A stretch of 35,525 nt of DNA, taken from Candidatus Bathyarchaeota archaeon. GTDB lineage: Archaea; Thermoproteota; Bathyarchaeia; Bathyarchaeales; Bathycorpusculaceae. Each line of letters starts with the position of its first letter. Positions within the stretch are counted from its first letter, which is position 1. Below are positions 1 to 35,525 of this stretch, one piece after another. Position numbers and translations under genes: made by a program. The notes under the pieces were generated by a model. It searched no databases. It saw only the letters and a program-made list of their open reading frames with translations, and was not told where the DNA came from. The stretch covers positions 1 to 35,525 of the forward strand of contig DAOVGI010000035.1 in assembly GCA_030672475.1 (NCBI GenBank). The letters run 5' to 3'.

Positions 1-504
1 CGGCAATAAGACTGTATCGAAATCAAAACGCTCCAAGCTGCGTTTGTGCATTGCTGGCACTTTGTTACCGTGGCCTGTTACGCCCAGAAACCGCACCAAA
101 CCTTTGTCACGCGCTTCAATAAAGGCCTCCAAGGCGCCCTCCGGCCCAATCGCTTTTTCCCAACCTGCTGGGTTGGTCAGGCCATGCATCTGCCAGAGGT
201 CTATGTAGTCAACTCTCAATCGGCTCAAGGAACGCTGAAGATCTTCCCAGGCCTCTTTGTATGTACGCTTTCGAGACTTGGTTGCGAGGAAGAAATCATC
301 GCGATGCTGCTCCATCCACGATCCGATGCACTTCTCGGCATTTCCATACATGGGCGCTGTGTCAATATGATTTACGCCATACTCTAATAGCATATAGAGT
401 ATGCGATCGGCCTCCGCTTGTGTTGCCTTGCTCAAGGCATACGCGCCAAATATTATTCGAGTACTCGCATGTCCAGTGCGACCAAATTGGTTTCTGAGAA
501 TCAT
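1..504 (-). CDS. Aldo/keto reductase, C-terminal part cut off by window edge
   Basis: This minus-strand frame is open from an ATG at 504 to the window edge (168 codons), so it is missing from the ORF track. The product begins [11 protein letters not shown] and has the aldo/keto reductase pattern: a [10 protein letters not shown] segment giving the catalytic Asp and Tyr, a Lys in FLATKSR, and a His in LWQMHGL. The full catalytic tetrad of an NAD(P)H-dependent carbonyl reductase is therefore present, in a TIM barrel that continues outside the window. The start is supported by an AAGGAGAC ribosome binding site 8 bases upstream. The gene looks richer in G+C than the rest: I counted 97 G/C in the first 180 bases, against 27 of 60 in a gatE sample. 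Transfer is possible. The substrate cannot be told. Confidence 0.9.
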
Positions 505-959
505 TCGTCAATGTCTCCTTGCCCGCGCGAGATTATGCGCGCATAGGGTATTTTAGCGGTCTATAGAGGGTTTTTAAGAATTAATGCTCCATATAAATCT
601 TGGTTAAAACGCTCAATAATAGCGATTTCTTTACATTTCTTGAGATTCTTCAGAAAATCGCGCCCGCGCGCTTAATTTCTTATCTCGTGCGCCTGATCCA
701 GACACAAAGGCCCCAACGTTTCTCTCGTTCCAACTCATCAACATGAACGGACACGTGCAGAGACAGGGCCCCCTCCTCTATCGTTTTCAGCATACTTTGA
801 GATGGGTTTGTCGACTTGTCGGTTGGTGACTAGTGTGCATTGACTATAACCTGCTTCTGCACCAGACAATAGACTATAAGCCCATATTTGATTCTGATTA
901 TTGGCTATAGGTTTATATCGCAGTTTCTCTATTACAGGAAGAGATTGGAGTCATTTAAC
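505..959. other. Intergenic region with GCGCGC tracts and three phased GACTATAA-like copies
   Basis: This is 455 bases with no convincing gene. Near 505-545 are the ribosome binding site of the aldo/keto reductase and two CGCGCG/GCGCGC tracts; another lies near 661-674. On the right, GACTATAA occurs at 842 and 872 and a related GGCTATAG at 903, at 30 and 31 base intervals, running into a TATA box at 911-920. I see no tRNA or long hairpin. Confidence 0.6.
911..920 (+). promoter_or_regulatory. TATA box of the small zinc-finger/nfu pair
   Basis: GTTTATATCG lies about 40 bases upstream of the ATG at 960. An archaeal TATA box here would start transcription near 943 and leave a short leader containing a GGAG 9 bases before the ATG. 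Confidence 0.5.
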
Positions 960-1070
960 ATGTGCGAATCAAAGAAAGAAAAGCATGTGTGTTGCGGTAA
1001 GACCTTCGAAACAGAAGAAGAGTGGGAAGCACACAAGAAAGAGCATCAGAAGAAAAGCTGTTGCCAATAG
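960..1070 (+). CDS. Small zinc-finger-like protein, 36 aa
   Basis: The longer ORF in the track starts at 888, but the likely start is the ATG at 960, preceded by GGAG and a TATA box. The 36-residue product is MCESKK... with the segment CCGKTFETEEEWEAHKKEH and a final CCQ. The CGKxF...W..H...H spacing matches the second half of a C2H2 zinc finger, but the first cysteine pair is replaced by two adjacent cysteines. Metal binding is therefore likely but the ligand set is unclear. Small single-finger proteins are common in archaea and mostly unstudied. It lies 30 bases before the Fe-S scaffold gene, probably in one transcript. Confidence 0.65.
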   Translation: MCESKKEKHVCCGKTFETEEEWEAHKKEHQKKSCCQ

Positions 1071-1100
1071 CCCAGTAGCATTGACGGGTTGGCGGACATT

Positions 1101-1331
1101 ATGGGAGAACCAGTCAGAGACAGAGTGGAGAAAGCCCTTGCAGAATTGAGACCCAGTTTACAGGCTGATGGAGGAGACATCGAGCTCTTGGGAGTGGACT
1201 ACGGAGTAGTCAAAGTCAGGATGAAGGGAGCATGCGCTGGATGCTCTATGTCAACTATGACCCTCAAAATGGGAGTAGAGCGACATCTCAAGAAGAAGAT
1301 ACCTGAAATAATCAGGGTTGATGCTGTTTAG
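1101..1331 (+). CDS. Nfu/NifU C-terminal-type Fe-S cluster scaffold protein
   Basis: A 76-residue protein starting MGEPVRDRVEKALAEL. It is a single NifU C-terminal (Nfu) domain: the LRPSLQADGGDIELL segment and a CAGCSMS motif (CxxC) are diagnostic. The two cysteines bind a 4Fe-4S cluster at a dimer interface, which is delivered to apoproteins in the cytoplasm. The ORF track starts four codons earlier at a TTG (1089). I prefer the ATG at 1101 because the family normally begins just before the VEKALAE helix; neither start has a strong ribosome binding site. It follows the zinc-finger-like gene by 30 bases. No other Fe-S assembly gene is in the window. Confidence 0.9.
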   Translation: MGEPVRDRVEKALAELRPSLQADGGDIELLGVDYGVVKVRMKGACAGCSMSTMTLKMGVERHLKKKIPEIIRVDAV

Positions 1332-1413
1332 CGGCTAGATCATCACAGCGCGCGCGCAGAAAGAACATGGACTGTTTCCTGAAGAACGGAAACTAACTGC
1401 TTCCGGTACAGAA

Positions 1414-2667
1414 TTATATAAGGATATCTTTAATTTTTCTAAAGAATATGAAGTACAGCGAACTCGCTATGAAATACGCGAGCGTTGTAAAGAGGAAGGG
1501 TGTGTAAAAGTTGCTTCCTGTCATCATTTTACCAGAAATCGAAGCAGTTACAGCGCGTGGAATGTTATCCGCCATGACCATCAAACCATTTGTTGTGGCA
1601 CGTTCTTTTTCTGAGACTAACTCCATTTGCAACGTGGAGCTTATGGGTCCTGCCATGTTCATTAAGGCGCCACGGGCTGTGTAGGCTGTTGAAGCTAAAG
1701 CTAAATTCGGTGAAAGCGTCATCAGCATAATGAAAGGCATAGAAAGATATTGACAGGTCACAATGCTTCTAACCTTGCCAAGTCTGCTTGATAAAACTGG
1801 TGCACCAAGGATTCCTAGGCCCAGTGTAATGTTGCCTAACGCAAAAATGGTTCCTATCTGTTCCGTTGTAGCTAAGAATCTCAGCTGAAAGAATATGTTG
1901 AAGAGCGGCACTATAAACCCTGCGCCGAAGCCTATGATGGCTGTAGGTATCATGAACTTAGCTATTGTCCGACGACTTTTGATGTTTCGAAAGCTTAAGA
2001 GGTCAACCATTTTTTGTCTCTGCAACATCTTTCTCTCTCTTATCAACAGTATCGGAACCGCTGCGGCTAGGGCGAGGGCAACCGAAACTGCTAAGGATAT
2101 GCGATATCCAACAGCTGACCCGTTTAGACCAGTGGACAAACCTAAAAGAGCGTTAAACAGATCGGGCATAACACCGCCGACGTAGCTGCCGACAACAGCC
2201 ATAATCGTCATTGAAGCCCAGTTAATACTGAACAAATAAGTACGTTCCTCCTGTCCACTGTTTTCCATCATAAACGGTGCCGAGGCTACCCATCCTAGAG
2301 TGCCTATTAAACCAGCAACAAGACTGGCAAACAAAAGGATGAACGGTTGCAAAACGACTATTTGGACAAGGCTAACGAAGTTCGCCGTCAAACCCACAAG
2401 CAATGCTCTTTTAAGACCTATACGCGTGCAGATTAACCCCGCTGGCAAAGCCACAAGACCAGTGGCTATAGCACCGACTGTAAACATGCTGCCTATAAAA
2501 TCTGGTCGAAACCCCACCTCGCTGAGGTTAAGGTACAGGTTAAATATAACTCCCCAAATTCCAAAACTTAAACCTTGCAGAACTGTTGCTCCTATGTAAA
2601 GCTTAGCATTACGGCTAAGCATACGCATGCGCTGTATATACCGACTAACTCTTGAAAACTCAATCAT
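1414..2667 (-). CDS. MFS transporter, 12 TM
   Basis: A 417-residue, strongly hydrophobic protein of the usual major facilitator length with about 12 membrane helices in two halves. The loop after helix 2 reads GLICTRIGLKRALL, a weak form of MFS motif A (G-x-x-x-D-R-x-G-R-R) in which the usual Asp is Thr. The central cytoplasmic loop carries the basic segment RERKMLQRQKMVDLL. The ATG at 2667 has a GGTGA ribosome binding site 8 bases upstream. The gene is divergent from elp3 and stands alone. It is a secondary transporter; drug, sugar or metabolite specificity cannot be read from the sequence. Confidence 0.9.
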   Translation of the reverse strand: MIEFSRVSRYIQRMRMLSRNAKLYIGATVLQGLSFGIWGVIFNLYLNLSEVGFRPDFIGSMFTVGAIATGLVALPAGLICTRIGLKRALLVGLTANFVSLVQIVVLQPFILLFASLVAGLIGTLGWVASAPFMMENSGQEERTYLFSINWASMTIMAVVGSYVGGVMPDLFNALLGLSTGLNGSAVGYRISLAVSVALALAAAVPILLIRERKMLQRQKMVDLLSFRNIKSRRTIAKFMIPTAIIGFGAGFIVPLFNIFFQLRFLATTEQIGTIFALGNITLGLGILGAPVLSSRLGKVRSIVTCQYLSMPFIMLMTLSPNLALASTAYTARGALMNMAGPISSTLQMELVSEKERATTNGLMVMADNIPRAVTASISGKMMTGSNFYTPFLFTTLAYFIASSLYFIFFRKIKDILI

Positions 2668-2715
2668 ACGTTACTCACCAAGGTTCAAAGGTTCAGTAGC
2701 ATACGACAATTTGAA

Positions 2716-2725
2716 GATAAATACT
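2716..2725 (-). promoter_or_regulatory. Probable TATA box of the MFS gene
   Basis: Read on the minus strand this is AGTATTTATC, about 50 bases upstream of the MFS start codon, in the divergent spacer with elp3. Confidence 0.4.
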
Positions 2726-2786
2726 TTCCGAAATTTCAGCTTTCATTTCAGCGGAGTTTATTTGTGCGTATCTACGTTAATTCACT

Positions 2787-4397
2787 ATGGTTGCCGCCGG
2801 TTTGAACACGAACATTGCTCTGAGAGAAATCATTGAAACTCTAATGAACATCCCCTCTCCCAGCCACAACCATGTCAACCGTCTCAAGATGCAGATTGCT
2901 GCAAAATATCAACTCGGAAATGTCCCTTCAAACTCGGAAATAATACGCATGCTTAAGCCTCAAGAAAAACGCAAGCTTCTGCCATTTTTAAGGAGAAAAA
3001 CCACACGCACAATCTCAGGCATCACAGTGATAGCTGTAATGACAAAACCTTATCCCTGTCCGCAGTCTGAACCATGCGCCTACTGTCCAGGAGGGCCACC
3101 AATCGGTGTCCCTCAAAGCTACACGGGTTTTGAGCCAGCCGCAATGCGCGGATTACAGAACGAGTTCAACCCTTATTCGCAGATTAAGAATCGCATTGAG
3201 CAGCTGCAAGCAATAGGACATGAAGTTGACAAAATAGAGCTAATAATCATGGGCGGAACTTTTCCAGCCACGCCGCTGAATTATCAAACATCATTTATCC
3301 AACGCTGTTTGGACGCCATAACTGACAAAAACTCTTCTAACCTCACAGAAGCCAAGAAGAATGCTGAAACAAGCAGAATGCGCAACGTAGGCATAACCGT
3401 TGAAACTCGACCAGACTGGGCCAAAGAAGTGCATGTCGACAGCATGCTCAACATGGGTGTAACACGCGTTGAGTTAGGGGTTCAAAACCCAAACGATAAA
3501 ATTTACCGTTTAGTCGGCAGAACACACACAGTTGTAGACGTTGTTGAAGCCACACGCATAATGAAAGACGCCGGACTAAAAATAGTATATCACCTTATGC
3601 CAGGACTACCGAATTCAAACCCAAAAAAAGACTTAGCAGCCTTCAAAGAAATCTTCACAAACCCCGATTTCAAACCTGACATGATCAAGATTTACCCATG
3701 TCTAGTCCTGAAAGGGACAAAAACCTACAAATGGTATCTCGAAGGAAAATATCATCCCTACGCAAACGAGACAGCAGCCAACCTAATAGTAGAAATCAAA
3801 AAGATTATTCCAAGTTGGATACGCATAATGCGTATTCAACGGGACATTCCTGCACCATTAATTGTTGCAGGTGTGAAAAAAAGCAATCTACGCCAACTAG
3901 TGCAGCAGAAACTAAAAGAACAAAACATAAAGTGCAGATGCATACGATGCAGAGAAGTGGGCCACAGAATGCTGAAAGACAAAATTAAACCTGACCCGGA
4001 AAAAATTGAAATCTTGACTGCGAAATATCACGCGTCTGAAGGAGAGGAAATCTTCATCTCGGCAGAAGATGCGGAAAACGACCTTCTAATAGGCTGTTTG
4101 AGGCTGAGAATTCCTTCAGAAAAAGCTCACAGACAAGAAGTGAAAGCCACACCATGTTCTATCGTTCGTGAACTTCACATTTACGGATCTCTTGTTCCAG
4201 TTGGTAAACACTTGGTCGAAGCGTGGCAGCATAAAGGCTATGGCAGCATCCTCCTGAATGAAGCAGAACGCACGTCCAAGGAGGACTATAACATGAAAAA
4301 AGTCTTAGTTATAAGCGCCCTAGGAACAAAAGAATACTATATGCGATTTGGCTACAAGCATGATGGACTATACATGTCGAAAATTCTGGAGGATTAG
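2787..4397 (+). CDS. elp3: Elp3 family tRNA U34 carboxymethyltransferase
   Basis: A 536-residue protein with the two-domain Elp3 layout. The first part is a radical SAM domain with the cluster motif CPQSEPCAYCPGG (Cys 91, 97, 100), followed by the family segments GGTFPATPLNYQ and VETRPDW. The last about 150 residues are a GNAT acetyltransferase domain with an acetyl-CoA loop in WQHKGYGSILL. Archaeal Elp3 alone makes the carboxymethyl group on wobble uridine 34 of tRNA using acetyl-CoA and SAM. The start at 2787 has no clear ribosome binding site, but TTTATTTG lies about 25 bases upstream, so the mRNA may be leaderless. It is followed 2 bases later by gatD, whose GGAGG lies inside the end of this gene. 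Confidence 0.95.
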   Translation: MVAAGLNTNIALREIIETLMNIPSPSHNHVNRLKMQIAAKYQLGNVPSNSEIIRMLKPQEKRKLLPFLRRKTTRTISGITVIAVMTKPYPCPQSEPCAYCPGGPPIGVPQSYTGFEPAAMRGLQNEFNPYSQIKNRIEQLQAIGHEVDKIELIIMGGTFPATPLNYQTSFIQRCLDAITDKNSSNLTEAKKNAETSRMRNVGITVETRPDWAKEVHVDSMLNMGVTRVELGVQNPNDKIYRLVGRTHTVVDVVEATRIMKDAGLKIVYHLMPGLPNSNPKKDLAAFKEIFTNPDFKPDMIKIYPCLVLKGTKTYKWYLEGKYHPYANETAANLIVEIKKIIPSWIRIMRIQRDIPAPLIVAGVKKSNLRQLVQQKLKEQNIKCRCIRCREVGHRMLKDKIKPDPEKIEILTAKYHASEGEEIFISAEDAENDLLIGCLRLRIPSEKAHRQEVKATPCSIVRELHIYGSLVPVGKHLVEAWQHKGYGSILLNEAERTSKEDYNMKKVLVISALGTKEYYMRFGYKHDGLYMSKILED

Positions 4398-4399
4398 AT

Positions 4400-5728
4400 A
4401 TGAACGAAAAAGAAAGGCTTTCCGGCTACAAAGGTGAAGCCTTAGCAGCCATCAGAAAGGCTGAAGTTGAAATAGGAGACTTAATCCGAATAACAAGAAA
4501 CAGCGAAATCCATGAAGGTATTTTGATTCCGCGTTCAGAATACGGAGACAAAAAACACGTGATCATAAAGCTGAAGAGTGGCTACAACATCGGCATACGG
4601 ATAACACCGAACACAAAGATAGAGAGAACAGGAAAAGGAACAAAACCAACCTTCACACAGCCTCCATCCTTAAAACAAAACCCCAAGCTCCCAAAAATCG
4701 CGATAATAAGCACTGGAGGAACAATCGCCAGTCGCGTGGATTACAGAACAGGAGCCGTACGACCTGCCTTGACAGCAAGCGATCTGTACAGCGTTGTTCC
4801 AGAACTGACAAAAATTGCACAATTGGACGCGCAAATACTCTTCAGTCTTCTAAGCGAGAACATAACCCCTAAGCACTGGACGGAAATGGCGAAGGCTGTT
4901 TCAAATCATATATTAAAAGGCGTGGATGGCGTTGTAATAGCCCATGGAACAGACACCATGGGGTATACAGCAGCAGCCCTAACCTTCTCACTGCAGAGTC
5001 TTCCAGTTCCAGTAATACTCGTAGGTTCGCAACGTTCAGCAGATAGACCAAGCTCAGATGCAGCAACAAATCTCATAGGTGCTGTGGTAGCGGCGGCGAA
5101 GGTGCCCTTCGCAGAAGTGTCGGTGGCGATGCATGAATCCACATCAGACTCGTCTATAATCCTTCACAGAGGAGCAAAAGTTCGAAAATGTCATACAAGC
5201 CGAAGGGACGCCTTTAAATCTGTGAATGCAAGTTCACTGGCAAGAGTGCAAGAACAAAGAATAATCATGCTTACGGAAAAATATCGAAAACGCGACTTAA
5301 CAAGAAAGCTCGATTTGAAACCAGAATTCAACGAAAAAGTTGCACTAGTAAAGTTCTATCCCGGCATGAACCCTGCAATAGTTGACTGGTACGTGAAGAA
5401 AGAATACAGAGGTATAATTCTTGAAGGAACAGGCCTCGGTCATGTCGGCAGTTTCTTCTACGAAGCAATACGAAACGCTGTGGAGCATAATGTCGTAGTT
5501 GGCATGACTTCCCAATGCATTTGGGGTCGAGTAGGCATGAATGTTTATGGTCAAGGTCGCGATTTACTGGCTTTAGGCGTAATCGCGTTGGAAGATATGC
5601 TTCCGGAAACAGCCACTGTCAAGCTCATGTGGATTTTCGGACAAACTCGAGACGTGGAAGAAGCCAAAACACTGTTGAAAACGAACGTTGCAGGGGAGAT
5701 TTCGTCACGAACTCTTGCAGAGAAATAA
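4400..5728 (+). CDS. gatD: Glu-tRNA(Gln) amidotransferase subunit D (asparaginase-like)
   Basis: A 442-residue protein. The first 80 or so residues form the small GatD-specific N-terminal domain. The remainder is an L-asparaginase-type amidase with both threonine motifs: STGGTIAS at about 104-111 and HGTDTM at 182-187. GatD releases ammonia from glutamine or asparagine and passes it to GatE, which amidates Glu-tRNA(Gln). The length and N-terminal domain separate it from plain asparaginases, and gatE follows 12-21 bases downstream. The ATG at 4400 has a GGAGG overlapping the end of elp3. Confidence 0.97.
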   Translation: MNEKERLSGYKGEALAAIRKAEVEIGDLIRITRNSEIHEGILIPRSEYGDKKHVIIKLKSGYNIGIRITPNTKIERTGKGTKPTFTQPPSLKQNPKLPKIAIISTGGTIASRVDYRTGAVRPALTASDLYSVVPELTKIAQLDAQILFSLLSENITPKHWTEMAKAVSNHILKGVDGVVIAHGTDTMGYTAAALTFSLQSLPVPVILVGSQRSADRPSSDAATNLIGAVVAAAKVPFAEVSVAMHESTSDSSIILHRGAKVRKCHTSRRDAFKSVNASSLARVQEQRIIMLTEKYRKRDLTRKLDLKPEFNEKVALVKFYPGMNPAIVDWYVKKEYRGIILEGTGLGHVGSFFYEAIRNAVEHNVVVGMTSQCIWGRVGMNVYGQGRDLLALGVIALEDMLPETATVKLMWIFGQTRDVEEAKTLLKTNVAGEISSRTLAEK

Positions 5729-5749
5729 GCGATCAGTAAGGTGAAGAGC

Positions 5750-7651
5750 TTGGAAATAGACTATGAGAAGATCGGGTTGAAAGTGGGTTTGGAAATCCAT
5801 CAACAATTGGACACTTCCACAAAATTGTTCTGCAATTGTGAACCGAAGCTCTTCAAAGAAGAGCCAGAAATAACGTTCCTGCGTAGACTTCGGCCGACAC
5901 AAAGTGAGTTGGGCCAAATAGATCCAGCGGCATACTTCGAATTCCAGAAGGGATTAAGAATTCTGTACGAGGCAGAGAGAGCAACTTCATGTCTTGTTGA
6001 AATGGATGAAGAACCGCCACATCCATTGAACAGGCAAGCTGTTGAAATCACCTTAACTGCAGCATTGCTTATGAACGCTGAACCTGTTGACGAAATCCAT
6101 GTGATGCGCAAAGCAGTTATAGACGGCTCGAACACAACGGGCTTTCAAAGAACATGTGTAATAGCTCTACATGGAGAAGTAAAAGTCGGACAGAAAACTG
6201 TACCAATTTTACATGTAAGCTTGGAAGAGGATGCTGCAAGAAAAACGGGTGAAGAAGAAGGCAACATAATACATTATCGTATAGATCGTCTTGGCATACC
6301 GTTGATAGAAGTGGCAACGGCACCTGTAATAAAATCACCTACAGAAGCAAAAGAAGTCGCACTGGCAATAGGAGGGGTCTTGAGAGCTACTGGAAAAGCC
6401 AAAAGAGGCTTAGGCACAATCCGCCAAGACCTTAACATATCAATTACAGACGGTGGCCTAGTAGAGATTAAAGGAGTACAGGAACTTGAACTGCTTCCAC
6501 TTGTTGTCAAGTATGAAGTCCAACGTCAATTAGGACTTGTAAAGATAAGCGAAGAACTCAGAGCGAGAGGGATGGGGGAAGACATCATTGAGAAAGAATT
6601 TTTTAACGTGACAGACGTTTTCAAGCAGACAAAATGCAGAGTTCTATGCAAAGCCTTAGAGAAGAATCAGCAGATCCTAGCCCTGAAACTCCCAAAATTC
6701 AGGGATATCATTAAACAGGAATTGATGCCTGGTTTCCGTCTTGGAACAGAGATGGCTGACAGAGCCCGTTTCTGGGGAAGAGTTGGAGGAATATTTCACA
6801 CAGATGAACTGCCAGCATATGGAATAACAGCAGATGAAGTGGAGAAGCTTGGAGAGGCTGTTGAAGCCGAAGATCAAGATGCTGTCGTGTTTGTCGCAGA
6901 CAACTCGGAAAACGCTGAAGACGCATTAGAAGCCGTTGTAGAAAGAGCCCGAGAAGCCATAAAAGGCGTACCAGATGAAACACGCGCCCCGAAACCGGAT
7001 GGCACAACCCGTTACATGAGGCCTAGACCTGGAGCAGCAAGGATGTATCCTGAAACAGACATTCCGCCGATACAGATAACAGAAGATGACGTGGAAAGAA
7101 TCAGTTCAAAATTGCCAGAGCTGCCTAAACAAAAACTTGAACGTTTGATGAAAGAGTACAAGCTGAATAAAAAATTGGCTGGACAAGTTTTGGATTCCAA
7201 ATACAGTCTATTATTCGAAACTATCGTGAAAGAGAGCAAAGTTTCATCAACAACCGTTGCAGCGTTCTTAACAGAAACTCTAAAGGCTTTGAAACGTGAC
7301 AGGGTTGAAATTGATAAGATTTCAGAATATCAATTTCGAAAAGTCTTCGGCAAGATAGGTGCTGGAGAATTGGTGAAAGAGGCTCTACCGGACATAATTG
7401 ATTGGTTATCAAAGAATGAGAACAAAGGTGTTCAAGAAGCAATTGAAAATCTTGGTTTGAAAATCATGTCTGAAATTGAGCTTAGAGCACTTATTGGAAA
7501 GGTGATCGAAGAAAACAGAAAACTGATTCAAGAACATCATGAAGACAGTTTCGGAATTCTGATGAGCATTGTCATGAACAAACTGCGAGGCAGAGTAAAC
7601 GCTGCGCTAGTCAGCAAAATTCTGAAAGAAAAACTAAAAGTTGCAGAATAA
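5750..7651 (+). CDS. gatE: Glu-tRNA(Gln) amidotransferase subunit E
   Basis: GatE is the archaea-specific tRNA-binding kinase/amidotransferase partner of GatD. The GatB-like core starts YEKIGLKVGLEIHQQLDTST, with the catalytic-cradle segments RLRPTQSE, MDEEPPHPLN and DGSNTTGFQRT. An AspRS-like insert (about 270-420) and a C-terminal tail domain ending KILKEKLKVAE follow, giving the usual length of about 630 residues. The ORF track begins at GTG 5741. I favour TTG 5750 because AGGTGA (5739-5744) then becomes a ribosome binding site 5 bases upstream, the pattern seen elsewhere in the window. The choice changes only three residues. It is last in the elp3-gatD-gatE operon. Confidence 0.96.
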   Translation: MEIDYEKIGLKVGLEIHQQLDTSTKLFCNCEPKLFKEEPEITFLRRLRPTQSELGQIDPAAYFEFQKGLRILYEAERATSCLVEMDEEPPHPLNRQAVEITLTAALLMNAEPVDEIHVMRKAVIDGSNTTGFQRTCVIALHGEVKVGQKTVPILHVSLEEDAARKTGEEEGNIIHYRIDRLGIPLIEVATAPVIKSPTEAKEVALAIGGVLRATGKAKRGLGTIRQDLNISITDGGLVEIKGVQELELLPLVVKYEVQRQLGLVKISEELRARGMGEDIIEKEFFNVTDVFKQTKCRVLCKALEKNQQILALKLPKFRDIIKQELMPGFRLGTEMADRARFWGRVGGIFHTDELPAYGITADEVEKLGEAVEAEDQDAVVFVADNSENAEDALEAVVERAREAIKGVPDETRAPKPDGTTRYMRPRPGAARMYPETDIPPIQITEDDVERISSKLPELPKQKLERLMKEYKLNKKLAGQVLDSKYSLLFETIVKESKVSSTTVAAFLTETLKALKRDRVEIDKISEYQFRKVFGKIGAGELVKEALPDIIDWLSKNENKGVQEAIENLGLKIMSEIELRALIGKVIEENRKLIQEHHEDSFGILMSIVMNKLRGRVNAALVSKILKEKLKVAE

Positions 7652-7745
7652 AAGAGTGCAATCATGATCTCATAATGCTGTAACTTTAATATCATGTTTG
7701 AATCAGCATAAACAAACAAGCACAGAATAGACGCGCGGTGAAAAC

Positions 7746-8165
7746 ATGAAAACTGGAAACTCAGCAAAATGGATGATTTCAGTCTGCGGTCTCAACTGTG
7801 CAAAATGTGATATATATCAGGCTGGTCACGGAAATGAAAAGTTGCTAAATGAAATAATCAACTGGTTTAGAAAAGAACGCAACGAGAACGTCAAACCAGA
7901 GCAGGTAAGATGTGAAGGATGTACGGGTCCACTTAACCGTCATTGGAGTCCTGATTGCGAAATGATGCTTTGTGCAATGAAGGCGAGACTTCAACATTGT
8001 TTTCAATGCAAAGACTTCCCATGCACAAAAGTGAACGACTTCAGTTCAGACGGCACTTCCCACCACCAAGAAACCATCGAAAACGCGAAAAAGATGAAAG
8101 AAATCGGAATCGAAGTGTGGATTGCAGAGCAGAAAAGAAAAGGACAATGTGTATTCTGCCCATAG
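7746..8165 (+). CDS. DUF3795-type cysteine-rich protein
   Basis: A 139-residue protein with many cysteines placed as in the DUF3795 family: CGLNCAKCDIYQA near the start, CEGCTGP in the middle, CEMMLCAMK and HCFQCKDFPC later, and a final CVFCP. The arrangement suggests a metal or Fe-S site, but the family has no established function. The ATG at 7746 follows GGTGA at a good distance. It is set about 95 bases after gatE and may have its own promoter. I assign it to the family from the cysteine pattern; the biochemical role is unknown. Confidence 0.8.
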   Translation: MKTGNSAKWMISVCGLNCAKCDIYQAGHGNEKLLNEIINWFRKERNENVKPEQVRCEGCTGPLNRHWSPDCEMMLCAMKARLQHCFQCKDFPCTKVNDFSSDGTSHHQETIENAKKMKEIGIEVWIAEQKRKGQCVFCP

Positions 8166-8203
8166 AACATTGAGTCTATACAAGGCACGCGCAGTTTGGC
8201 AAT

Positions 8204-8500
8204 TTACTGACTGTCTGAAGACCGTCCTATGCTTCGCGCACACGATTTATCATACAAGTTTACCAGTTGCTGTTTCTTGCCGTGACTGAGTGTTTTGATT
8301 TCCCGCTCTCTCTTCATGGCTTCGATACGACTGTCAAATTTCTCCACATATACTATCTTTTCAGGTCTATGCGACCTCGTATATCTGCCGCCTTGACCCC
8401 TTTCATGCAGGTCAACTCGACGTTTCACGTTTTTTGTATATCCAGTGTAATAGCTACCGTCTCTACAAAGAAGTATGTAAACATAGTAATGCATCATCAT
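8204..8500 (-). CDS. GIY-YIG nuclease domain protein (UPF0213-like)
   Basis: A small single-domain protein. MHYYVYILLC and YYTGYT form the GIY-YIG pair, followed by the conserved Arg in NVKRRVDLH, a second block GGRYTRSHRPEK and the catalytic-type Glu in SRIEAMKRERE. Single-domain members of this kind (UPF0213/YhbQ type) are thought to be DNA nucleases, but their cellular role is poorly known. The ORF track starts at a TTG (8530); three consecutive ATG codons (8500, 8497, 8494) are better starts because the domain begins there. A TATA-like ATTTTATAAT at 8551-8560 fits a short leader. Confidence 0.85.
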   Translation of the reverse strand: MMMHYYVYILLCRDGSYYTGYTKNVKRRVDLHERGQGGRYTRSHRPEKIVYVEKFDSRIEAMKREREIKTLSHGKKQQLVNLYDKSCARSIGRSSDSQ

Positions 8501-8530
8501 CAACTCACAGCCAGTAAAGAACACTGACAA

Positions 8531-8902
8531 TCCCTCTTAAACAGACTAACATTATAAAATAGACGAGTAGTGGAGATATATCCGCATTTCATGTGGACCT
8601 GAAACGCGCAAAGCTTTCATCTCTTTTAGTAAACTTTTACTGAAGAAATGCTAAAAACTCATGAAAACTATCTAACGCGCGGCTGCCAAAAAGGCTGTGC
8701 TTTCCAAGACGTTGTACTTCGTCGCAAAAACGCCCACACGCGCCTTTCAGTACTACTCGATTGAAAGATTTCCACATGTGGATTGTCGATCTTTCATTCT
8801 CAGAATTAACACATAAAAAGGTTCTATAAATCAACTTAACGTTCTATATTTAGAGAAAAGTGAGGTGTTTGCCGAGTTTCACTTTGTCCAACTATGTTTT
8901 TA
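8531..8902. other. Intergenic region with a nested inverted repeat
   Basis: This is about 370 bases between alba and the GIY-YIG gene. It holds the probable promoter of the GIY-YIG gene (8551-8560), several short CGCGC tracts and a compact nested palindrome at 8763-8795. The 65-codon minus ORF in the track (8637-8834) starts with TTG, lacks a ribosome binding site and resembles no family I know. Confidence 0.55.
8763..8795. repeat. Nested inverted repeat
   Basis: GAAAGAT at 8763-8769 and its exact reverse complement ATCTTTC at 8789-8795 enclose a second perfect palindrome, CCACATGTGG (8772-8781). It could be a protein-binding site or an RNA hairpin. It lies 3' of alba, beyond the alba stop at 8903. 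Confidence 0.55.
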
Positions 8903-9190
8903 TCACTCTTTTGTAAGCGTTATTTCCATTGTTGAAACCATTCTTGCTCTGTTTTCACCCTCTCTCGCCGGCATCTCCTCTGTTCCTATCGCGATCTTGC
9001 TTATCTTTAGATCCTTGATGAAGCGTCTTCTAGTTATTTCAGCGGTGTCAACTGCTGTTGAGATCGCTCGTCCTCGTGCTTTCAACGTTATCTCTTTAGC
9101 GTCGGAACCTGACAGACTTGTTATGATCGCTAGAACATAGCTCATCGGTGGTTTGCTTCCAATGAAAACGATTCCAGTTTTATCAGCCAT
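8903..9190 (-). CDS. albA: Alba chromatin/RNA-binding protein
   Basis: A 95-residue protein with the Alba fold signature. VFIGSKPPMSYVLAIIT contains the nucleic-acid-binding Lys, and VDTAEITRRRF and ISKIAIGTEEM match the family core. Alba dimers coat DNA and RNA in many archaea; in Sulfolobus the binding lysine is controlled by acetylation. The ATG at 9190 is preceded by GGAGTGATGG. It has its own TATA box just after the helicase stop, giving a leader of about 75 bases that contains the palindrome GTAACGTTAC. One of the best conserved genes here. Confidence 0.95.
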   Translation of the reverse strand: MADKTGIVFIGSKPPMSYVLAIITSLSGSDAKEITLKARGRAISTAVDTAEITRRRFIKDLKISKIAIGTEEMPAREGENRARMVSTMEITLTKE

Positions 9191-9290
9191 TTTCCATCAC
9201 TCCTTTTTTTCTTGATTGTAGCATGTAACGTTACTGTATTCTTTTCGTCCTTTGACAACAGAACGCTACTGCCCCATAATATGCAAGCTT

Positions 9291-9300
9291 CCTTATAAAT
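9291..9300 (-). promoter_or_regulatory. TATA box of alba
   Basis: Minus-strand ATTTATAAGG, just downstream of the helicase stop codon and about 100 bases upstream of the Alba start. It implies an independent alba transcript with a leader of about 75 bases. Confidence 0.55.
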
Positions 9301-9304
9301 GCAA

Positions 9305-10438
9305 TTAGACAACATAAGACATTGTGGACTCTAATTCCTCTATTGTAGTATTCGTCAAAGCTTTAATCCGGTTTAATTCAGTCATTTCTCCGTAACCTAC
9401 AAGTGTTATCGCTGTTCCATCGCGTCCCATTCTTGCCGTTCGTCCGATTCTATGAAAGTAGATCAGAGCGTCTAATGGAATGTCATAGTTTATTATGTGT
9501 GTTATTCCTTGAATGTCTAGGCCCCTTGCAGCGACATCTGTTGCGACAAGCAACTTGAGCCTTTTTTTTCTGAAAGAGTTGATAACGAAATCTCTTTGTG
9601 GCTGAGTGAAGCCGCCATGCATAGGTCTTGCGTCATATCTCCGACGCCTTAACTTGTGGGCCAGCAAGTCTGTGTATGTGCGTGTTCTGCAGAATATTAT
9701 GGCTCGTTCTATATGGTTTTCGTCCAGTATATTGCATAGAGCTTCGAACTTGTTTTTAGGATTTACTACCATGTAATACTGGTTTATCTGTGTAAGGGCG
9801 ATTTCGTCTTTGCTGACAAGTATTTTTTCAGGGTTCTTCATGAATCTGTTGCACACATTCATTACTGACTGATCTATTGTCGCGGAGAAGAGGCTTGTCT
9901 GCCTATCTGCTGGCACGTTTGATATTATGTATTCCATGTCCTCTATGAATCCCATGTCAAGCATTCTATCAGCCTCGTCGAGAACAACGATCCTCACTGA
10001 TGCCAGATTCAGTGTTTCTCGTTTCAGATGATCTATCAAGCGACCTGGCGTGCCAACAACTATGTGAACGCCACTCTCCAATGCGCATATTTGCTTGCGA
10101 ATAGGTTCTCCACCATAAATCGGTAATATCTTAAAGCCTGCATATTTGCCAAGTCGACTTATATGCTCTGCAACCTGTACAGCGAGTTCACGTGTCGGCT
10201 CCAAAATTAAACCCTGAACACTATTGATTTTCGGGTTCAAGCATTCCAACATCGGAATTCCGAAAGCTGCAGTTTTACCCGTTCCGGTTTGTGCCTGTCC
10301 GATAACATCTTTACCTTCCAGCAATGGTGTTATCGCTTCAGCCTGAATTGGGAAGAGACCACTGAATCCAAGCGCTTCAATGCCTTTCATAACTTCAGGA
10401 CTCAACGGCAAATCTTTGAAGTATTGCATACATTTCAT
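9305..10438 (-). CDS. DEAD-box RNA helicase
   Basis: A 377-residue minimal DEAD-box helicase with both RecA-like domains and almost no extensions. Motifs in order: Q motif FPIQAEAI, motif I AQTGTGKT, Ia PTRELA, Ib TPGRL, II DEAD, III SAT, IV IIFCRT, V ATDVAARGLD and VI HRIGRTAR. Such proteins unwind short RNA duplexes using ATP, in ribosome assembly, mRNA handling or cold adaptation. The start at 10438 follows a GTGA-like site; a second in-frame ATG is three codons later. A TATA-like CTTTTTAAAACC lies about 35 bases upstream. Confidence 0.96.
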   Translation of the reverse strand: MKCMQYFKDLPLSPEVMKGIEALGFSGLFPIQAEAITPLLEGKDVIGQAQTGTGKTAAFGIPMLECLNPKINSVQGLILEPTRELAVQVAEHISRLGKYAGFKILPIYGGEPIRKQICALESGVHIVVGTPGRLIDHLKRETLNLASVRIVVLDEADRMLDMGFIEDMEYIISNVPADRQTSLFSATIDQSVMNVCNRFMKNPEKILVSKDEIALTQINQYYMVVNPKNKFEALCNILDENHIERAIIFCRTRTYTDLLAHKLRRRRYDARPMHGGFTQPQRDFVINSFRKKRLKLLVATDVAARGLDIQGITHIINYDIPLDALIYFHRIGRTARMGRDGTAITLVGYGEMTELNRIKALTNTTIEELESTMSYVV

Positions 10439-10678
10439 TTATCCAGTCACAAAGATTTCGCATGCGGTTTTAAAAAGCCTTCAAAAGCTTCTTTGATTAA
10501 GCATGAGTTAGTGTGACAACTGCATTAAGCAACATTGCTCATATAAAAAGGTTTACCAAGCAATGAGAAGAAATTTTCAGATAAGCTAGTACGTTGTGAG
10601 AACCACAGATGGCATCCTTTATCCTCTGCACACACAAATGAGATAACTATTATTAACGAATTGACACAATCACTCTCT

Positions 10679-10954
10679 ATGCCAAACAAAGTTCATTGTG
10701 CCCATATCCTCGTGAAAACTGAAAAAGAAGCAAACGCAATTCTAGAACGGTTGGAAAGAGGGGAGAAGTTCGCAAACATTGCCACAGAAGCTTCGCTCTG
10801 TCCCTCAGGGAAACGCGGTGGAGATCTCGGAACCTTCGGTAGAGGAAAAATGGTGAATGAATTCGAGAAAGCTGCTTTTACCCTTCAAAAAGGACAGATT
10901 TCACCTGCTGTAAAGACGAAATATGGATACCACATAATAAAAAGGCTTGAATAG
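10679..10954 (+). CDS. Parvulin-type peptidyl-prolyl cis-trans isomerase
   Basis: A 91-residue single-domain parvulin: HCAHILVKTEKEA at the start, LCPSGKRGGDLGTFGRGKMV in the middle and YGYHIIKRLE at the end are the family hallmarks. It should catalyse cis-trans isomerisation of prolyl bonds in the cytoplasm, as there is no signal peptide. The ORF track begins at TTG 10661; the ATG at 10679 fits the family start better. CTATTATTAAC about 25 bases upstream suggests a leaderless mRNA. A second TATA-like CATATAAAAAG near 10541 could instead give a leader of about 110 bases. Confidence 0.93.
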   Translation: MPNKVHCAHILVKTEKEANAILERLERGEKFANIATEASLCPSGKRGGDLGTFGRGKMVNEFEKAAFTLQKGQISPAVKTKYGYHIIKRLE

Positions 10955-11045
10955 ACCTTCTCGTCTAAACAAGGTTACTGAACACTAAATGGCGGTTATG
11001 CAGTATTAATTATGACAAAGTGAACAGAATTCCTTTGAGCAATGG

Positions 11046-11723
11046 TCACTTGTAATCTTTCAATGCGATGATTGTTTCTGGTAAGAGTTTTAGGTTTTCG
11101 CCACAATAAGGACAAACTTTGAATTCGGGTAGTATTGATTTTCCGCAAGTAGGGCACTTATCCGAACGTTTTAGGTTTTTCTCGACGTTTTTGATTTCCC
11201 TTTTTAAGCGGTTTAACTCTGTTTTCATTTTGTCAACGCTTTCTTTTAGTGGTTGTATTTCTTTAACTTCTGTCCTCACGTTGTACATTAAGTCCTTGAC
11301 TTGCGCCAAGAGCATGTTATTCATTCCCACCGTTTCGTTCATAGAGTCCAGTAACTCGCTTTTTTCGTCCAGCATTTGAGCTTCAACAGCGCTTTGCTTT
11401 TTGGCGCCTGAGAGTATCTTGTTCAGGAAAGTTTCAACTGGGTTTTCAAAGGCTATTGCACATGTGATTCCCCATAGAAGAACAGTTGAGACGGCGCTTA
11501 CCCAAAAATAAGTGATTGGCAATACATTCTGCAGTTCCTCACTTTTGAACGGATATAGTTGAAAGAGCTTGATATCGGTGTTAAAAATTGCAGCGCCGGT
11601 TGCGTCGATTAAGTGTATGAGTGCAATGAAAGTTAGAGTGCTGAAGACCCATACGCAAATTGCTTTTCTGGCCAAGTGTATTCCTCTGCTCGAGCCCTGT
11701 GACCAAATATTGTATCTTGACAT
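11046..11723 (-). CDS. Membrane protein with coiled coil and C-terminal zinc ribbon
   Basis: A 225-residue protein I do not recognise as a named family. Two membrane helices lie near residues 22-40 and 70-92. A long heptad-like region follows (about 100-185, rich in Glu, Lys and Leu). Near the C terminus is a zinc ribbon of two CPxC knuckles, CPTCGKSILPEFKVCPYCG. The likely topology places the coil and ribbon in the cytoplasm. The ATG at 11723 has no ribosome binding site but a TATA box 23 bases upstream, so the mRNA is probably leaderless. It is divergent from the first of the winged-helix genes; whether the two are linked is unknown. Confidence 0.8.
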   Translation of the reverse strand: MSRYNIWSQGSSRGIHLARKAICVWVFSTLTFIALIHLIDATGAAIFNTDIKLFQLYPFKSEELQNVLPITYFWVSAVSTVLLWGITCAIAFENPVETFLNKILSGAKKQSAVEAQMLDEKSELLDSMNETVGMNNMLLAQVKDLMYNVRTEVKEIQPLKESVDKMKTELNRLKREIKNVEKNLKRSDKCPTCGKSILPEFKVCPYCGENLKLLPETIIALKDYK

Positions 11724-11736
11724 TTAATATAAATGT
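11720..11736. repeat. 17-bp inverted repeat over a start codon
   Basis: ACATTTA and its exact reverse complement TAAATGT are separated by ATA. The repeat covers the ATG of the zinc-ribbon membrane protein (11721-11723) and its upstream side, so a bound protein could block a leaderless start. Confidence 0.5.
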
Positions 11737-11745
11737 TCCGAACAC

Positions 11746-11755
11746 GATATATATC
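11746..11755 (-). promoter_or_regulatory. TATA box, leaderless promoter of the zinc-ribbon membrane protein
   Basis: GATATATATC is self-complementary and lies 23 bases before the ATG at 11723, the spacing expected for transcription starting at the start codon. Confidence 0.6.
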
Positions 11756-11807
11756 AAAATGCGTAAGTTCTAAAAAGGGTTAAAGCTTCTAATAGTTCGG
11801 GATAACC

Positions 11808-12290
11808 TTGCCAAAAAGAAGTGCCAAAACAAAACAAAAGAAAAGTTTCGCCTTTCGCATAAAAATGGGTGACTATGAAGTCGAATTAAACGGAGAACAT
11901 GAAGAAGTTGTGAAGACAATCAAACAACTACCAAGCCTAATGGTTGACGTCTACAAAGCATTTGAAGGTTCCAAACCAAAAACAACAGCAACACTCACAG
12001 TAAAAACAGCACCTGCAAAAAAAGAAATCGCGGTAGAGAAATATCCTAAAATTCCACACACAAAAAATTGCAGCGAAGCGCTCTTAAGTGTTGTAGCCAC
12101 CGACTGGGGGAAGTGGCGTCCTCACACCGTAAAGGAATTAAAGGAAGCGTTGAAAGCTAATGGGTTACGTTATCCAGGACGCACTCTCGCAGGAGTTCTA
12201 ACAAGTCTCGTCAAGAAAGGAAAAGTCAGACGTTGGAAGACAGATGCTGGCTACGTTTACATTCTAGCCGAAGAAGAGATTTTATCTTAA
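11808..12290 (+). CDS. Two-domain winged-helix protein, paralog 1
   Basis: A 160-residue protein starting at a TTG, with a basic lysine-rich tail (PKRSAKTKQKKSF). A short beta-beta-alpha domain follows (FRIKMGDYEVELNGEHEEVV), then a Lys/Thr-rich linker and a C-terminal winged helix. In the last part, VKELKEALKANG, RTLAGVLTSLVKKGKVRRW and a YVYIL wing are visible. The wing and recognition helix suggest DNA binding. The same layout recurs in the next three genes, so this is one paralog family that I cannot name. A TATA-like TCTAAAAAGG about 30 bases upstream fits a short leader. It heads a three-gene operon. Confidence 0.8.
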   Translation: MPKRSAKTKQKKSFAFRIKMGDYEVELNGEHEEVVKTIKQLPSLMVDVYKAFEGSKPKTTATLTVKTAPAKKEIAVEKYPKIPHTKNCSEALLSVVATDWGKWRPHTVKELKEALKANGLRYPGRTLAGVLTSLVKKGKVRRWKTDAGYVYILAEEEILS

Positions 12291-12305
12291 AAGGTGAAAG
12301 CCTAA

Positions 12306-12779
12306 ATGGGAAAAGTGAAAGCGAAAATAAAGACACCCTTCGGCGAAATAATTATTGAAGGCGAAAACCCACAGGAAATCCTCAAAACACTTAAGAACTT
12401 TCCTGAAGATTTCATGGAAAAAACCTCAGACATCATCTCAACAAAGTTTACCCCAACTATAGCAATCCAGCTGAAAGACGTTGTTGAAGTGACCACTGAA
12501 GGCCCTGTCTTGGTGACCAGTGAAAAACTCACACACTATGAAGCTGTAGGCTTAACCCTGTACGCTTCTGAAGGAAAGAAAAACACGTCAGCCCAGATAA
12601 AAAAACTTCTTGAATCTAGTGGAATAAAAAGCATGGTTCCAGCGAGACTGAACGAGATGACAAAAAGAGGACAGGTTTTCAAGCCAGATCCGAACAGGCC
12701 TGAGTTCAAGCTCACAGTGCAAGGTGAAAGATGGATTGAAGACGATGTTTTAGCTAAGATCAGAGGTAAAGTGAAGTGA
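12306..12779 (+). CDS. Two-domain winged-helix protein, paralog 2
   Basis: A 157-residue protein with the shared N-terminal module (VKAKIKTPFGEIIIEGENPQ followed by an amphipathic helix). The C-terminal winged helix comprises HYEAVGLTLYASEG, SAQIKKLLESSGI, MVPARLNEMTKRGQV and a wing ending FKLTVQGERWI. The AAGGTGA ribosome binding site starts one base after the previous stop, 8 bases before the ATG, so expression is coupled to paralog 1. There is no catalytic motif. DNA binding is inferred from fold-like pattern only. Confidence 0.8.
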   Translation: MGKVKAKIKTPFGEIIIEGENPQEILKTLKNFPEDFMEKTSDIISTKFTPTIAIQLKDVVEVTTEGPVLVTSEKLTHYEAVGLTLYASEGKKNTSAQIKKLLESSGIKSMVPARLNEMTKRGQVFKPDPNRPEFKLTVQGERWIEDDVLAKIRGKVK

Positions 12780-12780
12780 A

Positions 12781-13293
12781 TTGACCTCTGGAGAGAATGA
12801 TATCACAATTCAAGTTACATATAAAAATGTTGAAAAAACGTTTTCCGGTCGTGTCAATGACGTTTGGATAAGCATAAACAAGTTTTTCAGCGAGTTCATT
12901 CCAACCTTCAAAATTTCAAGCAGAATAATATTGACAGTGGATTTGCAGAACCTCATCAAAGACTGTACAAACATAATCGCCTTTACAGAGGAAAGCTCAC
13001 ATCTGCTGATTTCAAGCAATAAACTGACAGACAACGAAAACTTGACATTACAACTTCTAGCCAACTACATAGGCCACAGATTAGGCGTAATGGAAAGCGA
13101 TACTGCATCAAAAGAAGAACTGCAGGCCAGATTGGGAAAAAGCTCAAAAATCACGAGCACTCGCCTAGGTGAGCTTGTCAAGAGAGACATGGTAACCAAA
13201 ACAGCGGATGGGAAATACAAGATTACAACTTTCGGCATTATTCAGACACAAAGAGAGGTTTTTCCAAGGATTAAGGCGAAGATGGATATCTGA
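12781..13293 (+). CDS. Two-domain winged-helix protein, paralog 3
   Basis: A 170-residue protein starting at TTG one base after the stop of paralog 2. The N-terminal module is recognisable but more diverged (ITIQVTYKNVEKTFSGRVND). The C-terminal winged helix has LTLQLLANYIG, SKEELQARLGKSSKI, TSTRLGELVKRDMVTKT and a wing GKYKITTFG. It is the last gene of the tandem operon and ends about 60 bases before the convergent fourth paralog. Role unknown; a DNA-binding subunit or regulator is the best guess. Confidence 0.78.
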   Translation: MTSGENDITIQVTYKNVEKTFSGRVNDVWISINKFFSEFIPTFKISSRIILTVDLQNLIKDCTNIIAFTEESSHLLISSNKLTDNENLTLQLLANYIGHRLGVMESDTASKEELQARLGKSSKITSTRLGELVKRDMVTKTADGKYKITTFGIIQTQREVFPRIKAKMDI

Positions 13294-13351
13294 TCAAGCT
13301 GTTATCCTCGAAAGCAAGTGGCAACGGTCGAAACGTGTAAATTCTCCGGTT

Positions 13352-13750
13352 TTATGGCGGTCTTTTCTGAGCGTATTGATACCTCCGCGGTTTTCCCTCT
13401 CTTGCCAATATTCCATCTTTGACCAAATCGATCAACGCATGGGCTACAGCCGTACGATCATAATGGAACCCCCGCCTTGCCATTTCGCTATGCACTTGAC
13501 CTAGGTTTCTCTGAGTTGCAAACCATTCATCTTCCCAAAGCTTTTGGATTAAGCCTTTGCAAGTTTCAGCTCTTAGTGGCGGCGCAGTTCTTTCAGTTAT
13601 CAGCAATGTTCCTTTCAGTTTTTCCGTTACCGTTGAGAGGATTTTTTCAACCGTTGACTGTAGTTGCTCCTCTTGGCATTCTATTTCGAATTCTATTTCT
13701 CCTATTTTCATCTTCACGCGTATTGGTGGTTTTGCTTCTTTTTCTGTCAA
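13352..13750 (-). CDS. Two-domain winged-helix protein, paralog 4, divergent from nurA
   Basis: A 132-residue protein with the same order of parts: IRVKMKIGEIEFEIECQEEQ plus a helix, then a winged helix with CKGLIQKLWED, LGQVHSEMARRG, RTAVAHALIDLVKDGIL and the wing GKPRRYQYAQ. It starts at a TTG with AGGTGA 4 bases upstream. It faces away from nurA across a 92-base spacer with a symmetric TATA box and a perfect inverted repeat. That is the usual arrangement of a self-regulating repressor, but regulation is inferred from position only. Confidence 0.8.
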   Translation of the reverse strand: MTEKEAKPPIRVKMKIGEIEFEIECQEEQLQSTVEKILSTVTEKLKGTLLITERTAPPLRAETCKGLIQKLWEDEWFATQRNLGQVHSEMARRGFHYDRTAVAHALIDLVKDGILAREGKPRRYQYAQKRPP

Positions 13751-13773
13751 TCTTTCACCTATTGTTTATTGAA

Positions 13774-13796
13774 TTGTGCATCTTGTACATGCACAA
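13774..13796. promoter_or_regulatory. Operator-like perfect inverted repeat (8-7-8)
   Basis: TTGTGCAT, a 7-base spacer and ATGCACAA form a perfect dyad of 23 bases. It sits directly beside the TATA box and covers the predicted transcription start of the divergent winged-helix gene, so a dimer bound here would block that gene and could affect nurA-herA. Confidence 0.6.
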
Positions 13797-13797
13797 C

Positions 13798-13805
13798 ATT
13801 TAAAT
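13798..13805. promoter_or_regulatory. Symmetric TATA box shared by paralog 4 and nurA
   Basis: ATTTAAAT is its own reverse complement. It is 38 bases from the nurA GTG on one side and 48 bases from the winged-helix TTG on the other. Both distances suit short-leader transcripts, so one box may serve both directions. Confidence 0.5.
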
Positions 13806-13842
13806 ATTTCCTTCTTAAACAGTTGATTATTGGTGAATCCTG

Positions 13843-14925
13843 GTGATTGAACAATTAACTATTACAGCTACACCAAAATATAATTTTCCACAACCTACCA
13901 TAGACACATCATTACCCCAACGCCTTTTAGAGCTGAGTATACACTCGTTCAAACAAGTGCAAAACCAGCCAATTCAACTAAATCAACAATTTATTCAACA
14001 AAACAATAACTTCGTACAACATATGCAGACTGTGCAAATCGGATCGCAACCCATAACTTTGAAACGTAAAACGGAACATACAGTAGTTGCAGCTGTCGAC
14101 ACTTCCAGCATGAAAATCGGTGAAACACCCAAAGGAATGCTAATAACAGTTCGAGGAGCATGCGTTTGGAAGCAGAGAAGACAGTACAGGTATTTACGGT
14201 TCGGACCTTTCATTTTTCACGTAACAGACGAAAACAAAAGAGACGTTTACAACGCATTGCGAGGAGGATTTTCCGTTTCTCCATACGAGCATAACAACAA
14301 TAGTTCACCTAGCCTTTTGCAGATGCCAACACGGATAGCAAGTTTCCTCGAAAGATGGCAGCATACTATGCTCTCGAAAACGGTAACTGACGGTCTAATT
14401 CTTTTTGACGGTTCCTTGACTTCAGGAGTTGCTGACACTTCAACGCAACAGATGAAAAAAATCTTGGATGAAGCGAGAAAAAGAGGGAACATAGTCTTGG
14501 CTTTTTCAAAGATGACTAACCTGAGGTCCAATGGATACCTCATAACGGATGTACTCTTAGGACATAAACCGCCCTACCTTCTTCAGATAGCCGGCTTAAA
14601 ACCTAAACCTCCAATTTTATTGTTAGGTGATGTTTATGTAGCCAGGTTTACCAAAGGAAACTATTCCTTCAGACTTGACATCGACAAAGAAGTTCCTATC
14701 ACCTGCCAAATTGAAGCTGTGGAGAAACTCTTGGGAAACGACTTATTTTCACAGAGTTACCCTGAGACTCTTCGTTTAGCTCACATCTTCTGCACCTTTA
14801 CAGCAAACGAAGTTATTGCCATGCAACGTTTCATTGTACACAAATTCGATCTAAAGATCATCAACAGACCAGACATGCACAAACTTCTGTTTGGACCCTT
14901 TGGCAAAGGTGAAAACGCTTCATGA
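13843..14925 (+). CDS. nurA: NurA family 5'-3' nuclease
   Basis: A 360-residue protein. The NurA (RNase H-like) core begins with the metal-binding block VVAAVDTSSMKIG (Asp about 86). It continues with LILFDGSLTSG (Asp about 189), NIVLAFSKMTN and GNYSFRLDI, and ends with a helix segment after PETLRLAHIF. NurA resects DNA ends with the HerA translocase. Before the core is an unusual Gln/Asn-rich stretch (about residues 38-60). The GTG start has GGTGA 6 bases upstream. The stop overlaps the herA start as ATGA, so the two are translationally coupled. Assignment rests on motifs plus the herA neighbour. Confidence 0.85.
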   Translation: MIEQLTITATPKYNFPQPTIDTSLPQRLLELSIHSFKQVQNQPIQLNQQFIQQNNNFVQHMQTVQIGSQPITLKRKTEHTVVAAVDTSSMKIGETPKGMLITVRGACVWKQRRQYRYLRFGPFIFHVTDENKRDVYNALRGGFSVSPYEHNNNSSPSLLQMPTRIASFLERWQHTMLSKTVTDGLILFDGSLTSGVADTSTQQMKKILDEARKRGNIVLAFSKMTNLRSNGYLITDVLLGHKPPYLLQIAGLKPKPPILLLGDVYVARFTKGNYSFRLDIDKEVPITCQIEAVEKLLGNDLFSQSYPETLRLAHIFCTFTANEVIAMQRFIVHKFDLKIINRPDMHKLLFGPFGKGENAS

Positions 14926-16382
14926 AACTTTACAAGAAAGAAGGCAATATCATCCAGATTCTAAGTTTTCCAGATGAAACTGTGGAGAAAGGAGACTATC
15001 TGCTAATTCAAGACAATTATGTGAGAAAAGCTTTAATCGTACAGGTGATCGACGTTCAATTCGCAAACATACCTGGCATCTTTGAAGAATTACTCCGCAG
15101 TCTTCCGGACGGCGGAGAACAGGTTAAAGGAGAAGATTTTGATCCTCTGGAAATTGCTCCTCACATCACGTACATTCAGGATGCAAGGCTTCTCCGATGT
15201 AAAATCCGTGCAACAATGGAAAACGAAATTTTGAACCCGAACAGTTCATGGCTTCCCTCCCGCTCCAAATCAACAATAAAAAAAATGTCAATCCCAACTC
15301 TGCTTAAACTTGCAAAAGTTGATGGGAAACTACCAATAATCTTAGGAGGCACAAAAGATTCAATGCTTCTGACAATTGATGCTTCGTCTTTGGACGGAAG
15401 GTTAAACATAATAACTGGGAAGAAAGAAACTGGCAAGTCCCATCTGTCTAAGCTCTTAATGCTTAACTTAGTAGGGTACGGAGCCACTGTAGTCGTTTTT
15501 GACTTGAACGGGGAATACATAAACCTAGGCGTGACATCAGACGGAAAAAGAAATGGCTACTACAACAAGATTCACGTTTTGACTCCTTCCAAAAACTTTA
15601 AGGTTGCTCTGAAACAGCTACACCTGCGTGTCTTGTTAAATATTCTTGTTCATGCACTCCATCTGCCTGGAACATCCACTCGCGAGTTCAGGCACATGTG
15701 GCAATCCTTGAAAGAGCGAGATAATCTTACTCTACATGAACTAGGAGAAGTCATACGCAACTGGCGTTGCAACAACCATGTCCGAGACGCTCTTTTCTCA
15801 CGTTATTACTCCTTGGTTAACTCTGGCTTTTTCACTGATAATGTTGCAGAAGCTATGCTACTGGAAGAACGGCTGTTTAGGGCTAAGAAGGAAGGTGGCG
15901 CCATTGTGATAAACCTGCGAAACACTTCCTCTATGGATCGACAGATAGTTGTTGAATATGTGCTTGGGAAACTTGTTGAATTGTTGACAAACTGGAAACT
16001 CAAAGCTGTTTTTCTCTTCGCTGAAGAAGCCCACATTTACCTGCGTGAAACCTATTGGGATGACATTATAACGCGAATGCGACATTTCGGGATTTTCACA
16101 ACCTTCATAACTAACCAGCCAAACACAATTCGTGAAAACATATACCGCCAAGCAGACAACATATTTCTGTTAAACTTCACAAATGAACACGATTTAGAAG
16201 CGGTTTCACGAGCAGCCAGAGCGGATGCTGAAACAGTTAAATCCATTGCTCAAGATTTACCGCCACGTCACTGTCTCGTCCTTGGAAAAGCCGTTAAAGA
16301 TTTCCCGATGGTTGTCAAGATTAAAGCATTAGACATAAAAACCATGGGAGAAACAAGGCTGTTCTTTAAAGACATGAATTGA
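14922..16382 (+). CDS. herA: HerA family DNA translocase ATPase
   Basis: A 486-residue protein. An N-terminal HAS-barrel-like domain (about 1-95) precedes a RecA/FtsK-type motor. The P-loop GKKETGKSH (166-174) differs from the usual GxTGSGKS/T form but keeps G-x4-GKS. VVVFDLNGEYINL follows, then Walker B FLFAEEAH (364-371) and FGIFTTFITNQPNTI in the sensor region. HerA hexamers pump DNA and stimulate NurA in double-strand break resection. The gene overlaps nurA by 4 bases and its 3' end overlaps the convergent Nudix gene by 17. No mre11 or rad50 is in the window, unlike the common archaeal cluster. Confidence 0.88.
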   Translation: MKLYKKEGNIIQILSFPDETVEKGDYLLIQDNYVRKALIVQVIDVQFANIPGIFEELLRSLPDGGEQVKGEDFDPLEIAPHITYIQDARLLRCKIRATMENEILNPNSSWLPSRSKSTIKKMSIPTLLKLAKVDGKLPIILGGTKDSMLLTIDASSLDGRLNIITGKKETGKSHLSKLLMLNLVGYGATVVVFDLNGEYINLGVTSDGKRNGYYNKIHVLTPSKNFKVALKQLHLRVLLNILVHALHLPGTSTREFRHMWQSLKERDNLTLHELGEVIRNWRCNNHVRDALFSRYYSLVNSGFFTDNVAEAMLLEERLFRAKKEGGAIVINLRNTSSMDRQIVVEYVLGKLVELLTNWKLKAVFLFAEEAHIYLRETYWDDIITRMRHFGIFTTFITNQPNTIRENIYRQADNIFLLNFTNEHDLEAVSRAARADAETVKSIAQDLPPRHCLVLGKAVKDFPMVVKIKALDIKTMGETRLFFKDMN

Positions 16383-16815
16383 ATTTTTCCAGTTTTTTCC
16401 TGTTATCGTGAAAGAATTCTCTGGAACTGTCGGTTAATTCGTAGTTTTCCACTTCACCAAATGTGATCCATTTCAATTCCGCAGCATCATCCGCTGCTTC
16501 AAGCGCTCCACCTTTAATCTTCACAAAATAATCCACTATTATAAAATGATATTTCACCTTGCCATGCTCATCCAAAGTCAAGCTATTGACAACATCTACA
16601 AGCTTAGGCTTTTCGACTTCAAGGTTTGTCTCCTCCTTAACTTCTCTAATCACGGTTTGCTCTGCACTCTCACCTAATTCCACTATGCCGCCTGGAATGC
16701 TCCATTTACCCCTTCCAGGTTCACCTTTTCTTTTTTCCAGCAAAATCCTACCATTGCAGACTATTACTGCTCCTATTCCTACAAGTGGCTGTTCAGGATA
16801 TAATCGGTTCACCAT
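16366..16815 (-). CDS. Nudix hydrolase
   Basis: A 149-residue single-domain protein. The Nudix box reads GGIVELGESAEQTVIREVKEETNLEV, matching G-x5-E-x7-R-E-U-x-E-E-x-G-U with Asn in place of the last Gly. KWSIPGG before it and the central EEHR-like spacing are standard. It hydrolyses nucleoside-diphosphate-linked compounds; ADP-ribose, oxidised nucleotides and others are all possible. The start ATG at 16815 follows AAAGGATG. It is convergent with herA and overlaps it by 17 bases, so the two transcripts are partly complementary. Confidence 0.93.
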   Translation of the reverse strand: MVNRLYPEQPLVGIGAVIVCNGRILLEKRKGEPGRGKWSIPGGIVELGESAEQTVIREVKEETNLEVEKPKLVDVVNSLTLDEHGKVKYHFIIVDYFVKIKGGALEAADDAAELKWITFGEVENYELTDSSREFFHDNRKKLEKFNSCL

Positions 16816-16981
16816 GATACATCCTTTGGTATGATATACGGAAACTTTGTTTAAGACTTGCTAATGCACGTACATTTCCTGCAAGCTTACTCATCCTTCC
16901 GAGCGAAGCTGCGTTGAACCTTGAACTCGACTTTCAGAAATTATTAGCCCGTACATCGACTTCATAAATTATTGTGGCACC

Positions 16982-17698
16982 TTACGAACACAGATTTGCA
17001 TTGTTATAGTGACGCTCTCGACACGTCATGACTAAAGTTCCAACTTTTTCTCCCTTAACCGCCAATAAAACGTTTTCAGGTTCAAACCCGTTCACAACGA
17101 CAACTTTGACCCGTCCCTTCTTGAGAATTTTAACAGCTTCAGGGTCGAGAATCTGGTGTATTCCAGCTTTGTGCTTATCTTCAGAAAAAACATGAGTTAA
17201 ATCTTCAAAACATAGGCGTTCAAGCATTATAGCATCAGCATATTTCTTAGGGTCTTTATCGTAGATGCCTTGTTGATCCGTGACTTTTATGAGTAAATCA
17301 GCATTTACTTTTTCAACTATCAACGCTGCAACCGTATCTGTAGTCATGCCTGGCTTCAGGCCTCCCATGACTGCAATTTTTCCATCGTTTAAACATTTTG
17401 CAGCTTCTCCAATTGTTGATGGGACAGCTATGCAGCTTAGCGCCCCGAGTTTTAGGAGGAAAAGCTGAGCGAAGATTCTTGAAACGGAAATAGCAACCTC
17501 ATCTTGAGCTCTTCCGTCCAGTCCCAGGTGTTTTGCGACTTCAATGAACTCTCTTGCTTGGGCACCGCCTCCAACAACAACAGCTACTTCATGTCCTTTC
17601 CCTTTCAAATCCTTAAGCAAGTCTACGTACTTTCTGATCAAGACTGAATCAACTGGTGAAGCAATGACAGAACCCCCTATCCGCAACACAAGCCGCAT
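16982..17698 (-). CDS. pyrH: Archaeal-type UMP kinase
   Basis: A 238-residue amino-acid-kinase-fold protein. LRIGGSVIASP is the N-terminal nucleotide loop, VAVVVGGGAQAREFIEVAK the second glycine loop, and MGGLKPGMTTDTVAALIVEK the UMP site. VTDQQGIYDKDPKKYADA is the phosphoryl and ATP region. This matches archaeal PyrH, which makes UDP from UMP in the cytoplasm and is shorter than the bacterial form. The ATG at 17698 is preceded by GGATGTGA. The last dozen residues (RERHYNNANLCS) extend a little beyond the usual end. Confidence 0.93.
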   Translation of the reverse strand: MRLVLRIGGSVIASPVDSVLIRKYVDLLKDLKGKGHEVAVVVGGGAQAREFIEVAKHLGLDGRAQDEVAISVSRIFAQLFLLKLGALSCIAVPSTIGEAAKCLNDGKIAVMGGLKPGMTTDTVAALIVEKVNADLLIKVTDQQGIYDKDPKKYADAIMLERLCFEDLTHVFSEDKHKAGIHQILDPEAVKILKKGRVKVVVVNGFEPENVLLAVKGEKVGTLVMTCRERHYNNANLCS

Positions 17699-18122
17699 TT
17701 TTTCACATCCATTTATTGCATACTATACAGTCTTACAGGTTAAAATTTTTCTCGAAGCTCGCTTAGACGAGACTCAAGTTTTCTGCTTGTTCGCACACTT
17801 TTCTTGCTTCACAACTTCTGCCGGTCCTTTTAATATGATCTGCGTTTGACATTCTTGGAGGCAACTCGTTCTGAACTTGCTTTCTCGCTATTTTTTTGCC
17901 AGTCGGCAGTTGTAAAATGATCTTTTCAAGGCTTTTGCAGTCGCCTTATTACACTGTTTAAGGACAGCAGAATTGAATTCGTCCCTTACCGTGTGATATG
18001 GTTCTCGAAACGAGTAAACAGTGTGGTTTCGTTTTATCCTCTGTTTTCCATGAGCGAATAGTTTTAATACATTTCAACGATTTATCTTGGCATAAGTTTG
18101 TATTAGTCATAGGAAATAGGGT
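17699..18122. other. Divergent intergenic region
   Basis: This is 424 bases between pyrH (minus) and the transport cluster (plus). Near 17741-17750 is a minus-strand TATA-like AAATTTTAACC for pyrH. Near 18059-18072 is AGTTTTAATACATT, a plausible TATA box for the transport cluster. I see no RNA gene, ORF with a ribosome binding site, or clear repeat in between. Confidence 0.55.
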
Positions 18123-18665
18123 GTGGTCAATGTGAAGGCTAAGGGCGATGAGATTCGGCGCAGATTTCCCAGAATCGTAATGAATTTGGTGATGGCTGTT
18201 ATTTTTTGGCTAATAGATATTTTTGTTCCTCCGACAGTTAGTGGAATTGTGGTTCCGGGTCTTAACACGAATGCGGATTTGCTGATATGGATCGTTACAA
18301 CAATGGTTATGGCTATCTTCTTGATACGCGCCTTATCAGATGCTCTGGTGTTGGGCGATATTCTAACCGACATCGTTGTCAGAAGACTCGGTATAAAAGA
18401 AGAAAGATCTCCGAAGAGAGCTGCAAGAGACCTCATTTATATCATAATCATCATATTGGTGGTCACAGCAGTTTCTCCAGTTTTAACCTATATCGAACAG
18501 ATTGGATACTTGTTAACAACAATCACCACATACATAGCTCTCGGCTTAATCATAATACTGATTTACGACATAGGACGAATCCTTTACAGAATAATAGAAC
18601 AAAAAGCAGAATTACTGGCAGATCGCTTGGTCCAAACTGCTGAAAGAACAAAAAGCAGTGAATAA
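18123..18665 (+). CDS. Multi-TM membrane protein of unknown function
   Basis: A 180-residue protein with about four membrane helices (near 20-38, 52-72, 100-120 and 128-148) and a charged cytoplasmic C-terminal tail (EQKAELLADRLVQTAERTK). I do not recognise the family. The start is GTG at 18123 or the in-frame GTG at 18132. It directly precedes an ion-transporter-superfamily permease and is separated by only one base or overlapping, so it is probably a partner or regulator of that permease. Confidence 0.8.
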   Translation: MVNVKAKGDEIRRRFPRIVMNLVMAVIFWLIDIFVPPTVSGIVVPGLNTNADLLIWIVTTMVMAIFLIRALSDALVLGDILTDIVVRRLGIKEERSPKRAARDLIYIIIIILVVTAVSPVLTYIEQIGYLLTTITTYIALGLIIILIYDIGRILYRIIEQKAELLADRLVQTAERTKSSE

Positions 18666-18666
18666 A

Positions 18667-19947
18667 ATGGATGGAACCACAGTAATCTTTATACTGGTTT
18701 ATCTTTTGACAATATTAGTTTCAGCAACAGAACTTGCTCCCCTCTCCATTGCTGCCTTAAGCGGAGCATTACTCACCGCTTGGTTTGGAATTCAGTATGA
18801 AATCTTCACTTATGAAGAAGCTCTAGGCTTCGTGGATATGAGACTTCTTGCCCTCTTGATCGGTACAATGATTGTAGTTGAAGTGGCTAAAAGAAGCGGG
18901 GTGTTCCGAGTTCTGGCATTGTATGCTGTAAAATTTTCCGGTGGAGATCCTGCAAAACTTTTCGTTTCCATTTGCGTGGTTTCGGCCTTTGTCTCTATGT
19001 TTCTCAGTGATCCAATGGCAATGCTGCTTATGGCTGCAGCGACTGTGACGATTGCTAAACTTCTGAAATACGACCCGATGCCATACTTTCTATCCGCAAC
19101 GATAATGATTAACCTCGGTGGAATAAGCACGCTGATAGGCTCGGTGAGTAACATGATAATTGGTATGGAAGCGAATATCGGCTTCACAGAGTACCTCAAC
19201 TACTTACTAATGTGTGAAATAATGTTATGGGCGTTGACAATCTTTGTTCTTTACGTAATTTTCAAGCCTAGGCTTGGAACGAAAAAGATGCTGCCAGAAT
19301 ACAAACCGTTAGAAAGCATAACAAACAAGACGCTTTTCCACAGGTCGATATTCATTCTCTTACTTCTTGTAATCCTTTTTCTGACTCTGGAAAAAATAGG
19401 AATCGGACCCGAAGGCGTAGCCATAGGCTGCGCCATCTTAGCGTTGTTCATTACTAAGCTGGATCCAGCAGAAATTTTTAGAGAACTGGATTGGGAAACC
19501 ATTTTTTTTATTGCAGGGTTCATGTTTATTATTGGCGGTTTGGAAAAGACTCAGATTTTAACTGACATATCCACATGGCTTTTTCAAATAGCTGGACAGA
19601 GCTCATTTAATGCTTCTCTCACAACTCTATGGTTCAGTGGGATTGCAAGCATGGTGGTAAGCAATGTTGCAATTGCCTTAACATTCGCTCCGATGATTGC
19701 TATGCATGGTTTTTCAGGGTTAAAGTCTTCTGCTGTTTGGACAGCGCTCATTCTTGGAACAAATCTGGGCGGTGCAACAACACCATTCAGTGGCTCTGTA
19801 TGTGTGATGGCTATGGGCGCTCTCAAACGTGAGGGACTCACAGTGAAATTCGGTGATTTCGCCAAAGTTGGTCTGATAACAACAATGGCTCAATTGGGTT
19901 TCTCAAGTCTTTATCTTATCCTAAGATTTGGATTGATAGGAGTATGA
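18667..19947 (+). CDS. ArsB/NhaD/SLC13-like anion or cation permease
   Basis: A permease of about 426 residues with 10-12 membrane helices and two re-entrant-type halves. The first half has LIGTMIVVEVAKRSGVFRVLA and VSMFLSDPMAMLLMAAATVTIAK; the second has GFMFIIGGLEKTQIL and TNLGGATTPFSGSVCVMAMG. These match the ArsB/P-protein branch of the ion transporter superfamily (arsenite, Na+/H+, citrate or silicon relatives). No arsenic genes are adjacent, so the substrate is open. ATG 18667 with GTGA 5 bases upstream is preferred to the GTG at 18658. It is the central gene of a three-gene operon. Confidence 0.88.
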   Translation: MDGTTVIFILVYLLTILVSATELAPLSIAALSGALLTAWFGIQYEIFTYEEALGFVDMRLLALLIGTMIVVEVAKRSGVFRVLALYAVKFSGGDPAKLFVSICVVSAFVSMFLSDPMAMLLMAAATVTIAKLLKYDPMPYFLSATIMINLGGISTLIGSVSNMIIGMEANIGFTEYLNYLLMCEIMLWALTIFVLYVIFKPRLGTKKMLPEYKPLESITNKTLFHRSIFILLLLVILFLTLEKIGIGPEGVAIGCAILALFITKLDPAEIFRELDWETIFFIAGFMFIIGGLEKTQILTDISTWLFQIAGQSSFNASLTTLWFSGIASMVVSNVAIALTFAPMIAMHGFSGLKSSAVWTALILGTNLGGATTPFSGSVCVMAMGALKREGLTVKFGDFAKVGLITTMAQLGFSSLYLILRFGLIGV

Positions 19948-20207
19948 TGAACTTGGCAAAAATCAAAAAATGGTTTAGATCGAGAAAACCAAAACATGAA
20001 AGAACATACGAAGAGGAAAAAAGAGAGTTCGAAATGGCCATAGGAAAGCCTTTCATCAATGTTACAATTGAGATGCCTGAAGGTTTCAAAGAATTGCGCA
20101 CCCAATTTCTAGATTTGCAGAAAGACGAAAGATTCCTCGAAGAAGTCAAAAACTTGGTGAAAAAAAGACTCGTGTACGAGAGACGAGGCATGAAACTTAC
20201 ATCTTAA
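19944..20207 (+). CDS. Small charged protein of transport operon
   Basis: An 87-residue soluble protein with a basic N terminus (KKWFRSRKPKHERTYEEEK) and mixed charge throughout, without membrane helices or known motifs. It overlaps the end of the permease gene (ATGATGA), with GGAG just upstream, so it is translated with it. The second ATG (19947) has better spacing from GGAG. A cytoplasmic accessory protein of the permease is the most economical guess. I do not recognise the family. Confidence 0.7.
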   Translation: MMNLAKIKKWFRSRKPKHERTYEEEKREFEMAIGKPFINVTIEMPEGFKELRTQFLDLQKDERFLEEVKNLVKKRLVYERRGMKLTS

Positions 20208-20262
20208 ACCCAAGCTGACGGCGAGATTCACAGAAGAGCTGATCCAAAAAATACTTCTTGGC

Positions 20263-20272
20263 TGTTTATATA
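20263..20272 (+). promoter_or_regulatory. TATA box of the GNAT gene
   Basis: TGTTTATATA/GTTTATATAC lies about 55 bases upstream of the TTG start at 20325, after the transport operon ends. Confidence 0.5.
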
Positions 20273-20324
20273 CTTCTTTTTCCAAAATACAGATCAAAGC
20301 AGGAAATCCAAAAGAGGAAAACAA

Positions 20325-20846
20325 TTGTTTAACATTGAAAAGGTTGACGAGGGCAATTTCAAAGATATCCCCCACCCATGTAGATATTGTCTCTACTGGC
20401 AGACAACTGGTCCGTTTGATCAGAAGATGTTGAAGCCGGAGATGGGACGAGAAAAACGAGAATGGTTCAACAAAGTAGTTCGAGAGTTTGGAAATTGTGC
20501 ATCTATCGCATACTTCAACAGCGTTCCAACAGGCTTTATCCAATACGCACCGCCGAAGTTTCTTCCCAGGATAGAAGAGTATGCATCTGGACCACCAAGC
20601 GAAGACGCCGTCTTTCTTGCATGTTTATACATTGTAAACAGAAAAGCACGTGGAAAAAAATTAGGAACAAACATGCTGACAAATTTGCTGGATGAACTGA
20701 GAAATAGAGGAATTAGAGCTGTTGAAACCTTCGCAAGAAAAAACTCGCAAGACAATCCATCAGGTCCACTAGAACTGTACTTAAAACATAATTTCAAAAT
20801 AAAGAAGGACGTGGATGATTTTCCACTTGTCCGTTTCGAATTCTAG
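20325..20846 (+). CDS. GNAT family acetyltransferase
   Basis: A 173-residue protein. FLACLYIVNRKARGKKLGTNMLTNLL is the acetyl-CoA-binding region (beta4, then R-x-x-G-x-x-G/A and a helix), and AVETFARKNS plus LYLKHNFK complete the GNAT fold. The N-terminal part has a short Cys pair (CRYCLYW) and GFIQYAPPKFLPR. It should move an acetyl group from acetyl-CoA to an amine; the acceptor is unknown. It starts at TTG with AGAGG 8 bases upstream. It has its own TATA box and precedes thiI by 33 bases, so both may be cotranscribed. Confidence 0.82.
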   Translation: MFNIEKVDEGNFKDIPHPCRYCLYWQTTGPFDQKMLKPEMGREKREWFNKVVREFGNCASIAYFNSVPTGFIQYAPPKFLPRIEEYASGPPSEDAVFLACLYIVNRKARGKKLGTNMLTNLLDELRNRGIRAVETFARKNSQDNPSGPLELYLKHNFKIKKDVDDFPLVRFEF

Positions 20847-20879
20847 AACGTAACCGTTAAATCTGTTCTTTTCTCTTCT

Positions 20880-22091
20880 ATGAGATTTGCTGTAGGTTGG
20901 TCGAAGCTGGTGAAAGTTGACTCTGTTGTCCTTCGATTCGGTGGAGAAATAGGCATCAAGAGCGAATGGACTAGGCGTACTTACGAGAGATTATTGTTAA
21001 GAAATATAAAAAAAGTTCTAGAGTACTATAGCATTTCCATTGACAGAATCGTACACAAGCGTGGCAGAATATATGTAAAAGCGAAGCATGCTCATGAAGC
21101 CGCTGCAAAGCTGACGCAAGTCTTCGGCGTCTCTTCAGTTTCCCCAGCCGTTGAAACGACTTCAGATATGAATGAAATTGTGGAGCGAGCTTGCGAATTA
21201 GCAGACGAGACGTTGAAAAACGGAGGCAGTTTTGCAGTTCGTTGCCACAGAGTTGGGGAACATCCTTACTCAAGCATGGACGTTTGTAAAGAAGCAGGAA
21301 CACAAATTTTAACAAGATTAAAGAAACGTGGCTTAAAAGTGGATTTAAGGAATCCTCAGGTCACTGTAGGTGTTGAGGTGAGAGATGAACATGCTTACAT
21401 CTTCACAGAAAGCCTGCAGGGTACAGGTGGTTTTCCCTTAGGTTCCCAGCCCAGAGTCGTCTGCCTGCTAAGCGGAGGAATAGACTCAGCAGTTGCGTGC
21501 TGGCTTGTAATGAAACGCGGATGCTCCATTAGTCCAGTATACTTTGATATCACGCCCTTCACGAACAGAGCTGCAACTGCCAAAGCCTTAGATATTGCCA
21601 AGAGACTGTTTGAATGGTCCATTGGTTTTCCGAGAAGAGTTCTCTTAGTGCCCCATGGCAAAAACCTTGAAACATTTGTCAAGAAAAGCCCAAGAAAGTT
21701 AACATGTGTCTTATGCAAACGTATGATGTACCGTATTGCCGAACGGCTTGCAGAAATGGAGAAAGCTGAAGGCATAGTAACCGGCGAATCCATTGGACAA
21801 CACGCAAGCCAAACATTACACAATCTGAGAGTTCTAAATCAAGCAGTAGCTAAGTATCCGGTGCATCGTCCACTCTTAGGCTTTAACAAACTGGAAATAG
21901 TAGAATTAGCGAAGAAAATCGGCACTTTTAATATTTCAACCAGAACAGCTGAAGGATGCAGTGCAGTTCCCAGAAGCCCTGCAACAAAAGCGAGACTGCA
22001 ACTTGTAATGAAAGCTGAGCAAGAGCTTGATATAAGTGAAATGATACAGGAATCAGTTAGAGAAACTAAAACTGTGACAGTTGGAACTTAA
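20880..22091 (+). CDS. thiI: ThiI: tRNA 4-thiouridine synthase
   Basis: A protein of about 400 residues. The N-terminal ferredoxin-like and THUMP domains run to about residue 165. A PP-loop ATPase follows with VVCLLSGGIDSAVACW, LVPHGKN, CVLCKRMMYRIAERLA and GESIGQHASQTLHNL. There is no C-terminal rhodanese domain, as is usual in archaea. The enzyme adenylates and thiolates U8 of tRNA and may serve thiamine biosynthesis. The ATG at 20880 has no ribosome binding site. The GTG at 20910 gives MKVDSVVLRFGGEIGIKS, closer to the usual family start, so the first ten residues are uncertain. Confidence 0.95.
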   Translation: MRFAVGWSKLVKVDSVVLRFGGEIGIKSEWTRRTYERLLLRNIKKVLEYYSISIDRIVHKRGRIYVKAKHAHEAAAKLTQVFGVSSVSPAVETTSDMNEIVERACELADETLKNGGSFAVRCHRVGEHPYSSMDVCKEAGTQILTRLKKRGLKVDLRNPQVTVGVEVRDEHAYIFTESLQGTGGFPLGSQPRVVCLLSGGIDSAVACWLVMKRGCSISPVYFDITPFTNRAATAKALDIAKRLFEWSIGFPRRVLLVPHGKNLETFVKKSPRKLTCVLCKRMMYRIAERLAEMEKAEGIVTGESIGQHASQTLHNLRVLNQAVAKYPVHRPLLGFNKLEIVELAKKIGTFNISTRTAEGCSAVPRSPATKARLQLVMKAEQELDISEMIQESVRETKTVTVGT

Positions 22092-22271
22092 TAAAAGTTG
22101 CATTTTGCGTCTTTGCGATGCTGGAAGACGAAGACCTTATAGTACAGTAGGCGACAAACGATGCTGGCAGCTTCTAACACGTTGTTTTGAAAACATTTTG
22201 CTGTTCTTCAGGTGTAAGTGTACAGCAAGGTCAAGCTTATTTAACTTATGTTACTGCAAGTGGCATGTTAG

Positions 22272-22508
22272 CTATTTAGGTGTCTCTAGCATTATGTAAA
22301 GTACGTTGTTTCCACGCAGTAAAACGTTTCCGTAATTCGTAATCAATTGACCGTTTTTGTACTCTGTTGCTCCCTCCAGGAGCATGTTCATGTGTCCGTC
22401 ACATTGGATCATCTTTCCCCTGTATTCGCATCGGTTTTTCAGTAGGATTCCGATGTGGGCATTTAACTGTTTGACCAGCACATTCAACGGTTTCTTACTA
22501 GGTTCCAT
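22272..22508 (-). CDS. Sm-like archaeal protein (LSm)
   Basis: A 78-residue LSm protein. The Sm1 motif is visible in ILLKNRCEYRGKMIQCDGHMNMLLEGA and the Sm2 motif in YGNVLLRGNNVLYI. Archaeal LSm proteins form heptameric rings that bind U-rich RNA. The ATG at 22508 is preceded by AAGGGTG. It is not followed by rpl37e, its common partner; its 3' side faces thiI. Confidence 0.93.
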   Translation of the reverse strand: MEPSKKPLNVLVKQLNAHIGILLKNRCEYRGKMIQCDGHMNMLLEGATEYKNGQLITNYGNVLLRGNNVLYIMLETPK

Positions 22509-22659
22509 TCAAGCACCCTTAGTATCTCTTTGTCTATTCATATCCACGAAAGCACTACATATAAAAGCTTTATGAAAACTTTCTCCAAATTCGGCGACAA
22601 TTATTGAATTGCCTCCCACTCTGTATTCTAAAACATTTCTGAAGCGGATCACAAATTGA

Positions 22660-22860
22660 TTACAGCTTTTTCAGTACTGACAAAGCTGCAATTGCCAGAA
22701 AGGCTATTCCAGTCCACCATAGATCTCCATCCGTCAGAAGCCAAACTATTATGGCAACAATAGCCGCAGGAATCAAGACGAAGAGTAGACGAATGACGAG
22801 AATGATTATTATGCCGATTATGATTAAGCCGATAAGTCCTAGGAGAGCGAAGTCAAGCAA
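22660..22860 (-). CDS. Small hydrophobic membrane protein, 66 aa
   Basis: Nearly the entire 66-residue product is membrane helix: LLGLIGLIIIGIIIILVIRL, then LIPAAIVAIIVWLL, a short DGDLWWTG loop, and a last helix ending LKKL. It starts at TTG with GGTGA 8 bases upstream, which argues that it is a real gene. It is divergent from the AIM24-like gene across about 100 bases. I do not recognise the family. Confidence 0.65.
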   Translation of the reverse strand: MLDFALLGLIGLIIIGIIIILVIRLLFVLIPAAIVAIIVWLLTDGDLWWTGIAFLAIAALSVLKKL

Positions 22861-22964
22861 ACTTCGAATTCACCAATTCAAGATTCTTGTCAAGCAGGAA
22901 TAATAATGTTCCGTTGCCAAAATTTAAAAGCACACCCGCGCACAACAGTCAATGGGGAATTCGA

Positions 22965-23660
22965 GTGAAATATGAAATTAGATATAAACCGTCTTATTCA
23001 ATGCTCGTTGTCAATTTGGAGCACGATGAAAAGATAACGGCTGAGTCTGGTGCAATGACTTACATGGATCCTAACATAGAAGTTCACACGCGTAAAAGAG
23101 AGAAAAGCCTTCTCGGCAGTTTGGGTCTTGCGGTCTTCGGGCGTCAATCTTTTTGGGTGAACGAGTATATTGCTTCGAGAGGCCCAGGTGAGGTGGCGTT
23201 TGTTTCGGCACCCGTAGGTGACATAGAAATGTTGGAGGTTAAGCCAAACCAAGGCTACATAATTCAAAAGGCTGCGTACATCGCGTCAACAGAGGGCATA
23301 GATTTAGATCTCAAGTGGGAAGGATTCACCAAGGGATTGTTCGGCCAAGGCCTGCTTATGATAAAAGCTACAGGCAATGGTTCCCTGTTCATAAACACTT
23401 TCGGAGCAATAGACAAGCACACTTTAAAGCCTCAACAAACATTGATAGTCGACAACTTCCACCTAGTTGCCTTCAGTGACACATGCAGCTACAGAGTCAC
23501 TAAGTTTGGAGGATTAAAAGAGACTTTACTGGGCGGAGAAGGACTGGTAACCCAAATAACAGGGCCTGGAGACATTTATATACAGACAAAGAACTTGAGA
23601 GAATTCGTAGACTGGTTATGGACGCTGATCGGGCCTAGGGTTAGGTCAAGAGCTCGATAA
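22965..23660 (+). CDS. AIM24/TIGR00266 family protein
   Basis: With the GTG at 22965 the product is 231 residues and begins MKYEIRYKPSYSMLVV, the usual TIGR00266 start, with GGGGA 7 bases upstream. The track's earlier start (22887) adds 26 residues unlike the family. Family features seen: repeated beta strands with the ITAESGAMTYMDPNIEV segment, RGPGEVAFVSAPVGDIEML, and GGLKETLLGGEGLVTQITGPGDIYIQTKN near the end. The family forms a beta-prism/TRAP-like fold with unknown biochemical activity. It stands alone, facing the 66-residue membrane protein. Confidence 0.88.
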   Translation: MKYEIRYKPSYSMLVVNLEHDEKITAESGAMTYMDPNIEVHTRKREKSLLGSLGLAVFGRQSFWVNEYIASRGPGEVAFVSAPVGDIEMLEVKPNQGYIIQKAAYIASTEGIDLDLKWEGFTKGLFGQGLLMIKATGNGSLFINTFGAIDKHTLKPQQTLIVDNFHLVAFSDTCSYRVTKFGGLKETLLGGEGLVTQITGPGDIYIQTKNLREFVDWLWTLIGPRVRSRAR

Positions 23661-23706
23661 AGCTACACTGTTCACCTTGAGTTGAAGGCTTCCAAGAAAA
23701 GCCAGT

Positions 23707-23716
23707 GCTTATATCC
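23707..23716 (+). promoter_or_regulatory. TATA box of hutH
   Basis: GCTTATATCC lies about 52 bases upstream of the hutH ATG and predicts a leader of about 25-30 bases containing the GGAGATGAT ribosome binding site. Confidence 0.5.
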
Positions 23717-23767
23717 TAAAGGATTAAGAATTACAGAAGTTTCCTATTAGGAAGTGGAGATGATGCT

Positions 23768-25318
23768 ATGTGCAAAGTTTACGTTGACGGAGAGAATTTG
23801 ACAATTGAAGATGTTGTTAGGGTTGCACGTGAAAACGTTGAGGTTACAATTCCGGAAGAGGCTAAAAAGCGTGTTAGGAGAAGCCGTGAAATTCTGGAGA
23901 AGCTTGTCAGAGAAGACCACGTAATTTACGGTGTGAACACTGGTTTTGGAGCTTTAAGCAACGTCAGAATTTCGCCGCAGGAAATCAGGCAGTTACAGTC
24001 TAATCTTATCAGAAGCCATTCATCTGGTGTTGGAAAACCAACATGCAGAGAAAACGTTCGAGCTTTACTGCTTCTACGTGTAAACACGTTGGCCAAGGGC
24101 TATTCTGGAATACGTTTGAAAACTTTGGAAACGCTTGTTGAAATGTTGAATAAGAGGGTTCATCCTGTAATTCCAGCTAAAGGTTCCGTTGGCGCCAGCG
24201 GGGATCTTGCACCTCTGTCGCACATGATTTTGGTTCTTATAGGCAAGGGAAAAGCTGAATACCAAGGCAACGTGATAAGTGGAAAAAAGGCGATGGAAAA
24301 GGCTGGAATAGAACCAGTCCGGCTGGAGTTCAAAGAAGGCTTAGCTCTTAACAACGGCACACAATTGATGACGACAATAGCAGCTTTGACGATTTTTGAT
24401 GCTGAAAACTTAATCAAAATGACAGAAGTCGCCACCGCGTTAACCCTTGAAGGCTTACTTGGAATTCTTGACGCGTTCGATGAGAAAATTCACAACGTTA
24501 GACCACATCAAGGACAAGCTGTAACCGCATGTAACATTAGGAGACTAATAGACGGAAGCATGCTTGTCCAAACAGGAAGAGAAGCAGTGAAGAAAAATCG
24601 TCGTCCTCATGACCCTTATAGCCTAAGATGTTCACCGCAAGTTTTGGGAGCGGCGAGAAACGCTATCGCGTACGCCAAAAGAGTTATAGAAATTGAGATA
24701 AACTCGGCTACTGACAACCCTCTGATTTTTCCAGAGACTGAGACATGCCTCTCGGGCGGCAATTTCCACGGCCAACCGGTCTCCCTCGCAATGGACTTGC
24801 TTGGAATAGCGTTAACGATGGTGGGCAACATTTCCGAAAGGAGAACAGCCAGACTCCTCGATGAAAAACTGAACAACGGCTTACCATCCTTCTTAATATC
24901 TCATGAAGCGAAAAGAGGAGTGAACAGCGGCTTGATGACCGTACAGTATACGGCAGCCGCTCTAGCCTCGGAAAACAAGGTTCTAGCCCATCCAGCATGC
25001 GCAGATTCAATTCCAACCTCAGCAGGCTTTGAAGACTTTGTAAGCATGGGAGTAACAGCAGCCCAAAAAGCCAAACAAATACTGGAAAACATAGAATACA
25101 TAATAGCTATAGAATTGCTCTGTGCAGCACAAGCAATAGAGTTCCGTGGTCCAGAAAGACTCGGCAAAGGAACCAAAATAGCTTACTCAACCATAAGAAA
25201 AACCGTGCCGCCGCTCAAAGAAGACAGGGTACTGAGCAATGACATAGAGAAAATCAGGCAAACACTCAAAAACAGAACAATCCTCAACAAGATCAACAGA
25301 ACATTGAAAATCGACTAA
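23768..25318 (+). CDS. hutH: Histidine ammonia-lyase
   Basis: A 516-residue member of the MIO-dependent aromatic amino acid lyases. YGVNTGFG holds the catalytic Tyr, GSVGASGDLAPLSH (ASG at 143-145) makes the MIO cofactor by self-cyclisation, and GNFHGQPV and SEIS-like NISERR follow. The Ser-His pair in LIRSHSSGVG fits the histidine lyase group, rather than Phe (F-L) or Tyr (H-L) types. The reaction is His to urocanate plus ammonia. ATG 23768 follows GGAGATGAT. No hutU, hutI or hutG is nearby, so either those lie elsewhere or the enzyme has another use. Confidence 0.92.
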   Translation: MCKVYVDGENLTIEDVVRVARENVEVTIPEEAKKRVRRSREILEKLVREDHVIYGVNTGFGALSNVRISPQEIRQLQSNLIRSHSSGVGKPTCRENVRALLLLRVNTLAKGYSGIRLKTLETLVEMLNKRVHPVIPAKGSVGASGDLAPLSHMILVLIGKGKAEYQGNVISGKKAMEKAGIEPVRLEFKEGLALNNGTQLMTTIAALTIFDAENLIKMTEVATALTLEGLLGILDAFDEKIHNVRPHQGQAVTACNIRRLIDGSMLVQTGREAVKKNRRPHDPYSLRCSPQVLGAARNAIAYAKRVIEIEINSATDNPLIFPETETCLSGGNFHGQPVSLAMDLLGIALTMVGNISERRTARLLDEKLNNGLPSFLISHEAKRGVNSGLMTVQYTAAALASENKVLAHPACADSIPTSAGFEDFVSMGVTAAQKAKQILENIEYIIAIELLCAAQAIEFRGPERLGKGTKIAYSTIRKTVPPLKEDRVLSNDIEKIRQTLKNRTILNKINRTLKID

Positions 25319-25410
25319 CCCGCAAAAACCTGTTCAATATTTGATTAGAATAGATAATTTTGATGAAACTTTCAAAATATTCATGTGCACACGCTGAATC
25401 TACGTAAAAG

Positions 25411-25570
25411 TCGGGCGGGCAGGATTTGAACCTGCGACAATCCGGTCTCTGCATGTACGCTTGGTAAGCTGAGCGACACCCACCACAGGCACGTGTCTAC
25501 AGCATCTCCGCCAGCTAAAGCAACAAGCCTACGCTGACTCGGAAGCTCTACCAAGCTGAGCTACCGCCCG
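25411..25570 (-). tRNA. tRNA-Tyr (GTA) with two introns
   Basis: The 160-base gene folds to a 74-base tRNA after removing two introns. Acceptor stem CGGGCGG/CCGCCCG is perfect, with the C1-G72 pair and A73 typical of archaeal tRNA-Tyr. D stem GCTC/GAGC, T arm GCAGG-TTCAAAT-CCTGC. I place intron 1 at tRNA position 30/31 (36 bases, genome 25504-25539) and intron 2 at 37/38 (50 bases, 25447-25496); anticodon GTA is at 25498-25500. Both junctions form bulge-helix-bulge motifs: CTTC/GGAG with a GTCAGC/GCTGGC inner helix for intron 1, CTGT/GCAG with 3-base bulges for intron 2. There is no encoded CCA. A TATA box ATAAATTT lies 26-33 bases upstream, and CTTTT follows the 3' end. Confidence 0.9.
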
Positions 25571-25595
25571 ACAAAATCTCATAGATAGGAAAATC

Positions 25596-25603
25596 AAATT
25601 TAT
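25596..25603 (-). promoter_or_regulatory. TATA box of tRNA-Tyr
   Basis: Minus-strand ATAAATTT, 26-33 bases before the tRNA 5' end, at the expected archaeal distance. Confidence 0.55.
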
Positions 25604-25647
25604 GTGTTACGCATTTAAATTCCATGTTTCGCATTTGTTTTCTGGCA

Positions 25648-25740
25648 TCTTTTCCTGAAGATTTTACCGTTTTCCATTTCACACACGTAGTCGAATCCTG
25701 CTTTGACAAGTTTACACGCTTCTTTTATATTGTGAGGCAG
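25648..25740 (-). pseudogene. Possible remnant of an integrase (tyrosine recombinase) C-terminal tail
   Basis: Within the 83-codon minus ORF, the segment KEACKLVKAGFDYVCEMENG followed by KIFRKR resembles the tail that I recall ending many archaeal tyrosine recombinases (KLIEAGFEYV...LFRKRK). The upstream half of the ORF is unrelated low-complexity sequence antisense to the dockerin-like fragment, so only the last piece of the gene survives. It sits beside a tRNA gene, a common integration site. The match is from memory and needs a search. Confidence 0.45.
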
Positions 25741-25752
25741 TGCATGACTTAC

Positions 25753-25848
25753 GGCTCTGAGCTCGGTGACCCAGATTACGATGTGAACTATGACATTGAC
25801 GGCGACGATGACATCGATGTTTACGACATCGCTATAAGCGCGCGCTGA
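25753..25848 (+). pseudogene. Dockerin/EF-hand-like C-terminal fragment
   Basis: The end of the plus ORF reads GDPDYDVNYDIDGDDDIDVY followed by DIAISAR, then a stop. The D-x-N-x-D-x-x-G-D-x-x-I-D-x-x-D-I pattern is that of dockerin-like calcium-binding modules found at the C termini of archaeal secreted proteins. The module stops where a following FG-type end would be expected. The preceding 45 codons look like noise and there is no ribosome binding site, so I treat it as a fragment of a lost gene. Confidence 0.45.
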
Positions 25849-25887
25849 AGATAAATGATCAAACAAAAAATTTAGATAAACAAAACT

Positions 25888-26064
25888 TTATTTTTCTATC
25901 TTATGATAAACGAACGCCACAACATCTATAACAATTATAACCACAAGAACAAATAAGGGGCTACCTAAAAACTTGTCCACTAAAGGTTCTCCTTCCGCAT
26001 TGACAGAACTTATTAACCCGAAGAGAAGAAACGGAATAAACAGCGATAGTTTGGTCTTTTCCAT
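25888..26064 (-). CDS. Small membrane protein, 58 aa, last gene of the RNA polymerase operon
   Basis: This ORF is below the track cut-off. The ATG at 26064 opens MEKTKLSLFIPFLLFGLISS, a signal-like hydrophobic start followed by VNAEGEPLVDK, then a second helix SPLFVLVVIIVIDVVAFVY and a basic end HKIEK. The likely product is either a two-TM protein or a secreted-then-anchored peptide with a signal cleavage after VNA. It lies 20 bases after nusA on the same strand, so it should be cotranscribed with the polymerase genes. The ribosome binding site is weak (CGAGAAA). Family unknown. Confidence 0.6.
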   Translation of the reverse strand: MEKTKLSLFIPFLLFGLISSVNAEGEPLVDKFLGSPLFVLVVIIVIDVVAFVYHKIEK

Positions 26065-26084
26065 TTTCTCGAGTCTCTGAACCT

Positions 26085-26522
26085 TCAGGTTATGCTTACG
26101 TTTTGTATGTTAAAGTATCTTTTGGCAAAAAAGCGAAGGCGTTCAGCATTCCGCCCATTCTTACCTATGGCAATGCCTTTATCTCCCGGATTAACTGTAA
26201 CAACAGCCATTATTTTCCCGTTGGGTCTTTCTGTTATGCGAACCTCCTTCACGATAGCTGGTTTCAAGGCGTTCTTGATAAATTGAGCAGGTTCTTCTGA
26301 ATATTCGATAATTTCATGTTTTTTACCTGTCATTTTTTCTAGGACATGGATATTTCTTCCACCCCTTCCAATAGCCATCCCTATATGGCCCTTGCTAACT
26401 ACAAAGATCGCACGGCTTTGTTCCTCATAGACTACGCAGTCTTTAACGCTTGCCCCTGTTATGCTCTCAAACAATGAGATGTACCGCATTTCTCTACTTG
26501 TAATTTTTATCCCAGTTGCCAT
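26085..26522 (-). CDS. nusA: Archaeal NusA (KH-domain transcription factor)
   Basis: A 145-residue protein with two KH domains and no S1 domain, as in archaeal NusA. The KH loops read GMAIGRGGRNIHVLEKMTGK and KGIAIGKNGRNAERLRFFAK. It binds RNA and is linked to elongation or termination, though the archaeal role is less defined than the bacterial one. The track starts at TTG 26537, but AGGAGG there is the ribosome binding site for ATG 26522 and overlaps the rpl30e stop. It is the usual neighbour of rpl30e downstream of rpoA. Confidence 0.95.
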   Translation of the reverse strand: MATGIKITSREMRYISLFESITGASVKDCVVYEEQSRAIFVVSKGHIGMAIGRGGRNIHVLEKMTGKKHEIIEYSEEPAQFIKNALKPAIVKEVRITERPNGKIMAVVTVNPGDKGIAIGKNGRNAERLRFFAKRYFNIQNVSIT

Positions 26523-26533
26523 TCGGTTCCTCC

Positions 26534-26854
26534 TCAAGACTCTTCTGGTTCCGTCTTTTCCATCAAACTAAGGATTTCTGAATCACCGGGTTCTTTTATA
26601 CTTAACGCTGAGATGACAAATGGTTTGCCACATACAGCAGCCAAGTCTATAGATGAGCCCTTATAGATTGTCAGTGGAACATTTGAAAGTTGGCAATAAT
26701 ATTCTATGTCTTCACGTGTGTTCTTTGGGCAGTTGGCAGCCAAGATTATCAGTTTGGCTTTCCCCATCTTTGCGCTCTGTATGGTGGAGTTCGCGCCCAA
26801 GGACACCTTGCCTGTTTTTACAACCGTTACAATCGCCTTATCGGTGTCTATCAC
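26534..26854 (-). CDS. rpl30e: Ribosomal protein L30e
   Basis: A 106-residue L7Ae/L30e-family protein. KTGKVSLGANSTIQSAKMGKAKLII and AANCPKNTREDIEYYCQLSNVP are typical of L30e, and the segment FVISALSI closes the domain. It is a component of the large ribosomal subunit. It starts at a GTG overlapping the rpoA stop (GTGA), with GAGGAGG upstream. The C terminus (SEILSLMEKTEPEES) is a short acidic extension. Confidence 0.95.
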   Translation of the reverse strand: MIDTDKAIVTVVKTGKVSLGANSTIQSAKMGKAKLIILAANCPKNTREDIEYYCQLSNVPLTIYKGSSIDLAAVCGKPFVISALSIKEPGDSEILSLMEKTEPEES

Positions 26855-29800
26855 TTGTCTTTCCTCCTCAATTTGGATGTTGACATATACAATTCAACTA
26901 GTCCTGTGCCTATCGGTATGGATTGCCCTACTATTACGTTTTCGGTCACACCATCCAATGGGTCGCTTTCACCGGTCACTGATGCCTTGACAATGTTTGG
27001 AACTGTTATTTCGAATGCTGCCCTCGCTAGAACGCTTGATTTCTTACCGCTTATTCCATGTCTCCCTATCTGCTGCACTTCACCTGTGGACGTCATTGTA
27101 TCCGCAACGAGCATTATATGACGGATATCAACATCTAAACCTTGTTCCTCTAAGACGCCGTTAGCTTCATTTATTAAGGAGTTTCTGGCAGCTTCTATTC
27201 CCAGAGTCTTAGCTATTTCATGAACGTTATTCGTTGTTGTTCGTGGTGCCTCAACTGTGGAGACTTCTAGAACTCTAGGGAGGTTTGACCCGTCTGTTCT
27301 TATAACCCATTCTCCGCCTTCTTCCGTCACCAACACCCGCTTTATTTTGGGTACACCTTTAATGTGGAAGGAGGCAACTTTGGGAAGTAACTTTTTGAGG
27401 TTTTCAGCTTTTTCAGGTTTTATGTTTACTCGGTCACCTCTTGCCTTTATGGTGCAGTTCCTTGCCTTTATGGTGCAGTTCGGTAGCTCCAACAGATTCT
27501 TCAATTCTTTTATTGTTACTCTTCTGTCTTCCATCATCGTTTTGCTAAGTTTCACCACAATTTCATCTTTTAAGGGGCCTTCATAGATCGCTTCTGATAA
27601 GTCTTCAATCCTCGTATGTATTATGTTCCGCGCGATTTCTGTTGCAGCTTCCTTGCTTTTTCTGCATTTTTTAGTCAAGTATACAGTCATGATCGGTGTA
27701 GATGGTATTCTTCTTGCGTCAACGATTTCTATCAGTCTTGGCAATCCCAGAGTCACGTTTTGCTCTCGAACTCCTGCATAATGGAATGTTCTGAGAGTCA
27801 TCTGTGTACCAGGTTCACCTATTGATTGAGCTGCAATTATGCCCACTGCTTCACCTGGCTCCATAAAAGCACGCTTGTAGTGTTCAACCGTCAATTTTAC
27901 TGCTTTTTCCACACCTGTTTCTGTTAGTTCCGCTTTCGCCAAAATCTGTCTCAGTTTCTTTATAAGGAGCGGTGTAAGCTGATCTTCAACCTCTTTCAAT
28001 CGTCTTTTAACAGATTCAGATGAGGCTGGTGTGCCTTTTCTCATTGCGATTCTTATCTGTTCAATTAGTCGGGTTACGTTCACCGCTTTTCCATGGTCGC
28101 TTTTGGCTGGGTCAACACCGTCTTCACCATATTTGAATTGGATTATGTCTCTACATGAAGTTCTAACTGTTCCATCATATTCCAATCGCAGGTGCTCCAG
28201 TGCGTTTATCAGTCTTCTTTGCATGTATCCGCTTTGCTGTGTTCTGACGGCGGTGTCGACAAGACCTTCTCTGCCACCCATAGCATGGAAGAAGAATTCA
28301 ATTGAGTCAAGCCCCGTCTGGTATGAGGAATAGACGAACCCTCTTGCTTTCGGGCTTGGATCGCCAGGTTTGAAGTGGGGTAAGGCGCGATCCCGATATC
28401 CCCGCATTATCCTTTTTCCACGTACTGCTTGTTGCCCCACGCATGCGCTCATCTGTCCAATGTTCAGGTTTGATCCTCTAGCGCCTGTTCGAGTCATCAC
28501 TATGCCTGAATTCTCAAGTGTAAAGTCCTCGTCAGCTATTTTTCCAGATTGATCCCTCGCCTCAGCCAGTTCGTTCATCACGTATATTTCAAATGAAGCT
28601 TCAAGCGTTTGCCCCGGAAGTCTTTGTAAGGTACCTTTACGATATTTGTCTATCAATACTTCTATTCTTTTTTCTAGTCTTTCCATGGTTTTTTTTATTT
28701 TGTTTTCAGCATTTGAGGACAAAACCAGTTCGTCATATGAGTACGTGAAGCCTCTCATAGTTATAAAAAGCTTCAGCATACGCATTACCTTGTTCAGGAA
28801 TTCACGTCCAGCTTCTGACCCGTAATCCTTTATTATCCTGTGAAGGAGACTTTCTGACTGTTCAGCGCCTATTGAGCGTCTATCTATGACACCGCTTATC
28901 AGTTTACCGTTCTTAACAACAACGTAGGCGTCGTAGGGACAGTCTTCCTTCTTACATTTGTCGCATCCGTGACAGATGTTCGCTTTCAAAACGTAACTGA
29001 AGTCTTCTGGTATAAACAGGCTAAAAATCTGTTTGCCGCTCCATAATGGTTGAGGCGTTTTTATTTGTGGTTTCGGCAACTTTCCATCATATCTCGCTGC
29101 CATGAGTAATCTGCTGGTTTCAGTTTTTGTTAGATAGTTTGATTTTCTTGTGAACAAGTACGAGGCTGTTATGAAATCTCTGATCGCTCCTATTATTGGA
29201 CCTCCGAATCTTGGCGACAGTATTTGATCTTGAACCTGCATCAGTATGCGAGCTTCCGTTTGTGCCTCTTGGCCTTGCGGTATATGAAGGTTCATTTCAT
29301 CTCCGTCAAAGTCAGCGTTGTATGGTGGGCAAACACAAAGGTGCAAACGGAACGTTTTGTAAGGCAGAACGCGCACATGGTGAGCCATAATTGACATCCT
29401 GTGAAGCGAAGGCTGACGATTAAAGATGGCTATGTCACCGTTTTTGAGATGCCTTTCCACAATGAATCCGGGCTCCAAAGCCTCCGCGACTTTTTCTCTG
29501 TCAACAACGAATTCAAGTCTTATACGTTTACCATCAGGTCTGATAATGTATAGTACACCGGGATACTTTTCAGGTCCATTTATCACTAGTCTACGCATTT
29601 CTTCAATGTTCCATTCTGTGATCTTTTCAGGCACAGATAGCCGCATGGCAACTTCAAGTGGAACTCCAACCTCATTTATTTCCAGGTTCGGATCAGGCGA
29701 AATCACTGTACGTGCTGAAAAATCAACTCTTTTTCCTGAAAGGTTGCTTCTGAATCTTCCCTCTTTCCCCTTCAACCTCTGTGATAGCGTCTTTAGCGCT

Positions 29801-30693
29801 CTCCCTGAGCGATGCCTTGCGGGAGGTATGCCTGACGCTTCATTATTGAAGTATGTTGTTGCATGATACTGGAGAAGCTCTGATAAGTCTTGAATTATGA
29901 GCGTAGGCGCTCCAGCATCCATGTTTTCCTTAAGTCTCTGGTTGATGCGGATTATGTCCACCAGTTTGTGAGTGAGGTCGTCCTCCGAGCGTATCCCCGA
30001 TTCTAACGTTATTGACGGACGCACATATACTGGTGGAACTGGTAAAACTTGTAGAACCATCCATTCAGGATGTGCAGCTTTCGGGTTGAATCCTAGGAGT
30101 TCAAGGTCTTCGTCTGGTATACGTTCCAGTCTTTCCCGAACCATGCTAGGTGTCAGCGGTTGCGAACCGCTCTCAGGGATTACCTCGTTGTACCTTGTTG
30201 GTTTTTCGAATTTTATTTTGTATTGAATTGCCCCACAATGGGGACACTGCTTTCCTCGTGCGGCGAGCTCTATTTTTTTATACAGATCATTCGGAACTGC
30301 ACCTAAAAGTTGACGTGCTCTCTTGATTCTAGCTTGGACTTCTCCTATCGTATCATCTGGAAGCAAAATGTGTCCACAGTTTCGACACGTTGTCCTGAGA
30401 AGCGCGTATATGATTTTTGTGAATGACATGTGTATTATTGGAACAGCCAGTTCGATGTGGCCGAAGTGGCCTGGACACCGGATGGCTGTGTTGCCGCATG
30501 TTTTACACCTTTGCCTTGGTTCAAGGGTTCCAAGTCTGCCATCCATTAATCCGGAGGTTATGGAGGCGCCATCCTCGTCGTAGGTGTCTGGTGTTTGGAT
30601 TTCGACGACTGAGAGTTTACGTATGTCCTGCGGTGAAAGCAAACCGAAGCTAATTTCATCGACAACTTTGTGAACTGTCTCTTCTGCAGCCAT
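26851..30693 (-). CDS. rpoA: RNA polymerase subunit A, unsplit (A' plus A'')
   Basis: A 1280-residue single protein covering both A' and A'', which most archaea encode as two genes. Features in order: the N-terminal zinc site CKTCGNTAIRCPGHFGH, a second CRNCGH...CPHCG site, and the active-site Mg loop YNADFDGDEMNLH near residue 450. A CHGCDKCKKEDC insert, the funnel and bridge region MGGREGLVDTAVRTQQSGYMQ, and the A'' part GEAVGIIAAQSIGEPGTQMT follow. Near residues 1070-1084 NCTIKAR is repeated twice in tandem. It begins 1 base after the rpoB stop, with AAGGAGAAGG inside rpoB, and overlaps rpl30e. Confidence 0.97.
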   Translation of the reverse strand: MAAEETVHKVVDEISFGLLSPQDIRKLSVVEIQTPDTYDEDGASITSGLMDGRLGTLEPRQRCKTCGNTAIRCPGHFGHIELAVPIIHMSFTKIIYALLRTTCRNCGHILLPDDTIGEVQARIKRARQLLGAVPNDLYKKIELAARGKQCPHCGAIQYKIKFEKPTRYNEVIPESGSQPLTPSMVRERLERIPDEDLELLGFNPKAAHPEWMVLQVLPVPPVYVRPSITLESGIRSEDDLTHKLVDIIRINQRLKENMDAGAPTLIIQDLSELLQYHATTYFNNEASGIPPARHRSGRALKTLSQRLKGKEGRFRSNLSGKRVDFSARTVISPDPNLEINEVGVPLEVAMRLSVPEKITEWNIEEMRRLVINGPEKYPGVLYIIRPDGKRIRLEFVVDREKVAEALEPGFIVERHLKNGDIAIFNRQPSLHRMSIMAHHVRVLPYKTFRLHLCVCPPYNADFDGDEMNLHIPQGQEAQTEARILMQVQDQILSPRFGGPIIGAIRDFITASYLFTRKSNYLTKTETSRLLMAARYDGKLPKPQIKTPQPLWSGKQIFSLFIPEDFSYVLKANICHGCDKCKKEDCPYDAYVVVKNGKLISGVIDRRSIGAEQSESLLHRIIKDYGSEAGREFLNKVMRMLKLFITMRGFTYSYDELVLSSNAENKIKKTMERLEKRIEVLIDKYRKGTLQRLPGQTLEASFEIYVMNELAEARDQSGKIADEDFTLENSGIVMTRTGARGSNLNIGQMSACVGQQAVRGKRIMRGYRDRALPHFKPGDPSPKARGFVYSSYQTGLDSIEFFFHAMGGREGLVDTAVRTQQSGYMQRRLINALEHLRLEYDGTVRTSCRDIIQFKYGEDGVDPAKSDHGKAVNVTRLIEQIRIAMRKGTPASSESVKRRLKEVEDQLTPLLIKKLRQILAKAELTETGVEKAVKLTVEHYKRAFMEPGEAVGIIAAQSIGEPGTQMTLRTFHYAGVREQNVTLGLPRLIEIVDARRIPSTPIMTVYLTKKCRKSKEAATEIARNIIHTRIEDLSEAIYEGPLKDEIVVKLSKTMMEDRRVTIKELKNLLELPNCTIKARNCTIKARGDRVNIKPEKAENLKKLLPKVASFHIKGVPKIKRVLVTEEGGEWVIRTDGSNLPRVLEVSTVEAPRTTTNNVHEIAKTLGIEAARNSLINEANGVLEEQGLDVDIRHIMLVADTMTSTGEVQQIGRHGISGKKSSVLARAAFEITVPNIVKASVTGESDPLDGVTENVIVGQSIPIGTGLVELYMSTSKLRRKDK
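27440..27481 (-). repeat. Exact 21-bp tandem duplication inside rpoA
   Basis: CTTGCCTTTATGGTGCAGTTC occurs twice without a gap (27440-27460 and 27461-27481, given as plus strand). It duplicates seven residues, NCTIKAR, in the A'' part and keeps the frame. Confidence 0.95.
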
Positions 30694-30694
30694 G

Positions 30695-33600
30695 TTAAGC
30701 CTTCTCCTTAAGCTTTAATCTAGGTCCTATGCAGAGGCTCATCATCTCCTGTATGAGAAGCTTGAAAGCGTACGAGACTGTAACGGGAGAGATTCTGGCT
30801 TTTTCTCCGCAGATTCTACATACATATTTTCTTTGCCTCATGTTGTAGTAGGCTACGTAACCACAATTTTCACAAATATACAACGTGTACTTGTCTGATT
30901 CTTCCAGCAACCTGTCTTGCAGCAGCATTGCAGCTCCATGTCCTATCAAGCAGTCACGTTCCATCTCACCGAATCTTAAACCTCCTCCTCTCGCTCGGCC
31001 TTCCGTAGGCTGCCTTGTCAACATTTGCACTTGTCCTCTGGCTCTGGCGTGAATCTTATCTGCAACCATGTGATGCAGCTTCTGATAGTATACTACTCCG
31101 ACGAATAAGTCTGCGACAAATTTCTCGCCCGTCACACCATTATAAAAAACGTCCTTACCCGTATGGCTGAATCCAGAGCCAATCAGTGCTTTTCTGATAT
31201 CTAAGGGTTTTTCATTTGAGAAGGGTGTTCCGTCAACTGGTTTTCCTCTCATCGCAGCGACTTTTCCAGCCATTGACTCGATGAAATGACCTATGGTCAT
31301 TCTTGAAGGAATAGCATGAGGATTGACTATTATATCTGGAACTACACCGTCTTCTGTGAAGGGCATGTCCTCCTGTGGAACGATTAGTCCTATAACGCCT
31401 TTCTGTCCATGACGAGAGGCGAACTTGTCCCCAAGCTCTGGTACGCGTTGATCGCGTACTCTGACCTTAACGAGTTTGCTGCCTTCGCCAGATTCAGTTA
31501 TGAAAACTGAATCAACTGTGCCTTTTTCTGAGGGCCGCATATCCACAGATGTGTCGCGCATTGAAGGACCTCTGACCTCAAACTCTTTGTATTCTTCAAG
31601 GAATCTAGGCGGACTTGTTCTGCCGACTAGAACGTCTCCACCTGAAACTTTTGACTCTAAACTTATTATCCCATCTGGCTCAAGCAGTCGATAGTATTGT
31701 TCCCCTCTGTATCCACGCATTCCCGGTTCAGGTATCAAGAATTTATCTCTTAATCCGCCCAAATATTGACGGCATTCACCCTCATATATTCTGTAGAAGG
31801 TTGAACGAGCTATACCTCTCTCAATGGAGGCTTTGTTGAATACTAGAGCGTCTTCCATGTTGTATCCTTCAAAGGAAAGCACTGCGACCACACAGTTTTG
31901 TCCTGACGGACGTAGTTTATAGCCAATAATGTCCATTAACGCAGTTTCTACTAAGGGTATTTGTGGGTAGTGTAAAATGTGTGACCTTGAATCTACGCGT
32001 TGCTGAAAGTTTGCTGCGTAGATGCCTAATGCTTGCTTTGCCATTGCAGCCTGATACGAGTTTCGTGGTGACTGGTTGTGTTCTGCGTAAGGGATCGTTG
32101 AGGCGCATATTCCGAAGATCATGTACGTTGCGATTTCAAGATGTGTATGTTCTGGAGTTACTTCTTCAAGGCTTATGGCAATATAGGCGTTCTCCTCTTC
32201 CTCAGCATCTAAATACTCAATTATACCGTTTTTGACAAGGTCTTCCCAAGACCACTCTCCTGACGCAACCTTGTCAACATGTTCCGCTTGCAGTTTTGGT
32301 ATACAGTTGTCAACTATTATGAGAGGACGTCTTACTCTGCCTTCACCACAGTTGACGCATATTTCTTCTCTTTCACCGCGGGTTTTTGAGAAGTGAACTA
32401 TGTTGACTTCTGTTGAGAGTTCACCTTTTCTTCGTTTTCTCCTGAATTCTTGTGTTAACTCTTCTGGGACATTGCAATACCCGATTATGTTTCCGTTGAC
32501 GAAGACTTTTGCTGCTGAGAGCTTCAAGGTTTCGTTTGCTTCGTACAGTGGCACTACGCTCATACTGTAGAGTGTTTGCTTTATTTTCTCAGGGTTTACG
32601 CCTACTGAGATGCATGCTGATAAGGCTAAGTTTTTGACTAGTCCACAGTTTGAGCCTTCTGGTGTTTCGTTTGGGCATAGGCGGCCCCAGTGGGTTGGGT
32701 GTAGATCTCTCGCTTCGAAGTTTGGCTGGCTTCTGCTTAGTGGTGATTGTAGTCTTCGCAGATGGCTTAATGTTGAAATATGATTTGTCCTGTCCAAGAG
32801 TTGTGTTATTCCAACTCTTCCTCTTCCCCAGTTTCCAGTTGCAAGTGCATGCTTAAGTCTCTGCGTTATTATTCCAGGGCGTACCGCTGCTGAGACGGTT
32901 ATTATTGGTCCCTTTACGCCGATGCGTTCAAGCTGGTATTTTATGTCTCTGCAGAGGTTTCTGAAGGCTATTCTGAATAGGTCTGAAAGTAGTGGGCCTG
33001 CAAGTCTTAACCGTTTGTTTTTGAAGTGATCTTTGTCATCTGTTTTTCTTCTTCTGAGTTTAAGTTCGATTGCTCTGCATGCCATTTCGCCTAAGAACAA
33101 CGCTTTGTCTCTTCTGTTTTCACTGGTTCTGCCTATGTGGGGTAGAAAGTTTCTGTCGAGTGCTGTTTTGGCTTTTTGTATACGGTATTCTTCAACTTGG
33201 CCGTGGGCAACGCGGTTTCCAATGAAGAGAATTGCGTCTTCTATTGTATCTACGCCTATGGCTTTCTCATATGAAGGTTCCAAATCTCTTTGAATCTCTT
33301 CTTCGAGGGAGACTGCTTCAGCTATCTCCTTGTCTGATTCTGAACCCAATGCACGCATCAGGATTACGAAGGGGACTAATGTAGGTACGCCTGGCATGGA
33401 GACATATATGGCTCCGTCTGACTTGAGCTTAAGCTCTATTCTTGCCCTGAAGCCAACCGTTGTAGAGAATATTTTTGCTTGGTATACTGGTTTTGCTCCT
33501 TTTTTGTCTATGTCTACTATTATCCGGTTAGGCGCCAAGTCTTCCATGGCTACTATTGCGCGTTCTGAACCGTTTATTGTGAAGTAGCCTCCTGGGTCGT

Positions 33601-34150
33601 CTGGGTCTTCTCCACAGGCTATCAATTCTTCTCTTGAGAGTTGTGATAGGAAGCACAATTTTGACTTCAGCATTACTGTAATGTTTCCAATGTAAACGAG
33701 TTCTGTGTCTTGTTCTCTGCCTTCAATTACAGGGGTCATTTCGAGGGCTATTGGTGCTGCATATGTTAAACTGCGAAGCCTTGCTTCCATAGGTAAGATT
33801 TCATGTTTTGTGCCGTCGACCTCTGTTGTATATGGGCTGGTGATCCTTGTGTGTGGATCTATTATCCAGACTTGTCCCAACTTCACTTTGTATGGGCATT
33901 CAGGAACGTCGATTGAAATTCCACTTATTTCACCCACAACTTGTTGTATGCCGTGATCTATGAACTCGTTGTAGGAGTCTAAGTGCTGGCGAACTAGGCC
34001 TTTTTCTTTGAAGAATGCTCTTAACAGAAGATGAATATCATCTTTTGATATTTCATCCAATTCTAATTGTTTCCCCCGCATTTTTACATTTGAATACCTT
34101 TGCAGGGAATTGTGTGATGCGGGTTTTTTCAAACTTTTAGTTTCCTCCAA
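30695..34150 (-). CDS. rpoB: RNA polymerase subunit B, unsplit
   Basis: A protein of about 1150 residues with the complete beta-like subunit in one gene, rather than B'' and B'. Recognisable blocks include AFFKEKGLVRQHLDSYNEFI, GYFTINGSERAIVAMEDLAPN, HPTHWGRLCPNETPEGSNCGL, GYNMEDALVFNKASIERG, the GDKFASRHGQKGVIG active-site region, and the C-terminal zinc site CENCGYV...YVCRICGEK. The start is unsettled: TTG 34150 is the longest frame, TTG 34132 sits 11 bases after GGAGG, and ATG 34081 is closest to the usual family start. rpoH, commonly just upstream, is not seen. First gene of the operon in this window. Confidence 0.97.
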   Translation of the reverse strand: MEETKSLKKPASHNSLQRYSNVKMRGKQLELDEISKDDIHLLLRAFFKEKGLVRQHLDSYNEFIDHGIQQVVGEISGISIDVPECPYKVKLGQVWIIDPHTRITSPYTTEVDGTKHEILPMEARLRSLTYAAPIALEMTPVIEGREQDTELVYIGNITVMLKSKLCFLSQLSREELIACGEDPDDPGGYFTINGSERAIVAMEDLAPNRIIVDIDKKGAKPVYQAKIFSTTVGFRARIELKLKSDGAIYVSMPGVPTLVPFVILMRALGSESDKEIAEAVSLEEEIQRDLEPSYEKAIGVDTIEDAILFIGNRVAHGQVEEYRIQKAKTALDRNFLPHIGRTSENRRDKALFLGEMACRAIELKLRRRKTDDKDHFKNKRLRLAGPLLSDLFRIAFRNLCRDIKYQLERIGVKGPIITVSAAVRPGIITQRLKHALATGNWGRGRVGITQLLDRTNHISTLSHLRRLQSPLSRSQPNFEARDLHPTHWGRLCPNETPEGSNCGLVKNLALSACISVGVNPEKIKQTLYSMSVVPLYEANETLKLSAAKVFVNGNIIGYCNVPEELTQEFRRKRRKGELSTEVNIVHFSKTRGEREEICVNCGEGRVRRPLIIVDNCIPKLQAEHVDKVASGEWSWEDLVKNGIIEYLDAEEEENAYIAISLEEVTPEHTHLEIATYMIFGICASTIPYAEHNQSPRNSYQAAMAKQALGIYAANFQQRVDSRSHILHYPQIPLVETALMDIIGYKLRPSGQNCVVAVLSFEGYNMEDALVFNKASIERGIARSTFYRIYEGECRQYLGGLRDKFLIPEPGMRGYRGEQYYRLLEPDGIISLESKVSGGDVLVGRTSPPRFLEEYKEFEVRGPSMRDTSVDMRPSEKGTVDSVFITESGEGSKLVKVRVRDQRVPELGDKFASRHGQKGVIGLIVPQEDMPFTEDGVVPDIIVNPHAIPSRMTIGHFIESMAGKVAAMRGKPVDGTPFSNEKPLDIRKALIGSGFSHTGKDVFYNGVTGEKFVADLFVGVVYYQKLHHMVADKIHARARGQVQMLTRQPTEGRARGGGLRFGEMERDCLIGHGAAMLLQDRLLEESDKYTLYICENCGYVAYYNMRQRKYVCRICGEKARISPVTVSYAFKLLIQEMMSLCIGPRLKLKEKA

Positions 34151-34326
34151 CTTTAAAAATTGGTTTCTGACCTTTAAAGGGTTAGAAACGTAACTGCATA
34201 GCTTTCTAATAAACTTTTTCGTTTTTGGAGTTGGATTTTGCGGTTTTTGGTTCGGTTTTGGATTCAGAATAAGGAGTCGACTTTCATAACAATTATGCGT
34301 GGTGAGAACAAGAAGTAAAGGGTTTA

Positions 34327-35525
34327 GTGGTATCGTTGAAGAACGCTTTGGCTGGTGGAAGAAGGAGTCTGGTGGCTCTGATGGTTCTTTTGCTTTCAGT
34401 CTTTGTAGTGTTCAGTCTGAATTTTGGTGGTGAGGCTTGGAGTCTTCCGGAGTATGAAGAGTATGTTCATACTTACTTGAACTCTGGGGTTTTGGGAAAT
34501 TGGACTTACATGGAGAAGCCTTTGTTTCCAGTGTTTTTTAATGATTCTCAAGTGCAAATAGGTGAAGACTGGTGTATCGTTTGTCCGCTTAGAGCGAATC
34601 ATAGTTATCATGTTTACTGTTATGGTGACTGGATAGATTGGGGTGTGGAGCCTCAGACGGACTATGATATTTATGTTTATGATCCTTTTGGGGAGATGGA
34701 AGGGTATCACACGGAGTCTGCTGGTTTTCCTGAGCATTTGGGAACCACGTTAGATGAACCTTATTTTGTGCCTGAATATTCAGGTAACTACACTTTTGTT
34801 GTAAGGAATGATCCTAGGGAAAGTGAGGGTTCGCAGCAAGCAACGTTCATGATAATTGAGGCTGTGGAATGTAACGTTTGGTATGAGCATTATGTTAAAG
34901 GAAAAGAGGATGAGGTGCATGTGCTTGAGACATGTTGGGCTTACGAGTTCGCAACTGAAAGTGGGTGCATTGAGGTTTTGATCAAGGTTCCGGATAGTTT
35001 GGACATGTATGAGGCTAGGCTTTATCTGATGGGCAGCCCGCTGGAAGGTGTAGGAAGCTTTTTGAATGGTGTTCCGTTGGCTTGGGAATTTGGGCTTTAC
35101 GGTGAAAGAGACGGTGTGTTCGGTGGTTATAACTTGGAAACGGGGGAATATAGGGGTTTAGCGTATGCGAGTTGCGAGTTGCATGGTCAAGACATGTTCA
35201 TAAACTTCACTTCGCCAGCCTGCGGAAAAAGCCTTTACCATTTGGTTTTCATAGGTGAAACGGGTTCGGGAAACATAGAGTTTGTGATCAAGACTGAACT
35301 TGAGGATGCTTGTTTATTACCTTCAATTGTTCCTGGGGCAGTGTATCCAAATGATGACACCGTTGTGGCTTACGTCTCAAACTTGACTGAATTGAAGAAT
35401 GGAACTGTGCAGTTTTCAACTGATGGCTGGAAAAATGTGACGGTTTTAGAAATGGAGATTGTGAATGAAAGAACGTGCAGGACTGTTATTCCTGGGCAAG
35501 ATGCTGGTACATTTGTGAGTTACAC
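34327..35525 (+). CDS. Large secreted protein, C-terminus beyond window
   Basis: The frame from GTG 34327 (or TTG 34336) is open to the window end, about 400 residues, and is missing from the track because it has no stop. It starts with a signal peptide: KNALAGGRRSLVALMVLLLSV plus VFVVFSL. The rest is aromatic and acidic, with several N-glycosylation-type sites (NWT, NYT, NFT, NLT, NVT) and beta-rich segments such as YDIYVYDPFGEMEGY and YSGNYTFVVRNDP. These resemble extracellular Ig-like or pre-peptidase beta modules. About eight cysteines are present. It is divergent from rpoB. I cannot name the family; cell-surface or extracellular is the safe call. Confidence 0.75.
   Translation, partial: MVSLKNALAGGRRSLVALMVLLLSVFVVFSLNFGGEAWSLPEYEEYVHTYLNSGVLGNWTYMEKPLFPVFFNDSQVQIGEDWCIVCPLRANHSYHVYCYGDWIDWGVEPQTDYDIYVYDPFGEMEGYHTESAGFPEHLGTTLDEPYFVPEYSGNYTFVVRNDPRESEGSQQATFMIIEAVECNVWYEHYVKGKEDEVHVLETCWAYEFATESGCIEVLIKVPDSLDMYEARLYLMGSPLEGVGSFLNGVPLAWEFGLYGERDGVFGGYNLETGEYRGLAYASCELHGQDMFINFTSPACGKSLYHLVFIGETGSGNIEFVIKTELEDACLLPSIVPGAVYPNDDTVVAYVSNLTELKNGTVQFSTDGWKNVTVLEMEIVNERTCRTVIPGQDAGTFVSY

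What the first reader, a model, noticed from the sequence alone, without database searches (positions are those of the whole stretch)
11808..13750. An unnamed paralog family: beta-beta-alpha module plus winged helix
All four proteins line up in the same order. The N-terminal strands are FRIKMGDYEVELNG, VKAKIKTPFGEIIIEG, ITIQVTYKNVEKTFSG and VKMKIGEIEFEIEC. Each is followed by an amphipathic helix, a variable linker, and a winged helix whose last helix reads xxLxxLVKxGxV or similar. Tandem duplication followed by divergence suggests subunits of a hetero-oligomer or regulators with different sites.
Basis: seen in the sequence. Interest (0 to 1): 0.62.

Follow-up and report, generated by a model that had tools for sequence, protein, structure and literature searches.

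The report
Winged-helix family beside HerA–NurA genes
Four small DNA-binding-type proteins of an uncultured archaeon prove to be an old, unnamed family that is kept across a whole phylum next to a DNA-pumping and DNA-cutting enzyme pair (HerA–NurA), and one of them probably switches that pair and itself on and off at a single conserved DNA site.

Summary
The four ORFs (P1 11808-12290, P2 12306-12779, P3 12781-13293, P4 13352-13750 on the minus strand) are paralogs with a beta-hairpin + helix N-terminal module and a C-terminal winged helix. Profile comparison and two AlphaFold2 models agree. They form two subfamilies, P1/P4 and P2/P3, each orthologous across classes of Thermoproteota, so this is not a recent local duplication.

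Next door lie a divergent NurA nuclease gene (13843-14925) and a HerA ATPase gene (14922-16382). Across 300 genomes of the phylum, P4 sits head-to-head with NurA–HerA in 70 of 71 testable cases. P2-P3(-P1)-NurA-HerA form one operon in other classes. One lineage fuses a P2-type winged helix to HerA.

The shared P4/NurA promoter holds a palindrome, TTGTGCAT-N7-ATGCACAA (13774-13796), directly after a TATA box. Its exact form occurs once per genome, only there, in 13 of 26 genomes scanned.

Best reading: DNA-binding regulators or partners dedicated to a HerA–NurA machine, with P4 likely an autorepressor. Which protein binds the site, and whether P1–P3 touch HerA–NurA, is inference. No library family or readable paper names the family. 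It is a new variant of a known kind.

The parts
11808..12290 (+). P1, 160 aa: beta-beta-alpha module (about residues 15-55), linker, winged helix (about 85-155); P1/P4 subfamily
   Evidence: ORF; orthologs across Bathyarchaeia; profile match to P4 in both halves
12306..12779 (+). P2, 157 aa: beta-beta-alpha module, hairpin, winged helix, C-terminal helix; P2/P3 subfamily; found in 50 of 61 near relatives
   Evidence: ORF
12781..13293 (+). P3, 170 aa: beta-beta-alpha module, helices, hairpin, winged helix, C-terminal helix; P2/P3 subfamily
   Evidence: ORF; AF2 mean pLDDT 92; sub-threshold Pfam winged-helix hit HVO_A0261_N E=6e-5
13352..13750 (-). P4, 132 aa: beta-beta-alpha module plus very conserved winged helix with tail QKRPP; likely autoregulator of the divergent P4/NurA promoter
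   Evidence: ORF; alignment A1; AF2; divergent adjacency to NurA in 70 of 71 testable cases
13774..13796 (.). Operator candidate: palindrome TTGTGCAT-CTTGTAC-ATGCACAA; the only match in the window at up to 3 mismatches; exact form once per genome
13798..13806 (-). TATA-box-like element (TATTTAAAT) of the P4 promoter, about 1 nt upstream of the palindrome; nearly self-complementary, so it may also serve NurA
   Evidence: sequence; same spacing in 42 upstream regions
13843..14925 (+). NurA2: divergent NurA-family nuclease; no Pfam hit by itself, but orthologs pass the NurA cut-off; invariant D86, D189, K223, H314
14922..16382 (+). HerA2: divergent HerA ATPase (DUF87 E=7e-13) with intact Walker A GKKETGKS and Walker B FAEEAH

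Best explanation
The four proteins belong to one archaeal family of small DNA-binding-type proteins (beta-beta-alpha module plus winged helix). The family is dedicated to a divergent HerA-NurA pair, a ring-shaped DNA-pumping ATPase and its nuclease. SHOWN by sequence: common ancestry of the four; two subfamilies; linkage with NurA-HerA across the phylum; a unique palindrome between P4's TATA box and its expected start site. INFERRED: P4, probably as a dimer joined through its N-terminal module, binds that palindrome and blocks its own promoter and, through the shared TATA region, that of nurA-herA, so the amount of the machine is fed back. INFERRED, less sure: P1-P3 are the winged-helix DNA-contacting partners (loading, targeting or end recognition) of the HerA-NurA machine. 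Separate probabilities: family 0.95; functional tie to HerA-NurA 0.9; P4 as autoregulator at this site 0.6; P1-P3 as physical partners 0.4.
For: Family. Tie: in 300 phylum genomes P4 (80) and NurA2 (91) co-occur in 72 (Fisher p=8e-42, not corrected for shared ancestry), and 70 of 71 pairs on one contig are divergent and adjacent, mostly about 100 bp apart. For 7 of the 8 genomes with P4 but no NurA2 hit (families f22, f26, f31), the three loci read, one per family, have another PF09376 NurA plus DUF87 HerA pair divergently beside P4. The operon P2-P3(-P3'-P1)-NurA-HerA occurs in f10, f11, f13, f15, f20, f40 and f29. Natural fusion of HerA ATPase + coiled coil + P2-type winged helix, domain E=6e-30. 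In one genus most members lack P4 and NurA2 together while keeping P2. Operator: the exact pattern is found once per genome in 13 of 26 genomes, always at P4/NurA2, reversed control 0; TATA+TTGYGCA occurs 60 times before P4 and 9 times elsewhere in 2.8 Mb of strand sequence; the outer TTG..CAA and the inner C-G pair are mirror-symmetric in 30 of 30 sites and the next A-T pair in 29.
Against: No binding data; the protein that binds the palindrome is not identified, and P1-P3 are possible too. 13 of the 26 genomes lack the exact pattern (relaxed forms are present in many), and a dyad-versus-shuffle test on single loci is significant in only 16 of 58. The site is not recognisable in f39 loci (L139, L140). 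P4 is absent from lineages where NurA2 lies in the P2-P3 operon. P1-P3 are often not next to NurA-HerA even in Bathyarchaeia (G011: about 70 kb apart), and P2 survives where NurA2 is lost, so P2 must have some independent role. Related orphan P4/P1-like proteins exist without NurA-HerA.
Confidence: 0.6

Rival explanations
1. All four are ordinary local transcription factors of unrelated regulons that merely sit near NurA-HerA; the common N-terminal module is a dimerisation device.
For: Winged helices resemble MarR/BlaI/Fur/RTP-type folds. Orphan members exist without NurA-HerA. P2 is kept when NurA2 is lost.
Against: Phylum-wide divergent coupling of P4 to NurA-HerA, co-operon P2-P3-NurA-HerA in several classes, HerA fusion, and an operator whose exact form has no second copy in the genome speak against an independent regulon, at least for P4.
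Confidence: 0.25
2. P1-P4 are structural subunits (hetero-oligomer) of the HerA2-NurA2 machine with no regulatory role; the palindrome is bound by some other factor.
For: HerA-coiled coil-P2 fusion, co-operons, extreme conservation of P4's winged helix and tail in Bathyarchaeia.
Against: The conserved divergent arrangement and a dedicated palindrome at P4's own promoter are the usual signature of autoregulation; P4 and P1-P3 are often in separate transcription units.
Confidence: 0.2
3. The HerA2-NurA2 pair with its small proteins is an antiviral defence island.
For: HerA2 scores best against anti-phage HerA models (NF042943 E=8e-12, PADLOC HerA and mad8). A 2026 paper suggests a defence role for HerA-NurA (PMC12977600).
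Against: P2 is found in 30 of 34 near-complete relatives; the genes sit beside housekeeping genes (GatD/GatE, RNA polymerase), keep their order across classes, and have no viral or plasmid relatives found. The NCBIfam scores are far below curated cut-offs.
Confidence: 0.1

Closest known systems
HerA-NurA helicase-nuclease (archaeal; PDB 4D2I for HerA)
   Same: The window's ATPase matches PDB HerA 4D2I over residues 97-477 (E=2e-9); NurA2 orthologs pass PF09376; gene order nurA-herA; Walker motifs intact.
   Different: Scores far below HerA equivalog cut-offs (29 vs 800 bits). Several Nitrososphaeria-type genomes carry a second, more canonical HerA-NurA pair elsewhere. No Mre11 or Rad50 among the neighbouring proteins annotated; instead winged-helix paralogs.
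Small archaeal/bacterial winged-helix regulators (BlaI/Penicillinase_R, MarR, HVO_A0261_N, replication terminator RTP)
   Same: Winged-helix half: P4-type members hit Penicillinase_R (19 of 57, best 7e-5) and RTP; P3-type members hit HVO_A0261_N, HTH_24 and MarR_2; fold matches to RTP, BlaI, Fur, MarR.
   Different: For the window's own proteins every hit is below the curated cut-off and covers only the winged helix. The N-terminal beta-beta-alpha module has no convincing Pfam, PHROG, PDB-sequence or Foldseek match.
Winged-helix partners of DNA motors (KITE subunits of SMC complexes; from memory, not tested)
   Same: Idea only: small winged-helix proteins encoded beside, and once fused to, a DNA-translocating ATPase.
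   Different: HerA is not an SMC protein; no sequence test was made.

Membership tests
One paralog family of P1-P4 | Homologous N-terminal beta-beta-alpha module | tested here: met
   All six profile pairs above permuted and unrelated controls; AF2 for P3 and P4. Weakest pair P2-P4, probability 60%.
One paralog family of P1-P4 | C-terminal winged helix homologous in all four | tested here: inconclusive
   Strong within P1/P4 and P2/P3; between subfamilies 11-65%. Fold is a winged helix in both modelled proteins.
HerA family | DUF87 core with Walker A and B | tested here: met
   PF01935 E=6.7e-13, over the curated cut-off; motifs
HerA family | Curated HerA equivalog score | tested here: not met
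   NF040937 29.4 vs 800 bits; NF040819 29.9 vs 970
NurA family | PF09376 match over cut-off | tested here: inconclusive
   Not met by the window protein itself; met by its orthologs at the same position; the NurA2 profile also finds the canonical NurA of another genome (G240, E=2e-6)
NurA family | Catalytic acidic residues and C-terminal histidine | tested here: met
   D86, D189, H314 invariant in 19 orthologs; activity not tested
Autoregulatory divergent winged-helix repressor | Conserved divergent arrangement with target operon | tested here: met
   70 of 71
Autoregulatory divergent winged-helix repressor | Dyad-symmetric operator in the shared promoter | tested here: met
   exact form in 13 of 26 genomes scanned
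Autoregulatory divergent winged-helix repressor | Protein binds the operator and represses | not testable with these tools
   needs EMSA/footprint and transcription assay
Known anti-phage HerA systems | Curated score and a defence partner protein | tested here: not met
   NF042943 44.5 vs 800 bits; no PADLOC partner protein among the six proteins beyond HerA-type hits and one weak winged-helix hit

The most novel reading that the evidence does not exclude
P1-P4 are a dedicated set of winged-helix subunits that load and steer a second, phylum-wide HerA-NurA DNA-processing machine, separate from the Mre11-Rad50-linked one. P4 doubles as the sensor that represses the machine's genes through one private operator when it is not engaged on the machine or on DNA ends.
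Probability: 0.25. Interest if true: 0.75.

Novelty: new variant of a known kind. Interest (0 to 1): 0.52.

Why it matters
How archaeal HerA–NurA is controlled and loaded is an open question, and even its role in end resection has recently been doubted (PMC12977600). This work names concrete candidates: a conserved family with no Pfam or NCBIfam model, genetically tied to a second HerA–NurA pair in Bathyarchaeia, Nitrososphaeria-type and other Thermoproteota, and a 23-bp site that can be tested in one gel-shift experiment. An operator kept at the same position relative to the TATA box across classes of a phylum would be unusual.

Tried and rejected
Single-sequence searches against Pfam, NCBIfam and the PDB gave nothing for the N-terminal module. 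PHROGs and PADLOC gave only generic winged-helix hits for the small proteins. Foldseek matched only the winged helix. First narrow profiles (Neff 2-3) left most cross-pairs unresolved; widening the alignments settled it. The 440 + 640 aa gene pair upstream first looked like part of the system but is GatD/GatE. An RNA hairpin or terminator reading of the palindrome was rejected by argument: it lies between the TATA box and the expected start, so half of it would not be transcribed with P4. The per-locus dyad-versus-shuffle test had little power (16 of 58 at p<=0.05), so the argument rests on position, conservation and uniqueness. Literature: no paper in the readable library describes the family or the arrangement; subscription papers could not be searched.

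Full report
WHAT WAS CHECKED. The four ORFs are at the coordinates given, and all quoted stretches are present. The window comes from an uncultured Bathyarchaeia genome (857 kb MAG, 86% complete). For short: P1 11808-12290 +, P2 12306-12779 +, P3 12781-13293 +, P4 13352-13750 -.

ARE THEY A FAMILY? Yes. Narrow profiles showed only two certain pairs, P1~P4 (HHalign 96%, E=5e-9) and P2~P3 (98%, E=3e-12). After collecting members from about 200 loci, the N-terminal modules alone matched in every pair: P1-P2 96.3%, P1-P3 94.7%, P1-P4 95.9%, P3-P4 94.5%, P2-P3 88%, P2-P4 60%. Scores were 20.7-40 against at most 17.1 for 60 column permutations per pair and at most 15.4 for 44 windows of unrelated proteins. 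The winged-helix halves are strongly alike only within P1/P4 and P2/P3. A genome search with the P1 profile found P4 of the same genome in both halves (E=4e-6 and 9e-4).

STRUCTURE. AF2 of P4 gives two strands (10-16, 19-25), a helix (27-47) at moderate confidence, then a winged helix at pLDDT about 92. AF2 of P3 gives the same opening (strands 7-14, 17-24; helix 25-39) at high confidence, then two helices, a second hairpin, a winged helix and a C-terminal helix (mean pLDDT 92). Foldseek against the PDB found only winged helices (RTP, BlaI, Fur, MarR, the pNOB8/AspA centromere protein), none with E<=0.001. The N-terminal module has no convincing match in Pfam, PHROGs or PDB sequences.

Immediately beyond P4, on the other strand, are a 360-aa and a 486-aa gene. 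The second is a HerA ATPase (DUF87 E=7e-13; PDB HerA 4D2I E=2e-9; Walker A GKKETGKS and Walker B FAEEAH intact), but far below the curated HerA cut-offs. The first has no Pfam hit by itself, but its orthologs at the same position pass the NurA cut-off. The alignment keeps D86, D189, K223 and H314 in all 19 members, and its profile finds canonical NurA in other loci. I call them NurA2 and HerA2. Several Nitrososphaeria-type genomes have another, more canonical HerA–NurA pair elsewhere.

HOW TIGHT IS THE LINK? Over 300 genomes of the phylum, P4 (80 genomes) and NurA2 (91) co-occur in 72 (Fisher p=8e-42). 70 of 71 P4 genes with NurA2 on the same contig are divergent and adjacent, most with about 100 bp between them. 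These counts are not corrected for shared ancestry. Eight genomes have P4 without a NurA2 hit. Seven of them belong to families f22, f26 and f31, and the three loci I read, one per family, have a PF09376 NurA plus DUF87 HerA pair divergently next to P4; the eighth (G239) was not resolved. In other classes P2-P3(-P3') lie directly upstream of NurA-HerA on the same strand (L145, L147, L149, L155, L156, L193), with P1 included in L144. One lineage encodes a HerA ATPase core, a coiled coil and a P2-type hairpin plus winged helix in one 466-aa protein (L142 5773-7173; domain E=6e-30). Within one genus, most members lack P4 and NurA2 together and keep P2. That ties P4 to NurA–HerA more tightly than P2.

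THE OPERATOR CANDIDATE. On P4's strand the promoter reads TATTTAAATG-TTGTGCATGTACAAGATGCACAA-TTCAATAAACAATAGGTGAAAGA-TTG(start). The palindrome (13774-13796) follows the TATA box directly, so it should cover the region from about -20 to the start of transcription (inference from usual archaeal spacing). In 26 Bathyarchaeia genomes the pattern TTGYRCATN7ATGYRCAA occurs in 13, once in each, with 0 in the reversed control. All 13 sites lie between P4 and NurA2 (L194-L206). TATA followed by TTGYGCA was seen 60 times before P4 and 9 times elsewhere in 2.8 Mb of strand sequence, and one of the 9 is the other strand of a P4 site. In 30 aligned sites TTG...CAA and the inner C-G pair are mirror-symmetric in all, and the next A-T pair in 29. 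In family f22 the arms differ but stay symmetric (TTGTTGATTG-TT-CAATCAACAA; L132, L133, L136). Relatives in f23, f27 and f46 keep TTGCGCA after the TATA box with a weaker second arm (L152, L153, L175, L187). Caveats: the single-locus dyad test is significant in only 16 of 58 loci, and f39 loci (L139, L140) show no such site.

HOW IT MOST LIKELY WORKS. Shown: one family, its link to NurA–HerA, and a private palindrome at the shared promoter. Inferred: P4 binds the palindrome and shuts off its own gene and, because the AT-rich TATA region is shared, nurA2-herA2. The absence of a second exact site argues against a wide regulon. Less certain: P1–P3 bring DNA-binding winged helices to the HerA–NurA ring, as the fusion and operons suggest. 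Rivals are plain transcription factors, pure structural subunits, or a defence island (see fields). The defence reading is least likely because the genes are widespread among close relatives (P2 in 30 of 34 near-complete genomes), sit among housekeeping genes, and have no viral or plasmid relatives found.

WHAT IT WORKS LIKE VERSUS WHAT IT IS. P4 works like an autoregulated divergent winged-helix repressor; it is not a member of the BlaI or MarR families by their curated cut-offs. HerA2 and NurA2 belong to the HerA and NurA superfamilies but not to the curated HerA equivalogs. The four small proteins form a family for which I found no model and no paper in the readable library; absence from that library is not proof of novelty.

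VERDICT. Observation confirmed; interpretation partly supported. New variant of a known kind, of moderate-to-good interest because it names a testable site and partners for HerA–NurA control.

Noticed in passing
L142:5773-7173 (-): 466-aa natural fusion of a HerA ATPase core (lacking the N-terminal barrel), a coiled coil and a P2-type hairpin plus winged helix.
   Followed up: partly
L157:2842-5352 (-): The HerA gene beside P4 in this lineage is interrupted by an intein (PF14890 E=6e-20).
   Followed up: no
window 11724-11807: Conserved block upstream of P1 in Bathyarchaeia (CGTAAATTCTAAAAGGAGTTAACAC and similar), between P1 and a divergent membrane/zinc-ribbon gene (11046-11723); in the window also TGTTC-C-GAACA. 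Possibly the P1-P2-P3 promoter with its own control.
   Followed up: no
L176-L182: Small, mostly closed genomes of family f17 keep one orphan P4/P1-like protein (beta-beta-alpha plus winged helix) with no NurA-HerA nearby, in a conserved neighbourhood.
   Followed up: no
L168:4674-6786: Three to four tandem P2-like genes on both strands, without NurA-HerA hits nearby.
   Followed up: no
window 2787-7651: Elp3, GatD and GatE; GatD-GatE recur upstream of the P1-P2-P3 locus in other classes, so the neighbourhood is old.
   Followed up: partly
window 26851-30693: RNA polymerase subunits A' and A'' are encoded as one fused 1280-aa protein.
   Followed up: no
window 13774-13806 and P4 wing (13352-13420): Lineages with TTGYGCAT arms tend to have a P4 wing GxPRRY, those with TTGTTGAT arms GxxGKY; a hint that P4 is the binder, from very few independent changes and not tested formally.
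   Followed up: no
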